From NCBI RefSeq assembly GCF_014284155.1, contig NZ_JACOFZ010000001.1, forward strand, positions 1,721,885-1,785,884: 64,000 nucleotides of DNA, given 5' to 3'. The notes under the pieces are model-generated. The model ran no database searches, was not told the origin of the DNA, and saw only the letters and a program-made list of their open reading frames with translations. This document shows positions 1 to 64,000 of this stretch, piece by piece; position 1 is the stretch's first letter; each line of letters begins with the position of its first letter. The position numbers and the translations under genes were made by a program. The stretch comes from Affinundibacterium nitidum (GTDB taxonomy: Bacteria; Pseudomonadota; Gammaproteobacteria; Burkholderiales; Burkholderiaceae_D).

Positions 1-1606
1 GATACACTTCTAGGAAGTAGGCAAGACCTTCCATCGTCTTATGCTCACTCATACGCTGACCTTTAGTGGTCTCAGGCATAGTCCAACTAAGATTATCAAT
101 GATCCACTGTGTTTGATTGTACGCAGCATCGAAATATTGCTGGGCGTCGAGGCGCCCTTCTCGCTTAGCGACCTCGTACATCATCAAGTTTGGAACGATC
201 GAGTGCCCTGGCGGAAATTGTCCTTTGCCTGTTCCAAGCTGGGTATAAACCTGAAACATGTTACCAGTAAGTGTGCTGCTAATCTCATACTTACTCATAT
301 TGCCAATACCCAGATGAGCCCAGTTCCCGAACGTATAATTCTTAACGGTATCGTAATCAGCCTTTGAAATATATTCCTTCATCATCGGATAGGCATAAAG
401 GAATGCAGCCAATTCTCCTTTAAAGAGTGGGTGGTTTCCAGTTGCAGTATTGTTGTACGTGATGATTCGATCGACACCCCAATGAATCATTTTCACGATA
501 TCTGGTGGATTACCAATTGGTGCTCCCAATGATTGATATGCTGAATTAAATGAATACACAATCTGTTTTGGCATTCGGTCATAGGCACTTGGATTGGACA
601 TGTACATTTGCACCAAGCTCGATACTTCAAACGAAAACTGATGTGAATCCCGCCAACCGACGCCAGCCGTGCAGGTATTACTGACCGGAGAATAACAACG
701 CGCATCAACCATAAAATCTATCGCAGGCTGATACGAGACACGCTCTATCCAATTCGGTCCTATCGAAAAAGGGTACGATGTTTTACCGCCAGCCGAAATA
801 ACATACTCACCAGTATCAAATGGTGTTGAGGAATTAAAGGAACTTAAAAAGGCACTAAAGTCCCCTACATGGCCATTGATGGTTCCTGTAAAAAGCGGTG
901 TTGTTTGACCAGCTTTCGTAATCGTAAAACTTGTTCCATCCGGTAAAAGTGGAGCTGTAAAGCGCTTAGGTTTGTCAAGGTTGTAACCACTTAAGTTAAT
1001 CAAAATATCCGTCTTTGGTGCTAAGCCATACACGGGCGCAACAGGATCTGTCGCTAAGGCAGGGCAGCCACCAAGCGACTCATCAAAAATCTTAAGTTCC
1101 TTCAAGCGCACGTAACCAGCATCGGTTGAATAAAGGCGAACTTTGCTTGCACTAACGACTGAAGAGAACTGCAATACGACATTTGTCGACGTATTGCCCG
1201 TCATCGCGGCACCAGGAACATCAAGCCAACTTGAACCACTCCAGTACTGAATCTTTGCGTTTGCGATTGCACTACCTGAAGCATAACCGGAGTGAACATG
1301 CGCGCAGTTAAGGCTAATGCTCGCACCAAGGTCAATTTCCAAAGTATGCGGTCCAGCCGTATTTGCACTTACCCAACGAGAGGTATCAGAGATCACACCA
1401 TCAACCGCATAGGTCGCTACATTTGGACTCAAAACAGAGTCAGCGACCACAGGCTTGCCTACAGCCACATTTGTACTCGAAGTCGGCAACGCCGCCAAAG
1501 CCAATCCACTTACAGAGCAAGCTGCCCCCACAACAATATAGGACCACCACCTCACTCGTTTTGTAGCGTCCTTCCCGCTACTTTTACCAATTTCACTATT
1601 CGTCAT
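1..1606 (-). CDS. Secreted discoidin (F5/8 type C) plus alpha-helical glycosidase-like protein, 3' end outside window
   Basis: The reading frame is open from an ATG at 1606 to the window edge (535 codons seen, no stop), so the C-terminus is missing. GAGGAAG lies 6-8 nt before the ATG. A membrane/signal segment (residues ~17-40, WWSYIVVGAACSVSGLALAA) is followed by a discoidin-like carbohydrate-binding domain (~45-180; NVAVGKPVVADS, SRWVSANTAGPHTLEIDLG, VRLKELKIFD). Next is a region like the Ig-like N-domain of GH9-type cellulases (ILINLSGYNLDKPKRF, GEYVISAGGKTSYPFSIG), then a long helical part that could be an (alpha/alpha)6 barrel. I infer a cell-surface or secreted polysaccharide-active enzyme. 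The catalytic family is not recognised and the catalytic residues may lie outside the window. It is divergent from the sugar-acid operon at 1958 and shares its putative operator. Confidence 0.65.
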   Translation of the reverse strand, partial: MTNSEIGKSSGKDATKRVRWWSYIVVGAACSVSGLALAALPTSSTNVAVGKPVVADSVLSPNVATYAVDGVISDTSRWVSANTAGPHTLEIDLGASISLNCAHVHSGYASGSAIANAKIQYWSGSSWLDVPGAAMTGNTSTNVVLQFSSVVSASKVRLYSTDAGYVRLKELKIFDESLGGCPALATDPVAPVYGLAPKTDILINLSGYNLDKPKRFTAPLLPDGTSFTITKAGQTTPLFTGTINGHVGDFSAFLSSFNSSTPFDTGEYVISAGGKTSYPFSIGPNWIERVSYQPAIDFMVDARCYSPVSNTCTAGVGWRDSHQFSFEVSSLVQMYMSNPSAYDRMPKQIVYSFNSAYQSLGAPIGNPPDIVKMIHWGVDRIITYNNTATGNHPLFKGELAAFLYAYPMMKEYISKADYDTVKNYTFGNWAHLGIGNMSKYEISSTLTGNMFQVYTQLGTGKGQFPPGHSIVPNLMMYEVAKREGRLDAQQYFDAAYNQTQWIIDNLSWTMPETTKGQRMSEHKTMEGLAYFLEVY

Positions 1607-1753
1607 TTTGTCTTCCTCGTTTGGACATATTTAGTTTTTGGAACTTGTTGTTGCAGCGCGCGTACGTCAATCTTGACCAATCAATCAATATGAAAAAAGA
1701 CTGAATTGAGTTGCTCAGTTTGGGAACAAGAAACCACAACATGGATATATTGC

Positions 1754-1775
1754 AGCACCAAATTTACAAAGTCAA
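1754..1775 (-). promoter_or_regulatory. Promoter with TTGGTGCT operator half-site for the 1606 gene
   Basis: On the minus strand TTGACT (1775-1770) resembles a -35 box. Exactly 8 nt further on is TTGGTGCT (1761-1754), followed by an AT-rich ATATAT that could serve as -10. The same geometry (TTGACA, 8 nt, TTGGTGCT) recurs before the TonB receptor at 22429-22408. I infer a repressor-controlled promoter; the IclR protein at 4145 is the obvious candidate regulator. The rest of 1607-1957 is AT-rich and holds no gene. Confidence 0.5.
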
Positions 1776-1896
1776 CATGAAACAACGTCAAAAAAAGAAG
1801 ATAACGAAACAACCTAACATATTGTTTTTTAATGATTTTAAACTCAAACGTATATCAATTAATGAAAAAAACTGCCAAAACACATCAATAAAATGT

Positions 1897-1926
1897 TTGC
1901 TTCTATAGCACCATATGTGACATAAT
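1897..1926 (+). promoter_or_regulatory. Promoter/operator of the sugar-acid operon
   Basis: TTGCTT (1897-1902) and CATAAT (1921-1926) are separated by 18 nt, a reasonable sigma-70 pair ending 31 nt before the ATG at 1958. TGCTTCTATAGCACCA (1898-1913) overlaps the -35 and spacer. It contains the inverted arms TGCT/AGCA, and the identical 16-mer occurs at 22551-22566 upstream of the TonB receptor operon. An operator is inferred from position and recurrence only. Confidence 0.5.
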
Positions 1927-1957
1927 CAACTCATTCATCACAGCCGAGGAAATCCAA

Positions 1958-2860
1958 ATGTCCCAACTTCAAGGCGTATTGCCAATTCTGCCCACCATCT
2001 TCCACGCAACTGGCGCAATCGATAAGGCTGGCACTAAAAATGTTTTGGAATACGTTATCAAGGCCGGGGCGGCGGGAGTTGTTTTTCCGGGTTTAGCAAG
2101 TGAGTACGACACACTTACTCGCGATGAACGAATTGAAATGACCGACTTAATTGGAAAATGGATCGCTGGGCGCATTCCATTTGTAGTAGGGGCAAGCGCT
2201 ACCACACAAGAAGATGCTGCACTCTACGCTGCTGCTGGCGCACGCGCCCGAGCTACCACAGCCATGATTCTCACACCGCACAAGTTGGCGGATAACCTAC
2301 CAGCAATGGCCGATTTTTTCAGGGAGATTCATGCCTCCACGGGAATGAAGATCATGCTTCAAAATGCACCCGCACCGATGGGCATCGGTCTTGCACTCGA
2401 TCGCGTTGCTTTACTTGCGAAAGAAGTGGATGGTATTTTCTATGTTAAGGAGGAAGCTGCACCTTCCGGACAACGGATTACAAAATTGACAGAGCTAGCT
2501 GGCAATTCTCTTGACGCCGTTTACGGAGGGGCTGGCGGGCGATATGTCATTGACGAATTGGCACGTGGAGCAAAAGGCACCATGCCAGCTTGTGAGATCA
2601 CTGAACTGCATGTCGAGATGGTTGCTCGATTTATGCGCGGCGACGAAAATGGTGCGCGGGACTTATTTGAACGTACACTTCCCTTGCTGAATATGCAGGC
2701 CAACTTTAGATGGCGGCTCACAAAAGCCGTTTTGAAAATGCGTGGGATTATTGAATGTGATTATGTTCGCGCTGCAGGACCGGCACTAGACACACATGAC
2801 CATGCTGAGCTAGCAGCATTAATGAAGCGCCTTTCAGATATTCTTCCATCAACGTACTAG
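1958..2860 (+). CDS. DapA-family (dihydrodipicolinate synthase/keto-deoxy sugar-acid aldolase) lyase
   Basis: This is a 300-residue TIM-barrel lyase of the DapA/NanA/KdgD superfamily, of normal family length. Lys164 in YVKEE matches the Schiff-base lysine. The usual catalytic tyrosine of the YNxP motif is replaced: here the motif reads LQNAP, with Gln135 at the Tyr position. The GxTGE-type loop is also degenerate (FPGLASEY). Such enzymes cleave or dehydrate 2-keto-3-deoxy sugar acids in the cytosol. The start has a purine-rich upstream GAGGAAATCCAA. The gene is followed after 8 nt by the dehydratase at 2869, so it probably acts on the product of that enzyme or a related acid. The exact substrate is not determined, and the missing Tyr argues for an atypical reaction. 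Confidence 0.8.
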   Translation: MSQLQGVLPILPTIFHATGAIDKAGTKNVLEYVIKAGAAGVVFPGLASEYDTLTRDERIEMTDLIGKWIAGRIPFVVGASATTQEDAALYAAAGARARATTAMILTPHKLADNLPAMADFFREIHASTGMKIMLQNAPAPMGIGLALDRVALLAKEVDGIFYVKEEAAPSGQRITKLTELAGNSLDAVYGGAGGRYVIDELARGAKGTMPACEITELHVEMVARFMRGDENGARDLFERTLPLLNMQANFRWRLTKAVLKMRGIIECDYVRAAGPALDTHDHAELAALMKRLSDILPSTY

Positions 2861-2868
2861 GATTCCAG

Positions 2869-4059
2869 ATGAATTTCGTAGAACAGAAATCGGCGGCTGT
2901 CGCGAAGGTTGAAACTTTCATTGTAAAGTCTGAGCGCGACACACCCTACCTTGGCCCACTAGGCCCCGGAGAGTCGATCAATTCAAGGGGATACATTGTT
3001 CGCAAAGGAAATGGCACTATTTACCCAACCGTCGACCGCTCTGTCGTCGTCAGAGTCACCACCGAAGATGGCGCTGAGGGTTGGGGCGAGACTTATGGGA
3101 TATGCGCACCGAAGGCAACCTGTGAGATCATCAATGATTTATTGGCGCCTGTGCTAATCGGACGCGTTCCAGATGATGTCGAATCTATTTGGGATAGTCT
3201 TTATGATCTCATGAGAGTGAGAGGGTGTTCGAGCGGATTCCATCTGGATGCCATCGCTGCAATTGACATTGCACTTTGGGATTTAAAAGCACAAGCCCAT
3301 GGTGTATCTGTGGCAGATTTAATCGGCCCGAAAATTGCGAACAGAGTACCCTGCTATCTTTCTGGCTTACCAGCCTCAACCATTGAAGAACGCGTGACGC
3401 TCGCTTGCGAATGGCAGAAGAAGGGAATTAACGCATTTAAGTTTGCTGCTGTTGTAAGCCATGAAGGCATCTACAACGAATTTGCAGCACTTCGAAAAGC
3501 GCTTGGCCCTAGCGCTGAAATCATGGTCGACTTGCATTGGAAATTTGGCGCAGATGAAGCGATTGAGCTAGCCACCGCATTGGAAGGATTTAAACCGCAT
3601 TTTCTGGAAGCACCAGTGAAGCCCGAGGATATCAGTGGACTTGCTGAGGTGTGCCTCAACAGTTCGACTCCTATCGCTGCCGGAGAGGAATGGTACACCG
3701 AACATGATGCACGTCTTCGACTCTCGACATTTCCTGTCGCTTACGTTCAACCTGAAATGGCACACACAGGTATTACCCAGTTTTGCAGAATCGCCAAACT
3801 TTGCCATGATCGAGGCCTCCTAATTGCCCCACATGCGACAGTAGGCGTCGGCATTTTCTTGGCCGCCAGCTTACAGGTCTCAAGTACGCTCAAGAATTTA
3901 TGGAAACATGAATGGCAGCATTCCGTCTTCGATCGCAACCTCGCGATGCTTGACACCGACATGAGTTGCAACGAAGGCTCATACCATGCACCTACCGGTA
4001 TTGGCATCGGCGTAAAGCCAAACAAGAAATTTTGGGAGCATGCTGAAATTGCTTTATAA
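2869..4059 (+). CDS. Mandelate racemase/enolase-superfamily sugar-acid dehydratase (galactonate dehydratase-like)
   Basis: This 396-residue protein has the full enolase-superfamily architecture: a capping domain (~12-140) and a barrel domain. Visible Mg2+ ligands are Asp221 (VDLHWKF), Glu247 (FLEAPV) and Glu273 (AAGEEW). His223 in the D-x-H pair and His322 in PHATVG correspond to the acid/base histidines of D-galactonate dehydratase (DgoD). It should remove water from an aldonic acid to give a 2-keto-3-deoxy acid. It is co-transcribed with the DapA-like lyase (8-nt gap). With the kinase, aldolase and lactonase of the minus-strand block at 16.4-19.6 kb it completes a De Ley-Doudoroff-type route. 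Galactonate is the likeliest substrate; arabinonate, fuconate or gluconate cannot be excluded. Confidence 0.82.
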   Translation: MNFVEQKSAAVAKVETFIVKSERDTPYLGPLGPGESINSRGYIVRKGNGTIYPTVDRSVVVRVTTEDGAEGWGETYGICAPKATCEIINDLLAPVLIGRVPDDVESIWDSLYDLMRVRGCSSGFHLDAIAAIDIALWDLKAQAHGVSVADLIGPKIANRVPCYLSGLPASTIEERVTLACEWQKKGINAFKFAAVVSHEGIYNEFAALRKALGPSAEIMVDLHWKFGADEAIELATALEGFKPHFLEAPVKPEDISGLAEVCLNSSTPIAAGEEWYTEHDARLRLSTFPVAYVQPEMAHTGITQFCRIAKLCHDRGLLIAPHATVGVGIFLAASLQVSSTLKNLWKHEWQHSVFDRNLAMLDTDMSCNEGSYHAPTGIGIGVKPNKKFWEHAEIAL

Positions 4060-4144
4060 ACAACGATCAACAAGCATCAACTATAGTCAATTTTCACGAC
4101 GATGCCTCATACTGTCTATTTTTTAGACCAAAGGGATATTCAAC

Positions 4145-4873
4145 ATGCGAACATCGTTAGGAGCACAGCCTAATCAGAGCTTAATTGATGGTATCGCGAC
4201 GCTACAAGCGCTCGCGACATCACCCGAACCGATTGGCGGTCGAGAATTGGCTCGGAGAATCAATCTAGAACCGACCAAGGTAAATAGGCTATTAAAGACA
4301 CTCACCCATCTTGGGATTGCGAGACAAACTAGCAACCGAAAATACACAGCAGGACCTGGAATGCATGTGCTCGCAGCGCAAAGTCTATTTGCCTCAGGCT
4401 TGATTAATCGAGCACTCCCAGCACTCGAAAATTTAAGGCAGTTTGGCCACACTGTTGCGCTAGGTGTGCTCTGGAATGACAACGTCAGCTATCTCTTCCA
4501 TGCACCTCCGGGACTTGAAGTATCGCGAGGTTTGGGAAGGATTGGACTTCTACCAGCAACGACTAGTGGTATCGGCATGGTGCTTCTATCGGAATTAGAT
4601 AACGAAGATGTTCGCCAAATCTATGAAGATCGTGAGATACCTCGCTATCCCGATGGTATCGACGCGCTCTTTTATAAACTAGATGAGATTCGAAAACTAG
4701 GCTATGCAAGGATTAAAGTTGAAGACGATCGCGGTCACCATATCGTCGCTGTATCTACTGGAGACCCGGTTCACGCTGGCTTGGCTCTGTCTGGATGGAT
4801 CCCTGAAGGTGCGACAGAAGAGCTCGTCGCAAGATTACGTTTAGGTGCGTCAGAAATAGGTCGTGAAACTTAG
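4145..4873 (+). CDS. IclR-family transcriptional regulator
   Basis: 242 residues. The N-terminal winged helix-turn-helix (~12-75: GGRELARRINLEPTKVNRLL, then a wing) and the C-terminal IclR effector-binding domain (~90-235; LPATTSGIGMVLLSE, VAVSTGD) are both recognisable. AAAGGG sits 9 nt before the ATG. Family members usually sense small sugar acids or aromatic acids and repress nearby catabolic operons. It lies directly after the dehydratase and before the transporter, so it is the best candidate to bind the TGCTTCTATAGCACCA/TTGGTGCT sites found upstream of 1606, 1958 and 22296. Confidence 0.85.
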   Translation: MRTSLGAQPNQSLIDGIATLQALATSPEPIGGRELARRINLEPTKVNRLLKTLTHLGIARQTSNRKYTAGPGMHVLAAQSLFASGLINRALPALENLRQFGHTVALGVLWNDNVSYLFHAPPGLEVSRGLGRIGLLPATTSGIGMVLLSELDNEDVRQIYEDREIPRYPDGIDALFYKLDEIRKLGYARIKVEDDRGHHIVAVSTGDPVHAGLALSGWIPEGATEELVARLRLGASEIGRET

Positions 4874-4917
4874 CCGAGCCTCCAATTAACTCTTTTTATC
4901 GAAAGCCGTATTGAACA

Positions 4918-6129
4918 ATGAATCAACAAAAAACTAGCAAGCTTCGTTGGGCAATATTGGCATTATTATTCTTGTCGACCGTATTAAACTATTTGGATCG
5001 GCAAGCGCTCTCCATCCTGACTGTAGAGATTCAAAAGGACATGCAAATGTCCACAATGGAATATGCCAGAATCGTACAGATATTCTTAGTGACATATACT
5101 ATTTCACTATTGGGAGCGGGTTGGATTACAGACAAACTCGGCACCAAAGTCTCATTAGCATTGTTTGTTGGCTGGTGGTCCATTGCCAACATGCTTACCG
5201 GGCTTGTTCAAAGTGTCTTCCAATTAGGTATAACACGGGCGTTGCTGGGCCTCGGCGAAGGGGGTAACTATACTGCCGCGCCAAAAGCAGTTTCGGAGCA
5301 CTTTGCCCCCAAAGAACGGGGAGTTGCAGTTGGTGTGTATACGGCTGGAGCCATGCTTGGCGCAACTATCGCCCCTCCACTTATTGTGTGGTTGGCCTCG
5401 ACCTATAATTGGCGTTCAGCGTTCTTCATCACTGGCGCCGCCGGGCTAGTTTGGCTTATTGTGTGGCTCGCTATTTATAAGTCTCCTGAATACTCCACCT
5501 CTGACGCAACTCCTTTGACACCGATACCACTGAGACTTATTCTTAAGGACCGCTCAGTTTGGTTACTCGCTTGTGCTCGCATGCTAGCTGATCCGGTATG
5601 GTATTTCTATTTGTTTTGGTTTCCCAAATACCTAGAAGAGAGTCAAGGAATGTCCCTACTGCAAGTAGCACAGTTAGCATGGATTGTTTATCTAGCCGCA
5701 GATATTGGCAGTCTTTCTGGCGGAATATTCTCCGGTTATTTGGTGAAAAGAGGCATGCATCCGCAAAAAAGTCGCTTGGTCGTTATCACAGTGGCAGCGA
5801 TGTTTGCTCCACTCGGCATGCTAATCGCAACGGGCCTAGAAACCCACTATATGCTAGGCCTAGCTGCTATGGTCGCATTCCTACATCTGATGTTCATGGT
5901 GAACATCACAACACTAATCGTCGACAAATATCCCTCGCGCGCCGTCGGTACTATATTCGGCATTATTGCCGCTGGAAGCAGCGTCGGTGGAATTTTATCG
6001 ACCCAGGTAGTAGGTCACTTCGCGGCCGCAAATCAGTATCAGATGCTGTTCGTATTCATGGGATTGCTACATCCAATAGCATGTGGCTTTACTTGGCTTT
6101 CAAGCAGGCAAAAACCAAACTTTGCCTAA
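4918..6129 (+). CDS. MFS transporter, anion:cation symporter (hexuronate/galactonate) type
   Basis: 403 residues with about 12 hydrophobic segments. The N-terminal LNYLDRQALSIL and the loop-2/3 motif GWITDKLGTK are typical of the ACS family (ExuT, DgoT, GudP). GLGEGGNYTAAPKAVSEHF matches the family's central signature region. It should import a sugar acid with protons across the inner membrane. It sits in the sugar-acid operon behind the IclR gene. A galactonate- or uronate-type substrate is inferred from context. Confidence 0.83.
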   Translation: MNQQKTSKLRWAILALLFLSTVLNYLDRQALSILTVEIQKDMQMSTMEYARIVQIFLVTYTISLLGAGWITDKLGTKVSLALFVGWWSIANMLTGLVQSVFQLGITRALLGLGEGGNYTAAPKAVSEHFAPKERGVAVGVYTAGAMLGATIAPPLIVWLASTYNWRSAFFITGAAGLVWLIVWLAIYKSPEYSTSDATPLTPIPLRLILKDRSVWLLACARMLADPVWYFYLFWFPKYLEESQGMSLLQVAQLAWIVYLAADIGSLSGGIFSGYLVKRGMHPQKSRLVVITVAAMFAPLGMLIATGLETHYMLGLAAMVAFLHLMFMVNITTLIVDKYPSRAVGTIFGIIAAGSSVGGILSTQVVGHFAAANQYQMLFVFMGLLHPIACGFTWLSSRQKPNFA

Positions 6130-6246
6130 TATTTTCCAAAACAATTCGACGCTTTCAAAAGTTTAAACAGTCAAAACTGGGATTAAGCCGCTACACGTTG
6201 GCCGCTGTGGGCTTCTCATTTCAAATACACTACCTACTGCGAAATT

Positions 6247-9036
6247 ATGAACACTCACCTATATAGCCAAGTCGACACGACTGACACAAATAAAGACGAG
6301 ATTCTTCGCAATGACATTCGCCAACTTGGACGAATATTAGGCGATACCGTTCGCGAACAGCATGGTGCAGAGATTTTTAATCTCATTGAGAACGTACGTC
6401 AGAATTCAATTCGTTTCAGTCGAGATCTCAATCGACCAGCGCGGCACGAATTGGAAAGTATTCTAGACTGCTTAACGAACGATCAAACAACACTACTTAT
6501 TCGCGCATTTAGCTACTTCTCCCATCTCACGAATATCGCGGAAGACCAGCACCATATACGTCGGACCCGCGCGCATTTAATAGGCGGATCGGCTGCACGA
6601 AAGGACAGTTTAGTAAATGCGATCTGCGAACTTCATAAAGCAGGGATTACCACAACGGCTCTACTCAATTTTTTCGAATCGGCAACGATTATCCCAGTGC
6701 TCACTGCACATCCCACGGAAGTTCAACGCAAGAGTATCTTGAATTGCCAGATGGTCATTACCCGCCTCCTAGACGAACGTGATCGAATAAAACTAACTCC
6801 AGAAGAACTTCACACAAACGAAGAAGGAATTAAACGAGCGATTCTGACTCTTTGGCAAACACGAATGTTACGAACATCCAAATTATCAGTGTTAGACGAA
6901 GTAGAAAACGGACTGAGTTTTTACGATCAAACATTTCTACGCGAGCTCCCACATCTGTATGCAAACTTAGAAGATCGAGCATTTCAATTTGACTCAAGCA
7001 GTAAGGAAATCGAACTACCAACATTTATGAAAATGGGTAGCTGGATAGGTGGTGACCGTGACGGCAATCCATTCGTCACCGCAGAAGTGCTCGAGGAAAC
7101 ACTTGCGATGCAAGCGAAGCGCGTTTTCCTGTTTTACTTTGATGAACTTCAAATGTTAAGTTCGCAGCTATCGATGGCCACACTGCTAGTTGAAGTTTCT
7201 TCGAAATTAGTCGCGTTAGCTGCCCTATCTCCAGATCAATCAGCGCATCGCGCTGATGAACCATATCGCCGAGCAATTAGCCACATTCAATCTAGGCTAT
7301 CGGCAACTTTCAATTGGCTAGCACTGAAAGAAATAGACAGTGGTGTGGCCAAGAACGAAAAAATGTCGCATCACTATTCTAGTGCTAAGGAGTTTGTTTC
7401 GGATCTTGATATCATCCATGAGTCTTTACATGCAAATGGGTCGATTGCACTCACAAAAGGTAGGCTTCGCCATCTTCGTCGCGCCGTACGTATTTTCGGT
7501 TTCTATCTAGCACCTATCGACCTCCGACAGAATTCAGACGTACACGAACGTGTTATTGCGGAACTATATTCTGCCGTAACTCCATCGGTAAACTACCTAG
7601 ACCTGGACGAGAATCAACGGGTGACTCTATTGATGAATGAAATTCGTTCAGCGCGACCGCTCACTTCAGATTACTTATCGTATTCAGATGAAACGCATTC
7701 TGAGTTAAGTATCTTTCGAGCAGCCTTTACGGCGCATCAAAAGTATGGAAAGGACGCTGTTCCGAACTGCATCATATCTAAAACCAATAGCGTATCAGAC
7801 ATACTTGAGGTCGCTTTGCTACTCAAAGAGTCTGGTTTACTACATCCGATTGAAGGAAAACTAGACGTCAATATCGTCCCATTGTTCGAAACCATTCATG
7901 ACCTGCAATCGAGCAGTAACATCATGAATAGTTTATTCAACATACAGCAATACACACGGCTATTAGAGAGTCGAGAAAATGCGCAGGAAGTCATGCTTGG
8001 CTACTCAGATAGCAACAAGGATGGTGGCTTCCTCACGTCTAACTGGGAACTGTATAAATCGGAACTTGAGCTCATCCGAGTATTTGCTAGACACAGGGTA
8101 CGTCTCCGCCTATTTCACGGCCGAGGCGGATCAGTCGGTCGCGGGGGTGGGCCCAGTTTCCAAGCAATCATCGCTCAACCTGCAGGCGCAGTTCAAGGTC
8201 AAATTCGACTCACTGAACAGGGAGAAGTGATTACCGCGAAGTACGGAAATCCAGAGTTAGGCCGGCGAAATCTAGAGGTGTTGGTAGCGGCCACATTAGA
8301 GGCAAGCCTGCTTGGCAAAGCGACCGAGGTTACCTCCCCTCTTTTTCTATCGACTATGGAAGAACTCTCACGCTTCGCGTTCCGCACTTATCGGCAATTA
8401 GTCTACGAAACAGAGGGGTTTGAACGCTATTTTTGGGAATCCACCGTGATATCTGAAATCGCGAATTTGAATATTGGAAGTAGACCCGCGTCCCGTAAAA
8501 AGACAAGCTCAATTGAAGATCTACGAGCCATTCCATGGGTATTTAGTTGGTCACAATGCCGCCTGATGTTGCCAGGTTGGTTTGGATTTGGTTCTGCCGT
8601 CGAAAGCTATATCGCTGCACACCCAGAAAATGGCCTAGAAACACTTCGATCGATGTTTAAGAGTTGGCCATTTTTCTCGAATTTGCTCTCAAATATGGAG
8701 ATGGTTTTGGCAAAAAGTGATATCGGAATCGCGAGTCGCTATGCACAACTGGTAACCGACACTGGAATACGGCATCTGATATTTTCGCATCTCGCGCTCG
8801 AACATGAAACCACGATCTCTATGCTAAAGGCAATATCCCAGCAGGACGAATTACTCGAAGCAAATCCGCTTTTGAAACGGTCCATATCCAACCGTTTCCC
8901 CTACCTTGCGCCATTAAATCATGTCCAAGTGGAATTACTCAAGCGCTACCGTAATGGCGATCTCGACGAGCGAGTAAGGCGAGGTATTCATTTATCGATA
9001 AACGGTATCGCTGCTGGGCTACGAAATAGCGGTTAA
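6247..9036 (+). CDS. ppc: Phosphoenolpyruvate carboxylase
   Basis: Full-length 929-residue PEPC, which carboxylates PEP to oxaloacetate in the cytosol. Visible signatures are TAHPTEVQRKS with catalytic His155, GSWIGGDRDGNPFV, the glycine-rich loop FHGRGGSVGRGGGP, LMLPGWFGFGSA, and the C-terminal INGIAAGLRNSG (usual ending RNTG). It lies 117 nt after the transporter, with no convincing terminator between, so it may be read with the sugar-acid operon. A pathway that yields pyruvate and glyceraldehyde 3-phosphate needs anaplerosis, which would explain the position (inference). Whether this is the only PEPC of the genome cannot be seen here. Confidence 0.95.
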   Translation: MNTHLYSQVDTTDTNKDEILRNDIRQLGRILGDTVREQHGAEIFNLIENVRQNSIRFSRDLNRPARHELESILDCLTNDQTTLLIRAFSYFSHLTNIAEDQHHIRRTRAHLIGGSAARKDSLVNAICELHKAGITTTALLNFFESATIIPVLTAHPTEVQRKSILNCQMVITRLLDERDRIKLTPEELHTNEEGIKRAILTLWQTRMLRTSKLSVLDEVENGLSFYDQTFLRELPHLYANLEDRAFQFDSSSKEIELPTFMKMGSWIGGDRDGNPFVTAEVLEETLAMQAKRVFLFYFDELQMLSSQLSMATLLVEVSSKLVALAALSPDQSAHRADEPYRRAISHIQSRLSATFNWLALKEIDSGVAKNEKMSHHYSSAKEFVSDLDIIHESLHANGSIALTKGRLRHLRRAVRIFGFYLAPIDLRQNSDVHERVIAELYSAVTPSVNYLDLDENQRVTLLMNEIRSARPLTSDYLSYSDETHSELSIFRAAFTAHQKYGKDAVPNCIISKTNSVSDILEVALLLKESGLLHPIEGKLDVNIVPLFETIHDLQSSSNIMNSLFNIQQYTRLLESRENAQEVMLGYSDSNKDGGFLTSNWELYKSELELIRVFARHRVRLRLFHGRGGSVGRGGGPSFQAIIAQPAGAVQGQIRLTEQGEVITAKYGNPELGRRNLEVLVAATLEASLLGKATEVTSPLFLSTMEELSRFAFRTYRQLVYETEGFERYFWESTVISEIANLNIGSRPASRKKTSSIEDLRAIPWVFSWSQCRLMLPGWFGFGSAVESYIAAHPENGLETLRSMFKSWPFFSNLLSNMEMVLAKSDIGIASRYAQLVTDTGIRHLIFSHLALEHETTISMLKAISQQDELLEANPLLKRSISNRFPYLAPLNHVQVELLKRYRNGDLDERVRRGIHLSINGIAAGLRNSG

Positions 9037-9459
9037 TGTCTGACATCGCCATACAAAGGTAAGCAATAAGGCAGTTTAAGCAGGCCTCTATAATTACTCC
9101 TATTAAGAGAGTGGGGAGCGCTATTTCTTTCTGAAGTGACCTCACTTCACACGAGATTCGCATGCACCATATATTCCTTATCTGGGAATAACTTCGAGGT
9201 CAATTCGTCGTGTACGATTTATCCCAAAAACCAATAATTGAATTGACTATCTAGACACGATATCGTTACAGTATGTTGTACCTACGTTCAATGATTTCGA
9301 GAATAGAAAAAGGGCAGGAGTGAAGTAATTTAATTGAGAATTCATAAGAAAAATGATCTTGTTCCCATCATTTGCCATTATGAATGCCCGCTTAAGAAAA
9401 TGACTCCACTCCCACTTCGGCAACTTGGAGACTTAGCTCTCCACGCTCAAAGGTGATGA
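9037..9459. other. Intergenic stretch with an 18-bp palindrome
   Basis: No gene is supported in these 423 bases. TGAAGTGACCTCACTTCA at 9132-9149 is a perfect inverted repeat (8-bp arms, 2-nt centre). It could be an operator, or a hairpin ending ppc transcription, but no T-run follows it. AAAGGTGATGA just before 9460 is the ribosome binding site of the next gene. Confidence 0.5.
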
Positions 9460-10548
9460 ATGTTTAGCAGAGCTGGTTTCGCAACGATCGTTCTCTTTTT
9501 TTCACTATCGTTTATTGCAAACGCAAACTGCTTCGCTACGCCCTCCACATCTGATTCTTGGGGCGATCGCTTACTTTGGGATGGCCCAATTTTTGGCCCT
9601 CAGAAACAAGCAAACAAGAAAGTCTTCTTCATTGGCCATGATTTCAAAAATGGAGGCATCACAACGCTCTATCGAAGCCTGTACCTTGCAACGACAGAAC
9701 TAGATTGGAGCCTAAATGTAGAAGATGGCAAAGGTGACGACGAAAAAATAAAGACATCAATGCTAGCGGCTATACGCGCTCAACCTGATGCGATCGTTCT
9801 GGCAGGAATCGACCTAAACGAATCTTTCGACGACTTGTGTGATCTTGCACAAAAATCGAAAATTATATTGATTGGATGGCATACAAGTTCGAAGCCTGGC
9901 CCAACCAAGCGCTTATTCGTTAATATCACAACCAAAGCAGAACAGGTCGCAAAGGATGCGATTGATCTCATCAAGAAATCACGCCGCTCCAAATCGATCG
10001 GAATCATTCTGATCAATGACAATCGCTTCGAAATCGCCAATACGAAGAGCTCACTACTGAAAGCAAGCATAGCAAAATGCAATTACTGCACTTTACTGAC
10101 CACCGAGAACATCGAAATTGGCAAAGTCAATGCTGAAATTCCTCTGGCAGCAGAGCGTTGGAATAAACTCTATAGTAAAAAATGGACGCACACTTTGGCG
10201 ATTAATGACGCATATTTCGACGCTATCAACGTTCAGATGTCGATTCTCAACCGTAAAGATGTTCAAAACATCTCTGCCGGCGATGGCTCGTATATCGCGC
10301 TTAGCAGAATCAAATCAGGCAGATCACAACAAATCGCCTCGGTCGCTGAACCTATTGGTGTGCAGGGATGGCAAATTGCCGACGAATTGAATCGGGCATT
10401 TGCTGGACAACCACCTAGTGGATACATTGCAAAGCCGATCATTGTTACCACTTCACTATTACATGAGATCCAAGGTCAAGAAATCGACCAATTTTTAAAA
10501 TACAAAATCCACTATCGCGCAATTTGGTTTCAAGGATCCGGTTTGTAA
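9460..10548 (+). CDS. Orphan periplasmic sugar-binding-type protein (RbsB/LacI fold)
   Basis: 362 residues with an N-terminal signal peptide (hydrophobic residues ~5-24, then NANCFA). The body has the alternating beta/alpha pattern of type-1 periplasmic binding proteins (KKVFFIGHDF, AAIRAQPDAIVLAGID, KIILIGWHTS, KSIGIILINDN, THTLAINDAYFDAINVQ). No ABC permease or ATPase gene adjoins it, so it may feed a sensor rather than a transporter. It is convergent with the HupE-like gene. The start is chosen for the AAAGGTGATGA ribosome site. The ligand is unknown. Confidence 0.75.
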   Translation: MFSRAGFATIVLFFSLSFIANANCFATPSTSDSWGDRLLWDGPIFGPQKQANKKVFFIGHDFKNGGITTLYRSLYLATTELDWSLNVEDGKGDDEKIKTSMLAAIRAQPDAIVLAGIDLNESFDDLCDLAQKSKIILIGWHTSSKPGPTKRLFVNITTKAEQVAKDAIDLIKKSRRSKSIGIILINDNRFEIANTKSSLLKASIAKCNYCTLLTTENIEIGKVNAEIPLAAERWNKLYSKKWTHTLAINDAYFDAINVQMSILNRKDVQNISAGDGSYIALSRIKSGRSQQIASVAEPIGVQGWQIADELNRAFAGQPPSGYIAKPIIVTTSLLHEIQGQEIDQFLKYKIHYRAIWFQGSGL

Positions 10549-10550
10549 TT

Positions 10551-10579
10551 ACAGCGACTGATTTTATTTCAATCGCTGT
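10551..10579. terminator. Possible bidirectional terminator between convergent genes
   Basis: ACAGCGA (10551-10557) and TCGCTGT (10573-10579) form a 7-bp stem over a 15-nt loop. It overlaps the last codons and stop of the minus-strand HupE-like gene. T-rich tracts are short on both sides, so this is a weak call. Confidence 0.35.
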
Positions 10580-11880
10580 TTCTTGTTGAGACTCGCCAAA
10601 CGTAACTGGAACAGTGTTCTGCATGCAATCGACAATAGAAACAAGCAACTTGCAATTTCAAATGCATGTTTTGGTAGCTTGTCGACAATTATCGTGAAAG
10701 GGCTACTCCATCCAATCGTTCGCTCAAACAACCACCCAATTGCTGCACTTCCAGCTAAGATTGAAACCGCAAATCGAATAAATGAAAGGCCAGGAGTTTT
10801 GCTCAAAATGATGAGTGATGGAACCACAGCAAGAACGACTGCAATTTGTACAACTTCGATACCAAAATTAAATCCGAGCACAGCACTGATTAAATGCGAA
10901 GGGTCAAGATTAAAGACTGATAACGAAGACGCAAAAGCTAATCCATGTACTAGTCCAAATCCTCCAGCGACCCATGCTTCACGCCTAGGATAAATCGGTC
11001 GCAGACAATGAATGGCTGAGATCAACACTGAAGCAGCGATGACTATTTCGACGGGTTCGCTTGGCAAAATTAAAATCTTCGTCGCACCGAGCGCCAATGA
11101 AATTGAATGCCCTATCGTGAAAGCGCTTACCGACCACATTATTCCTAGAACCGTTCCCTTCGCTGAGCCCCGGTTTTTCCAACGACCGTTCTCTGCCACG
11201 AGGGCTCCAGATAGAATCAACGTAATCAAAAACAATACATGGTCGACGCCATCCGAAATATGCTCGACGCCAAGATCAAGCATACCCAAAAAGCCAGCGA
11301 AACGAGACGAATTTCCTCTTCTGATATGAATGTCATACTCGTTAAACCCGAGCGATCCGATTAATTCGGGTTGATTCGCCAATACACCTCGATCCCAATC
11401 TGTTTGAATAGATAGCACTGCGACATGTGTAGCTATCTCGCGCAAAATGACTTCATATCTCAAACTCAAGTCTGTCAGGCTTTCGTCTTTACGCGAAGGA
11501 ATCAAGCGGACTAGGGCTCTCACTTCATCTATGTTTACTGATACAGGTGGCTGTAACGACTCAACCTCAACCTTCCAGAGATCACCACCTTCACCTCTTG
11601 CTTGAATTCGTCTCGAAATGTAGCTACCCAGTGCGTCTCTCTGCTTTTCAAAAGTATCTGAAGACTTAGATAACACCATCCCAGTCGCGATTTCAAGTCG
11701 GTCAATCGGTAGACGAAGTTCGAGCAAGACATGATCCTGCCGATAATGGAGCAAGACACTCGATTTAGGCATGTCATGAGCAAAGCATGCTGAGCTCACA
11801 AACATGCCTGCGATAACGATAGTCAAGGCCGCATGGATAACTCTGATGAAATGAGAAATACGTAAGAAATAGATATTCAT
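10564..11880 (-). CDS. HupE/UreJ-like membrane protein with extracytoplasmic N-domain
   Basis: 438 residues: a signal/anchor segment (~10-34), an extracytoplasmic beta-rich domain to ~200, then about 7 membrane helices. The motif GVEHISDGVDHVLFLITLIL near residue 208 holds the His/Asp cluster typical of the HupE/UreJ_2 family; HGLAFASSL follows later. The family is related to metal-linked (Ni/Co) permeases, but the function of this long form is not established. It lies 37 nt after the DUF3500 gene on the same strand, and both probably depend on the sigma-54 promoter at 13204-13189. Confidence 0.75.
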   Translation of the reverse strand: MNIYFLRISHFIRVIHAALTIVIAGMFVSSACFAHDMPKSSVLLHYRQDHVLLELRLPIDRLEIATGMVLSKSSDTFEKQRDALGSYISRRIQARGEGGDLWKVEVESLQPPVSVNIDEVRALVRLIPSRKDESLTDLSLRYEVILREIATHVAVLSIQTDWDRGVLANQPELIGSLGFNEYDIHIRRGNSSRFAGFLGMLDLGVEHISDGVDHVLFLITLILSGALVAENGRWKNRGSAKGTVLGIMWSVSAFTIGHSISLALGATKILILPSEPVEIVIAASVLISAIHCLRPIYPRREAWVAGGFGLVHGLAFASSLSVFNLDPSHLISAVLGFNFGIEVVQIAVVLAVVPSLIILSKTPGLSFIRFAVSILAGSAAIGWLFERTIGWSSPFTIIVDKLPKHAFEIASCLFLLSIACRTLFQLRLASLNKKQRLK

Positions 11881-11917
11881 GCGTTAGTACCTAAAGTCGA
11901 CTTAAGCTGAGCTACAA

Positions 11918-13129
11918 TCAGAAGCTAAAATTTCCGCCGTAGTCCATAGTCTTATCGCGCCAAATACTGTGGTAATGATTCTGATCACGTATAACGATGC
12001 CGCCTTGGACAGAAAATTCGATCCAAACACGTGGTCCATCAATACGAACATAAGATCCTTTCGTACTAAGGTCAGAATAACTAGCCCAAGAAATATAGGT
12101 CTGATTCAAAGATGCCGCAGTAGTATAGGCCTGCAGTTGCGCTGTTCCTGCCGCATCGCCCGCATAGGAAGCAATAGCTGCTTTCACCAGTTCCTGCTGG
12201 CTCGCACTAAGACTGCTCACGGACAAACCAGATGCAACCGTTGGGAATTTGCCGTCGCGTTGCGGAGGCACGAGCAAATCATCATATGCTTGAGGTAATT
12301 TGGCTGCTACCATTTGCTCACTACTGAGTCCGGAGAGCATCGCCAAAAGCGCGTCACGTTTATTCTTCATTGGAGCGTAACTCGTTCCAGAATCGCTAAA
12401 TGACGTTGGCTCAACGCCGACAAACATTGGAGTAGCTGATAATTCTGTGCTTGCACCGTTTCCTGGTCCATTCACACTGATATGTGTCGTGTAGTGATGG
12501 CCAGTGAACTGAAGAATCCATGGATTGGTGGCAGAAGGTTCTCCTAGAAAAGCGATGTAATATAAGTCTTTTCCATAGCCGCTGGTAAGGGTGCTCAAAT
12601 AATTATCAGCACTTCTAAGTTGATTCATTGTTGTCGCGCCCTGCGTCGTCAATGCAGCACTAATTAATGCCTCGGCAGCAAGCTTACTCGTTGCGCTCAG
12701 TTGACTGATCGATAACCCATTACGCGGAACAAATCCTACTGGCAAATTCGACCAGCGAGTTGTCGCATTCGTAGACGTGAGTGCATATGTGACACTTGCA
12801 AGTTCGGTGCTACTAAGTGTGGCTCTAAAATTATTACTTAAACAAACCAACTTTGCTGACGACGTTGATGCCGTGCTACAGTCTGTTTGTGTGCCGGTAC
12901 CAGTGCCAGTGCCAGTTGTTGTGCCAGTTGTTGTGCCAGTTGTTGTGCCAGTTGTTGTGCCAGTTGTTGTGCCAGTTGTAGTTCCTGTGGTTGTACTAGT
13001 CGAAGCAGAGCTTGTTCCTGCACTCCCGCCACAGGCCATCAATAAAGCCAACGCACTTGTAGCAACAAGTCCTAGTATGGTCTGATTCTTAAACTGCTCA
13101 CGTTTTAATGGTGGAATTGAATTGGGCAT
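11918..13129 (-). CDS. DUF3500-family lipoprotein with TTGT-repeat linker
   Basis: 403 residues. The N-terminal signal ends at a lipobox (ALLMACGG, residues ~29-36), so the mature protein should be membrane-anchored at the Cys. Residues ~38-85 are a low-complexity Thr/Gly linker encoded by perfect 12-bp repeats. The rest matches DUF3500 proteins (WILQFTGHHYTTHISV, KRDALLAMLSGLSSEQ); the biochemical role of that family is unknown to me. AGGAGAG precedes the ATG at good spacing. It is the first gene behind the sigma-54 promoter and is followed by the HupE-like gene, suggesting a joint surface or metal-related function (inference). Confidence 0.75.
   Translation of the reverse strand: MPNSIPPLKREQFKNQTILGLVATSALALLMACGGSAGTSSASTSTTTGTTTGTTTGTTTGTTTGTTTGTTTGTGTGTGTQTDCSTASTSSAKLVCLSNNFRATLSSTELASVTYALTSTNATTRWSNLPVGFVPRNGLSISQLSATSKLAAEALISAALTTQGATTMNQLRSADNYLSTLTSGYGKDLYYIAFLGEPSATNPWILQFTGHHYTTHISVNGPGNGASTELSATPMFVGVEPTSFSDSGTSYAPMKNKRDALLAMLSGLSSEQMVAAKLPQAYDDLLVPPQRDGKFPTVASGLSVSSLSASQQELVKAAIASYAGDAAGTAQLQAYTTAASLNQTYISWASYSDLSTKGSYVRIDGPRVWIEFSVQGGIVIRDQNHYHSIWRDKTMDYGGNFSF
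12915..12974. repeat. Five perfect 12-bp tandem repeats inside the DUF3500 gene
   Basis: Unit GTTGTTGTGCCA (plus strand) occurs five times without a mismatch, flanked by decayed copies. On the coding strand it gives Thr-Thr-Gly-Thr units. Copy-number change would alter linker length but keep the frame. Confidence 0.9.
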
Positions 13130-13188
13130 TCTGCTCTCCTTTGAAAATGCAAATCTACGTCATAGCGACGACAAAACAACCAATTCCC

Positions 13189-13204
13189 TGCAATTCCCAT
13201 GCCA
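13189..13204 (-). promoter_or_regulatory. Sigma-54 (-24/-12) promoter of the DUF3500-HupE unit
   Basis: The minus strand reads TGGCATGGGAATTGCA. The -24 GG and -12 GC are separated by exactly 10 nt, and both boxes match the TGGCAY/TTGCA consensus. The predicted start of transcription is near 13178, leaving a leader of about 48 nt before the ATG at 13129. An NtrC-type activator gene lies immediately upstream on the same strand. Confidence 0.75.
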
Positions 13205-13243
13205 GATATATTCCCCTAGGGAAATTTCATTATTCCTCTCGAT

Positions 13244-13262
13244 AAGTGCGAGTTTCGCACTT
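13244..13262. promoter_or_regulatory. Perfect palindrome, likely enhancer (UAS) for the NtrC-type activator
   Basis: AAGTGCGA / TCGCACTT arms around GTT (13244-13262). It sits about 65-85 nt upstream of the predicted sigma-54 start, where enhancer-binding-protein sites normally lie. A second imperfect dyad (GCACA...TGTGC) follows near 13280-13302. Binding by the 13312 product is inferred. Confidence 0.55.
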
Positions 13263-13311
13263 CAATACTGCAAAAACCGCACATTTGAGCCGCAGTGTGC
13301 CACCTACAGGG

Positions 13312-14694
13312 CTAAATCTGATATCGCTTCAACTTGTCGTATAAAGTTCTCAAACCAATTCCAAGTCGCAACGCTGTCGCGCGGCGGTTACCATTTTCAA
13401 TCTTAAGCGCATCTACGATTGCCTGTCGTTCGATCATTTCCAACGCCCCGACCTCTGGACTAGTACCATTCGCAGGCGAAGGTAGCTCTCGCCCGCCCAT
13501 GTCTTCGGAGGCGCCGTTCGATAGATTCAAATGTTCTGGTTCGATTGAATTTCCATCTGCGAGTATCAAGGCGCGCTCAAGCGTGTTACGCAGCTCCCGA
13601 ACATTTCCGGTCCAGCTTGCGACTTTCAGGAGATCATAGGCTCTTTGAGAAATGACTGGGGTTGGCAGTCGCGCCGATTTTGCAATTTGGTCGAGAAGCA
13701 AATTTGAGAGCTCTGGAATGTCTTCTCGTCGCTCACGCAAGGCTGGGATTTTAATTGGGAATACAGCAAGTCGATGATAGAGATCCTGTCGAAACCGCCC
13801 CTCTTTCACCATCTGACGCAGATCACGATGTGTTGCGGTAACCCATCGAACATCGGCTGAAAGTTTCTTTGTTCCGCCGACGCGAGTATAGCAACGTGTT
13901 TCAATCACACGCAGTAGTTTCGCTTGAAGTGGAAGAGCTAGCTCACCAATCTCGTCCAAAAAGAAAGTTCCTCCATCAGCTTCTTCCAACTGCCCAATAC
14001 GCTGAGCATGGGCACCGGTAAACGAACCTTTTTCATGGCCGAAAAGTTCACTCTCCATCAAGCTGTCAGACAGTGAAGCACAATTAATCGCGACAAAGGG
14101 GAATTTTGATCGATTACTCTGTTGATGCAAAGTATGAGCAAAGATCTCTTTGCCACAGCCAGTCTCACCTTCGAGCATGACACTAGCGTTTGTCTTTGCA
14201 ACCCGTCTCAATGCATCGATCACCGGCAACATAGTCGGTGCCCCCCAACTCAACTGAAATTCAGGCAAGGTATCGTTTTTAACAGAGTTATCAGGCGAGA
14301 CTAGAACGGAACTACTATTGGAAATATCACGCGATGCAATTAATGCATCGCGGACGTTTTGCCTCAAGAACGAAGGGCTTGGAAGAGGCTTTTGCAAATA
14401 ATTAAATGCTCCAAGCCTCATCGCTTCAACGGCACTTTCAATCGCACCATGCGCTGTCAGCAAAATAACGGCTGGAGGATATGTCAAGGCTCGAGCAAAC
14501 CTTGTGACTGCAATGCCATCAGCGCCAGGCATTCGAACATCCGTCAAGACTAAGTCGACTTTTGTCTCACGCAAGAAATCGATCGCGAGATTACCGTCTT
14601 CAACTGCTTTAATCCGATGCCCAGCCATCTCCAAAGCCTCAACTAGGAAACTACGCACACCTTCGTCATCTTCCGCGATTAAAATACTCGCCAT
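13312..14694 (-). CDS. NtrC-family sigma-54-dependent response regulator
   Basis: 460 residues in the classic three-domain order. The receiver (1-~120) has the acidic pair DD near residue 9, the phospho-acceptor Asp in LVLTDVRMPG, and Lys in LQKP. The AAA+ domain (~150-380) has Walker A GETGCGKE, the sigma-54 contact loop as GSFTGA (usual GAFTGA), and Walker B GGTFFLDEIGEL. A Fis-type C-terminal HTH follows (NRRATALRLGIGLRTLYDKL). It is co-encoded with the kinase at 14752 (57-nt gap). It most likely activates the sigma-54 promoter at 13204-13189, just downstream of its own gene. Confidence 0.92.
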   Translation of the reverse strand: MASILIAEDDEGVRSFLVEALEMAGHRIKAVEDGNLAIDFLRETKVDLVLTDVRMPGADGIAVTRFARALTYPPAVILLTAHGAIESAVEAMRLGAFNYLQKPLPSPSFLRQNVRDALIASRDISNSSSVLVSPDNSVKNDTLPEFQLSWGAPTMLPVIDALRRVAKTNASVMLEGETGCGKEIFAHTLHQQSNRSKFPFVAINCASLSDSLMESELFGHEKGSFTGAHAQRIGQLEEADGGTFFLDEIGELALPLQAKLLRVIETRCYTRVGGTKKLSADVRWVTATHRDLRQMVKEGRFRQDLYHRLAVFPIKIPALRERREDIPELSNLLLDQIAKSARLPTPVISQRAYDLLKVASWTGNVRELRNTLERALILADGNSIEPEHLNLSNGASEDMGGRELPSPANGTSPEVGALEMIERQAIVDALKIENGNRRATALRLGIGLRTLYDKLKRYQI

Positions 14695-14751
14695 CAGACT
14701 TCCCTCAATTTTTGATCAAACAAAAAAACTAGTCGCTCAATGAAATGATTT

Positions 14752-16071
14752 TCATTTCATCTTCTGCGGTAACTTTATACGAAAAATTGCTCCTCCTCCT
14801 GGCCTATTTTCACCGCTTACCGTTCCACCAAGCTGATTAACAGCTCGTCTCACCGCCGCTAGGCCCAATCCCGTGCCCACACTACGGGTCGATACAAGTC
14901 GCTCGAAGATTTCCTCTTCGCTTCCTGTTTCCAAACCTGGACCTCGATCACAGACCTCGATCACGGTAAATTCATCATCTGTCTTAAAAACGAGTTCGAT
15001 CACTGTTCTCGGGGCAGCTTGTTGAGCATTTCTTACCAGGTTAGATAGTGCCATCACCAACCTCGTTGTATCTGTGTAAATTATTTCAGGAGCATTCGAA
15101 AAATCCGTAGAAATTTCGGCCTCTGCGACTACTAAGAATAATTCTGCAACGAGTTGTTGCGGAGAGATTAACTTCAAATCGAGCGGACTATTTCTGACAA
15201 AATCTAACAATACGTGAGTTAGTTTTTCCAAACGTTCCGCTTCTACTACAATTCGTTCAGCTTTTTTAAGTGCAGAAGAATTCAGAGTATTTGAAGAAGT
15301 CAGCAAATCTGCCAGCAATTGGCTATGGCCCTTCAAAGCCGCGAGTGGATTTCTAAGTTCATGCGCAACCACAGCTGACATTTCTCCCAATAGAGTCAGT
15401 TGACGATCGCGTTCTGCACGGTGCTCGATTTCCCGCAACATAATCGCGTTTCTCGTAAAGACCAGAGCGAGCACTAGCAATACAGATGACGCTAGCCATA
15501 CAATGAGGTTGCTCCGAAAGGCCGTTGATGTCAGTTGGGCGATTAATGGCGTCTCAAATTCAACAATGACACGTCCAACAAAATTGACATTCTGATCGCC
15601 ACTTGGGGCGGCAGGTAGATGAGGAAGAGAGATAGCCTTATCATCACTGGCAATTGGGCTCTGGAGCAACTGCTCCAACGTAGGCAAGACAGGTGGTAGC
15701 ACGCCGACTAACCGTGCACGTTGATCCACGAACCGAACGTCTCCAACGGGCCAATCAGGGTCCTTCATTAAAGGGGCGCCAGCTTGTTCTACTATCTTGC
15801 CATTAATGCTCACAGCGATATAGCGCAAGCCCTTCGATTCGAAGCTCCGGAGCACCTTTGAAAGAGGTGTAGCAGTGATGGGTTGCTCCGTTGCGCGCGT
15901 CTCTTGCAGAATGCGGCTAATAAGCGCGTGCCCCTCGCCAGATGCCAGCGCTAGCTTTGCTTCCGCTAGACTTCGACTTGCAACATAACTATTTAACAGA
16001 AGTATAAGCGCAGCAACCGAGGCGATAGCGAGGAAGCCCCATGTATAGATTGAATATTTGCGCGAATGCAT
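14752..16071 (-). CDS. Membrane sensor histidine kinase, partner of the NtrC-type regulator
   Basis: 439 residues. Membrane segments lie at ~9-31 and ~188-206, enclosing a periplasmic sensor region. The H-box SAVVAHELRNPLAALKGH has the phospho-accepting His. The ATP-binding boxes are visible (N-box NLVRNAQQAA, DRGPGL, GTGLGLAAVRRAV). It resembles NtrB/ZraS-type kinases that work with sigma-54 activators. Its gene is first of a two-gene unit with the 13312 regulator. The signal is unknown; a link to the HupE/DUF3500 proteins is inferred from position. Confidence 0.9.
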   Translation of the reverse strand: MHSRKYSIYTWGFLAIASVAALILLLNSYVASRSLAEAKLALASGEGHALISRILQETRATEQPITATPLSKVLRSFESKGLRYIAVSINGKIVEQAGAPLMKDPDWPVGDVRFVDQRARLVGVLPPVLPTLEQLLQSPIASDDKAISLPHLPAAPSGDQNVNFVGRVIVEFETPLIAQLTSTAFRSNLIVWLASSVLLVLALVFTRNAIMLREIEHRAERDRQLTLLGEMSAVVAHELRNPLAALKGHSQLLADLLTSSNTLNSSALKKAERIVVEAERLEKLTHVLLDFVRNSPLDLKLISPQQLVAELFLVVAEAEISTDFSNAPEIIYTDTTRLVMALSNLVRNAQQAAPRTVIELVFKTDDEFTVIEVCDRGPGLETGSEEEIFERLVSTRSVGTGLGLAAVRRAVNQLGGTVSGENRPGGGAIFRIKLPQKMK

Positions 16072-16418
16072 AGGTCAGGTTCACTCACTCAATTAATTGT
16101 GGCTATTTGCTGGAGAGATCCAGACTCAGACGCCCGAGTAACTTAGGCATTGTGCGAGTCTAATCTCAGAATGCTGGATTTTCACATCTGTATCGACTTC
16201 ATGCGAAATTCAATTTCCTAAGATTATCTCATTTTCACAGCTATCAAACCCGAGATTCGAACACTGATTAAGTGAACTCGCTTTTTCCCAACACTTAAAA
16301 AACCATGATCCTAACAGATCGACGATATCCTAATTTCAACCGACAGAAGACTGATTGCGAAAACCCACGCATTGAATGCAATCAAATCTTTATGAGGCAA
16401 TGACAACAACGTCCAACT
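16072..16418. other. Intergenic stretch, nothing recognised
   Basis: 347 AT-rich bases between the end of the aldolase-lactonase gene and the start of the kinase gene. It must carry the kinase promoter, but no confident -35/-10 pair, repeat or RNA is seen. Confidence 0.4.
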
Positions 16419-17903
16419 TCAGTCACAAAATTCGATTGCAAACAATGCCCCAGCTCCCGGCTCGCTATCAAGCTGCGCTTCACTTAATCGCATTCGCGAC
16501 GTGGTGACAAATAGAGAGCCATCCGACGAGAAACAAGCGCTGCTGACATTAGAACTCGGAATTACAATCGTTTGTAGAATCTCGCCATCCGGCGAAATCT
16601 GCACCACCATTCCACCACCCCACATTGCAACCCACAAGCTTCCATCGTTGGCTAGAGCCATGCCATCAGGTTTGCCCATGAGCCCCATGAAGTCACTGAT
16701 GATGACCGGTTCACGAAGACAAGCATTTTGTTCATCAACCGAATATGCAATTAGAGTCCTACTAAGAGTATCAATAACATAGAGCCGTGCACGTGCGAAA
16801 TCGTACGCCATGCCATTTGGCACTCCTAGTCCACTGGCAACCTCTACAACTGGGGAATCGACGGAAGCTGCATAAAATATCGCCCCCTTCCCCGCCAATA
16901 ATCCTTTGTGCATCGATCCTACCCACATCCCCCCCCGAGAATCGATTGCGAAATCATTGAAACGACAACCATCCCTTTGATCAGCGATAACCGTTTGCTC
17001 AACCATTCCAGTGAAGGGAAAAACCTTACACAGGCCGTCTGCAGTCACGCCTACCATCTGCCCAGATGCGTCAAAACCAATTGACCAAACAGCCTTATCG
17101 AGAACAACGCTGTCCTGCGCGTCACCGTCACGATCAGAAGAAAATAGTAGTTTGCGAATCGGATCAACCCAGTAAACTTTGCCACCTTTCTCGCACCACT
17201 TTGGTGACTCACCGATAATCGCATGCGGATTAGAAATTTGTTTAATACGTCGTTGTAAGCGCTCGATACTTAATGCTGAGACCAATTTAGTTGCCCTATC
17301 ACGTATAGTTTCAATGGTCATACCTGTGCGAAATAGGTCAGAACCTATTCCAAATGCCTTTGCTCCAGCCGCAAATAAAGCACTGCCATTTGCAGCACCT
17401 ACACCACCCACTGCAACTACAGTAACATCACGCGGCAGCACAGCATTCATCGCTGCAAGATCAGAAACTCGACCTGACGCAGGAAAAAATTTAAGGAATT
17501 TTGCTCCTGCGGCTAAGGCTTCAAACGCTTCTGTCGGAGTAACAAAACCAGGAATCGGCACCAGTCCATACTCAAGTGCAGCCCGAATCACCTGTGCATT
17601 TGTGTTGGGAGAGACGGAAATTTTTGCTCCTGTACTTGCAAGCATCTTGACTTCTTCTACCGTCGTCACCGTTCCAGCGCCGATTAACATCTGATCGCCG
17701 AAATGTTGAACAAGTAGACGTATCGTCGCAAATGGATCGGGAGAATTAAGAGGAACTTCGGCAACCCTAATACCGGCATTAAACAATGCTCCCACAATAC
17801 CTAGAGCCTCTTCTTTCCGTATTCCCCTCAAGATCGCAACGATCGGTATTTGTTGGAGAGCACCACTTAACTCCTGTTGAATGAGATCGAGTCGCTCACT
17901 CAT
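16419..17903 (-). CDS. dgoA: Fusion: 2-keto-3-deoxy-6-phosphogalactonate aldolase plus SMP-30 lactonase
   Basis: 494 residues with two complete enzymes. Residues 1-~212 are a KDPG/KDPGal aldolase (PIVAILRGIRKEEA; IGAGTVTTVEEV; Schiff-base Lys138 in KFLKFFPAS; GGVGAANGSALFAAGA). Residues ~221-494 are an SMP-30/gluconolactonase beta-propeller with metal-ligand motifs GESPKW (Glu232), RFNDFAID, GVPNGMAYD and KPDGMALANDGSLWVA. It would open an aldono-lactone and also split the phosphorylated keto-deoxy acid into pyruvate and glyceraldehyde 3-phosphate. A longer reading from 17945 is possible, but the ATG at 17903 overlaps the dgoK stop (ATGA) and matches family length, so translational coupling is likely. 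Last gene of the minus-strand operon. Confidence 0.88.
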   Translation of the reverse strand: MSERLDLIQQELSGALQQIPIVAILRGIRKEEALGIVGALFNAGIRVAEVPLNSPDPFATIRLLVQHFGDQMLIGAGTVTTVEEVKMLASTGAKISVSPNTNAQVIRAALEYGLVPIPGFVTPTEAFEALAAGAKFLKFFPASGRVSDLAAMNAVLPRDVTVVAVGGVGAANGSALFAAGAKAFGIGSDLFRTGMTIETIRDRATKLVSALSIERLQRRIKQISNPHAIIGESPKWCEKGGKVYWVDPIRKLLFSSDRDGDAQDSVVLDKAVWSIGFDASGQMVGVTADGLCKVFPFTGMVEQTVIADQRDGCRFNDFAIDSRGGMWVGSMHKGLLAGKGAIFYAASVDSPVVEVASGLGVPNGMAYDFARARLYVIDTLSRTLIAYSVDEQNACLREPVIISDFMGLMGKPDGMALANDGSLWVAMWGGGMVVQISPDGEILQTIVIPSSNVSSACFSSDGSLFVTTSRMRLSEAQLDSEPGAGALFAIEFCD

Positions 17904-18841
17904 GAGTTCGTCGCCACATGCAGTGCACGAAACCCTGCAAGGCAAGCTTCACGCGAATCAACGATCCAAGCACGAACTCCGAGTGACGTAAGGGCACTCG
18001 CGTACATTTTGCAGACAACACTATTTCCAATTAAGGGAATAGAGTTACCTTTCAGCTGAGGATATATCGTCAACGCATCAGCAATCTCTGAGCCGATCAA
18101 GAGCCCACGCAGATATGACGCCGAGTGTTTTCTCTCCAACAAACCTCGAATGACACGCGCCCTCGCACCAAATAGAAGTGTTCCCAAGCGAAGTTGATGC
18201 TCCTGCGACTGGCGAACACCCTCCAAAAATTCAGGGCCATCCGCAGCCTCCCCATCTACTATCGAAGCCAAAAGACCTGAAGCTGTGAGCTTATCGAAAA
18301 TTTCGCCAGACATGCTGGTAAAGAACTCAGTAATGCGCCCTTCTTGAAACCGCGCCCACTTTGTGTGCGTTCCAGGCAGTGCCACAAGGCCACTCCAGTC
18401 AGGTCGAATAGATGCCAAGCCAAACAACTCGATCTCTTCACCTCGCAAGATATCTGGCCCGCCATCAAATTCACGTTCACAGCAAATTCCTGGAACAAGG
18501 CGAACAGGTACGGTACCAATGGTAGTGCCAATCGAAGCTCGGGCAACATCTTTCAAATTTGAAGGAGCCTCAACATAGGGCGCCTCTTGCCACCCAATAT
18601 TGGAACCTACCATTCCACAGGCATAAACTGAACCATGATTCGGCCAACGATCAGACAATTGGTTCATCAAATTGGCCATCCCTTCCCGGCCAAGACCTGA
18701 GACGCCAGAAGGCTGGCTCCATTCATCTAACAGTGTTCCATCTGCTGCGATTCGATACGCGCGAAAATTAGAACTTCCCCAATTTACACCAACAAAAGAA
18801 TCCAATAATACATTAACGGCGGGTTGCACTTGCACCTCCAT
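17900..18841 (-). CDS. dgoK: 2-dehydro-3-deoxygalactonate kinase
   Basis: 313 residues, matching DgoK: VGVNWGSSNFRAYRI near the N-terminus, GMVGSNIGWQEAPYV, LPGTHTKWARF, and FTSMSGEIFDKL. It phosphorylates 2-keto-3-deoxygalactonate at O6 in the cytosol, feeding the aldolase encoded next. The ATG at 18841 overlaps the SDR gene by 29 nt and has a poor upstream site. GGAGGTG lies at codons 2-3, so an internal GTG/TTG start a few codons later is possible. Its stop overlaps the next start as ATGA. Confidence 0.9.
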   Translation of the reverse strand: MEVQVQPAVNVLLDSFVGVNWGSSNFRAYRIAADGTLLDEWSQPSGVSGLGREGMANLMNQLSDRWPNHGSVYACGMVGSNIGWQEAPYVEAPSNLKDVARASIGTTIGTVPVRLVPGICCEREFDGGPDILRGEEIELFGLASIRPDWSGLVALPGTHTKWARFQEGRITEFFTSMSGEIFDKLTASGLLASIVDGEAADGPEFLEGVRQSQEHQLRLGTLLFGARARVIRGLLERKHSASYLRGLLIGSEIADALTIYPQLKGNSIPLIGNSVVCKMYASALTSLGVRAWIVDSREACLAGFRALHVATNS

Positions 18842-19553
18842 CTATAGGGTGAATCGCACCGGTAATCCATGAGGACTGATCCGATGCCAAAAATAAAGCT
18901 AGTTCTGCCACTTCTTCGGGCATTCCGAAACGTGCTAAAGGGTGACGATTAACGTTCTGAAGTAGTGCGAGATCACCGTCCGGCAGTGCTTCATACGATG
19001 CTCGCAACATTGGGGTATCGATAGATGCTGGTGCGATCGCATTGACACGAATCCCAAATGGCGCTAACTCGACAGCCGAACTCTTGGTTAAGCTATTGAG
19101 TGCAGCTTTTGAAGCAGCATATGCCACGTGGCTAGGCGTAGCGAAGCTCGCATTAATCGACGATAACAAGATAATGGAGCCGCTGCCCTTTTCTTTCATA
19201 TCAGGAACGCATAGTTTCATCAAACGTACGGCTCCGATTACATTCACGTCGTAGATATCTGCGTAAGCCTCAACTTCATTTTCTAGACTCCCTCCTCGAG
19301 GGCAGATCGCTGCGGCGTGAACAATAATATCTATTTTCCCAATTCGACTTTTCACCTGCCCGACCGCATTTGCCAATGCATCCGTTGAGCGAACATCCGC
19401 TACGAAATTACAATCTGCATTTGCGGTCAGGCGGCTATCAAGTCCTGCAACAAGCGCACCTTCGCCTCGAAAAAGCTTTACGATCGCCGCACCAATACCG
19501 CTTGCAGCACCAGTAACAACAGCGCAGCGTCCAGATAATCGATTCATGTGCAC
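18813..19553 (-). CDS. SDR-family sugar dehydrogenase (galactose 1-dehydrogenase-like)
   Basis: 246 residues. Rossmann motif TGAASGIG (~14-21), NAG-like region AAAICPRGG, catalytic Ser in LLSSINASF, YAASKAAL (Tyr/Lys pair), and the C-terminal HPIDGG typical of classical SDRs. It should oxidise an aldose to its lactone with NAD(P). The GTG at 19553 has AAGGAG at 7-nt spacing and is preferred over the ATG two codons later. It lies between the TonB receptor (46-nt gap) and dgoK. Galactose is the likely substrate from pathway context, with fucose or arabinose as alternatives. Confidence 0.83.
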   Translation of the reverse strand: MHMNRLSGRCAVVTGAASGIGAAIVKLFRGEGALVAGLDSRLTANADCNFVADVRSTDALANAVGQVKSRIGKIDIIVHAAAICPRGGSLENEVEAYADIYDVNVIGAVRLMKLCVPDMKEKGSGSIILLSSINASFATPSHVAYAASKAALNSLTKSSAVELAPFGIRVNAIAPASIDTPMLRASYEALPDGDLALLQNVNRHPLARFGMPEEVAELALFLASDQSSWITGAIHPIDGGASATRR

Positions 19554-19599
19554 TTATTAACTCCTTAGGAACTGACCATTTATTTCTAATTACTCAAAA

Positions 19600-22296
19600 T
19601 TACAATTTAACATTCATACTCAATTTGAAGATCGATCCAAATATATTGTTTGTTCGGAGTGCTTCAGATGTGCCGTCGTAGGTTCGCTGTTTACTATTGA
19701 GGAGATTACTTCCCTCAAGACTAAAACTTACTTTCGTGCTGTAGTCATATTTAAATGAGAGCGACAGATCTCTATATGTGTCGTTATATATCCCTGTGTT
19801 CGCTGCAGACAGGCTCACCAGATACGCATCACGCCAGTTATACGCCAAACGCACGCCAAACGGTCCACTCTCGTAGTAAGTCACCAAATTCACGTTGTTT
19901 TTGGACAAGCCAGGGAAAGGCAACTGGCGATTCGTCACATCGCGAATTGGTGTTTTTGAATCAATGTAGGAGTAAGTTGCCATCATCCCTAAGCCATCAA
20001 ATGCCTTTGGCAGGAATGAAAATGGCATCTGCACCAACATCTCCGCTCCTTGCATGGTCGCACCTTCACCGTTCACTTTACGGTTAATAAGATAGTTGAT
20101 GCCACCGTAACTTTCAGGACTTTGGCGTTGCACAATAAAGCTAGAAATATTTTTTCTAAATAAACCTACAGATGCCATCCCTTGCTTACCGAAATATCTT
20201 TCCAATGAAAGATCGAACTGCGTTGCTCTAAACGGATCTAGGCCTGGAGCACCGCCCGAACCTGTACCAGGGCTTGTTTGTACACCATTTTGAAATACCG
20301 CATTATTGGAGAGAGAAATCCCGTTGTTCAAATCTACCGTATTTGGAAATGCAACCACCTTTGCCGCGCCAGCACGCAGGATGGTTTCGCGATTCAACTC
20401 CAATGTTGTAACACCCGATGGAAGTGCCTCACTATCGTTACGGCGATAGGTATTCGGAGTTGCTGCACCATTTGCGCCAATCAAATTGCCGATAGAATCC
20501 ATTTCACGACGCAACAAACGATAACCGAGATTGCCGCCAACAGGCATTTCCCCAACTTCAGTTTCAAAGTTTACCTTCGCATATGCCTCAGTAAAGCGTT
20601 CTTTGATTTCAAATGTGCCGGCCAAAGAATTCGTATTTGCACTTGGGTCTAAGCATTGACTATTCTGCGAAATGACAGGAAACGCTGTGAATGCAGAGCA
20701 ACTCGTAAATACAGCACGAGAAGCGATCAAGTAAGAAGAAGGCAATCCCGAATTGATGCTCGTATTGCTATAGGTAGTCAGAAAATTTCCCAATTGATTG
20801 GCCGGTATACCGCCAGCAGGACGCACATCCGTGCGCAAAGGATTTTGTGTCGAATCCAAATTACTCAAACGCGCACCAAAATCGACTGAACTAAAAAATG
20901 ATCCAGGAAACTTCAATGTAAAGTCCGTTCGGAACGACTTGTTTTCACTAGACGCGCGATAAAGGTTATCGAACAAAATCGTATGACGCAATGAATCTGG
21001 ATCGAGCAAGTTGATTCCATTTACAGCATAAGTTCCATAGGCGCCATTGCCAAGATCAAAATCAATCGTCGGCGTGATCGTCGCAATAGGCTGCAATCGG
21101 AAGTACAACTGATGGTAACTCGAAGTCGATCTACCGGTAGAGATTTCTGCAGACCCTTTCAAATTCTCTGTTAAGGTAAACTTACTTCGAAGTGCGGACG
21201 ACATAATATCTGAGTCAACATCAGCAGCTTCAGTGTTTGATAAAACAGCGCTTTTTGTTTGGCCTGAGAGCAGCACATTATTCGCTGAATAGACTGCGTT
21301 GGTTAGTGAGGTAGTCGGATTAAAAGATAACCAAAAACGATCGCGGTTCGAATTCAACTTTGAATAAAAAGTATCACCAATCAATTCAAACGATTTACTC
21401 GGGCGCCACTGCACGGTCGCGTTCACTCCGCGCTTACTTCTGTCTTCACGAATTTCCTGAATGCGAACATCTTGATTTCCAAAAACAGTCTTAGATGGAT
21501 TGAAGTTCGCATCGGTATAGCTACGGTAACCCGAAAAAGTATCTAAGCCTTGCTGCGACAAACTCCTGTTTTCAGCAGAAACACCAACCAAAACACCCAC
21601 CGTATTATTTGCAAATTTGCCCGCTGCCAGACCAAATAATTCTTCACCTGTTTTCCCTGGCAAGCGATCTCGCGTGAGAGCGGTCTTAAATGCAAACTGG
21701 GTTTCAGGTCCATCAAGAGGCATACGCGTGCGAATATCTACAAGCCCACCAAGTGCACCACTAATTTGATTCGCACCTGCAAGCTTAGTTACTTCGAGTT
21801 GCGAGATGATCTCGGATGGTACAAGCGCCATCAAACCGTAGGTAGATGTTCCCAGTTGATCAATACCGGTACCGCCACGCCCAGTAGAATCAAGAATTTC
21901 ACGGCCATTGAAAAGGGTTACGTTTTGACGCAGACCCCGCACTGAGATACTGGTACCCTCACCAATACCCCGATCCACCTGCACCCCCGAAACTCGAGCC
22001 AAGGATTCCGCGACGTTCTTATCAGGTAATTTACCCATATCTTCAGCCACAATCGCATCGACGAATTGAGAAGAGTTTCGTTTTTGATTTCGAGCTGACT
22101 CCAAACTACTTCGAATACCAGTAACAACAACCAACTGACTTCCTTGGGCACCAGAATCGGCAGTCGACTTTGCACCACTCTCAGGTGGCGTGTCAGTCCC
22201 TTGCGTTTGCGCTAATACCGGATGAATCACCGTCATCGGCGATGCCAAGATAGAGGTCAACAACAGGCCTCGAATCACGCTTTGCTTCTTTTTCAT
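19600..22296 (-). CDS. TonB-dependent outer-membrane receptor (Xanthomonas/Caulobacter sugar type)
   Basis: About 898 residues from the ATG at 22296 (GGAGACGAT upstream). A longer reading to 22347 lacks such a site. A signal peptide (MKKKQSVIRGLLLTSILASP...LAQ) is followed by a plug domain with VVVTGIRSSLESARNQKR, EDMGKLPDKNVAESLARVSG and VRGLRQN, then a ~700-residue beta-barrel ending in ...FKLSMNVKL with a C-terminal aromatic/hydrophobic pattern. This subfamily takes up oligosaccharides rather than siderophores. It heads the operon with SDR, kinase and aldolase-lactonase, so it should import the galactose-containing oligosaccharide released by the secreted enzyme(s). Confidence 0.9.
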   Translation of the reverse strand: MKKKQSVIRGLLLTSILASPMTVIHPVLAQTQGTDTPPESGAKSTADSGAQGSQLVVVTGIRSSLESARNQKRNSSQFVDAIVAEDMGKLPDKNVAESLARVSGVQVDRGIGEGTSISVRGLRQNVTLFNGREILDSTGRGGTGIDQLGTSTYGLMALVPSEIISQLEVTKLAGANQISGALGGLVDIRTRMPLDGPETQFAFKTALTRDRLPGKTGEELFGLAAGKFANNTVGVLVGVSAENRSLSQQGLDTFSGYRSYTDANFNPSKTVFGNQDVRIQEIREDRSKRGVNATVQWRPSKSFELIGDTFYSKLNSNRDRFWLSFNPTTSLTNAVYSANNVLLSGQTKSAVLSNTEAADVDSDIMSSALRSKFTLTENLKGSAEISTGRSTSSYHQLYFRLQPIATITPTIDFDLGNGAYGTYAVNGINLLDPDSLRHTILFDNLYRASSENKSFRTDFTLKFPGSFFSSVDFGARLSNLDSTQNPLRTDVRPAGGIPANQLGNFLTTYSNTSINSGLPSSYLIASRAVFTSCSAFTAFPVISQNSQCLDPSANTNSLAGTFEIKERFTEAYAKVNFETEVGEMPVGGNLGYRLLRREMDSIGNLIGANGAATPNTYRRNDSEALPSGVTTLELNRETILRAGAAKVVAFPNTVDLNNGISLSNNAVFQNGVQTSPGTGSGGAPGLDPFRATQFDLSLERYFGKQGMASVGLFRKNISSFIVQRQSPESYGGINYLINRKVNGEGATMQGAEMLVQMPFSFLPKAFDGLGMMATYSYIDSKTPIRDVTNRQLPFPGLSKNNVNLVTYYESGPFGVRLAYNWRDAYLVSLSAANTGIYNDTYRDLSLSFKYDYSTKVSFSLEGSNLLNSKQRTYDGTSEALRTNNIFGSIFKLSMNVKL

Positions 22297-22321
22297 ATCG
22301 TCTCCATTAGTGTTTTTTTGC

Positions 22322-22340
22322 TTGCTGAAATATTCAGCAA
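22322..22340. promoter_or_regulatory. Inverted repeat in the leader of the TonB receptor operon
   Basis: TTGCTGAA / TTCAGCAA arms around ATA, a perfect 8-bp dyad located 26-44 nt before the ATG at 22296. It could be an operator or a leader hairpin. No copy was noticed elsewhere in the window. Confidence 0.4.
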
Positions 22341-22407
22341 ATGACAAACAAGCTCTTGCAACTCAACATACACAACATCCGTCTACACTCATTTATGTAT
22401 ATTCTGA

Positions 22408-22429
22408 AGCACCAAAAGTAACATGTCAA
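22408..22429 (-). promoter_or_regulatory. Promoter with TTGGTGCT operator half-site for the TonB receptor operon
   Basis: TTGACA (22429-22424), 8 nt, TTGGTGCT (22415-22408), then AATATACAT on the minus strand. It has the same geometry as the promoter before the 1606 gene. The leader to the ATG would be about 100 nt. Confidence 0.5.
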
Positions 22430-22550
22430 GAAAAATGAAAACGTACAATAAATCAAATAAAATAAACTTAAATCATTGATTTAGAAAGATAAAATGGAAA
22501 AAGTACATACGGAAATCTGCAAAATACAACCAATTTACAACATTATTTAA

Positions 22551-22567
22551 TGCTTCTATAGCACCAA
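22551..22567. promoter_or_regulatory. Second copy of the TGCTTCTATAGCACCA operator
   Basis: It is identical over 16 nt to 1898-1913, with one further A making the AGCACCAA half-site. It lies about 140 nt upstream of the promoter-overlapping half-site at 22408, as expected for a remote operator. Confidence 0.45.
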
Positions 22568-22816
22568 CAATTGAATGACGAGGTCGATTCCGCGTACATA
22601 CTTACAACATTCATCGCACCCACAATGAAAACAAGCAAGAGCTGTCCCCACCTCCATGGAGACCGAAGAAAATGGTGAACTACCATTACTGGAAGAACTA
22701 GATGCCAAGCTCGCCGAAACAAGATTGATTGCACCGGCAGCTAGGATGAGAGTCAACACGCAACCGAAATACAATTGTGTTACGCCACATACAGCAGGCG
22801 AGAAGTCACCTGGCAA
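22556..22816 (-). pseudogene. Possible remnant of a secreted protein gene (signal peptide plus Ser-rich linker)
   Basis: An 86-codon reading frame begins with a signal-like stretch (TQLYFGCVLTLILAAGAINL), then a Ser-rich linker (SLASSSSSNGSSPFSS) like those of the window's lipoproteins, then degenerates. It overlaps the operator at 22551. It is probably the 5' scrap of a lost secreted gene, not a functional CDS. The rest of 22817-23229 holds no supported gene. Confidence 0.25.
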
Positions 22817-23229
22817 TGAAGAAAAGAATCGCTCTAAACCAAAGGGCTTGATTGAGAGTACGAAACAGGATTACGGTTAGCATCGCGATCAAAGGCCGAT
22901 CAGATATCGATGCGGGCCACTAAGATTCACACTAACCTATGCGGCCAATATCGAAGGACTCACAGGATTGATAAGCAGATGACATTAAGCACAATCTAAA
23001 ATACAAAAAGAATTTCCCAGGCCGTGCAAATGAAATGACAACCGCGCGGAGGAACGCTGATGCATCTCAGGCTAAAAATTGAGCTAGCTAGTTCTCCTAG
23101 GATACGCATAGACGCCACCTTCAAGATCCTCTTACACTCCTCGTTGGAGGAGCGCTGCACTCGAAAGTCACGTTCTCTGCTGAGCCCCTCGATTGGAAAT
23201 CTCACCATTTCCTCTTTTGCACGAAGCTC

Positions 23230-23309
23230 AACTTTAAGCTTGAATTGAGTGGCTCAAGCCAGCGCATCCATTGGAACGAAGTGTCGCGAACTCGAATGCC
23301 ACGTTAGAC
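23230..23309 (-). other. attC-like site of cassette 3 (degenerate)
   Basis: The minus strand starts with GTCTAAC (23309-23303), a match to the inverse core RYYYAAC that overlaps the TAA stop of the cassette gene. It ends near AATTCAAGCTTAAAG (~23245-23231), resembling the usual AATTCAAGCGTTRRRY end with a decayed core. The total of about 80 nt is within attC range. Confidence 0.5.
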
Positions 23310-23771
23310 GCGCGTTCGAACAGCAGGTCGATTAAGTAATAATATTACCAAGCACGCTAGCGCTACAGCATTTACCGCGACATATTGTTGGCCATGAACG
23401 GCGCCGTGCGAAACCATAAAATCAATCCCAATACTGAACTCGTAAAGTGCCGAGGCACTGCCCTTGTCCGACATATCAGCCCCCAAGGGCACAAACACAC
23501 CCAATCCCGGCCGATACAAGAGAGTGCCGACAAAGAAGACTGGTATTTGTAAAAGTTGAACAACAATCGAACCAGACCAGGCGAATTTACTGGCTCGCAA
23601 CAGCGCAATACCTGCCAATAGGCCCAGGGTTCCAAGTGCGATAAGCGCACCCGTTCTAAGAGTAACAGCACCCGTGCCATCCGATGAGAAAAAGGCCGCA
23701 GTTATATCGCCAAGCATGAACACGCCTGAGAGTATTTCGAGCCAGGCGACCATACGAATCGGTTTATTCAT
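23304..23771 (-). CDS. Cassette 3: four-helix membrane protein of unknown function
   Basis: 155 residues from the ATG at 23771 (MNKPIRMVAWLEILSG). A longer reading to 23816 would run through the preceding attC. There are about four hydrophobic helices (~7-27, 38-58, 64-85, 125-148). The gene has no promoter of its own: it starts 7 nt after an attC core and its stop is embedded in the next attC, the normal layout of an integron cassette. No family is recognised. Confidence 0.65.
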   Translation of the reverse strand: MNKPIRMVAWLEILSGVFMLGDITAAFFSSDGTGAVTLRTGALIALGTLGLLAGIALLRASKFAWSGSIVVQLLQIPVFFVGTLLYRPGLGVFVPLGADMSDKGSASALYEFSIGIDFMVSHGAVHGQQYVAVNAVALACLVILLLNRPAVRTRV

Positions 23772-23777
23772 GAGGAT

Positions 23778-23834
23778 GTTTAATGTTGGAGGTACGGGGC
23801 TGCGGCGCGACAGCAATTGACCGAGGGGTTAGGC
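23778..23834 (-). other. attC site of cassette 2
   Basis: The minus strand begins GCCTAACCCCTCGGTCAATT (inverse core GCCTAAC, 23834-23828, overlapping the stop codon of cassette gene 2). It ends TACCTCCAACATTAAACATC. The 3' core ATTAAAC (23784-23778) differs from GTTRRRY only at the first base. The length of 57 nt and the CCTCGGTC / TACCTC arms resemble short attC sites of known cassettes. Confidence 0.65.
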
Positions 23835-24383
23835 CACATTCAGCGCTCGCTGTGTGGCTGCTGAAATTTGTACGCAGTTCGGAGACTCGACTTCGCGCTG
23901 CAATGCGAGTTGAGCGTGCTGCGTGAGTGGCGACCCCGAAGACAAGAGAGCCGTTGGGTTGTCCATGGAGGCGAACCAACTGAGCCCTTCGTTGGTTATG
24001 CACTGAAGCATGAGGTCCGCACATCGCTTCCAGCTAACTTCGTCCGCAGTGAAGTCGAAATTTTGGAGCCTGAGACCGGGCGACTCCCGATCAGGAATCC
24101 CGTCAGTGCATGGACCATTTAGACCGGCTGCAGGAAACTCGTCAGACCTGACGCGCAAACCAAAATGGATTCGGAACGAGGCAGCAAAAGTGTACTTGTG
24201 GACGTGAACGAACTCGATGACGTACGGACCAGTGCGGGTGAAGAATGTGGGCTTTGTGCACTGGAACCCAAATGGCTTAAGCATCCCTGCAAGGAGGCGC
24301 AACACCTTGTGCGCATCGCGTGACTCCTGCCTCTTCTCAGGGGAGCTAGGGAAAGCCGGGCGTGACATCAGATGTTCGTTCAT
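23829..24383 (-). CDS. Cassette 2: DUF4304-like cytosolic protein
   Basis: 184 residues from the ATG at 24383. An upstream ATG at 24440 lies inside the preceding attC and is rejected. The N-terminal part (VLRLLAGMLKPFGFQCTKPTFFTRTG, then VIEFVHVHKYTFAASFRIHFGLR) resembles DUF4304 proteins, which are frequent integron cargo. The function is unknown. The start codon lies 4 nt after a perfect core site GTTAGGC and the TAA stop sits in GCCTAAC, so the coding part spans almost the whole cassette. Base composition is richer in GC than the neighbours. Confidence 0.68.
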   Translation of the reverse strand: MNEHLMSRPAFPSSPEKRQESRDAHKVLRLLAGMLKPFGFQCTKPTFFTRTGPYVIEFVHVHKYTFAASFRIHFGLRVRSDEFPAAGLNGPCTDGIPDRESPGLRLQNFDFTADEVSWKRCADLMLQCITNEGLSWFASMDNPTALLSSGSPLTQHAQLALQREVESPNCVQISAATQRALNVA

Positions 24384-24386
24384 GCG

Positions 24387-24473
24387 GCCTAACGCTGATT
24401 TGAAAGGCGCGCGCCAATCAGTAAAATTTAAAAAACGCATATTCGCGGGTCATTTTCGAAAGCCATGTTAGGT
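24387..24473 (-). other. attC site of cassette 1
   Basis: The inverse core ACCTAAC (24473-24467) contains the stop of cassette gene 1. The 3' core GTTAGGC (24393-24387) matches GTTRRRY exactly and is preceded by TTTCAAATCAGC. Length 87 nt. The central part holds a GC-rich palindrome (GGCGCGCGCC). Confidence 0.7.
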
Positions 24474-24863
24474 TTTAGTGGCACCACGACCGAGCTTCCT
24501 ATTAGCACGCACAAACTCACTTACCGAGATAATCATTAAATACCATCCATAAGCGATGAATGCTCCAAATAGCCAGAATGAGATTTGATCCGATTCGACA
24601 GTGAAACTTCCATCTTCCATCTCTTCAACAAAAAGCATTTTAGGATTGGAAAACGATAGAGGAATTAAAAGATAACTTTGACTTTGTATTTCCCAACCTA
24701 CAAATGATCCACCAATTGCTAGCGGTAGATAGTTCTGCATATGCGCTCTTGCCGCATCTTCCCCTTTCCAAGGGCTAACAACGTTACGCGTGGAATTTAC
24801 AAGGGCAATTAGTGCCAAAAACATCAATAGCAATTTAAAAAAGCTGATTAATCTTCGCTTCAT
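24468..24863 (-). CDS. Cassette 1: small membrane protein of unknown function
   Basis: 131 residues. Hydrophobic helices lie near residues 8-24 and ~95-116, with a soluble stretch of ~65 residues between that would face the periplasm. The ATG lies 6 nt after the core site GTTAGGT at 24876-24870. There is almost no room for a promoter, as in integron cassettes. It is AT-richer than cassette 2, consistent with an independent origin. No family is recognised. Confidence 0.65.
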   Translation of the reverse strand: MKRRLISFFKLLLMFLALIALVNSTRNVVSPWKGEDAARAHMQNYLPLAIGGSFVGWEIQSQSYLLIPLSFSNPKMLFVEEMEDGSFTVESDQISFWLFGAFIAYGWYLMIISVSEFVRANRKLGRGATKT

Positions 24864-24869
24864 TTAAAA

Positions 24870-24944
24870 ACCTAACGTTTTAGTTGTGCGGCACCCCGAA
24901 GGGGGAACCGCGTAGCGGTGTCCGCTACCAATGCCTTGTTGCAC
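24870..24944 (-). other. attC site upstream of cassette 1 (from a lost or preceding cassette)
   Basis: The 3' core GTTAGGT (24876-24870) is a perfect GTTRRRY. The inverse core GTGCAAC (24944-24938) is one base off RYYYAAC. Between them are nested GC-rich arms (GGTAGCGGACACCGCTAC; CCCCCTTCGGGG), so the single strand would fold into a long imperfect hairpin. Length 75 nt. Confidence 0.7.
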
Positions 24945-25050
24945 GGCGCGTCTACAGCTGGTTGTAAATTAGTTATGGAGATTTTAAGAGTTATCAGAAC
25001 GAGAAGCAATCTGATTTATTCTTAAAATTAAAAAAATGTTGACGACAAAG

Positions 25051-25080
25051 TGGGCGATAGTGGGCGATAGTTGGCGAGCA
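25051..25080. repeat. Three 10-bp direct repeats beside the IS91-type transposase
   Basis: TGGGCGATAG, TGGGCGATAG, TTGGCGAGCA in tandem, about 90 nt beyond the 3' end of the transposase gene. This could belong to the oriIS end of the element. No function is shown by the sequence alone. Confidence 0.5.
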
Positions 25081-25165
25081 TTGGAACAATATTATCTGAT
25101 GACAATGAAAACGCGATAAACGTGGAAGTTGAGACGAGTTGAGACAAGCACGAATCAACAATGTG

Positions 25166-26341
25166 CTACACATGTTGACCTCCTAATGGGCGCGGTCGTG
25201 GTGGATCATGATGCGGAGCGATGTTACGGACATGGCTGATATGCGCGCCGCAAACAGTACACACATGCGCGGTGGGTCGCGTGACGTGTTGCGCGTAATA
25301 CGCTTGCCACGTCAATGGTTCAATCTTGGTGATGGGCGCTTGACGGAACACGGTACGTGCCAAATTCAATCGTGCTGTTTTACGCGGCGCGTACAAACCA
25401 TAACTGCGCACCGTGTGTTTGCCGGGTTCGGGTACGTGTTGCAACACCAGTTTCAGAAAACGTTCCGGCGTGTGAGCCGCGCAAACCGAGCGATACGCAG
25501 TAGCGCTATCACGATGCGGTGTATACGTAAAATTAACCTGCTGATTCGTGAGCCGAATCTGACCATCATGCAATGGACCTCCCCGTACGTAGCGCGCTAA
25601 ATACTGCACCAAGCCCTGACCGTGATCGTAACGGGTTTCAATACGCACATTCCACTTCTTCCGAAACAGATGGTTCAAGCACGAATGCATGCGCTCAGGA
25701 CTCACATCATCGGGTAGGCGCAACGTTTGCCGCTCGATGGCACGTCGCAACAACGCGAGCAATTTACCGCGAAATTTAGCCATCAGTACCCGTGCAGGTA
25801 ACAGACAACTGCCTTTGGGGTGCTGCCAACCAGCATCAGAGATACCACCATCAGTGAGCAAACAATGCAAGTGCGGATGCAAAGAGAGGGAGCGCCCCCA
25901 AGTATGCAGTGACAAGACATAGCCCGGTTCAGCACCAGCAAGTCGTCGCTCATCGTTGAGTAATTCTTGCAGACATTGACTAGCGCACTGAAACAGCAAT
26001 TCCATCATCGCGGCGGTATTGAGTTGCCACAGCGAGTTCAATTCATGGGGGATGGTAAAGATGATGTGATGGTGCGGGCAATGCAGTAAGCGCTCGCGCT
26101 GTTGCTGCAACCAACGCGCCATTTGCAGGCCTTTACATTGTGGACAACTACGATGCTTACAGGAGTTATACCAGACCCGTTCAACATGGCCTTGAGGGCA
26201 AGCCTGCACATGGCCACCTAATGCAGCAGTACGACAGCGAGAAAGTTTATTCGCAGCCCGATACCAATGCGGCGGTAAGCGTTCAGTATCAGCCAACTGT
26301 GAGAAATGGCGCTGAAAAAGACGCTGCAATGTACTGGCCAT
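25166..26341 (-). CDS. IS91-family rolling-circle (HUH) transposase
   Basis: 391 residues. The N-terminal zinc-finger region has CPQGHVERVWYNSCKHRSCPQC (first 20 residues of interest: the four Cys and His ligands at ~48-69). The HUH motif is HPHLHCLLTDGG. The catalytic-tyrosine region is VQYLARYVRGGP, and YTPHRDS follows, as in IS91/IS801/IS1294 proteins. Such enzymes move DNA by rolling-circle replication and can carry neighbouring sequence. The frame is intact, so it may be active. It adjoins the attC cluster in the same orientation. Confidence 0.9.
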   Translation of the reverse strand: MASTLQRLFQRHFSQLADTERLPPHWYRAANKLSRCRTAALGGHVQACPQGHVERVWYNSCKHRSCPQCKGLQMARWLQQQRERLLHCPHHHIIFTIPHELNSLWQLNTAAMMELLFQCASQCLQELLNDERRLAGAEPGYVLSLHTWGRSLSLHPHLHCLLTDGGISDAGWQHPKGSCLLPARVLMAKFRGKLLALLRRAIERQTLRLPDDVSPERMHSCLNHLFRKKWNVRIETRYDHGQGLVQYLARYVRGGPLHDGQIRLTNQQVNFTYTPHRDSATAYRSVCAAHTPERFLKLVLQHVPEPGKHTVRSYGLYAPRKTARLNLARTVFRQAPITKIEPLTWQAYYAQHVTRPTAHVCTVCGAHISHVRNIAPHHDPPRPRPLGGQHV

Positions 26342-26516
26342 TGGTCACCTCTCTTAACGCAAAGAACCAGTCAGCCGGCGCTTTACGCGTCCTCCCGCGC
26401 AGCGGGACTAGTGCAACTTGTTTTAAAGTGAAAGAAACCGAAGTTAACACATTATTGATTTTTCATAAACAAAGTTCCAAGCCTCTCAAAACCCGCGCCA
26501 GGCCTTGCTCCTTTTT

Positions 26517-26544
26517 GTTATACCTGCCTCACAAAAGGTATAAC
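26517..26544. terminator. Inverted repeat downstream of glmS
   Basis: GTTATACCT (26517-26525) and AGGTATAAC (26536-26544) form a perfect 9-bp stem over a 10-nt loop, 60 nt past the glmS stop. It probably ends glmS transcription, although the minus-strand tail is AAAAAGG, not a T-run. It could also be the boundary of the inserted island. Confidence 0.45.
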
Positions 26545-26605
26545 AGAGGGAACATCAAAGCTTGCTTCGATGACCAGTTTTGATCCTGTTTTGTACCAGC
26601 CGAAC

Positions 26606-28435
26606 TTATTCGACTGTAACGCTCTTCGCCAAATTTCGAGGCTTGTCGACGTCGGTGCCGCGCGCTAAAGCCGTGTGATACGCCAGTAATTGCAATGGCA
26701 CCGTGTGTAAGATCGGTGACAGCATGCCGTAGTGTTCTGGTAGGCGAATCACATGCACGCCTTCGCTTGGGGCGATGCGGGAGTCGGCGTCGGCGAAGAC
26801 GTAAAGCTCACCGCCGCGAGCACGAACTTCTTGCATGTTCGATTTGAGTTTTTCGATGAGTGTGTCGTTCGGTGCAACGGTCACTACTGGCATGTCTTTG
26901 GTGACCAATGCGAGTGGGCCGTGCTTGAGTTCGCCTGCTGGGTAAGCTTCGGCGTGGATGTAGGAAATCTCTTTGAGCTTTAATGCACCTTCGAGTGCGA
27001 TGGGGTAATGCAGGCCGCGGCCTAAGAACAAGGCATTTTCTTTACGCGCAAATTCATCTGCCCAGGCGATGATTTGAGGTTCGAGTGCGAGCACGGCGGT
27101 GATGGCGACTGGCAAATGACGAAGTGCTTTGATGTGATCTTGTTCTTGCGTTTCGCTCAAACGACCTTTGCTTTGCGCGAGTGTCAGTGCCAACAAAAAT
27201 AAGGCTGCGAGTTGCGTGGTGAAGGCTTTGGTCGATGCCACGCCGACTTCCACACCGGCACGTGTGATATAGGCCAGCTCGCATTCACGCACCATGGCGC
27301 TGGTCGAGACATTGCAGATCGTTAGGCTATGCGGCATGCCAAGTTCGCGTGCGTGTTTCAGTGCAGCTAAAGTGTCTGCCGTTTCGCCACTTTGTGAAAT
27401 AGTGACCACCAAACTCTTAGGATTCGGCACGCTGTCGCGATAGCGGTATTCGCTCGCGATTTCCACATTCACTGGAATTTTGGCGATGGACTCTATCCAA
27501 TATTTTGCCGTCATGCCAGCGTAGTAGCTGGTACCGCACGCGAGGATTAAGACGTTATCGATCTCTTGAAACACGCGATAGGCTTTGTCACCAAACAGCT
27601 CGGGCATGATATTCGTGATGCCTTCTAAGGTATCGCCCAAAGCGCGTGCTTGTTCGAAAATTTCTTTTTGCATGTAGTGGCGATAGGGACCCAACTCTGC
27701 CGCACCGGTGTGCGCATGCACGGTACGCACTTCACGTTCAACTTGTTTGCCATTCACATCCGCGATCCACACGCGTTGCAATTGCAAATCAACGACGTCA
27801 CCTTCTTCGAGATAAATGATTTGATCTGTGGTGCCTGCTAACGCCATCGCATCAGAAGCGAGGAAGTTTTCACCTTTGCCGATGCCAACGATTAAGGGGG
27901 AGCCTTGACGCGCGCCGACCACACGATGTGGCTCGTCGCGGCAGAAAACGGCAATCGCATAGGCACCGGTTAAGCGCTTCACCGCTTGTTGCACAGTGTC
28001 GAATAAATCACCGTTATATAAATGGTCGACCAAATGCGCGATGACTTCGGTGTCGGTTTGGCTTTCAAACACATAGCCCGCTTGCGTCAACTCGGCACGT
28101 AGTTCTTCGTGATTTTCGATAATGCCGTTATGCACGAGGGCGATGCGAGCGTTGTCGCCATTGCGAGAAAAGTGAGGGTGCGCATTGGCAGACGACGGTG
28201 CACCATGCGTGGCCCAACGCGTATGAGCAATGCCCGTAAAGCCGCTCAAGCCTGTTTGTTCGACTTGCGCTTGCAACTCGGCCACACGTGAAGTACTACG
28301 TGAGCGCTGCAGTTTGCCATCGACATGCAAAGCCACGCCGCAGGAGTCATAGCCACGGTATTCAAGGCGTTTTAGGCCTTCTAACAAAATAGGAGTGATG
28401 TTGCGTTGTGCTACTGCGCCGACGATGCCACACAT
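26606..28435 (-). CDS. glmS: Glutamine-fructose-6-phosphate aminotransferase (isomerizing)
   Basis: 609 residues, standard length. The N-terminal MCGIVGAV gives the nucleophilic Cys after Met removal, in an Ntn glutaminase domain with [11 protein letters not shown] and [12 protein letters not shown]. Two SIS sugar-isomerase domains follow ([49 protein letters not shown]). The C-terminus LAKSVTVE is the classic GlmS ending. It makes glucosamine-6-phosphate for peptidoglycan and LPS. The Lrp-type regulator is divergent from it. Confidence 0.97.
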
Positions 28436-28602
28436 AGAGACCTCTGCTTGAAGAGAAACAATGATTTGAAGGCCTCATGCTATTCCATATTGAATGAAAT
28501 TTTCTTTCAAAATACACAGAAGAATGGCAGTATTCGTAATCGATGATCTTAAATGAATTTTTATTTCATTTACTCTAATTATTTAACGATTTATTGCGCA
28601 AG

Positions 28603-29067
28603 ATGACTACACTAGATGAATTAGACAAACGCATTCTGCAGCAACTGCAGGTCAATAATGCACTCAGTAATCAAGAGCTAGCGAACCTGGTGCACGCTTC
28701 AGCCCCCACTTGCCTGCGCCGAGTGGCGCGCCTAGTGAAAGCAGGCGTAATTGCCAAACAAGTGGCAATCTTGGCGCCAGAACAGGTTGGCGCCGGTTTG
28801 ACTGCTATCGTTGAGATCACGCTTGATCATCAGGCCACCGAACATCAAATCGCCTTCGAGCAACTGGTGGCAAAAGAAGTCGCCGTGCAGCAGTGCTATC
28901 GCGTTTCACCTGGGCCTGATTTTGTACTGATGATACAAGTGGCCGATATGGCGGCATACCACGCACTCGCTCATCGCCTGTTTGCGAACCAAGCCAATGT
29001 GCGCAATGTGCGTAGCTTCTTCTCTATTCATCGTAGTAAGTTTGAAACGGCACTTTCCTTGAGCTAA
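28603..29067 (+). CDS. Lrp/AsnC-family transcriptional regulator
   Basis: 154 residues from the ATG at 28603 (a TTG three codons earlier is possible). The HTH domain (~4-50: LDELDKRILQQLQVNNALSN, then CLRRVARLVKAGVI) and the C-terminal RAM domain (LTAIVEITLD, CYRVSPGPDFVLMIQV) are clear. It is divergently arranged with glmS. It may control its own gene and amino-acid-linked genes; the effector is unknown. Confidence 0.9.
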   Translation: MTTLDELDKRILQQLQVNNALSNQELANLVHASAPTCLRRVARLVKAGVIAKQVAILAPEQVGAGLTAIVEITLDHQATEHQIAFEQLVAKEVAVQQCYRVSPGPDFVLMIQVADMAAYHALAHRLFANQANVRNVRSFFSIHRSKFETALSLS

Positions 29068-29397
29068 CACCCAATTGAAATGCACACTCCAGATTTACTT
29101 TCGATAAAGCATTTCAAGCAGTCCATTCACCTGCAAGCCCTACTCCAATTGGAAATAAAGATACTTTGATGCAAGACAAATCTCTTTCATCAACACAAGA
29201 AAAATAATTTTCAGCCTAAAAAACTAAGCAAAGGCCGTAAGAACAGGCAATTTTCCGAAATTTATACGCCAAACCTGTTGTTTTCAGATGCAAAAGTTCA
29301 CATTATTTCTTGACGATGACAAGATATACATTTTATGAATGGATGGTATTGGAAATCAAAATTATATTTATATTTATCGATTCGCTATGATTCCACC

Positions 29398-29435
29398 TGT
29401 CGCAAGTGATGCAGTTTGAAAAACACTTCGCGACA
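29398..29435 (+). promoter_or_regulatory. Leader hairpin before the 28-residue ORF
   Basis: TGTCGCAAGTG pairs with CACTTCGCGACA (11 bp with one bulge) about 50 nt before the ATG at 29488. It sits in an AT-rich 420-nt stretch (29068-29487) that has no other gene. A TTGACG...TTATGA pair near 29312-29340 could be the promoter. Confidence 0.4.
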
Positions 29436-29487
29436 AGTAAATAGTGTTTTGAAAATGTTTTTAATTTAATTTTGAAAAGGAAATATC

Positions 29488-29574
29488 ATGGAATTTATCG
29501 CTCTCCAATTGATCGCTACTTTAGTTGCTGTTGCCGCTTTGTTGACAAACTATGTGATCGACACACAAGGCTAA
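29488..29574 (+). CDS. 28-residue single-helix membrane peptide
   Basis: ATG at 29488 with AAAAGGAAATATC upstream (good site and spacing), TAA at 29572. The product begins MEFIALQLIATLVAVAALL and continues to a short polar tail ending DTQG, i.e. one hydrophobic helix covering most of the chain. It stands alone between the Lrp gene and glmU with a long AT-rich leader. The size and layout fit small inner-membrane regulators or type I toxin-like peptides, but no family is recognised. Coding status rests on the ribosome site and amino-acid pattern. Confidence 0.5.
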   Translation: MEFIALQLIATLVAVAALLTNYVIDTQG

Positions 29575-29765
29575 TCGTCGAATTGTCATTGAGATTTACG
29601 CTTTTGAAAGTCTCAAAGCAGAAGCGAGAAACAAGCAGTAAAAATGTAGTTTTGAAGTAATGCAGTAGTAGTTATGCAGTATTGTTGAAGAAGTAGGCTG
29701 ATCACTACAGCACCATTTAGTGAAGTCCATAGGCGCAATTGCTGTATTCGCGAGAGTCAGAGTTA

Positions 29766-29849
29766 GCCCCCTTATTTTGGGGCAAAGACCGCAAATAGAG
29801 CCAACCGGAACACCGGTTTGCGCCTCCCCGGGGCGAAACGCCCATCCCC
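29766..29849. ncRNA. Strongly structured gene-free stretch, RNA candidate
   Basis: Within 84 nt there are GCCCC/GGGGC (29766-29783), CGCAAA/TTTGCG (29790-29822) enclosing AACCGG/CCGGTT (29803-29818), a CCCCGGGG palindrome (29826-29833), and GGGCG/CGCCC with an AAA loop (29831-29843). It stands between the 28-residue ORF and the glmU end, with GC well above its surroundings. No known riboswitch was matched, and the strand is not decided. Confidence 0.3.
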
Positions 29850-29869
29850 AGATTCTCTCCAAACATATC

Positions 29870-29899
29870 AGGTACTAGCCTAAGAAGGCGCTAGCACCT
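29870..29899 (-). terminator. Likely terminator of glmU
   Basis: AGGTACTAGCC and GGCGCTAGCACCT form an imperfect hairpin (loop TAAGAA) 22 nt beyond the glmU stop. No strong T-run follows on the minus strand. Confidence 0.45.
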
Positions 29900-29920
29900 G
29901 CTGTTTTCTCTGAACCAAAC

Positions 29921-31291
29921 TTATTTCTTGATTTTCACTGGACGCTGCCAGCCGTCTATCGTTAGCTGTTTAGCGCGTGAAACCGTGAGCTTACCTTCTG
30001 GTGCATCTTTGCTGAGCGTGGTACCCGCTCCCAAAGTCGCCCCCTTACCTACGCGTACCGGCGCAATCAACTGACTATCACTACCGATAAAGGCATCGTC
30101 TTCAATGATGGTGCGAAATTTATTGACACCATCGTAATTGCAAGTGATGGTACCTGCACCAATATTGACGCGACTACCAACAGTGGCATCACCAATGTAT
30201 GCCAGGTGATTAGCCTTGCTATGCGCCGCAATTTGGCTATTTTTAATTTCAACAAAATTGCCGATATGAACGTCTTCACCCAACTCAGCACCTGGACGCA
30301 AACGCGCATAAGGGCCGATCTGCCCTTTTGCACCGACCACTGCATCCTCGATATGGCAGAAAGCTTTGATATCGCTACCAGCGCCAATACGCGCATTTTT
30401 GATGACGCAATGCGCACCGATTTTGGCGCCATCTTCGATCACAACACTTCCTTCAAAAACGCAGCCGACATCGATGCTGACATCGCGTCCGCATTGCAAT
30501 GTGCCACGCACATCGATACGCGCCGGGTCGAGCAAAGTCACGCCTTGCTCCAATAAGCTCAGCGCAATATTCTTCTGATGCAGACGCTCTAATTCTGCTA
30601 ACTGCACCTTACTATTCACGCCTAGCGTTTCCCAAATAGCGTCAGGCTGTGCTGATGTCACTTCAACGCCATCGGCCACTGCAGCGGCGACGATATCTGT
30701 CAAATAGTATTCGCCTTGCGCATTGTTATTGGAAAGACCGCTCAACCATTTTTTGAGCGAGGCTGTTGGCGCGACCATAATGCCGGTATTAATTTCGGTG
30801 ACAGCGCGTTCAGCTTCGTTCGCGTCTTTTTGCTCAACGATACGACGAATCTTTCCATTTTCACGAATGATGCGCCCGAGGCCCGTTGGGTCTGCCATCT
30901 GCGCCGTCAAAATCGCTAATTGATTGTTCGCTGCGGCTTGTACCAAGCGCTGCAAACTCGAAGCGCGCGTCAGTGGCACATCGCCATACAAAATCAAGGT
31001 AGGTACTGCATCGTCGAGATGCGGAATCGCTTGTGCGACGGCATGCCCAGTACCAAGTTGCGGCTCTTGCTTAGCAAAAGCAATATCATCTGCAGCAACT
31101 GCTTCGCGCACTTGCTCTCCGCCGTGGCCATAAATCACACATATTTTGGATGCTGCGCCGTCATTGCTCAATGAGCGTGCGGTGTCGATCACATGTTTGA
31201 GCATGGCTTTACCTGCGATCGGATGCAACACTTTAGGTAAATTAGACTGCATGCGCTTACCCATGCCAGCAGCGAGAATGACAACATTCAT
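29921..31291 (-). CDS. glmU: Bifunctional UDP-N-acetylglucosamine pyrophosphorylase / glucosamine-1-phosphate N-acetyltransferase
   Basis: 456 residues from the ATG at 31291 ([13 protein letters not shown] is the normal N-terminus). A longer frame to 31420 has no family support. N-terminal uridyltransferase domain ([34 protein letters not shown]) and C-terminal left-handed beta-helix acetyltransferase (repeated hexapeptides; [26 protein letters not shown]). It makes UDP-GlcNAc from the product of the GlmS/GlmM steps. It is convergent with the 29488 peptide. Confidence 0.96.
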
Positions 31292-31461
31292 GATGATTAT
31301 TCTTGAGCAAAATAGTGAAGCGTGAAGTCTAGCATGTGGGCGAGTTGCCGTCAGCCATAGCTGCGTGTAATAACAAGCCGCAATCGCTGCAAACTTGGTA
31401 GGACGATGTGAGCATGTCATAATGCCCGCGACTGATAGAAATTGAAGAAAATAGTAGCCCT

Positions 31462-32106
31462 ATGACCCCTGAATTACGCAAAGAAGCTTCCGAACTCCAA
31501 CTGCACAAACGCGGTATACGCATTAATGTGCAGCTACACGTGATCGAAGCAGATGACGAAGTCACTTTGCGCAGCGAGAAAGAACTGCACCATCGTCTCA
31601 TCGCCCTCTGGGCCGTGGGCCATGCGATCGAAACTCATACCAAAGAGCAAGTGGCCGCATACTTACAACGGCATCAATTATTCGAGCGACTGTCAGCGCA
31701 AGAAGTGCAATTCTTGAGTGAAGACATCCCTGAAATGCAATGGCGACGTCACGCTTTTGCGTTCTTAGCTTGGTGTGCGGGCCTAGTGCCGAAAATTGAT
31801 CTAGGAACGAAACCCTGCGATATCAGCCAGATGCTCGCTTGTTTTCCGACGCAAATCGATGAACACGCCGCTGCGCCCACTTTCCCCTCGAACGTGAAAA
31901 TGCGTCGCAAAGACGCCATCATGGACTGGTCCGATTTACTCTATCGCTTACATTGGGCGGTACGCCATGCTTATCTCAACCACAAACCTAGCCCTGGCAA
32001 CATCGACGCTGACCTCGTACGTGAATGGCATCAAGCGGTGAACTGGATGTGCCGTTATGATGATGAAGATAATTGGGATCTGGTGAGCACTGAAACCACG
32101 GCATAG
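31462..32106 (+). CDS. DUF4272-family protein
   Basis: 214 residues, soluble. The pattern matches DUF4272: an early RKEASELQLHKRGIRINVQL segment, RSEKELHHRLIALWAVGHA, WRRHAFAFLAWCAGLVP and a C-terminal LYRLHWAVRHAYLN. The function of the family is unknown. It is divergent from glmU and followed by the dipeptidase on the same strand, 161 nt later. Confidence 0.75.
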   Translation: MTPELRKEASELQLHKRGIRINVQLHVIEADDEVTLRSEKELHHRLIALWAVGHAIETHTKEQVAAYLQRHQLFERLSAQEVQFLSEDIPEMQWRRHAFAFLAWCAGLVPKIDLGTKPCDISQMLACFPTQIDEHAAAPTFPSNVKMRRKDAIMDWSDLLYRLHWAVRHAYLNHKPSPGNIDADLVREWHQAVNWMCRYDDEDNWDLVSTETTA

Positions 32107-32267
32107 AGTTATCTTTGCGCGGGAACCTTTTGCCGCGAATTTGAGTCAGAAAACCCGAAACCAAACATACCCCAACAAAATTCAGTGGAAAGCTGCCGAT
32201 CTTGACTGAAACCTGTTAGCGTAATGCTTGGATACAGGCCTCTCTCTTTTTGCCAAAAGGATCTCCC

Positions 32268-33623
32268 ATGAAACCTACGCATCGCCCCTCTTTATTGCCT
32301 CTCGCTTTAGTTGTCGCGCTGACTGCCGCCTTTCAAGCGCCCACTGCACTGGCCACACAAACGCACAAAACAACTGCGAATGCCGTCGCCAAACCAATGA
32401 GCGAAGAACAGTACGTCGCCAAAGCCAAAGGAATACATCAACGGGTGATCACCCTCGATACGCACAATGATATCGACGTTAACAATTTTGGATTTTCGCG
32501 CAACTATTCTCAAGAATTAGAGAACCAAGTGAACTTACCCAAAATGATCAAGGGTGGTTTAGATGCCTCGTTCTTCATTGTGTACACCAATCAAGCAACC
32601 GATGCAGAAGCTTTCACTGCTGTGGGCTACAAACGCGCCTACGACACCGCCATCAATAGTTTCGAAGCGATTCATCGTATGACTACCGTATTGGCACCGA
32701 ATCTGATTGAATTCGCGCGCACTGCGGATGATGTCGTCAAGATTCACGCCAAAGGAAAAAAGGTCGCATTGATTGGCGTTGAAAATGCTTATCCACTTGG
32801 TGATGAAAAAACGGCAGTCAAACGCGTCAAAGAATTCTACGACCGGGGCGCACGTTATATGTCCTTGGCACATCAAGGACATAGTCAGTTATCTGACTCC
32901 AATACCGGTGAAGTCATTGGTTGGAAATGGAATGGCTTATCACCTTTAGGCAAACAAGTCATCGTTGAAATGAACCGTGTTGGTATCATGGTCGACATTT
33001 CGCATCCATCGAAAGAATCGATGATGCAATCTTTACAGATCACTAAAGCGCCTATCATTGCTTCGCACTCCGCAGTGCGTGCCCTGGCCGATGCTAGCCG
33101 CAATCTCGATGATGAACAATTGCTGGCCTTAAAAGCGAATAATGGTGTTGTGCAAATCGTGGCTTTCAATACATATTTGAAAACCGATAGCGCCGATCGT
33201 CGGGCGGCGTTCGCTGCCTTGCGCACCGAATTCAAGTTAGGTGAAACGGTTTCTTTGGTAGGTGTTCGCCGCACCACACCAGCTGGAATGAGTGAAGAGT
33301 TGCGCGAACAAATCTTTAAGCGCTTAGACGAGATCGACGCCAAATATCCAGCACCAACCCGAGCTACTGTAAAAGACTTGGTGAACCATATTGACTACGC
33401 CGTGAAGAAAATCGGCATCGACCATGTTGGCATTTCTTCTGACTTCGACGGTGGTGGCGGTATTGATGGATGGAACGATGCTAGCGAAACCTTCAACGTT
33501 ACGTTGGAATTAGTGCGCCGCGGTTACACTGAAGAACAAATCGCCAAACTGTGGAGTGGCAATTTATTGCGTGTGATGGCGGATGTAGAAAAAGTAGCGA
33601 AGCAATTACAAGCCAAGAAGTAA
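32268..33623 (+). CDS. Exported zinc dipeptidase, peptidase family M19
   Basis: 451 residues from the ATG at 32268, with AAAAGGA just upstream (a TTG 18 nt earlier is less likely). Signal peptide: PSLLPLALVVALTAAFQAPTALA. M19 zinc-site motifs: DTHNDIDVNNF, LIGVENAYPLGDE, MSLAHQGHSQLSDS, VDISHPSK, IIASHSAVRAL and HVGISSDFDGGGG. It hydrolyses dipeptides in the periplasm. A strong hairpin terminator follows. Confidence 0.9.
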   Translation: MKPTHRPSLLPLALVVALTAAFQAPTALATQTHKTTANAVAKPMSEEQYVAKAKGIHQRVITLDTHNDIDVNNFGFSRNYSQELENQVNLPKMIKGGLDASFFIVYTNQATDAEAFTAVGYKRAYDTAINSFEAIHRMTTVLAPNLIEFARTADDVVKIHAKGKKVALIGVENAYPLGDEKTAVKRVKEFYDRGARYMSLAHQGHSQLSDSNTGEVIGWKWNGLSPLGKQVIVEMNRVGIMVDISHPSKESMMQSLQITKAPIIASHSAVRALADASRNLDDEQLLALKANNGVVQIVAFNTYLKTDSADRRAAFAALRTEFKLGETVSLVGVRRTTPAGMSEELREQIFKRLDEIDAKYPAPTRATVKDLVNHIDYAVKKIGIDHVGISSDFDGGGGIDGWNDASETFNVTLELVRRGYTEEQIAKLWSGNLLRVMADVEKVAKQLQAKK

Positions 33624-33630
33624 TCAAACA

Positions 33631-33663
33631 ATCAGCGCTAAGCACCACACTTAGCGCTGATTC
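33631..33663. terminator. Bidirectional terminator between dipeptidase and papain-like protease
   Basis: AATCAGCGCTAAG and CTTAGCGCTGATT form a perfect 13-bp stem with loop CACCACA, between two convergent genes. Confidence 0.7.
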
Positions 33664-33694
33664 ATCCTAAGCTCACCGACTCAGCGAATGCGTA

Positions 33695-34465
33695 TTAAGC
33701 TTCGACCATGCGCAAGGTCCAAAAATCTGAAGCTAGGCGCTGCGAGCACACATATTCGTAGGGAATCGTGAAGTAGCCCTTCTTACCCCAATCGGGGCCC
33801 CAAGAATTCATCACGATAAAACGCTGCGTACGGTCATCATAGCCCACCGCCAAAACCGCATGACCGCCTATGGACTTCTCTTTTTTCTTGGGCATAGGAA
33901 GATTGCCTGTTTTAGCGACCTGAGCCGAATCGAAGGCTTCATACAAGGTCACGCCAAATACAAATGGATAACCTTCCGCTAAGCAGGCTTTAAGCTCCAA
34001 CAACTCATGAGGTACACGCTGATACCACACGCTTTGGTGGTCGAGCGCTTGAGTATAAGCCTCGGCTGGCGGGCGTTTCGCATAATGTTTCGCAACATAA
34101 GGCCACGCCGATTCGCGACACACACCTTGCTTAGACAAACTCTTCATTGCATCACGAATTTGTGCGCCATGATTTTGTCTCTGCTTACCAACGAGCGCGC
34201 GGGCGTTGTAATGCAAAAACAAGCGCGAAGGCATGAATCGTTGCTCGCTACCTTGGCGGATGAGATTATAGCGAAAGGCATTACAGACCGCATTAGCGGT
34301 ACAACTACCGATCTTTTCACCTTGATTAAAGACGGGTGGGCAATGCGGGCGCAAATCAATTTTCTGTGGCAGTTGTCGCAGCAATGCAGGATCTGCATTG
34401 AAACGATGATCACGGTAATCGAGCTCATCGGGTATCCAACCAAAACCTGGGCTGATCTTCGGCAT
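33695..34465 (-). CDS. Papain-like (C1 family) cysteine protease
   Basis: 256 residues. The oxyanion Gln48 and nucleophile Cys55 are in NQGEKIGSCTANAV, the active-site His in GGHAVLAVGYDD, and the Asn in MNSWGPDWGKKGYF. There is no N-terminal signal or long propeptide, only a short lead with LDYRDHRF, as in bacterial C1-type peptidases. It may act in the cytosol or be exported by other means. Single-gene unit. Confidence 0.85.
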   Translation of the reverse strand: MPKISPGFGWIPDELDYRDHRFNADPALLRQLPQKIDLRPHCPPVFNQGEKIGSCTANAVCNAFRYNLIRQGSEQRFMPSRLFLHYNARALVGKQRQNHGAQIRDAMKSLSKQGVCRESAWPYVAKHYAKRPPAEAYTQALDHQSVWYQRVPHELLELKACLAEGYPFVFGVTLYEAFDSAQVAKTGNLPMPKKKEKSIGGHAVLAVGYDDRTQRFIVMNSWGPDWGKKGYFTIPYEYVCSQRLASDFWTLRMVEA

Positions 34466-34820
34466 TCAAGTCTCCTCGTCCTCATTCGGTGTTGGCATAC
34501 TATGCGGAATTAATAAATAGGTAAATGGCGTCAACGCGAAAGTCTTGACTTGATGTTAGAACGCCACACGATACCAGCGATGTCGCTTGCTGGACCTCGC
34601 GACGTCGAGCTGTCATCCTTGCGCATGCAGGTATTCGGTAACTTTAGAGGCGAAAACGTTGTACTTCGCATGCCCGGGGGCCGATTCCAGCTGCATGAGC
34701 CCCACTTTGCTTGCGACATTGGACAGACCAATTTAGAATAGATCGTCCTTCTTGGGCTTGCCTTGCACTAATTTGCTCGATGAAGCCAAGTCGTTTTAGT
34801 CTCCCTTTTCCGCGTATTCA
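34466..34820. other. Intergenic stretch, no gene supported
   Basis: 355 bases between the protease and the GntR gene. It is GC-richer in the middle (34590-34700), with short frames on both strands that match nothing. It presumably holds both divergent promoters, but no convincing boxes were found. Confidence 0.4.
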
Positions 34821-35519
34821 ATGAAAAAAGTAGCAGCAGCATTAGAAACGATCACCCCAGAACCGCGCCTTTATCGCATTGTCTCTGGACGCATTCAACA
34901 GTTAATCAAGGATGAAAATATCGCCGCCGGTGAACGTTTGCCGTCTGAGCGTGACCTTGCCACCAAATTGAATGTCAGCCGAGCGTCTTTGCGCGAAGCA
35001 TTAATCGCGCTTGAATTGGGCGGCATCGTCGAAGTACGTGGTGGTTCAGGCGTGTATGTGAGCGAACAAGCGAAAGCCGACTCCGATATGGAAGAGGTCG
35101 GGCCTGGTCCGTTCGAAGTTCTCTCGGCTCGTCGCTTAATTGAGTCTGAAGTAGCAGCGATTGCAGCAAAAAATGCGACTGATTCCGCTATTGATGCGAT
35201 TTTGAAAGCGGTCCTCGAAATGGAAAGACACCACGACAACCGTAATGAAAATGAAATGGCGGATCGCAATTTCCACCTTGCGATTGCCCGTGCTACTGGC
35301 AATAGTGCGTTGGTGGGCGTGATCGAGTATTTATGGAATCAACGCGGAAGTTTGTGGCATAAGTTAAAAGAACATTTTCAAACAGAAGAGTTGCGCAAAC
35401 AAACTCTGCTTGACCACCGCGCCATCCTCGAAGCAATTGCGGCACATGATGCCAATGGTGCCAAACAAGCGATGCGTGCCCATCTAGATCGCGTCAGTCG
35501 CACCTTCTCTCGCGGCTAA
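34821..35519 (+). CDS. GntR-family (FadR/FCD type) regulator of the pectin locus
   Basis: 232 residues. Winged HTH (~18-80: IKDENIAAGERLPSERDLAT, VSRASLREALIALELGG, GSGVYVSE) and an all-helical FCD domain (~95-225) with the metal-site pattern D/H...H...H (NFHLAIARATGN, LLDHRAILEAI, MRAHLDRVSRTF). Relatives (UxuR, ExuR, FadR) bind TGGT-N-ACCA dyads and respond to uronates or fatty acyl groups. It directly precedes GH105, GH28 and other pectin genes, and such dyads lie at 35765-35794 and 46286-46364. Confidence 0.88.
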   Translation: MKKVAAALETITPEPRLYRIVSGRIQQLIKDENIAAGERLPSERDLATKLNVSRASLREALIALELGGIVEVRGGSGVYVSEQAKADSDMEEVGPGPFEVLSARRLIESEVAAIAAKNATDSAIDAILKAVLEMERHHDNRNENEMADRNFHLAIARATGNSALVGVIEYLWNQRGSLWHKLKEHFQTEELRKQTLLDHRAILEAIAAHDANGAKQAMRAHLDRVSRTFSRG

Positions 35520-35764
35520 AATGAGTGGGCAACACTAGGCCCACTCCCCCCGTTTTTCTCAAAAAACAGCAGCTAAGTACCCATCCGACCTGCGCAGACG
35601 GCTTTACCGCACTCGCCAAACCTCTCTCGATTGCTGCCACCCACCGCTGACAATAAGTGCAGACGTCGTCACGTCTAAATTCAACTTATGCGCAAAATAA
35701 GCATGCATATTTGAAAATATTCTTCCGCAAAAATACCACATTCGGCTAGTCCACATTGCTGTTT

Positions 35765-35794
35765 TGGTCTTACCACATTAAAATGGCCTGACCA
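35765..35794 (+). promoter_or_regulatory. Two GntR/FadR-type operators before the pectin operon
   Basis: TGGTCTTACCA (35765-35775) and TGGCCTGACCA (35784-35794), 19 nt apart, in the 362-nt gap (35520-35881) before the GH105 gene. ACCACATT also occurs as a direct repeat at 35735, 35772 and 35791. The same dyad type occurs at 46287-46297. Confidence 0.6.
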
Positions 35795-35881
35795 CATTTA
35801 CCAAACATACCGAATCGTTTACACTGCATCACACTTCTGATTGCATGCTGCAAACAAAGAAAGAACAAGGACAGGATAGCT

Positions 35882-37321
35882 ATGAAACTCGCACCATTTT
35901 CCCGTGTACTTCACCGCACTTTGATTGGCATGAGCGTTTTGACTTTGGTTTTGGCCGCGAGCGCTGGCGCCCACGCCACGCAGCAGCCCCAGTTTCGCAA
36001 TCCAGATAATCCTAATCTCGCGGATAAAGGCGAAGGCACTTATCCTATCCCCTATAAAAAACCGGTCGTCAAAGAAGTCGCTGAAGCCTTACATCGCATT
36101 CGCACTTACCTTGAGTCGACCACGCCGACACGTGTGATCCATAAAACGACTGGGGCGACAATCACTGATTTTAAGAACCCAATTAAAGAAGCCATTTTCG
36201 AACCAAGCAAAGGGGACTATGGCGTCATGACGTATGAAATGGGTTTAGTCCATTCTGGTTTGCTAAAAGCGCGGGCTGCCACACAAGATGCGAGGTTTAC
36301 GGCCATGACTGAACGTCATTTCCGGTTCTTTGCCGACACCATGCCCTACTTCAAAGCCCAAGAGGAACAATTCCATTTAGAGCGCGCTAATAGCTTCTCT
36401 CGCTTTCTTGATCCGCGTTCTCTAGACGACAGCGGTGCGATGTGCGCTGCCTTAATTCGTGCGCGCTTTGCCCAAGTAGGACCAGATCTAAATCACATGA
36501 TTCAAGTCTGCGGAAATTGGGTCTCCCGTCAGCAATTCCGATTAGCGGATGGCACTTTGGCACGCAAGCGTCCACAAGCCGTTTCTCTATGGGCGGACGA
36601 TATGTATATGGGAGTACCTGCTCTTGCGGAATTAGGCCACCTTACTGGCAACGTCAGCTACTACGATGATGCGGTACGCAATGTCTTGCAGATGTCGCAG
36701 TACATGTTCAATTCACAAAATAATTTATATACCCACGGCTGGAACGAGAATAATCCCGACGCGCCACGCTTCTATTGGGCGCGCGCGAATGGTTGGGCTG
36801 TACTAGCAATGTCAGATCTATTGGACGTGTTGCCGAAGTCTCATCCAGGCTACAGCAAAGTATTGGCTCAACTACGCGCTAGTTTGAAGGGAATCGCGGA
36901 ACAGCAGTCAGGCCAAGGGCTATGGCATCAAATGATCGATAGACACGATTCCTACCTCGAAACCTCGGCTAGCGCGATGTTTGTTTATGTAATCGCGCAC
37001 GCAGTGAATCAGGGTTGGATCAGCCCTAGTACTTGGGGCTCGATTGCCCAAGCAGGCTGGGCAGGTTTATCGACGCGTATCACCAGCAAAGGTGAAGTCG
37101 AAGGCATTTGCGTCGGCACCACATTTGCGAGTGATCATGCCTACTACTATCACCGCCCAACGAGCGTCGAGGCCTTGCATGGTTATGGCCCTACTTTAAT
37201 GGCAGGGGCCGAAATCATCAAGATGATGAACAATCCCGCTTTCAATATCGAGTTCAAAGTTCGCACGTATCACTATGTGCCTAGCGATGCGGCGAAAACT
37301 GACTATCGCGAACATCATTAA
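35882..37321 (+). CDS. GH105 unsaturated rhamnogalacturonyl/galacturonyl hydrolase
   Basis: 479 residues with a signal peptide (LTLVLAASAGAHA). The GH105 (YteR/YesR-like) (alpha/alpha)6 barrel is visible: VSLWADDMYMGVPALAELG with the catalytic Asp, RFYWARANGWAVLAMSDLL, LWHQMIDRHDSYLETSASAM. It removes the unsaturated uronic residue left at chain ends by pectin lyases, in the periplasm. First gene of the pectin operon with DUF4861 and GH28 genes downstream (70- and 74-nt gaps). Confidence 0.88.
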   Translation: MKLAPFSRVLHRTLIGMSVLTLVLAASAGAHATQQPQFRNPDNPNLADKGEGTYPIPYKKPVVKEVAEALHRIRTYLESTTPTRVIHKTTGATITDFKNPIKEAIFEPSKGDYGVMTYEMGLVHSGLLKARAATQDARFTAMTERHFRFFADTMPYFKAQEEQFHLERANSFSRFLDPRSLDDSGAMCAALIRARFAQVGPDLNHMIQVCGNWVSRQQFRLADGTLARKRPQAVSLWADDMYMGVPALAELGHLTGNVSYYDDAVRNVLQMSQYMFNSQNNLYTHGWNENNPDAPRFYWARANGWAVLAMSDLLDVLPKSHPGYSKVLAQLRASLKGIAEQQSGQGLWHQMIDRHDSYLETSASAMFVYVIAHAVNQGWISPSTWGSIAQAGWAGLSTRITSKGEVEGICVGTTFASDHAYYYHRPTSVEALHGYGPTLMAGAEIIKMMNNPAFNIEFKVRTYHYVPSDAAKTDYREHH

Positions 37322-37390
37322 GCTCGTACTTTGTGATTCACCAACATCGCTTTACATCGCAAAAGAACCAATTAAAACGGAACAGGCATC

Positions 37391-38626
37391 ATGCGTATTC
37401 GACTACCCAAACAAATCTGGCTCACTGGCACCGCAGTTTCTTTTTATATGATGCAAGCGATGGCTCAAGCGCAGGGCTTGCAGATTCAGGTCAGCCATCA
37501 ACTTGAACAAGCACGCCCATCCGAAACCATCACCATTCCGTGGTCTGAAGTAAATCATTATTTGCCCGGTGCGTTGATACAAAAAATTGCGGTCAAAGAC
37601 AAAAACGGTAAAGTCTTAGCGCATCAAGTCACGAACATCGCGCCACAAGCGAAAGACCCTAAAGGTATCGGCATCGCTTACGGTGAACTGATTTTCCAAT
37701 ATCACTTTGCTGCTGGCGAAAAAAGTGCTCAGTTCACGGTAGAACAAATCGATACCGTAGCACCTGTTTTCGAAACCAAAGCTTTCGGCCGCCATGTGCC
37801 CGAACGGCTTGACGATTTTGCTTGGGAAAACGATAAGATCGCCCATCGCACTTATGGTTTGGCACTCGCTGCACCTGCACCTGCCGGGGTTGTGAAAGAA
37901 GTCTTAGTCACGAGCGGCATCGATGTTTGGTTTAAGCGTGTTAGTTATCCCATCGTTGATCGTTGGTATAACAAAGGACATGACCACTACCACAAAGACG
38001 AAGGCGAAGGGATGGACATGTACAACGTCGGCAAGTCACGTGGTTGCGGTGGTACCGGCATTTGGGATGGTCAACAACTACACACCAGCATCAATTATGA
38101 GAAATGGAAAATATTAGCCAATGGCCCCGTGCGTACCGTGTTCGAACTCAGCTACCCAAGTTGGGATGCGGCTGGCATCGCCATCACCGAGACTAAACGC
38201 TTCACGGTAGATGCCGGTCATTATCTCGACAAGATCGAAAGCACCCTCCAATACGCTGGCGGACAGACTTTGAACGCCGCAGTTGGTTTGAACAAAACGC
38301 CTAGTGATAAAGGACAAGAACCACGTATCACGCTCATCCAAGATGCAGCACATGGTTTATTAGCGCAATGGGTACAACAAACAAGTAAGGGCGCATTTGG
38401 TACCGCGGTCTTGCTGCCGAACGCGAACGCTTATACAGAAGATGCGCTCAATCATTTGATTTTGGCTCCCGTGCAAAGCGGTAAGGCCTTGACCTATTAT
38501 GCTGGCGCTGCTTGGGATCGTAGCGGGGAGATTCTTTCTAAAGAAGCTTGGCAAGATTATTTAAACAAAATGGCACAACGTTATCGCGATCCGATTCAAA
38601 TCCGACTCAGCGCGAAAACGCCTTAA
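37391..38626 (+). CDS. DUF4861-family secreted protein of the pectin locus
   Basis: 411 residues with a signal peptide (SFYMMQAMAQA). The N-terminal Ig-like part (VSHQLEQARPSETITIPWSE) and the body (DHYHKDEGEGMDMYNVGKSR, CGGTGIWDGQQLH, YPSWDAAGIAITETKRFTVD) match DUF4861 proteins. These accompany pectin and ulvan degradation genes; the enzymatic role is not settled. Sandwiched between GH105 and GH28 in one operon, it probably acts on unsaturated or decorated galacturonides in the periplasm (inference). Confidence 0.78.
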   Translation: MRIRLPKQIWLTGTAVSFYMMQAMAQAQGLQIQVSHQLEQARPSETITIPWSEVNHYLPGALIQKIAVKDKNGKVLAHQVTNIAPQAKDPKGIGIAYGELIFQYHFAAGEKSAQFTVEQIDTVAPVFETKAFGRHVPERLDDFAWENDKIAHRTYGLALAAPAPAGVVKEVLVTSGIDVWFKRVSYPIVDRWYNKGHDHYHKDEGEGMDMYNVGKSRGCGGTGIWDGQQLHTSINYEKWKILANGPVRTVFELSYPSWDAAGIAITETKRFTVDAGHYLDKIESTLQYAGGQTLNAAVGLNKTPSDKGQEPRITLIQDAAHGLLAQWVQQTSKGAFGTAVLLPNANAYTEDALNHLILAPVQSGKALTYYAGAAWDRSGEILSKEAWQDYLNKMAQRYRDPIQIRLSAKTP

Positions 38627-38699
38627 GCCCGCTCACCTAATTTGTCGCTACCTATTTAGTCGCAACCTATTTAATTCACGCTCACACGGCAGATTACCC

Positions 38700-40562
38700 A
38701 TGACCATCGCATCAACAAACATCAACACACAACGGCGGGCGTTGCTCCGTTACTCTACTGCTGCGAGTCTACTTGGTGTACCCACCCTCGGTAACGCTGC
38801 GACAGCATCAAATTCCCCTCGCAATACGCGAGAGGCGTGGCAACATGCAGCAAAAATCGTCAAGCAGTTCAGCAAACCACTGCGTTTTCCCGAACGTGAT
38901 TTCGATATCACCAAGTTCGGCGCCAAGAACTGTGCGACCCGCCAAGTTGCAGCACATATCGCATCTGATACCGAAGGCGCAATTAGCGGTATCGTCGCTG
39001 CTCCTGAAGTCGGCGCTATCGATTGCTACGCAGCGATTCGTCATGCTATCGACGCTTGTAATCAAGCGGGTGGTGGGCGCGTAGTCATCCCAGCTGGCAA
39101 TTGGTACTGCGCTGGCCCGATACGCTTGCGTTCGAATGTTCATCTTCACTTGCAAGCCAAGGCTCATGTTTTCTTTAGCGCTAATCCAGCGGACTATGCT
39201 AAATACGGCGATATCGATTGCGGTGACAATGGCAAGCTCGTCATTTCACGTTGGCAAGGTAATGATTGCCTCAATTACTCACCGATGATTTACGCCTATG
39301 CGGAGACCAATATCGCTGTCACTGGTGAAGACTGGACCAGTGTTTTGGATGGGCAAGGCGGCACCCCGTTTGAAGATGGCTCTGGCCTCAATTGGTGGGC
39401 ATGGAAAGGTAGAAAGGCGCCAGGCAAACCCAACCCCTACAGTGAAGTACAGGTGAACCCGAATAATCCGCAAACACTTGACCTGCTAGCACCAGCTCTT
39501 TCGACTGAAGAGAAACAATTCATTCGAGGTCAGGGCGACAAATGGCGCACCGATTCGCGCTATTTACCGGTGTTGTCTGAGCTAGGTATTCCTACTTCGA
39601 GCCGCGTATTTGGAGTTGGGCATTACTTACGCCCTTGCATGATCGAATTCATTTCCTGTGCCAATGTCGAACTACGCGGCTACAAAATTCAAGCCGCACC
39701 ATTCTGGTTACATCATCCGGTGAAATGCAGCCATTTGCATATTGAGAAGGTCAATATGGATAGCATGGGGCCGAATAGCGACGGCTTTGATCCTGAGTCC
39801 TGTGATACGGTCTTGGTCGACCATTGCAGTTTCAATACTGGCGATGATTGCATCGCCATCAAATCCGGGAAAAATCGCGACACGCAAATGGGGCCATCAA
39901 GAAACATCGTGATTCAACATTGCACCATGAATAGCGGGCACGGTGCAGTCACGCTCGGGAGTGAAATGGCCGCTGGCATTGAACATGTCTATGCACAAGA
40001 CTTAGACTTCAATAATATTCATTGGAAAAGTGATCCACTGAATACCGCCATCCGCATGAAAACCAATATGAATCGTGGCGGCTACTTGCGCCATTTCTAT
40101 GTGCGTAATGTTCGTATCCCGAATGGCGTCAAAACTACAGCCTCTTTCTACAGACCATTACCTGGCTCGCAGATCCCCGTGCAATCGGTACCGTCGACCG
40201 CGGGCGCCATTATTACTATCGACTGCGACTACGCACCCGCCGACGATAGCGTGCGCACAAGGCCACCTATCATTTCGGATATTCATATCGAGCATGTAAA
40301 CGTTGGGAACGTCGAGACCGAACAAGGCGCGTTTTCTAGCTATCAAGCGTTTGTCTTGTTAGGCCCTGTCGCTTCGAGCTTCAATGGCAAACTAGGGAGT
40401 CCGATTTTCCCAATTCAACGCGTGAGCATTCGTCACTGTGACTTTGGCAAAGTGCGTCAAACTGATGCAGTTTGGTACCTACACAATGTCAAAGAGTTAG
40501 AACTGGAAGATGTGCGCATCAATGGTGAGACTTACACGCGCAAGATCTCTGTACTGAGTTAA
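38700..40562 (+). CDS. GH28 polygalacturonase-type glycoside hydrolase
   Basis: 620 residues. The N-terminus has twin Arg (QRRALLRYSTAASLLG), so Tat export is possible. The beta-helix domain carries the GH28 signatures NSDGFDPESC (NxD), NTGDDCIAIKSG (DD), NSGHGAVTLGSE (GHG) and AIRMKTN (RxK). A ~120-residue insertion precedes the catalytic motifs (LNWWAWKGRKAPGKP, LLAPALSTEEKQF). It should hydrolyse galacturonan chains, probably in exo mode given the operon partner GH105. Last gene of the operon, convergent with the TauE gene. Confidence 0.9.
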   Translation: MTIASTNINTQRRALLRYSTAASLLGVPTLGNAATASNSPRNTREAWQHAAKIVKQFSKPLRFPERDFDITKFGAKNCATRQVAAHIASDTEGAISGIVAAPEVGAIDCYAAIRHAIDACNQAGGGRVVIPAGNWYCAGPIRLRSNVHLHLQAKAHVFFSANPADYAKYGDIDCGDNGKLVISRWQGNDCLNYSPMIYAYAETNIAVTGEDWTSVLDGQGGTPFEDGSGLNWWAWKGRKAPGKPNPYSEVQVNPNNPQTLDLLAPALSTEEKQFIRGQGDKWRTDSRYLPVLSELGIPTSSRVFGVGHYLRPCMIEFISCANVELRGYKIQAAPFWLHHPVKCSHLHIEKVNMDSMGPNSDGFDPESCDTVLVDHCSFNTGDDCIAIKSGKNRDTQMGPSRNIVIQHCTMNSGHGAVTLGSEMAAGIEHVYAQDLDFNNIHWKSDPLNTAIRMKTNMNRGGYLRHFYVRNVRIPNGVKTTASFYRPLPGSQIPVQSVPSTAGAIITIDCDYAPADDSVRTRPPIISDIHIEHVNVGNVETEQGAFSSYQAFVLLGPVASSFNGKLGSPIFPIQRVSIRHCDFGKVRQTDAVWYLHNVKELELEDVRINGETYTRKISVLS

Positions 40563-40584
40563 TTCTGAACCGAAGCGCTGCGTA

Positions 40585-41337
40585 TCAAAGAATGGCATCA
40601 GACAACAGTTTGATGCCCGACACTCCCAGCAAGCCAGTCGCCAGATGAAAGAAGTATTTTTCTGGGATGACGCGCAATACATGCAAACCCAGCCACACAC
40701 CTACCGGGGCGAATATGGCTAATACCGCAGCAATTTGCATGCTTTCCCGCGTAAAAAAGCCGAGTGCAAAATAGGGTACCATCTTCCCTGCATTAATCAC
40801 CGTAAAGAATACCGCCGTCGTCGCTACAAACTGCTCTTTCACTAAGGGACGAGCCATCAAATAAACTAGAATCGGTGGGCCACCTGCATGTGCAACGGTG
40901 CTGGTCACTCCTGAAATTGTTGCACATATACTGGCAAAAACCGCTCCGGGTTGTTGCTGCCAACGGAGTCGCTGGCGAACATGAAATATACGATCCAGCG
41001 TGAACAACACCGCGATCCCGCCGATCAAAGCTTTGATGTACGCATCCGGAAACACACCCATCACAAAGGCGCCTAATACCATGCCGACAAAACCTCCGGG
41101 CAAGATGAATTTCAATTCAACCCATGACCATTTTTTCCAATAGGCTTTTACGCCGAAAAAATCCATCACACATAGAATAGGTAACATCACTGCGACCACC
41201 AAGCGAGGCGCCAGGAACATCGCCATTAAGGGCACGCCGACACCGCCGAGCGCGCCACCGAATGCCGCTTTTGAGATACCGGTGAGCATCACCGCAATCG
41301 CGCATATCACCCATGCGCTAGCCGTCATTTCGTTCAT
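40585..41337 (-). CDS. TauE/SafE-family membrane exporter
   Basis: 250 residues from the ATG at 41337 (MNEMTASAWVICAIAVMLTG), about 7-8 membrane helices; the family motif region GGALGGVGVPLMAMFL and a second GGPPILVYLMA half are visible. The ATG overlaps the stop of the pectate lyase gene (ATGA), so the two are translationally coupled, which is why the shorter start is preferred. Family members export sulfite, sulfoacetate or organic anions. Its role next to pectin genes is unexplained and may be uronate-related anion export (inference). Confidence 0.8.
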   Translation of the reverse strand: MNEMTASAWVICAIAVMLTGISKAAFGGALGGVGVPLMAMFLAPRLVVAVMLPILCVMDFFGVKAYWKKWSWVELKFILPGGFVGMVLGAFVMGVFPDAYIKALIGGIAVLFTLDRIFHVRQRLRWQQQPGAVFASICATISGVTSTVAHAGGPPILVYLMARPLVKEQFVATTAVFFTVINAGKMVPYFALGFFTRESMQIAAVLAIFAPVGVWLGLHVLRVIPEKYFFHLATGLLGVSGIKLLSDAIL

Positions 41338-42755
41338 CGTTCCACCGGCGCTTGGCCTTGTGCGACACGAGGCATCATCGTACTCAAATCCCAATCGGCT
41401 TCCTGAAACGCAGCATATTTTGGGGCTGCGGTTGGATAGCTACTAACCTCTTTCTCGTCATTGATAATCGTTCCTCGGCCTTCGGCGATGAAGTACAACA
41501 CGCGCACGTCGTCTTTATCACGATTCCAAGGCCGCGCCCCTGCGAATTGCGCCAACTCCGTCTCGACGTGTTGCGTTGAAATAATAGGCAAGCCCGATGG
41601 CCAATTGATCGGCTTGGTTTGCCACAACACTTGTGCCTGAGTTTCCCCATAGCGACCGAACAGTGGCAAGGCTTGCCCAAACTGGTCAACTACACGATTA
41701 TCGTCCGCATACAAGGCGAGATCACCTACACCACCAAGGAGAATCAATGGCAAGGCTTTTTTAGTAGACATCCCGCCGCGCATCACATTGCCAACAACAT
41801 TCATTTGTCCGAGCTGATATGGATGATCCTCCCATTCGAGCGCCATCAAGTTATAGTGTACGGCTTTCGCACGAGGGTTGTAGATGAGATTGTTGGCGAT
41901 GGTTGCACGCGCGCCGCCTTTTAGCAGCGGATTACGCTCGACGTTGTGCGCCCAAATATTGCGATAAAAAATCACCTCGGTCACATTATCGTGGATCAAA
42001 CTTCCTTTTGAATGCTCACCTTTGGCATGACTCGCTTCCGCTAGTCCTTCAAAGGCGAAGTTATTCGAGAACAGTACATGATGACTGGTGTTCGCTCGCC
42101 ATTCGTCAGGGGTATTGCCTTTAAAGCGCGGGCCAGAAGCCGACATATTTCCATCGATTGCCCAACTCATACTGCAATGATCAATGATGACATGATGGGC
42201 GGCTGAAACGTTAATACCGTCGACCTCCCATCCACTTGACTTAGTTTGCCCATCGACACCGGTACGAATTCGCATATGCTGAATAATCGTCTGCGATGCG
42301 CGGATGTTGATGCCGCCACGGATAATCGTAATGCCAGGTGCAGGCGCGGTTTGCCCCGCTATCGTCACGTAAGGCTCGTTGATGTGCATTACGCTGCGCT
42401 CCAAGTCAATCACGCCGCCCACTTCGAATACGATAATCCTTGGCCCTTTCGTATCTAAAGCGGCGCGCAAGGAGCCAGCTCCCTCTTTCTTCAAATTGGT
42501 CACACGCACAATTTTTCCGCCTCGCCCACCTTTCACTTCATCCAACCAGGCTGCTTGCGCGGGATAGGTGAATGTAAGTTGTTCTTTCTCAGAGGCGCTC
42601 AACTGCGCCCAACAAGGGTGGACAATTCCAGTGCATAAAACGAGAAGCGTTATGATCATCAATCGAAAAGCTAGTTCAATTCGAACAGGAATAACTAGTC
42701 TCAATTGAATCGCCTCATACTCGTTGCACTCATTGCGTATAAAAAGATTCATCAT
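41334..42755 (-). CDS. PL1-type secreted pectate lyase
   Basis: About 473 residues from the ATG at 42755 (AGGGAAAATA upstream). The signal helix is MIITLLVLCTGIVHPCWA; an ATG at 42659 just before it is an alternative start. Mature part: GGRGGKIVRVTNL, GSLRAALDTKGPRIIVFEVG, the beta-helix ladder IRASQTIIQHMRIRTG, the Ca2+/catalytic region VIIDHCSMSWAID, and RNPLLKGGARATIANNLIYNPR. It cleaves polygalacturonate by beta-elimination, giving the unsaturated ends removed by GH105. It follows the TonB receptor terminator by 49 nt and overlaps the TauE gene. Confidence 0.87.
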   Translation of the reverse strand: MMNLFIRNECNEYEAIQLRLVIPVRIELAFRLMIITLLVLCTGIVHPCWAQLSASEKEQLTFTYPAQAAWLDEVKGGRGGKIVRVTNLKKEGAGSLRAALDTKGPRIIVFEVGGVIDLERSVMHINEPYVTIAGQTAPAPGITIIRGGINIRASQTIIQHMRIRTGVDGQTKSSGWEVDGINVSAAHHVIIDHCSMSWAIDGNMSASGPRFKGNTPDEWRANTSHHVLFSNNFAFEGLAEASHAKGEHSKGSLIHDNVTEVIFYRNIWAHNVERNPLLKGGARATIANNLIYNPRAKAVHYNLMALEWEDHPYQLGQMNVVGNVMRGGMSTKKALPLILLGGVGDLALYADDNRVVDQFGQALPLFGRYGETQAQVLWQTKPINWPSGLPIISTQHVETELAQFAGARPWNRDKDDVRVLYFIAEGRGTIINDEKEVSSYPTAAPKYAAFQEADWDLSTMMPRVAQGQAPVER

Positions 42756-42803
42756 TATTTTCCCTGTTTGCATTATGCTCAGCACTTATCTTAAGAATGC
42801 ATG

Positions 42804-42842
42804 AAAAAAGGCGTCGTCTAACTTGTTTCGTTAAACGACGCC
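42804..42842 (-). terminator. Rho-independent terminator of the pectin TonB receptor
   Basis: On the minus strand GGCGTCGT ... ACGACGCC (42842-42810) forms an 8-bp GC-rich stem, extendable by TAAC/GTTA, followed directly by TTTTTT (42809-42804). The pectate lyase downstream depends on leakage or its own promoter. Confidence 0.85.
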
Positions 42843-42936
42843 ACATAGGACATGCTAGTTTTTGAATCGCGCGATTGTAGCGATCATTCACCTGATTAAA
42901 CGTAGAGCTGAATCAGGCAGATCTCATCATTTATTT

Positions 42937-45879
42937 TCAAAACTTGTAACGTACACCGGCTAAAAATTCACGGCCTGTCACATTATTCACGACTACACTA
43001 TTTCGCGCGCGACTGATGAATTGATCATTGGCTTGATTCGTTAAGTTCGTACCTTCAAAACTAAATTCCCATTTGTCGTTCAATTTATAAGTGATCGACA
43101 AATCGACGTTCACTGTGCTGTTTTTACCTTCAACGTCATTGTTGTTCTGACCTGGAACACGGGTCAAGAACGCCGAACGTTTTGAGGCAGAAATACGCGC
43201 ACTAAAGGCGCCGTCGTCATAGTACAACGTAGCATTCCAAGCACGTGGCGACAAATTCAACAAGTCATCTGTGATCGTCACTGCACTGGTTGGCGAGACA
43301 ACGTATTCGATCTTGGAATTGACATACGTGTAGTTAAGCAATGTGCCGAAATTGCGGCCCCAACCTGGCAGGAACGTGAATGGCTGTTGGTAATTCACTT
43401 CGAAGCCATGCAACTTACCGCCTTTAGTATTTATCGGTGCCGTGACTTGAAATACCTCTTCGCCAGTAAAGTTTGCAGGCAACAAAGACATCGGCAAACC
43501 CGTATCTTTAAATGCAACGTTAGTGCGGATACTTTGAATGTAGGTGTTGATATTTTTCTGGAACAAACCGAGACCGACGAAAGCATTTTTATCGAAGTAC
43601 CACTCGAAGTTCGAGTCGAAAGTATCAGCGCGGAATGGCTCCAACAGCGGATTACCACTGGTCACAGAAAGTGTTCCTGTGGTGGAGATGGTACCACCAG
43701 GGTTCAAGTTACCGAGTTGAGGGCGCGCCATCACTTTGGCGACAGCGAAACGCGCAATCACGTCTCTCGTTAAATTCACTGCCACATTGGCGGATGGTAA
43801 AAAGTCGTTGTAACTATTGCGTACTGTCACTTCAGTCCCACCAGCAGTTGCTTGATAGCCCGTTGCATTTTGTACGGTCTGCACGTAGCGAGCGCCAACG
43901 TTGCCGCGGATGGGGAAGGCACCGACTTTTTCATTAAAATCTGCCATCAAGAAGAAACTCTTATCGTCTTCCGTCACAGAACGATTATTTCCGCGCGCAT
44001 TGCCATTAGTAATTGATGACAAAGTGAAGTCGCCAGGCCCGCCTGCTGGGCCACTCTTCAGACAGTTACAGTAGATATCATAGGCCTTAGCGATCGCATT
44101 CAAGTCTGGAATCAACCATGACGTGGGAGTACCTGCTGGTAAGTTTTGTCCTCTGCCGAAACCAGTCAATTGCGTGGTTAAACTCTCCATACTGATCCCT
44201 GCACCCGGTGCAAAGATCGTGTCGTTTTGATTAACCCGACGTGATTCATAAGAATCAAATGTGTATTTTTTAAGGTCAGCACCTGCGCGTAGAGTCAGTT
44301 TATCGTCGATGACATCCCACGCAAAGTCGACATGGGCAACGTCATTTCGATTGTTCGCACCTTGGGGGCGAATACGAATTTCACTGGTAGTTGTGTTTGG
44401 CACCGTTGCTGATTGCGTTCCCGTAGTGACTTGAGGTACCGATACCAGTTTCATTGGACCAGCGTTTGAAGCCGGATCAAACGGATAGGTAATCACAGGC
44501 AAGCGATCGCTTCCACGGAAATCGAGCGCGTAGCCGTTCACGTTTAATGCGTCCAGTGTCGTAGTCGTTTGCACCGGATTAGCAAACTTAGAAGTCGCAC
44601 GTCCAATGCGCGCACTCATGCGCAAACTTTGGCTGAATTGATGATCTAAGCTCAAAGTAGGCTGTGTAAAGGTAGTCGATAATTCATCAAAACGTGATTC
44701 CGCACGAATATCGACCCCATTGTAATGACCATACAGTAGCGCTCCATTCGGCGCATACTCCGTTTTCACTACGCTCGTTTGTGGCTTACCGCCTTGGCTC
44801 GCCGAGCGACTAAATGAGATTGCTTCTAAAAAGTCTTCCTGACGCGTCGCATCGAGTTTGGAGTACAAGACGTCGAGCGTGAAAACTGTGCCACGTTGTG
44901 GCTTGTATTGAAACGATGTAGTCAAACCTAAACGATCTTGATCGTGTGTTAAGCGACCATAACGTGGAAGGCGCGGCACAAAATTATTGGCAGAGCTAGC
45001 GAGGTTATATGCAGCAATATTCTCTGGCGTGTTAGGGAGCCTTGCAACGCCTTGCGCAGCTGGTCCACATGTCGTCGCGGTTGAATTAGAGGGATTAGCC
45101 GGTGTCACGCCAATTGGCGCACACCAACCTCCTGAGGAGGGGCCATTATCCCAACGCACCGTACTAAAGCCCTCTTCATACACACGGCGTTTGGAATACG
45201 CTCCTGACAATAAAATACCAAACTGATTATCAGCGAAGGTATTGGAGATCAGGAAACCAATACGCGGATCAGTTTTTTGCGACAAGTCGTTGTAACGTCC
45301 CTTCGCCATCACCGTCGCATTGAAACCGCGCAAGTCAAATGGGCGCATCGTTTGTAAATCAATCGTTGCGCCTAGAGATCCTTCGTCAACATCGGCAGAA
45401 GCGCTTTTACGCACCGTTAGGGAATTAAACAATTCCGACGGAAATACATTAAAGTCAAAACCACGTGAACGATTAGCACCACCGGAGCTATCGGTACCGC
45501 CAGTCGTCGCCAATCCCTCAATACCATTGATGCGAACCCGTGTAAAATCCTGACCCAAGCCGCGCACTGTAATACTGCGTCCTTCACCAGCGTCACGATC
45601 AATCACCACACCAGGCACACGTTGCAGAGATTCCGCCAAGTTTGTATCTGGGAATTTACCCATGTCTTCAGACTTGATTACATCGACGATACCGTTATCG
45701 TCGCGTTTTTTATTCAAGGCACTTTCCAGTGAAGCGCGCAGCCCCGTCACAACCACAAGTTTAGGCTCGTCTGCCTGTGGTTTAGCATCTTGTGCATAGG
45801 CATTGCTGATCGCCATGGCGATGATGGAGGTACTCAGAGCGAAACGGGTAAGCTCGCGTTTGAATTGTTGCTTGCGCAT
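42937..45879 (-). CDS. TonB-dependent outer-membrane receptor of the pectin locus
   Basis: 980 residues from the ATG at 45879, chosen because AAAGG lies 9 nt upstream. Signal peptide: FALSTSIIAMAISNAYA. The plug begins VVVTGLRASLESALNKKRDD, with EDMGKFPDTNLAESLQRVPG and TVRGLGQDFTRVRINGIEG; a ~750-residue barrel ends in FLAGVRYKF, the C-terminal Phe required for assembly. It belongs to the same sugar-type family as the receptor at 19600. With the pectate lyase downstream and GntR-type operators upstream, it should import oligogalacturonides. Confidence 0.9.
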   Translation of the reverse strand: MRKQQFKRELTRFALSTSIIAMAISNAYAQDAKPQADEPKLVVVTGLRASLESALNKKRDDNGIVDVIKSEDMGKFPDTNLAESLQRVPGVVIDRDAGEGRSITVRGLGQDFTRVRINGIEGLATTGGTDSSGGANRSRGFDFNVFPSELFNSLTVRKSASADVDEGSLGATIDLQTMRPFDLRGFNATVMAKGRYNDLSQKTDPRIGFLISNTFADNQFGILLSGAYSKRRVYEEGFSTVRWDNGPSSGGWCAPIGVTPANPSNSTATTCGPAAQGVARLPNTPENIAAYNLASSANNFVPRLPRYGRLTHDQDRLGLTTSFQYKPQRGTVFTLDVLYSKLDATRQEDFLEAISFSRSASQGGKPQTSVVKTEYAPNGALLYGHYNGVDIRAESRFDELSTTFTQPTLSLDHQFSQSLRMSARIGRATSKFANPVQTTTTLDALNVNGYALDFRGSDRLPVITYPFDPASNAGPMKLVSVPQVTTGTQSATVPNTTTSEIRIRPQGANNRNDVAHVDFAWDVIDDKLTLRAGADLKKYTFDSYESRRVNQNDTIFAPGAGISMESLTTQLTGFGRGQNLPAGTPTSWLIPDLNAIAKAYDIYCNCLKSGPAGGPGDFTLSSITNGNARGNNRSVTEDDKSFFLMADFNEKVGAFPIRGNVGARYVQTVQNATGYQATAGGTEVTVRNSYNDFLPSANVAVNLTRDVIARFAVAKVMARPQLGNLNPGGTISTTGTLSVTSGNPLLEPFRADTFDSNFEWYFDKNAFVGLGLFQKNINTYIQSIRTNVAFKDTGLPMSLLPANFTGEEVFQVTAPINTKGGKLHGFEVNYQQPFTFLPGWGRNFGTLLNYTYVNSKIEYVVSPTSAVTITDDLLNLSPRAWNATLYYDDGAFSARISASKRSAFLTRVPGQNNNDVEGKNSTVNVDLSITYKLNDKWEFSFEGTNLTNQANDQFISRARNSVVVNNVTGREFLAGVRYKF

Positions 45880-46285
45880 GATCGTCATCCTTTTGTCTCG
45901 ATTTATTATGGTGAAGTTAGTGCCGCTATTTCGGACCGCGCGCATCGCTTTCCGTGCTGCGCTGATCAAACGAAATTTGACTTAACCAAGATTCGTCGAT
46001 TTCGTTTTGCCTAACTTTGAGCCAATTCTAGAATTATTTATGCGATGAACGCGAGAACTATTCCAAAGACAAAGTTTTCAAAAAGATAAATAAACGCTTC
46101 AATGCTCTAGGTTTCAATTATTCACATAGATTTTAAAATCTACTAAATTCTTCCAAAATAGCGCAAAATTCGCTCAAAAAGTCACCAAACCATCATTTAA
46201 TTTCCAATAGGGAGTTTTTCAAGGTGCTTTATGAGACTAAAAATAGGCGTAAAATTTTTCGTTTTTTTCGATCGAAAAACAACAA

Positions 46286-46364
46286 TTGGCCTTACCAAAA
46301 GTATTTGTGGTTCACCAAAACTAGTGTTTTGGTCAATCCAAAATTGACCAAGTTGTCATACCAA
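46286..46364 (-). promoter_or_regulatory. Cluster of four GntR/FadR-type operator sites before the pectin TonB receptor
   Basis: TGGCCTTACCA (46287-46297), TGGTTCACCA (46308-46317), TGGTCAATCCA (46330-46340) and TGTCATACCA (46354-46363) lie within 78 nt. The first matches the 35765/35784 dyads; the others are variants. They are about 410-485 nt before the ATG at 45879, within the 780-nt gap 45880-46659, which holds no gene. A long leader or distant promoter is implied. Confidence 0.55.
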
Positions 46365-46615
46365 AGGCTCAAATAAATGCTTTTTTCCTCGCCCCATCGA
46401 GAAAAGAATAAGCAAAAATTGAAAGCCGTATGACCGCACTTAGCGCAAGAACGTACTCAATGGGCAGGCTAACCTGGCGCCATAGATGGAAGCATCAAAC
46501 TGCTTCATCATGAGCAAAGCTTATGATCGTTAAAGAAGTGAACTGGGGATGAAGCATTCGTATGGTTGCCCCTCCCCATTTTGAAAAACGCGAGAAAAAT
46601 GCGTTCCTTGACAAG

Positions 46616-46643
46616 GAGAACGCGGTACGAAGACGGCGTTCTC
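46616..46643 (-). terminator. Possible terminator of the intradiol-dioxygenase-like gene
   Basis: GAGAACGC (46616-46623) and GCGTTCTC (46636-46643) form a perfect 8-bp stem 17 nt past the stop of the 46660 gene. A T-rich tract comes only 20 nt later. Confidence 0.45.
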
Positions 46644-46659
46644 AAGAGTTGATTTACAC

Positions 46660-47523
46660 TTATCCGCTGACATTCACAGTTAAAGTGGCGACGTAGCCAT
46701 CCTTTGCATTGCCTGTCATCGTAGCCATTTGCAGGCTCGTACCGTCACTAAAAATATTGTCGGTGGCGAAGCTAATTTGCGCGAGATTACGCACACTACT
46801 GGCATAACGTGTATCCGCATAGACCTCTTGTGAGGTCGCCATTGGAAAGGTCAACTGTGTAGTCTTGATACGATTGAGTACGCTATTGCTCTTTGCTAAA
46901 CTCGGGAAGATTTCAAAATGAACATGCGGTACGCGCCCAGAATAACAACCTGGATAAATTGTGGTGAAACTAACTTCGCCACTACTGTCTGCCTCTTGCA
47001 CTCCACGCAGATAGTTTTGATTGGTGACGCCACTCGAATACAAAGAATAGTTACCGTCTTTATCGCAATGCCATAGGTACACACTAAACCCACCTGCCGC
47101 ACCACAACTGGCGTTCGCATTATTGATTTTCAATTTAATCGTCAAAGGCACACCATCGGCCACCGCTGTCGCACCGTTAAAACTTGACCGAATGTCTTTG
47201 CGCACGACACCACTCAAAGTCAGTACATTGACGATGCCACTTCCATTCGAATTCGTACCATCGCCTGGATAAGGTCCGGCCGTCTCTTCCGGTATCACCG
47301 CACAACTACTTGATCCGCTGCTACTACTTGAGCTGGTTCCACTAGAACTGCTGCCGCTAGTCGTGGAACTCGTACTGGTCGCACCATCTGCACCACCGCA
47401 GCCCAGCAAAGGCAAACCCGCTCCCCCTAGGCTCCCTAACGCCAACCAACGCAAACTCTTACGACGACTTGCGTTCAAAGCCATGATGGCCTCAAGGTCC
47501 GCGACTAATCCATGATCTTCCAT
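46660..47523 (-). CDS. Exported intradiol dioxygenase-like protein (protocatechuate dioxygenase fold)
   Basis: 287 residues from the ATG at 47523 (AGAGGAG upstream). The N-terminus has SRRKSLRWLALGSLGGAGLP followed by LLGCGG, i.e. twin-Arg plus a lipobox-like Cys, so export as a lipoprotein is likely. A Ser/Gly linker (~45-75) leads to the dioxygenase domain: EETAGPYPGDG (first Tyr ligand) and YPGCYSGRVPHVHFEIF (second Tyr and the two His of the non-haem Fe3+ site). Cytosolic relatives open catechol rings. An extracytoplasmic form might act on lignin-derived or catecholate compounds (inference). Confidence 0.83.
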   Translation of the reverse strand: MEDHGLVADLEAIMALNASRRKSLRWLALGSLGGAGLPLLGCGGADGATSTSSTTSGSSSSGTSSSSSSGSSSCAVIPEETAGPYPGDGTNSNGSGIVNVLTLSGVVRKDIRSSFNGATAVADGVPLTIKLKINNANASCGAAGGFSVYLWHCDKDGNYSLYSSGVTNQNYLRGVQEADSSGEVSFTTIYPGCYSGRVPHVHFEIFPSLAKSNSVLNRIKTTQLTFPMATSQEVYADTRYASSVRNLAQISFATDNIFSDGTSLQMATMTGNAKDGYVATLTVNVSG

Positions 47524-47573
47524 TGCAACTCCTCTTAACATAAACAACAACTTCTCAAAAAACAAAGTGACAC

Positions 47574-48260
47574 TTAAGCGCTGGTATTAATGAAATTACC
47601 CTGACGCCCGTTTTGACTCACTTGCGTCAGAATATTCTGTAAAAAAGTTTGTAGCGTTTGCTGGCTATTATCTGAACTGACACCCAAAGCATTGAGCAGA
47701 TCGCTAAAAGAATTCGATAGTGCTGTTGTGGACGCCGCCGCGCTATCGACTGTCGCCTCTGTAGAGCTAGTTGAGCTGGCATCGCTGGTAGCACTTGTAC
47801 CGCCGTCCTCATTAGATTGACCGCTCAGCTCCGCAATCAACTTTTGTAAATCTTTGGCGATGCCACTACCTCCACCACCATCAACCGGTGGTGGAGGTGG
47901 AGGACGATTCCCATGAGGCCTCCCCGCTCCACCTTCTTTTTGCAGCGCCGCCATTAGGTTTTGTAGAAATTCACCGAGGGCTTGCGCCGCATTTGTTCCA
48001 CCACTCTCACTTGTAGCTGTCTCGGTTACATTCCCGCCGCCGTTGTCTGAGCTACTTTCAGCATTCGACAATACATTCGCACCGAGGTCCTGCAAGGCAT
48101 TGGCTATCGCCCCAAGCAAACCTGCTTGCCGCGGCGGACGTGCATTATCGCCCTCATTTATCGCGGGGCCATTCTGCTCCGACCGGCATTGCCGCTGGGA
48201 TTGCACTGACACTTGCGCTGTTTGCGAGCTCGAATTGGTCGCACTTATACTCAAAGACAT
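47574..48260 (-). CDS. Low-complexity Ser/Gly/Pro-rich protein of unknown function
   Basis: 228 residues, AAAGGAGAG upstream of the ATG. There is no signal peptide or membrane helix. Short amphipathic helices (GLLGAIANALQDLGANVL, AAQALGEFLQNLMAALQKEG, LQTFLQNILTQVSQNG) alternate with disordered runs (PPPPPPVDGGGGSG, Ser/Thr-rich). The same helix type recurs three times, suggesting internal duplication. It lies 50 nt before the dioxygenase-like gene on the same strand and is divergent from the OmpR-type regulator, so the two may be one regulated unit. No family is recognised. Confidence 0.6.
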   Translation of the reverse strand: MSLSISATNSSSQTAQVSVQSQRQCRSEQNGPAINEGDNARPPRQAGLLGAIANALQDLGANVLSNAESSSDNGGGNVTETATSESGGTNAAQALGEFLQNLMAALQKEGGAGRPHGNRPPPPPPVDGGGGSGIAKDLQKLIAELSGQSNEDGGTSATSDASSTSSTEATVDSAAASTTALSNSFSDLLNALGVSSDNSQQTLQTFLQNILTQVSQNGRQGNFINTSA

Positions 48261-48543
48261 GATGTCTCTCCTTTACTTACAATTTCAACTGGGTTCACTG
48301 TTGATGTGGCAAGAATCAAGTTTGTCGCTCCATTACAGCTACCACAAAGCTCCTTGATCGCTCATCTTTGCCGCGACTTGATTATGTTTTGAGGCCCTGT
48401 AAAGAGCCGTAAATCAAAGGTAAAGTTATGTAAAGATAAGAATTTCGCTGCACAACAAGCGTTGTAAATTCAAGTAAATTTGCAAGGAAAGAAGTACCAA
48501 CTTTGTTATGATGAAATTCTCTTCCCTCATAACACTGCGCAGT

Positions 48544-49233
48544 ATGAACAAGGTTCTGCTAATTGATGACGATATTGAACTAGTCAATATGTTCCGAGAA
48601 TTCTTGGAGCAGGATGGCTTTCAAGTGCACATCGAATACGATGGAAAAGCCGGTTGCGCTGCTGCTTTAAGCGGCCAATATGCCATCGCCATTCTCGATG
48701 TCATGATGCCACGCATGAATGGGCTTGATACCTTACGACAAATTCGCGCTAACAGTCGCCTCCCTATCTTGATGCTGACTGCCAAGGGCGATGATACGGA
48801 CCGCATCGTCGGTTTAGAGTTAGGCGCAGACGACTATGTCACCAAGCCATGTACACCACGTGAGTTGGCCGCGCGCATTCGCGCCATTTTACGACGCAGC
48901 CAAACTCAGTATCAGACGGAGACCGCATCGGCGCCGATTAGTTTTGGCTTACTTGAATTATGGCCTATGCAAAGACGAGCGCAGTGGGATCAACGCACAC
49001 TCGAATTAACCAGCACTGAATTTAACTTACTTGAGGTATTAATTCGCCATGCTGGAAAACCCGTCAGCAAAAATACTTTATCCGAACAAGGCTTAGGCAG
49101 ACCGATGGCACGCTTCGACCGCAATATTGATGTTCATCTCAGCAGCTTGCGCCATAAGCTTGGCAAGCTTGCCGATGGTCGTTCTTGCGTACAAACGGTA
49201 TATCGTCTTGGCTACCAGCTAATTAAAGACTGA
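48544..49233 (+). CDS. OmpR-family response regulator
   Basis: About 229 residues counted from MNKVLLIDDDIELV; an in-frame ATG at 48508 is also possible, and neither has a strong ribosome site. Receiver: DDD near the N-terminus, phospho-acceptor Asp in IAILDVMMPRMNG, Lys in YVTKPC. Winged-helix DNA-binding domain: LTSTEFNLLEVLIRHAGKPV and DRNIDVHLSSLRHKLG. It resembles CpxR/RstA. It is paired with the kinase 11 nt downstream. Confidence 0.92.
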   Translation: MNKVLLIDDDIELVNMFREFLEQDGFQVHIEYDGKAGCAAALSGQYAIAILDVMMPRMNGLDTLRQIRANSRLPILMLTAKGDDTDRIVGLELGADDYVTKPCTPRELAARIRAILRRSQTQYQTETASAPISFGLLELWPMQRRAQWDQRTLELTSTEFNLLEVLIRHAGKPVSKNTLSEQGLGRPMARFDRNIDVHLSSLRHKLGKLADGRSCVQTVYRLGYQLIKD

Positions 49234-49244
49234 GACTCATCCTC

Positions 49245-50795
49245 ATGACTGGCTTCTCGTTCTCTCGACTATTTCTCAGCCGTTTATTCTGGAAATTTTT
49301 CGCCTCGATCTTGCTCGCGCAATTGGCGGCCACACTTGCAGTCGGTGGCGCCATTTGGTGGAAGAATCGTCAAAACACTGAAACCAAAATTGAATTGATC
49401 GATACTAGTCCGCGTGCCAGCGATGCCATCGAGTCAGCCTCTGCCACCTTACAGCACGGCGGCGAAGCTGCGCTTAAACAATTACTCGCCAATATGAAGC
49501 ACCATCGGGTGTATGCGGTGAATCGTGCGCAGCAAGAGTTATTAGGCAGAGCTGTTAGCCTGAGCATGCTCGAACAAGTGCGCGATCAATTGCAGCGCGG
49601 TCCAGAAAGCGCCGCCGTCAAGGAGATTATGTTGGATGGCGAGCGTTATCTCTTGTTCTTGCCGCAGCCAGACCCCTCTCACGTCAACCCCTTACGCGAC
49701 TTCGATCATATGATGCCGAGAGATTTCGATCAGCATCCCTCAGGACCTCGATCAGAATTTAAGCCACGCGAACGAGAGTACAAGGAAGACTTGCTAAACA
49801 CCCCACCACTGCACGTGAAAGGCGAAGGCGATAAACGCGTTGATGACCGACGGGGCCCGCGTCCACCTAAAAATTTACTTCTTGCCCCGTGGATTTTGAT
49901 TAGTGCCGCGGTGACAATGAGTTTACTCTTCGCCGCTGTCTTGGCGTGGATGTTCACTCGCCCATTGATGGCCTTGCAACAGGCATTTACCGCTGCCGCA
50001 CAAGGCAATTTACAAGCGCGTTTCGACCAGCGTCAGCACTGGATAGATGACGAGCTCAATCAGCTCGGGCAGAACTTCGATCAAATGACGGCACAATTGC
50101 GCGCCATGATGCAACAACAAACCAAACTCATGCATGATGTCTCACACGAACTCCGCTCACCGCTAGCGCGTATGCAAGCAGCCATCGGTTTGATCCATCA
50201 ACAGCCAGAGCGCACACTCACCTACATCGACCGTATCGAGCGTGAAAGTACACGTATGGATCATTTAATTGGTGAGCTGCTGACCTTAGCCAGATTGGAA
50301 GCTGGTGCGATTCAATCGGCGACAGAAACGATACACATTAGCGAAGTAATGGAAACGTTGCTCGACGATATGCGCTTTGAAGCAGAACAACAGGCGCAAA
50401 GTTTAGTTTATAGTTTGCGCGACGATTTCCGTCTTTCTGCACAACTGGATTTATTGGTGAGAGCGATTGAAAACATCGTCCGTAATGCGATCAAGTACAG
50501 CCCATCCGGTAGTCAGATCGAGATACAAGTGAACTTCAATCAAGAAACCCAATGCGGTTGGATTCATATCAGCGATCAAGGCCCGGGTGTTCCAGAAGCC
50601 GACCTGGAATCCATCTTTCAAGCCTTTTATCGTAGCCAACAAGCGCATCATACTGCCACTGGGCACGGCCTCGGCTTGGCGATCGCCCGTCAAATCATTC
50701 ACCACTTGCAAGGCTCCATCAAGGCGATCAATCGTCCACAGGGCGGCTTGTCGATTTCCATACGATTGCCTGCTCAGCTACTTCCAGATCTGTAA
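49245..50795 (+). CDS. Sensor histidine kinase (CpxA/RstB-like)
   Basis: 516 residues. Membrane segments at ~16-38 and ~207-230 enclose a periplasmic sensor with a Pro/Arg/Asp-rich stretch (~145-205). HAMP region: TRPLMALQQAFTAAAQGNLQ. H-box MHDVSHELRSPLARMQAAIG; ATP domain with NIVRNAIKYSPSG, SDQGPGVP and GHGLGLAIARQI. It forms a two-component system with the 48544 regulator. The divergent 47574/46660 genes are candidate targets. Confidence 0.92.
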   Translation: MTGFSFSRLFLSRLFWKFFASILLAQLAATLAVGGAIWWKNRQNTETKIELIDTSPRASDAIESASATLQHGGEAALKQLLANMKHHRVYAVNRAQQELLGRAVSLSMLEQVRDQLQRGPESAAVKEIMLDGERYLLFLPQPDPSHVNPLRDFDHMMPRDFDQHPSGPRSEFKPREREYKEDLLNTPPLHVKGEGDKRVDDRRGPRPPKNLLLAPWILISAAVTMSLLFAAVLAWMFTRPLMALQQAFTAAAQGNLQARFDQRQHWIDDELNQLGQNFDQMTAQLRAMMQQQTKLMHDVSHELRSPLARMQAAIGLIHQQPERTLTYIDRIERESTRMDHLIGELLTLARLEAGAIQSATETIHISEVMETLLDDMRFEAEQQAQSLVYSLRDDFRLSAQLDLLVRAIENIVRNAIKYSPSGSQIEIQVNFNQETQCGWIHISDQGPGVPEADLESIFQAFYRSQQAHHTATGHGLGLAIARQIIHHLQGSIKAINRPQGGLSISIRLPAQLLPDL

Positions 50796-50931
50796 TTATT
50801 CGAATTTGCTTTGTACCTCCTTGGTATAGAGACGGCCGTGTGAAACTTTTCACCTCGCAAAACGACGCCCACTTCTCACACCCACAACCCTCCCCTTTTT
50901 TTACTGAAAGCCACTCAAAAATCTCAAATGC

Positions 50932-50952
50932 AAATGAGAATAATTCTCGTTT
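50932..50952 (+). promoter_or_regulatory. Fur box
   Basis: AAATGAGAATAATTCTCGTTT has the perfect 13-bp core dyad GAGAATAATTCTC (50936-50948) and fits the Fur consensus of GATAAT-type repeats. It lies 89 nt before the ATG of the siderophore receptor, so iron limitation should switch on the locus. Confidence 0.75.
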
Positions 50953-51040
50953 ACATATTCAGCGCTTTTCTTTATAATTCATTTCAAGTTATCCACTTCA
51001 CCTCTAAGTGAAGTGATTTGCATTGATTTATGAGGAATAT

Positions 51041-53404
51041 ATGATTAAAAGTCGCCAACACGCTCACATCTCATCACCCAGCGAGCAAGCAAGCTCTTCT
51101 CACGGTGCATTGCCACAAAAACATGTTTCGATGACTGCCGTCATTGCTAGTTTGATATTACCGATGACAGCTCAAGCTGCAGGCCAAGCGACGGCGACCG
51201 CCAGCGATCAACAAAAGATAAGCCCAGCAAAACAAGAACAGCAACTCAAAGAGGTGCTGGTAGTGGGCCAGAACAGTAATGAATTCAAATCCGAAAAAGC
51301 CTCATCCAGCAAATACGCCGCCCCACTACTCGACACGCCGCAAACCATCACTGTCATCAAACGCGAATTAATCGAGCAACAAGCGGCCGTGAATTTAAGT
51401 GAATCACTGCGCAATACGCCGGGCGTTGGTACTTTCTTCCTCGGTGAAAATGGCAGCACCAATACTGGCGACGCCATCTACATGCGCGGCTTTGATAGTT
51501 CAAGCAGTATTTATGTCGACGGCGTTCGCGACCTTGGCTCAATTTCACGCGATCTTTTCAACATCGAACAAATCGATGTATTGAAGGCATCTGCGGGTAC
51601 CGACAGCGGTCGTAGTGCACCCACTGGATCGATCAACCTCAGCAGTAAGCAAGCAACGTTAGACGAAGCGCAACTGTACAACGCAAGCATCGGCAGCGCA
51701 CAACAAAAACGCCTTAGCAGCGACACTAACTTCGTACTCAATAGAGAAAATGGTAGTGCTCTACGCCTCAACCTGATGGCACAAGATAGTGGTGTTGCAG
51801 GCCGCGAGCAAGTCAAGAATCAACGCTGGGCAATTGCTCCGTCCTTGGCCTTTGGACTCAATTCCAACACCCAATTTTTTCTAAATTATCTGCATGTACA
51901 ACAGGATAATGTACCCGACGGCGGCGTGCCCACCCTAGGCTTACCAGGTTACAGTAGCCCCGATAGCAAACGCCCTTTCTTAAGCACTGCCAGCAAGGTC
52001 AGCTCCAGCCTATTTTACGGCTCGGTCAATGATTTCGATCGCGTTCAAGCCGACATGCTCACAGTCAGGCTTGAGCATCAACTATCAGAACGCAGCAAAC
52101 TCAGCAATATCGCTCGCATCGGCAAGACCTCGCAACACTATCTGCTCACTGCTTTTATGGGTAATGCGACCAATTTGCAAACACCCTCAGCGACCGACCC
52201 AAGTACATGGACAATCGCCAGAAGTACGCGCACTTTGAAAGATCAAGAGAACGAGATTTTAGCTAATCAAACCCAGCTCACTGTCGATACGCAGCTCTTT
52301 GGTCTACGCCATCAAATGCTAGGCGGCATCGAGCTGATTCACGAAAAACAAAATACTTGGGGATACAGCGGCACAGGCACACTGCCAGCCGCCAAGCTCT
52401 ACGCGCCGAATCCTTACGATGCTGTAAGCGGCTTAAACTTAGTCCGTAACGGGGTATTCACTCGTGGTAGTACCAGCACGGCGAGCACTTATGTTTTCGA
52501 TCGTATCGAGCTCAATTCGGTTTGGGCAATCGACGCGGGACTGCGCCTCGATCACTACAATACCGATTACTCGGCCGCTAGCCTGTCGACGGCAACCAGT
52601 AACCCTTCGCTCCCTGCAGGCACTCTAGTACCTGTGAACCTCAATAATAGCGGCAATTTGCTCAATGCCAAACTTGGCGTCGTCTATAAACCCAGCGCGA
52701 CTAGCAGCCTCTATGCATCCGCATCAAGCTCCAAACAGCCACCGGGCGGCAGCAATTTTGCACTGAGTACCGCTGCAAACAGTGCAGCCAATCCTAAGTT
52801 CGATCCACAAGATACGGTGAATGTTGAACTCGGCGCTAAATGGGATTTGCTCGACAAGAAACTGAGCTTAAGCAGCGCCATTTACAGTACTAAGATTAGC
52901 AACGATATTGTGCAAAATCCGCTTGATTTGTTGTACTACCAAACTGGCAAGAAAGAAGTCAATGGACTTGAGCTGAGTGCTACAGGTGCCCTCACTCGCG
53001 ACTGGCTGGTCAGTGCAGGTTATGCCCTGATGGATACCAAAGTCAGTAGCGGCCCAGTAGTGACCGCTAGCGGCATGAATAATCTTAGCTATACGCCTAA
53101 ACATAGCTTCACGGCTTGGACATCTTATTCCTTGTCGAATGGAATCAAAGTCGGGGGTGGCTTGCGCTATGTCGATTCCCTGCTACGTGGCACCGATGGC
53201 GCGATAGGCACTCCGGCCAAAACCGAAGCCTACACGGTGCTTGATATGATGGCGAGCTATCCAATTAGTCGTCATATCGAAATTCAACTCAATGTGTATA
53301 ACTTAGCGAATGCTAATTATGTTGCTGCAATCAATAAGAGCGGTTACCGATACACACCCGGCGCGCCGCGCTCCGGCACCGTCACACTCAACCTCAAATT
53401 TTAA
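51041..53404 (+). CDS. TonB-dependent siderophore receptor (catecholate, Fiu/CirA-like)
   Basis: 787 residues from the ATG at 51041 (GAGGAATAT upstream; a TTG 18 nt earlier is unlikely). Plug domain: KEVLVVGQN, LLDTPQTITVIKRELIEQQA, LRNTPGVGTFFLGENG, AIYMRGFDSSSSIYVDGVRD. The barrel ends PRSGTVTLNLKF with the terminal Phe. The signal region is long (~45 residues, SMTAVIASLILPMTAQA). It imports ferric siderophore across the outer membrane. It heads the iron locus under the Fur box and is followed after 12 nt by the PiuC gene. Confidence 0.92.
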   Translation: MIKSRQHAHISSPSEQASSSHGALPQKHVSMTAVIASLILPMTAQAAGQATATASDQQKISPAKQEQQLKEVLVVGQNSNEFKSEKASSSKYAAPLLDTPQTITVIKRELIEQQAAVNLSESLRNTPGVGTFFLGENGSTNTGDAIYMRGFDSSSSIYVDGVRDLGSISRDLFNIEQIDVLKASAGTDSGRSAPTGSINLSSKQATLDEAQLYNASIGSAQQKRLSSDTNFVLNRENGSALRLNLMAQDSGVAGREQVKNQRWAIAPSLAFGLNSNTQFFLNYLHVQQDNVPDGGVPTLGLPGYSSPDSKRPFLSTASKVSSSLFYGSVNDFDRVQADMLTVRLEHQLSERSKLSNIARIGKTSQHYLLTAFMGNATNLQTPSATDPSTWTIARSTRTLKDQENEILANQTQLTVDTQLFGLRHQMLGGIELIHEKQNTWGYSGTGTLPAAKLYAPNPYDAVSGLNLVRNGVFTRGSTSTASTYVFDRIELNSVWAIDAGLRLDHYNTDYSAASLSTATSNPSLPAGTLVPVNLNNSGNLLNAKLGVVYKPSATSSLYASASSSKQPPGGSNFALSTAANSAANPKFDPQDTVNVELGAKWDLLDKKLSLSSAIYSTKISNDIVQNPLDLLYYQTGKKEVNGLELSATGALTRDWLVSAGYALMDTKVSSGPVVTASGMNNLSYTPKHSFTAWTSYSLSNGIKVGGGLRYVDSLLRGTDGAIGTPAKTEAYTVLDMMASYPISRHIEIQLNVYNLANANYVAAINKSGYRYTPGAPRSGTVTLNLKF

Positions 53405-53416
53405 GACGGGCGCCCT

Positions 53417-54097
53417 ATGATGCTACATATTCCTGCCGTGCTCACGCGTGAAGAAGTCGTCGCATTACGACAAAAACTCGATGCGAGTAATTGGGTCGAT
53501 GGGCGCGAAACCGTCGGTGCACAAGGTGCACGCGTGAAGCACAACCGTCAACTCGCAGAACACTCACCGCTATCGATCAAGCTCGGTCAATTGGTACTCA
53601 ATGCAGTGAGAAAACATCCTCTATTTTTCGCAGCAGCGTTACCCTTGCGCATCGTGCCACCACTCTTTAACTCTTACTCAGGAGGAGAACATTACGGCTT
53701 GCACATTGATGGGTCGGTTCGCGAGGTGCTACATGCTGACTATCGCTTACGAACCGATCTCTCATCGACCTTGTTTCTATCAGACCCTGACGAATATCAA
53801 GGAGGTGAGCTCGAAGTGATCGACACCTACGGCGCACATGAAGTCAAACTACCGGCGGGCGATTTAATCTTGTATCCATCAACGAGTCTGCATCAAGTCA
53901 AGCCCGTCACCGAAGGCACGCGCGTTTCCGCTTTTTTTTGGACACAAAGCATGATCCGAGATACGCAGCAGCGACGCCTCCTGTTTGAACTGGATCAACA
54001 CATACAAAGCTTGCGCATTAAGCTAGGGGACAGCCCAGAGATTTTAGGACTGACCGGGCATTATCATAATCTTATGCGGATGTGGGCTGAGACGTAA
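53417..54097 (+). CDS. piuC: Fe(II)/2-oxoglutarate PKHD-type hydroxylase
   Basis: 226 residues, matching PiuC/Ybi[13 protein letters not shown] (first His and Asp iron ligands), [15 protein letters not shown] (second His and the 2-oxoglutarate Arg), and [13 protein letters not shown]. Such hydroxylases are habitually encoded next to catecholate siderophore TonB receptors. The substrate is unknown. It is cytosolic and in an operon with the receptor. Confidence 0.92.
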
Positions 54098-54247
54098 AAT
54101 AGGCAAACTCATACACAAATTGATACAAGTTAGCACCATACCAGAAGAAAAACCCTAGACAAACCAGCATATAATTAGCACTCTCCGCTCAGCCAAGGCT
54201 GGTTCGCAAGATTCAATCACCACCATAATTTATCAACGATCAACAAC

Positions 54248-54886
54248 GTGACTGCGACTCCACAACAAAAACGCGCATTTTGGTTGCGCCATCTTCATAA
54301 CTGGCATTGGATCAGTTCCGCAATTTGTTTGATCGCTATGATTTTATTTTCGATCACAGGCTTTACTCTTAACCATGCGGCAGATATTGAAGCACATCCG
54401 CAAGTGACTCGCAAACAAGGTCATTTGCCTTCAGAGCTAGCGCAAAGTCTCTCTGCGCAAGTCTCGACACGCCAAAACAAAGGAGCTGACCAAACGGTAA
54501 CAAAAGACTTGAGTCTCTGGTTCGAATCGAATCAACAGATCGATATCCACGGCAAATCAGCAGAATGGTCGCCGGAAGAAATCTACGTGGCTCTGCCCCG
54601 CCCTGGTGGCGATGCCTGGCTGCGTGTGAGTTTGGACACCGGAGAATTTGAATATGAATTAACCAAGCGAGGAACCATTGCCTACCTCAATGATCTACAT
54701 AAGGGACGCAACACGGGCAAAGCGTGGTCGTGGTTTATCGATATCTTCGCGGTCGCCTGTTTGATTTTCTGTATCACTGGTTTGTTTTTATTAAAGATGC
54801 ACGCCAATAGCCGCGCCTTAACCTGGCCGATGGTGGCCTTGGGCGTGATGGTGCCCTTGGTGCTGGCGATTATGTTTATCCACTAA
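54248..54886 (+). CDS. PepSY-associated transmembrane protein
   Basis: 212 residues starting with GTG (no strong ribosome site). TM1 ~20-42 (ISSAICLIAMILFSITGFTL), a periplasmic PepSY-type domain (~48-150; LRVSLDTGEFEYE), TM2 ~158-180 (WFIDIFAVACLIFCITGLFL) and TM3 ~188-210. Conserved His in LRHLHNWHW and NDLHKGRNTG could bind haem or metal. PepSY membrane proteins pass electrons across the inner membrane in iron-reduction loci. Here the reductase domain is on a separate gene (57519). Confidence 0.8.
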   Translation: MTATPQQKRAFWLRHLHNWHWISSAICLIAMILFSITGFTLNHAADIEAHPQVTRKQGHLPSELAQSLSAQVSTRQNKGADQTVTKDLSLWFESNQQIDIHGKSAEWSPEEIYVALPRPGGDAWLRVSLDTGEFEYELTKRGTIAYLNDLHKGRNTGKAWSWFIDIFAVACLIFCITGLFLLKMHANSRALTWPMVALGVMVPLVLAIMFIH

Positions 54887-54999
54887 TTGCTTAAACCATT
54901 GAGAAATCAAACCATCATTTTTCATTTACTGGCTATTTTCGAACGCACTTTCGATTCACTACTGCACACTGTTAGATATTATTTTTACGGGGATTATCG

Positions 55000-55509
55000 A
55001 TGCAAAAACTTATTCCATTCGCGATCACAACCTTGCTAGGCTCCAATGCGATCGCCGCTGAACTTGTGGTCAAAGTTGAAGTACCAAAACTTGATGTTGC
55101 CGAATATCACAAGCCTTACGTCGCCTTGTGGATAGAAAAACCAGACCAAACCTTAGCGGCAAATCTGCAAGTTTGGTATGACCTCAAAAAACGCAATAAC
55201 GAAGGCACTAAGTGGCTCAAAGATTTGCGCCAATGGTGGCGCCGTACTGGTCGCGAATTAACTTTACCTGTCGATGGCGTGAGTGCGGCAACACGTATTG
55301 TTGGTGAGCATACTTTGAGTTTCGCAGGCGATAGCAATGCGCTTGCCAAATTGCCTGCAGGTGATTACAACCTCATCGTTGAAGCAGCACGTGAAGGTGG
55401 TGGCCGTGAAGTCGTCAAAGTACCGTTCCAATGGAATGGCAAAGACAGCGTGGTCAATGCGCAAGGTAATAATGAACTTGGCAAAGTCAGTGTTCAAGTC
55501 AAGAAGTGA
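55000..55509 (+). CDS. DUF2271 periplasmic protein with flavinylation motif
   Basis: 169 residues with a short signal peptide (LIPFAITTLLGSNAIAA). DUF2271 pattern: VPKLDVAEYHKPYVALWIEK, WLKDLRQWWRRTGRE. Residues 92-98 read DGVSAAT, which fits the D-x-x-[S/T]-[G/A]-A-T motif where ApbE attaches FMN to Thr (Thr98, codon 55291-55293). With apbE four genes downstream, it is probably the flavinylated periplasmic electron carrier of the locus. The FMN link is inferred from the motif; the role in ferric-siderophore reduction is inferred from context. Confidence 0.82.
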   Translation: MQKLIPFAITTLLGSNAIAAELVVKVEVPKLDVAEYHKPYVALWIEKPDQTLAANLQVWYDLKKRNNEGTKWLKDLRQWWRRTGRELTLPVDGVSAATRIVGEHTLSFAGDSNALAKLPAGDYNLIVEAAREGGGREVVKVPFQWNGKDSVVNAQGNNELGKVSVQVKK

Positions 55510-55530
55510 AACTAGGATAAAGGAATAAAC

Positions 55531-56352
55531 ATGAAACGTCTTGCACTTACTCTCGCCATTGCCGGCACTCTGACGCTGGCTAGTATCACACCAATGACAG
55601 CGTTGGCTGATCGACCTTTTATTTTGCCAGGCATGACACTCAATTCCGGTAACGCTCCATTGATAACGTTTGATGCAGCGGTCGGCGAAAATGTATTCTT
55701 TTTCGATCACAATACTTTGAGCATCGATAACCTTGTGATCACTGCGGCTGATGGCAGCATCGTCAAGCCAGAAAGCGTTTCACCAGGCAAATTACGCAAC
55801 AGCTTTGATTTGCGTGCAACGCTGCAAGGCACTTACAAGGTGAGTATCGTCAACGATTTCATCATCGCCAACTATAAAGAAAACGGCGCACCAAAACGCT
55901 GGCGTGGCAGTGTAGAAGCTTTCGCGAAGGAAGTTCCAACTAATGCAGAAGAACTGCAAGTTCTGCAATCACAAGGTCGTATCGAAACTTTTGTCACCAA
56001 TGGAAAACCGAACGCAACTGCGCTCACACCAAGCGGCAAAGGCTTAGAGTTGGCAGCGATCTCTCATCCAAACGACATCGTTGATGGCGAGCCAGCGAGT
56101 TTCCGTTTATTAGTTGATGGCAAGCCAGCTGCAGGTATCAAGGTTACCGTGATCGCTGGTGGCGCACGTTATCGCCAAAATCTTGGTGAAAAAACCTACA
56201 CTAGCGATGCCGATGGCAAGATCACCATTAACTGGCAAGGTGCAGGCATGTATTGGTTACAAGCACGCAGCAGCGATAACAAAGTTGCAGTACCAGCCGC
56301 AAAAGAACGTCGCTTAAGCTACATCGCGACTTTGGAAGTGATGCCGCAATAA
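55531..56352 (+). CDS. DUF4198 periplasmic protein
   Basis: 273 residues, signal peptide LTLAIAGTLTLASITPMTALA. N-terminal beta-sandwich (DRPFILPGMTLNSGNAPLITFD, VGENVFFFDHN) and a C-terminal Ig-like domain (GEPASFRLLVDGKPAAGIKV, SDADGKITINWQGAGMYWL) characteristic of DUF4198, a family linked to metal uptake (NikM/CbiK-like). It lies 21 nt after the DUF2271 gene with AAAGGA upstream. Probably a periplasmic iron or siderophore-handling partner. Confidence 0.8.
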   Translation: MKRLALTLAIAGTLTLASITPMTALADRPFILPGMTLNSGNAPLITFDAAVGENVFFFDHNTLSIDNLVITAADGSIVKPESVSPGKLRNSFDLRATLQGTYKVSIVNDFIIANYKENGAPKRWRGSVEAFAKEVPTNAEELQVLQSQGRIETFVTNGKPNATALTPSGKGLELAAISHPNDIVDGEPASFRLLVDGKPAAGIKVTVIAGGARYRQNLGEKTYTSDADGKITINWQGAGMYWLQARSSDNKVAVPAAKERRLSYIATLEVMPQ

Positions 56353-56357
56353 AATCG

Positions 56358-57458
56358 GTGTCAACTCATTCGCCCAAAGTCAGCATACAAGCAGACATGC
56401 ATTCAAGTTCCGCTATACACAGCTCACCGCCCAACGGGCGGCGCGTGTTACTCCCTCTGCAAATGACGGCACCCGCCGCTTTGCCAGAACAGTGCACACT
56501 GTTTCAAGCCCGAGGCTTGAGCATGGGCACCAGCTGGCAAGTAAAAGCCATTATCGCCAGCTCGCAATCTGAAGCGGAACTAATCGAAGGCATACAACAG
56601 CAACTAGACCATGTCGTCGCGCAAATGAGCCCGTGGGTGAGCGATTCTGATCTCATGCGTTTTAACCAAGCTGCAGCAGGCACTTGGCATCATTTGCCGA
56701 AGGAGTTCTTCCAAGTTTTGGATCATGCTGTGTTTGTCGCTGAGCAAACCCAAGGTGCGTATGAACCTTGCATAGGTCATTTGGCGAATCTGTGGGGCTT
56801 TGGCCCCGCGGGGAAAATACAAAGCTGTCCAACTGAAACAGCAATTGCGCAAGTCATGCCCTACACGGACTGGCGTCAATTAAAAATCGATAGAAGTACG
56901 CAAAGTATCTATCAAGCAGGTGGTGTGCATCTTGATCTGTGCTCCACCGCCAAAGGTTATGGCGTGGATCAAGTCGCCCGCTATTTGCAAGATCAAGGTA
57001 TCGCCAGCTACTTAGTAGAAGTGGGTGGAGAATTGCGTGGCTTGGGCATCAAACCTGATCAACAACCGTGGTGGGTGGAACTCGAAGATCCTACACAACT
57101 ACAGCACAAAGAGACGATAGATCTTGCGCCCCCGGTCATCGCCTTGCATGGTTTATCGGTTGCCACTTCAGGCGACTACAATCGCTATGTGGAATTTCAA
57201 GGGCAACGCTATTCGCATACGATAGACCCTCGCACAGGTTATCCCGTGACACATCAAGTCTGTTCCGTCACTGTGATTCACCCGGAATGCATGATTGCCG
57301 ATGCCCTCGCTACCGCCATCAGCGTATTAGGGCTTGAGCAAGGTATGGCATATGCGAAACAACTTCAGGTCGCTGCAAGAATCATCGTGCGAGAAGAGAC
57401 TGGTTTGCGGGAGCATCTGAGCCCTGCCATGCTCGCCATGATGGATGACGACGACTAA
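56358..57458 (+). CDS. apbE: FAD:protein FMN transferase
   Basis: 366 residues from a GTG at 56358, just after the DUF4198 stop; ATG at 56397 is an alternative. ApbE signatures: GLSMGTSWQVKAI, HLDLCSTAKGYGVDQVARYL, YLVEVGGELRGLG, and YSHTIDPRTGYPV. It transfers FMN from FAD to a Thr of target proteins, here presumably Thr98 of the DUF2271 protein. No signal peptide or lipobox is evident (N-terminus MSTHSPKVSIQADMHSSSAI), unlike most ApbE proteins, which are exported. Either the start is misplaced or modification occurs before secretion. Confidence 0.9.
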   Translation: MSTHSPKVSIQADMHSSSAIHSSPPNGRRVLLPLQMTAPAALPEQCTLFQARGLSMGTSWQVKAIIASSQSEAELIEGIQQQLDHVVAQMSPWVSDSDLMRFNQAAAGTWHHLPKEFFQVLDHAVFVAEQTQGAYEPCIGHLANLWGFGPAGKIQSCPTETAIAQVMPYTDWRQLKIDRSTQSIYQAGGVHLDLCSTAKGYGVDQVARYLQDQGIASYLVEVGGELRGLGIKPDQQPWWVELEDPTQLQHKETIDLAPPVIALHGLSVATSGDYNRYVEFQGQRYSHTIDPRTGYPVTHQVCSVTVIHPECMIADALATAISVLGLEQGMAYAKQLQVAARIIVREETGLREHLSPAMLAMMDDDD

Positions 57459-57518
57459 ATCTCGACATGTAGGCCACTTTTTTTGTACTGATCACACTAT
57501 TTTTTACTAACGTCTTTC

Positions 57519-59015
57519 ATGCACGCGAACTCACATCCATCGGGTCTAGGTCTCATCAAACTTCAATGCTTCATCGCATCAATGTTGTCGATGATATGTT
57601 TGTTCGCACCTGTATCTTCGTTTTTTAATGCAGCAACACTGCGCATTCTCAGTGCAGCGACCCTCTGCGCCAGCTATTATTTCTTTACGCGATGGATGCT
57701 CATTAGCCATCGCGCCAAACAAATAAATAAAACAAAACTGAGCGATCAGGTGAACTCGCCAACAGCTGATCGCAGCGCGGGTGCAGACTATTTAGTAGTA
57801 TTTGCAAGCCAAACTGGGTATGCCGAACAATTAGCACAGCAAACCTATACGAGCCTGCAGCAAGCCGGGGCGCGCGCTGAGCTGATCGATATCGCGGAGC
57901 TTCAAATGTCCGCTCTCGTCAAATATAAACATGTTCTATTTTTGGTGAGCACCACAGGCGAAGGCGACGCACCCGACAGTGCAGCTGGCTTTTTGGGGCA
58001 ACTCAACGATCAACCTTCCACGCTAACATCATTACGCTATGCCATCTTGGCTTTAGGTGATCGTCACTACAAAGCCTTTTGCGCATTCGGTCACCAACTC
58101 GATCAAGCGCTCCACAAACAAGGTGCTCAACGTTTGTACGACTTGCTAGAAGTAGACAATGGTGATGAAGCAGCGCTGCGTCATTGGCAACAGCAACTCG
58201 GACAACTCACTGGCAACACCAGTCTACCCGATTGGCACCCAGCACAATATGAGAATTGGCGCTTGGTCGAACGACGCCTACTCAATGAAGGAAGTGCAGG
58301 AAACGCGGTTTACCTCATACGCCTACAGCCACCATCACAGACAAATTCCAATAGTTGGCAAGCCGGCGATATTCTTGAAATCTCACCGCGTCGCCCGCAC
58401 GACGACACAGCATGGCCGCATCGCGAATACTCCATCGCTTCCATCATGCAAGATGGCGTGGTCGAACTCGTTGTGCGCCAAGCCTTTCAAGCCGACGGCA
58501 GGCCTGGCTTGGGCTCAGGCTGGCTCAATTTGTATGCTGAACTCGGCGCCCCCATTGCCGCCCGCTTACGCAGCAATCGCAGCTTCCATGCGCCGCAAGC
58601 GGGTACGCCAATGATTTTGATTGGCAACGGCACGGGCATTGCTGGCCTACGCGCGCATCTCAAACAACGCCAACAACATCATCAAGATCAAAACTGGTTG
58701 ATATTCGGTGAACGCCATCGCGCCACGGACTTCCTCTTTGAAGATGAAATCACTGCATGGCAAACCCAAGGCCTATTACAACGGGTGGACCTCGCCTTCT
58801 CGCGCGATCAAGAACAACGCCTGTATGTACAACATCAATTAACAGCCGCTGCCACCGAGGTACAAAGCTGGGTTGACAGGGGCGCGGCCATCTATGTCTG
58901 CGGCAGCTTGCAGGGCATGGCAGCAGAAGTGGATGCTAGTTTGCGCGACATCCTCGGCGATACGCGTGTGGAACAATTGCGGGAGCAAGGTTTGTATCGA
59001 CGCGATGTCTATTAG
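57519..59015 (+). CDS. Membrane-anchored flavodoxin/FAD reductase (CysJ-like)
   Basis: 498 residues. Two N-terminal membrane helices (~12-35 and ~40-60), then an FMN-binding flavodoxin domain (VVFASQTGYAEQLAQQ, STTGEGDAPDSA, LALGDRHYKAFC) and an FAD/NADPH reductase module (HREYSIAS, GNGTGIAGLRAHL, C-terminal RRDVY). It should draw electrons from NADPH in the cytosol and pass them to the membrane. In other bacteria this module is fused to PepSY; here the PepSY protein is separate (54248). Confidence 0.88.
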   Translation: MHANSHPSGLGLIKLQCFIASMLSMICLFAPVSSFFNAATLRILSAATLCASYYFFTRWMLISHRAKQINKTKLSDQVNSPTADRSAGADYLVVFASQTGYAEQLAQQTYTSLQQAGARAELIDIAELQMSALVKYKHVLFLVSTTGEGDAPDSAAGFLGQLNDQPSTLTSLRYAILALGDRHYKAFCAFGHQLDQALHKQGAQRLYDLLEVDNGDEAALRHWQQQLGQLTGNTSLPDWHPAQYENWRLVERRLLNEGSAGNAVYLIRLQPPSQTNSNSWQAGDILEISPRRPHDDTAWPHREYSIASIMQDGVVELVVRQAFQADGRPGLGSGWLNLYAELGAPIAARLRSNRSFHAPQAGTPMILIGNGTGIAGLRAHLKQRQQHHQDQNWLIFGERHRATDFLFEDEITAWQTQGLLQRVDLAFSRDQEQRLYVQHQLTAAATEVQSWVDRGAAIYVCGSLQGMAAEVDASLRDILGDTRVEQLREQGLYRRDVY

Positions 59016-59134
59016 TTTTTTGGTTTCCGACTGTGGCAAAGGTGGAGATGCTTCGCTTTTACCGAAGCGCATTTCTCAACTAAGCGCTAAGCTTTCGAGC
59101 AACATAGATTCGTCGATACAGTTAGAAAAATCCA

Positions 59135-59566
59135 ATGAGTTTACTTGCATGGCTATGGGAAGCTATCCCTGTCACTACAAACAACACCGAAACCACATCT
59201 CATTTGTCTGTAATGCCTCGTCAGCGTCGTCGCATCTCCATCTTGCTGACTGCGCTTCTTGCGCTAGCCTGCTTGATTACACCTATCATCTGGCAAGCTC
59301 TCCAAACTCACAGCAGCCTCGATGCAATATTAATTGCCGTCTTCGTGTGGTGCATTGAAGCCATCTATCTTTTCTTGGCGCACTATCTAATTCTCGAACC
59401 CGATATGGATAATCTCGGATGGTTCGGTGGTTTAATGAACGATCCCTTCCAATTCGCCGACAATCAAAATCGCATAATTTTGTTTGTGAAGAGCATCCTA
59501 TTGCCAGGGCGAATCATCAATTTGTGTTTCAAGGATTTCATCTCTCTCATATCAAAACCAAATTGA
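59135..59566 (+). CDS. Small membrane protein of unknown function
   Basis: 143 residues; two hydrophobic helices (~35-55 and ~62-85: ISILLTALLALACLITPII, AILIAVFVWCIEAIYLFL), then a polar C-terminal part with NLGWFGGLMNDPFQFADNQN. An internal Met at residue 27 (MPRQRRR, 59213) may be the real start. No family is recognised. It lies 119 nt past the reductase gene and may or may not belong to the iron locus. Confidence 0.5.
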   Translation: MSLLAWLWEAIPVTTNNTETTSHLSVMPRQRRRISILLTALLALACLITPIIWQALQTHSSLDAILIAVFVWCIEAIYLFLAHYLILEPDMDNLGWFGGLMNDPFQFADNQNRIILFVKSILLPGRIINLCFKDFISLISKPN

Positions 59567-59757
59567 ATCACTATTTTTTAGTACGGATAAAAAAACCACA
59601 ATCGAAAAACAAGGACAGAAGCTTCCTGCTTGCCATTCCCACTCTGAAGCTGAACTAGCCTCGCTTTAGGCCCTAATCTAGCTTCATTAACCAGAAGAAA
59701 TTTCCTGAACTGTAGCGTTTTTTGTTACGATGCCTGCTTCTTATTGAAGGCCTTAGT

Positions 59758-60162
59758 ATGCAACGCGAAAAACTCTTTTTTAGTACGATTTACCTCGTTA
59801 TTTCTTTGTTTGCTAGCTTAGCGAGCATTCCTCTTTTATTTGTGGTGATTCCAGATTCACGTCTCGCCGCGCAGATTGGTATCGGCGTCTTTATCGCCTA
59901 TCCTGTCGTTAGCTTGACCCTACTCTGGCAAACCCAATTTGCGTCGGTTTACCTCTTGCGTCGTGTGAGTTTCTTATTGTGGGGCGCCTTGATCACCTTA
60001 TTAGGAATTGGCAATACGGCCTTACCCAAAAGCGCGCAAAGCCCCTACGGCAATCTCATTATTTTCGGCCTAGCCTTAATTGCTATGAGCATGTATGTGC
60101 GCCGCAAGGAACTTTCCCGTTTAGCCAAAGCTCAAACCCAAGATACCAATGTAAAACAATAA
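59758..60162 (+). CDS. Four-helix membrane protein of unknown function
   Basis: 134 residues from the ATG at 59758 (AAGGCCTTAGT upstream). Four hydrophobic helices cover most of the chain (FFSTIYLVISLFASLASIPL, IGVFIAYPVVSLTLLW, FLLWGALITLLGIG, IIFGLALIAMSMYV), with a short basic tail. It is followed after 38 nt by the CPBP protease gene and is likely in its operon. Confidence 0.65.
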   Translation: MQREKLFFSTIYLVISLFASLASIPLLFVVIPDSRLAAQIGIGVFIAYPVVSLTLLWQTQFASVYLLRRVSFLLWGALITLLGIGNTALPKSAQSPYGNLIIFGLALIAMSMYVRRKELSRLAKAQTQDTNVKQ

Positions 60163-60200
60163 AATAAATCGAGTAAAAAACTCAATATAAGGGAGACATC

Positions 60201-61151
60201 ATGATCAAACGCGGACTCGAACTCTATGCCAATCGCGAAGAACACCATGTACTGACATGGACTGTGCCAGCGATTATCTTAACTCTCGTATTTCTTATCT
60301 TAGGCGACCTACTGTCTTATATTGGTTTTGCTATTCCAGGCCTGCGCCTAGCAATGCCGGAAAAATCCTGGCAAGAAACGGCTTATCAACTCGTGTTTAG
60401 TTTCGGCTTAGCCGCTTTAATTTGCTTCGCGTGGGTTCGTTTTTTCGAGCGCCGCAGCCTTGCTTGCATCGGCTTTAGCGCTGGCGGTACTCGTCTCTAT
60501 CTTCGCGGTCTTGGTCTTGGCTTTGCTTTCATTACTGCGGTCGTAGGCGTTATCTATTTGCTGGGTGGTTATGAAATCGAAGGAACAGGCATCCTAAGAC
60601 AATTTAGTGTGGCAGCCGTGCTTCCCTTACTTATTTTGTTTATTGGATTTATGGTTCAAGGCGCAACCGAAGAAATTTTTATGCGTGGCTGGCTATTCCA
60701 ATTGCTCACCTCACGTTATGGCGTCACCATCGGTATTGTCGGAAACATGATTGTGTTTTCCGCCATTCATGGTTTAAACATCAAGCCATCGCCCGAGCTT
60801 GCGATCGGACTATTCAATATCGTATTAGTCGCCATTTTGCTCAGCTACTATGCGCTTAAAGAAGGTACTCTATGGGGCGTTTGCGCATGGCACAGCGCTT
60901 GGAACTGGCTTCTCGGTGTCGGATTTGGTCTAGAGGTCAGCGGCCAATCACTCAATGTAGTTCCCTTATTTGTCGATCTAAAAAATGCAAGCAATATGCC
61001 GTATTGGCTGCACGGCGGCGCCTTCGGCCCTGAAGCGAGTGTAGTGACTTCGGTGATTTTGTTGATTGGTATTTTTTACTTTGGATCACGCAAGAGTCAT
61101 GGCAAGGTGTTTAGTGTGCCTGGTGAATTGGCTGTGGATATTAAGAGTTAA
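60201..61151 (+). CDS. CPBP-family intramembrane protease
   Basis: 316 residues with about eight membrane helices; GGGAGA ribosome site. The CPBP/Abi motifs are all present: EEIFMRGW (EExxxR), FSAIHGLN (FxxxH), and WHSAWNW (HxxxN/D). These are the metal-site and active-site residues of Rce1-like proteases. Roles in the family include peptide maturation and bacteriocin self-immunity. It abuts the ankyrin gene (2-nt gap). Confidence 0.88.
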   Translation: MIKRGLELYANREEHHVLTWTVPAIILTLVFLILGDLLSYIGFAIPGLRLAMPEKSWQETAYQLVFSFGLAALICFAWVRFFERRSLACIGFSAGGTRLYLRGLGLGFAFITAVVGVIYLLGGYEIEGTGILRQFSVAAVLPLLILFIGFMVQGATEEIFMRGWLFQLLTSRYGVTIGIVGNMIVFSAIHGLNIKPSPELAIGLFNIVLVAILLSYYALKEGTLWGVCAWHSAWNWLLGVGFGLEVSGQSLNVVPLFVDLKNASNMPYWLHGGAFGPEASVVTSVILLIGIFYFGSRKSHGKVFSVPGELAVDIKS

Positions 61152-61153
61152 TT

Positions 61154-61588
61154 ATGCGTTTAGGTAGTATTTCGCCAGAAACTGATGTTGACACTGGACT
61201 TCATCAAGCCGCCGCGTCTGGTGACCTTATCACCGCTAAAGCACTCTTAGCTCAAGGTTCCTCTCTTAATGCCATAGATATTTGTGGGCGAACGCCCTTG
61301 CACTTTGCGGCTGCTAATAACCAACTTCATATGATTGAGTTCTTTGTAAGTTCGGGTGCGGATATCAATGGACAAGCCGATGGTGATGGATGGCAAGACC
61401 ATGCGCCACTTGGATATGCCATCGAATCATGCTCAATTGAAACCGTTCGACTCCTTCTAGACCTGGGTGCCGATCCAAATTGCTGTGGTTGGATGGGAAA
61501 CACCGCAATTGATATAGCAAAAGGCCGAGTTGATGCAGAAGGGAAAATTATCCTTAGATTGTTGCAAGAGAAATCTACGGCGACATAG
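61154..61588 (+). CDS. Ankyrin-repeat protein
   Basis: 144 residues, soluble, no signal peptide. About three ankyrin repeats: DTGLHQAAASGDLITAKALL, GRTPLHFAAANNQLHMIEFF and PLGYAIESCSIETVRLLLDL, each with the TPLH/A-type turn. A protein-protein interaction role is likely. It begins 2 nt after the CPBP protease stop, so the pair is co-translated and may interact. Confidence 0.88.
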   Translation: MRLGSISPETDVDTGLHQAAASGDLITAKALLAQGSSLNAIDICGRTPLHFAAANNQLHMIEFFVSSGADINGQADGDGWQDHAPLGYAIESCSIETVRLLLDLGADPNCCGWMGNTAIDIAKGRVDAEGKIILRLLQEKSTAT

Positions 61589-61633
61589 CCTTATATCGTT
61601 TTCATCGTTTTCCTCACCAAATAAGGAACCAAC

Positions 61634-62476
61634 ATGCACCAAACATTCAAACGCACAGCACTAGCGACATGTATAGGAATCCTCAGCACCGGCATGTTGG
61701 CTTCACCTAGTTTCGCCAACGACGGACAATGGCGCGCACTCGATCCTGCCAACACGCTGTTAATCGAAACCAGCAAAGGTCGCATGGTGATTGAAATGCG
61801 TCCCGAGATGGCGCCAAAAGCGGTGGAGCGCATCAAACTCCTCACACGTGAAAAGACCTACGACGGTTTGCAATTTCATCGTGTGATTGCGAAATTCGTG
61901 GCGCAAACAGGAAACCCGAATAATAAAGATGGTGGTGGCACGAGCTACCCTAACCTGCCGCCCGAAATGGTGTTCCGTTTACCGTATCAAGGCTTCTCTC
62001 AGTTCGCACAAAATAGCAGCGATGCCAGTGCTGGCTTTATCGGTAGTGTGCCTTTTCAGGCATTACCTGTGACCGAAGCAACACAAAAATCGAACGGTGC
62101 GCTACGCAGCTGGGGTGCGCATTGTACGGGTGTGGCTGGCATGGGACGCAATGAGCCACGTGATTCTGCCAATAGCGAACTGTACTTCATGCTCGATGCT
62201 TCACGTCGACTTGATCGTGACTACACCGTGTTTGGTCGTGTCGTCATCGGCCTTGATGTCTTACTCAGCATCCAACATGGTGAGCCGCCTGCGAGCCCTG
62301 ACATGATGAAGCAAGCGCGTATTCTTTCCGATATCCCCGAGAAAGAACGCCCTCAAGTATTGGTCGCCTCGGATGCCACGATGCGCCAACTCATCGACCA
62401 AACACGCCAGAAAAAAGGCGCGGACTTCAGTGTCTGTGATGTCGAGATTCCGGCCAAGCTAGTCAACCCGAAATAA
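61634..62476 (+). CDS. Exported cyclophilin-type peptidyl-prolyl isomerase
   Basis: 280 residues; signal peptide ALATCIGILSTGMLASPSFA; AAGGAACC before the ATG. Cyclophilin core: TLLIETSKGRMVIEMRPEMA, YDGLQFHRVIAKFVAQTGNP (catalytic FHR), ELYFMLDASRRLDRDYTVFG (variant of the FFI/LDxxxTVFG region). The insert between the halves (~115-175) is longer than in PpiA. It assists proline isomerisation of periplasmic proteins. Confidence 0.88.
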   Translation: MHQTFKRTALATCIGILSTGMLASPSFANDGQWRALDPANTLLIETSKGRMVIEMRPEMAPKAVERIKLLTREKTYDGLQFHRVIAKFVAQTGNPNNKDGGGTSYPNLPPEMVFRLPYQGFSQFAQNSSDASAGFIGSVPFQALPVTEATQKSNGALRSWGAHCTGVAGMGRNEPRDSANSELYFMLDASRRLDRDYTVFGRVVIGLDVLLSIQHGEPPASPDMMKQARILSDIPEKERPQVLVASDATMRQLIDQTRQKKGADFSVCDVEIPAKLVNPK

Positions 62477-62553
62477 GCAGGATCTCAGTTGTAAGAACGC
62501 CGCAGGCACAGAGCTTCGGCATTATTGAGTTAAGATGAAGCTCTCTACCCATC

Positions 62554-63858
62554 ATGGGTACCTACACCATTGTGACCGGGCTTATGCAACAGCAAATTTC
62601 CTCTCGTTCTATCTGGCAAAGCTATGCCAGCATCATCTTACTTTTGGCTGGCATCACACTCGGCAGCTTGGTCGGCTTCCTATATGGCAAACACGTTGAG
62701 GGTTTCAAATTCATCGGGGACATCTTCCTCAACCTGCTGTTCACGGCCATCATTCCCCTGGTATTTTTTACGATCGCGTCCTCCATCGCCAATCTGCAAA
62801 AAACTGAACGGCTTGGAAAATTATTCGGCATCGTCGCGGGCGTATTTCTGATGACGGTCATCATTTCTGGCTTTGTCATGTTAGTCGTAATGTGGTGCTT
62901 CCCGATTGCCCAAGACAATTCACTGCGGGCGATGGTGAGCCAAGCGCTGATCGACAACCCAGCCTCTGCCGTGCACAGTGGCGGCACCAGCCTCACACAG
63001 GTGCTCACCGTCAACGATTTCTTCGAACTGATGGCACGCAAGAATATGCTAGCCTTAATTTTGATTTCATTGATGGTCGGTTTCGCGACCTTGCGTGCTG
63101 GTGAAAAAGGACGCCCGTTTGCGCAGTTTTTGGAATCGGCGAATGAGGTCATGAAGCAACTATTGGAAATGATCATGAAGACGGCGCCTCTCGGACTTGG
63201 TGCCTATTTTGCGTATCAAGTCGGAGTATTTGGGCCGCAGTTATTGGGCGTCTACGTGCAACCCTTGGCCTTGTATTATTTGACTTGTACCGTTTACTTC
63301 ATCGTATTTTTTAGCTTGTATGCTTATATGGCTGCAGGCAAATTGGGCCTCAATTTATTTTGGCGTAATAACCTCACGCCTGCACTGACGGCAGTCGGCA
63401 CCTGCAGCAGTATCGCCACCATTCCTGCCAATCTACTGGCGGCAGAGAAGCTGCACATTCCAGCACATGTGCGCAATATCGTGATCCCACTCGGCGCACC
63501 TATCCACAAAGATGGCTCTAGCATGTCGTCCATCATTAAGCTCGCATTATTATTCGCGATGTTTGGTAAAGACTTGTCCGCACCGAGTTTATTCTTAGCG
63601 ATCATGGGCATTACCGTCATCGTTTCTATCGTTGAAGGTGGCATTCCCAACGGTGGCTATATCGGCGAAGTGTTTGCCATTACCGCTTTCGGCTTTCCGA
63701 TGGAACAAGCACTGCCGGTGGCGATGGTAATTGGCACTTTGGTTGACCCTATCGCTACCCTACTTAATGCAAACGGTGATTTGGTCTCTGCCATGTTAGT
63801 GACACGCATTACTGAAGGTAAAGACTGGTTACAAAAAGCGATGAAAGCTTCGACCTAA
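62554..63858 (+). CDS. Dicarboxylate/amino acid:cation symporter (DAACS, GltP/DctA family)
   Basis: 434 residues; a start at the ATG 62584 is also possible. Typical SLC1-type topology of eight helices and two hairpins: LGSLVGFLYGKHVEGFKFIG, TCSSIATIPANLLAAEKLHI (HP1 serine-rich region), IVIPLGAPIHKDGSSMSS and IVEGGIPNGGYIGEV. It imports glutamate, aspartate or C4-dicarboxylates with Na+ or H+. An IS3-type element begins only 15 nt beyond its stop. Confidence 0.9.
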   Translation: MGTYTIVTGLMQQQISSRSIWQSYASIILLLAGITLGSLVGFLYGKHVEGFKFIGDIFLNLLFTAIIPLVFFTIASSIANLQKTERLGKLFGIVAGVFLMTVIISGFVMLVVMWCFPIAQDNSLRAMVSQALIDNPASAVHSGGTSLTQVLTVNDFFELMARKNMLALILISLMVGFATLRAGEKGRPFAQFLESANEVMKQLLEMIMKTAPLGLGAYFAYQVGVFGPQLLGVYVQPLALYYLTCTVYFIVFFSLYAYMAAGKLGLNLFWRNNLTPALTAVGTCSSIATIPANLLAAEKLHIPAHVRNIVIPLGAPIHKDGSSMSSIIKLALLFAMFGKDLSAPSLFLAIMGITVIVSIVEGGIPNGGYIGEVFAITAFGFPMEQALPVAMVIGTLVDPIATLLNANGDLVSAMLVTRITEGKDWLQKAMKAST

Positions 63859-63899
63859 GCCATCACACTGATGTGTCCAGTCCTAAAATATATTGACAA

Positions 63900-64000
63900 C
63901 TAAAAGTGTTGCAAAGACGCCCGATGAACCTCATCGGGCGTTTTGTTTTTCAGGCTTGAGTGGGGCCGCTCGTTGTTATAGATTTGAATGGATTGTGCAA
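63900..64000 (-). CDS. IS3-family transposase orfB, C-terminal end only
   Basis: The minus strand reads IQIYNNERPHSSLKNKTPDE and then VHRASLQHF and a TAG stop at 63902-63900. YNNERPHSSL-K-TP-E is the signature end of IS3-group DDE transposases. The gene runs off the right edge. Confidence 0.88.
   Translation of the reverse strand, partial: AQSIQIYNNERPHSSLKNKTPDEVHRASLQHF
63917..63950 (+). terminator. Strong terminator inside the IS3 end
   Basis: ACGCCCGATGA (63917-63927), ACC loop, TCATCGGGCGT (63931-63941): a perfect 11-bp stem followed by TTTGTTTTT on the plus strand. It would stop readthrough from the symporter gene into the element. The same bases encode the transposase C-terminus on the other strand. 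Confidence 0.8.

Follow-up and report, generated by a model that had tools for sequence, protein, structure and literature searches.

An integron remnant without intI downstream of glmS in Undibacterium, its newest cassette probably an IS91-like transposase unit

Introduction

Two IS91-related elements are partial precedents for the locus described here. ISShvi3 is an IS91-like element located in a Shewanella integron, according to the accessible part of the source (PMC9229058), and ISCR28 of the sul4 modules has attC sites at its end, which, the accessible text states, would mean that they are shuffled passively as parts of cassettes (PMC12772301). A table row in a further, partly accessible paper places an IS91 between aacA4 and an intI1 (PMC10715227). 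Cassettes of this kind are not described in the accessible portions of PMC7923331, PMC8527097, PMC3826837, PMC6957179, PMC11089894, PMC11616780 and PMC11023631. In a search mostly outside subscription papers, and partial for the sources concerned, we found no published account of the cross-lineage pattern reported below or of the Undibacterium attI-like sites.

To our knowledge it is unanswered why IS91/ISCR elements and integrons so often co-occur, and where attC sites and CALINs originate. Insertion sequences linked to integron attC sites insert inside attC and use another kind of transposase. Cassettes away from intI, to which the present array bears a likeness, reportedly occur at the attG genomic sites that Loot et al. 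described in 2024.

The locus compares with these systems as follows. ISShvi3 is a single case in the accessible part of PMC9229058, whereas here two transposase lineages in several genera are involved, the comparison being one of descriptions; here, in addition, both ends lie at core sites where they were read, and the pairing of the ends was tested against shuffles. The likeness to ISCR28 rests on the description of its attC end in the accessible text of PMC12772301. With the attC-linked insertion sequences, known to us as cited in PMC11089894 and PMC11616780, the shared feature is the link to attC, but here a Y2 enzyme lies in a unit that bears an attC-like end of its own. Unlike attG sites, the landing sites here match a site that is found beside intI. 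Like a CALIN, the array has several attC sites in one orientation and no intI in the window, and it differs in having retained an attI-like site.

Results

A cassette array downstream of glmS

The window is the whole 64,000-nucleotide stretch that was analysed (C11:1721885-1785884, forward strand), from a 4.38 Mb genome in 80 contigs that is 99.7% complete. On its minus strand, downstream of glmS, lies an Undibacterium chromosomal integron remnant without intI. In the cassette sense glmS (26606..28435, minus strand; named from its protein sequence) is directly upstream of an attI-like site (26415..26447), and this is followed by four cassettes, all in a single orientation on the minus strand. 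The preliminary description had counted three cassettes, which stand, but missed a fourth (24876-26416) just outside the segment that it covered; the first of its sites is the 3' end of this cassette 1, and the IS91-like unit and the attI-like site went unnoticed.

The four sites do lie on the minus strand at the places proposed, and the TAA in the inverse core is the stop codon of all three cargo genes. The spacing between core and ATG had been given as 4-7 nt and measures 6, 3 and 6 nt for the first three 3' cores. Site 1 (24870..24944, minus strand; GTGCAAC...GTTAGGT) is the attC-like end of cassette 1. Site 2 (24387..24473, minus strand; ACCTAAC...GTTAGGC) is intact and belongs to a family: contigs C22, C32, C43 and C65 together carry nine relatives that align over 85-90 nt at 73-86% identity, plus two of shorter length. 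Site 3 (23778..23834, minus strand; GCCTAAC...ATTAAAC) was aligned with the attC of another Undibacterium genome, G003 (locus L044), from which it hardly differs over the 3' half; by this comparison the window site seems to have been shortened and its R' core (ATTAAAC) damaged. Site 4 (23226..23309, minus strand; GTCTAAC...GTTGAGC), whose last core had not been named, is degenerate and matches an attC on C32 with 78% identity over 65 nt. Sites 3 and 4 are decayed. Single-strand DNA folding energy does not separate sites 2, 3 and 4 from shuffles (z of -0.07, -0.03 and +1.20), and at site 1 it is low, with z -2.54 and 4 of 200 shuffles at or below that value. A 70-aa ORF (window 22996-23208) starts 17 nt past the last core, GTTGAGC, and may be a fifth cassette or a chance frame; the attC model described below found nothing behind it. 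An Rfam scan of the whole window gave no matches at the gathering score.

A covariance model was built from 12 genome sites, site 2 of the window among them. In their alignment R'' pairs with R', and L'' and L' form a stem that has an extrahelical base; the observed values of five pairing and covariation measures were reached by 1 to 17 of 500 shuffles, a comparison favoured by the consensus structure having been hand-drawn from the same 12 sequences; RNAalifold, unaided, gave the inner 10 pairs only. With 150 of 1962 candidates scored, at least 21 places in the genome match at E<=1, the 12 training sites included, and these matches lie on C22, C32, C43, C65 and C11. Site 2 scores 91.9 bits, a value that is not independent because the site is one of the 12 from which the model was made. 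In the scan of the window site 4 scored 12.7 bits (E 0.41) and sites 1 and 3 were not found. By this model of our own, rather than IntegronFinder's, the window yields site 2, itself a training site, and weakly site 4.

The products of cassette 2 (ORF 24468..24863, minus strand, 131 aa) and cassette 4 (ORF 23304..23771, minus strand, 155 aa) are likely membrane proteins as read by eye, and neither matches a family over cut-off. The cassette 3 product (ORF 23829..24383, minus strand, 184 aa) had been called DUF4304-like; the resemblance exists but is weak and below the Pfam cut-off (E 0.035; 14.6 bits against 23.2). None of the three cargo proteins has a match in PLSDB. The cassette 3 gene is present in two others of 344 Oxalobacteraceae genomes, with protein identities of 77% (G003) and 37% (G014). 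The DNA match with G003 is 84% over 572 bp; it begins at 24393, where the GTTAGGC core starts, and ends at 23822, immediately beyond the R'' box. In G003 the cassette lies directly behind an attI-like site. The G003 cassette 3 attC is interrupted by another sequence, taken for an insertion sequence, that is seen also behind CCTAAC in L063; in L154 and L063 this same sequence, probably an insertion sequence, begins a few bases past the CCTAAC core.

The claim that these are cassettes is thereby borne out by the attC sites, by the presence of the site 2 family on five contigs, and by the recurrence of cassette 3 at an attI-like site, and it is nearly certain that the window holds integron cassettes. 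For a CALIN at least two close attC sites are called for, and here site 2 is strong, site 4 weak and site 3 recognized by homology, again with our own model and not IntegronFinder's. The CALIN-type status proposed earlier also holds, since the window has attC sites and lacks intI, and nothing in the assembly passes the TIGR02249 cut-off. Of the components of a complete integron, a putative attI is present, as judged by its motif match, and a functional intI is not. As the attI-like site is retained, the array is an integron platform without intI rather than a bare cluster.

The attI-like site and the missing integrase

The crossover (G|TT) of the attI-like site (26415..26447, minus strand) lies between 26417 and 26416, and the site has no mismatches to that of L049. 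In L049 (0 mismatches) and L048 (8 mismatches) about 110 nt separate the motif from the point where an intact intI probably starts; it is also present in a contig of Undibacterium fentianense (L062) and in two Oxalobacteraceae MAG contigs (L061 and L063), which seem to be the same as G020 (L061, like L049) and G039 (L063, like L074). The letters following the attI-like site of G007, of the same genus, are the same as those after the L062 site, and on these grounds the genus is taken to be Undibacterium. With up to 3 mismatches the genus (44 genomes) has 21 attI-like sites, spread over 11 genomes, and the genome of the window accounts for six; the reversed pattern, used as a control over the 44 genus genomes, gave none. 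One of the six is at C11:1720723-1720755 (3 mismatches), 1.1 kb ahead of the window start, and an 87-aa ORF starts 10 nt past its crossover.

The 3' part of glmS was matched in 43 of the 44 genus genomes, and a reading of its flank by eye covered 29 of the 42 matching relatives. An empty site behind glmS common to the genus was considered and dropped, since an attI-like site within 3 mismatches is there in just one of the 29 (G028). G001 and G008 have diverged versions behind glmS, and the rest of the 29 show no likeness by eye. In G028, G001 and G008 (L118, L124 and L122) the attI-like site lies behind glmS as in the window, with other ORFs next to it.

As had been noted, there is no integrase in the window; the search for intI was extended to all 80 contigs and yielded none over the TIGR02249 cut-off, and the array therefore has no intI of its own. 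An integron integrase over this cut-off is encoded in 12 of the 44 genus genomes. Among the 21 attI-like sites, an IntI frame is near just one (L164, 619 bits), and no intI was seen within upstream flanks of about 1.5 kb at the other 20, the flank of L166 being only 0.35 kb and uninformative; matches of 153 bits each at L166 and L174 are the tyrosine recombinase of IS91-type units. We read these 20 as platforms that may have lost intI. A LexA-box-like sequence is found exactly at -122 from the crossover at five of the 21 sites (L158, L164, L171, L173 and L176), matching CTGT-N8-ACAG in L164 and L173; with up to 3 mismatches allowed, no box was seen at the other 16, the window copy (L162) included. 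In the alignment of the 21 upstream regions the window has an inverted repeat (26517..26544, minus strand), which we infer to be what decay has left of the LexA-box region in the promoter of a vanished intI.

An intI fragment with a stop is present at C22:454038-454214 (L034 6039-6215), near the attC sites of the same contig, and is probably the broken integrase gene of this genome. On C65 a tyrosine recombinase lies at 90101-90895 (C65:90101-90895) in a 382-aa frame, with attC sites of that contig about 18 kb away; it was dropped as a candidate for the missing IntI, with 108 bits against 619 for a true IntI.

An IS91-like unit with the organization of a cassette

Cassette 1 is an IS91-like unit (24876..26416, minus strand) with G|TT at both ends, its junctions having been compared with those on C32, C43 and in G039. 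It encodes a 391-aa Y2 transposase (25166..26341, minus strand; Pfam Y2_Tnp, E 1.1e-45) with the zinc-binding domain of the family (Zn_Tnp_IS91, E 5.4e-26), the combination expected of the IS91 family. Two features of a cassette are present, G|TT cores on both sides and an attC with R''/R' complementarity: the site 1 R'' box, GTGCAAC, is the exact reverse complement of the unit's own 5' core, GTTGCAC, so that all 7 of 7 positions pair, although the total score, which includes the inner stem, was reached by 10 of 60 shuffles.

There are four copies in the genome, in the window, in tandem on C32 (two copies, at an attI-like site, with the tandem junction AAAACG|TTGCAC) and, truncated, on C43. 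A different species, G039, has a transposase of 95% identity that the contig end cuts off after its first 153 residues, and this unit adjoins a different attI (ending in CTAG rather than CAAG) beside an intact intI. The 5' junctions of units of this type share only G|TT, with CAAG, CTAG and AACG as flanks, and the 3' junctions are G|TTAGGT, G|TTAGTG and G|TTAAAC, or G|TTGCAC within the tandem. It is likely that the unit is built as a cassette.

Transposase units with cassette-shaped ends elsewhere

In all, 30 IS91-type loci were classed as cassette-shaped, from the Oxalobacteraceae through to clinical class 1 integrons. The window transposase was found in two of 44 genus genomes (E<=1e-60) and in the same two of 393 family genomes (E<=1e-75); in the class it was found in 8 of 369 genomes at E<=1e-50, its own included. 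The class relatives, with 35-50% identity, are nine loci in seven other genomes, and by eye the 3' end is cassette-shaped in all nine and the 5' end in all six that were read (L110-L112 not among them); the 5' flank of L105 can be named as neither attI nor attC. A search of viral contigs with the transposase gave no match.

A second lineage is a two-ORF relative (L063), encoding a tyrosine recombinase and a Y2 transposase, of which a 94% identical copy lies in the genome of the window at C11:1033931-1035103. This copy is part of a two-ORF unit (L037/L069, about C11:1032957-1035423) located at another attI-like site, with a strong 3' attC and small ORFs behind it. At E<=1e-80 the two-ORF relative was found in 15 of 393 family genomes, at 25 loci. 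The 11 with at least 59% identity all have a strong 3' attC, and 10 have a GTTGAAC 5' end; the exception, L091, diverges from L080 early in the transposase gene and lacks the GTTGAAC 5' end. At the other 14, with 43-48% identity, at least one end was seen in 13 (none was read in L092) and is of another kind, and the window-type ends differ from the ends of this other clade.

On plasmids, the L103 unit is flanked in a class 1 integron by the final cassette, aadA2, and by qacEdelta1, and its transposase gene is present at 100% in 11 PLSDB records; the L100 unit lies between two class 1 integron cassettes, aac(6')-IIa and aadA4. Two further plasmid units, L099 (Polaromonas) and L144 (Thiothrix), have cassette-shaped ends with no integron annotated in the surroundings examined, and in L099 a tyrosine recombinase is downstream of the IS91-type unit. 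Units are directly behind attI-like sites in the window, on C32, in G039 (C2), in L075 and in L063, and by eye also in L076 and L080. Behind an attC, by eye, are L077, L079, L090, L100, L102, L103, L106, L107 and L108.

The ends of 52 loci were compared by scoring the pairing of the 3' R'' with an upstream GTTNNNN together with an inner stem, against 60 dinucleotide shuffles each. No shuffle reached the score in 25 of the 30 cassette-shaped loci, against 1 of 22 other relatives, a contrast that partly restates the labels because these were set from the ends before both this test and the tree described below. The window's own unit is not one of the 25; its 10 shuffles compare with 21 for L066, 15 for L109 and one for L103, and L067 gave no solution, probably because the scoring settled on its tandem neighbour at the end of the locus. 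For eight of the 25 (L063, L075, L091, L099, L107 and L110-L112) pairing was scored with a sequence other than the real 5' end, so that the score there supports chiefly the 3' attC; the attC scored in L107 is that of the next cassette. Among the 22 others, which include eight plasmid relatives (L145-L152) picked as likely non-cassette loci, L147 was unreached, L085 was reached three times, and 20 were reached 9 to 60 times (two having no solution). L147 (ISAzo26) was set aside as a chance pass, the partner lying away from its end. In an unrooted tree of 46 transposases, from which near-copies or partial proteins (L066, L089, L090, L095, L111 and L112) were left out, a single branch with support of 100/100 splits the two labels; L143, L103 and L108 have long branches.

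Discussion

The favoured scenario, to which we assign a probability of about three in four, is that this is a glmS-side integron without intI that holds four cassettes, the newest of them an IS91-like transposase unit built as a cassette. A neighbouring intI would have been lost, with the attI-like site remaining. The cassettes would have entered one by one, each as a circle whose folded attC was joined to attI at G|TT by an integron integrase. With successive insertion at attI the newest cassette should be the one adjoining it. This newest one would be the IS91-like (Y2/HUH) unit, in which an attC-like 3' end is combined with a 5' end that gives the matching core. Transposase cassettes of this kind may constitute long-lived lineages across proteobacterial integrons that have made their way into clinical class 1 integrons. 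What is left of the array would be fixed in cis, and IntI supplied in trans could move its cassettes; no circular or excised form was observed.

The principal alternative accepts the cassettes as real and explains the IS91-like unit as an insertion sequence that itself targets integron cores, inserting 5' of GTTRRRY with the attC-like 3' end as its oriIS. IS91-type elements insert without target duplication beside a short target (GAAC/CAAG), insertion at a core would leave the same junctions, and on the opposite strand the core has AAC as its last letters. The relatives with other ends have consistent flanks where these were read, and target choice by the element is therefore plausible; moreover, the nine units behind an attC are not at attI, and L099 and L144 have cassette-shaped ends with no integron annotated around them, albeit with a tyrosine recombinase downstream in L099. 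However, complementarity of R'' and R' across the two ends is a property of attC sites, and by our test it is not conspicuous in the clade with other ends, L147 excepted; the 5' flanks of the window-type unit (CAAG, CTAG and AACG) have only the G in common; and seven placements directly behind attI-like sites would be many if every core of an array were an equal target. We consider targeting by the element itself unlikely, and from these sequence comparisons lean towards the unit having been placed by IntI rather than by its transposase.

A related idea, and a slightly more doubtful one, is that a deep IS91-type clade has merged the two systems, with the 3' attC doubling as a rolling-circle origin, so that a unit might move through either IntI or its own HUH transposase. 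If so, merged units would seed attC sites and cassettes in genomes without intI, and the Undibacterium attI-like sites without intI would be live landing pads.

That the array reflects chance core motifs in ordinary intergenic DNA is very improbable: GTTRRRY and RYYYAAC are short, with 46-65 matches in the window per strand and motif, and the model misses sites 1 and 3 and scores site 4 poorly, but chance is refuted for site 2 by its repeated family on five contigs and for the attI-like site by the same motif beside intI, and cassette 3 is met again behind a second attI-like site, where the core bounds it.

With the array read as an integron remnant with a transposase cassette, the attC-like end is seen to be kept across distant relatives, from environmental chromosomes to the class 1 integrons of clinical plasmids. 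Transposase cassettes provide a concrete system for asking whether one DNA site serves both IntI and a rolling-circle enzyme, and the attI sites without intI make the use of a distant integrase in trans testable.
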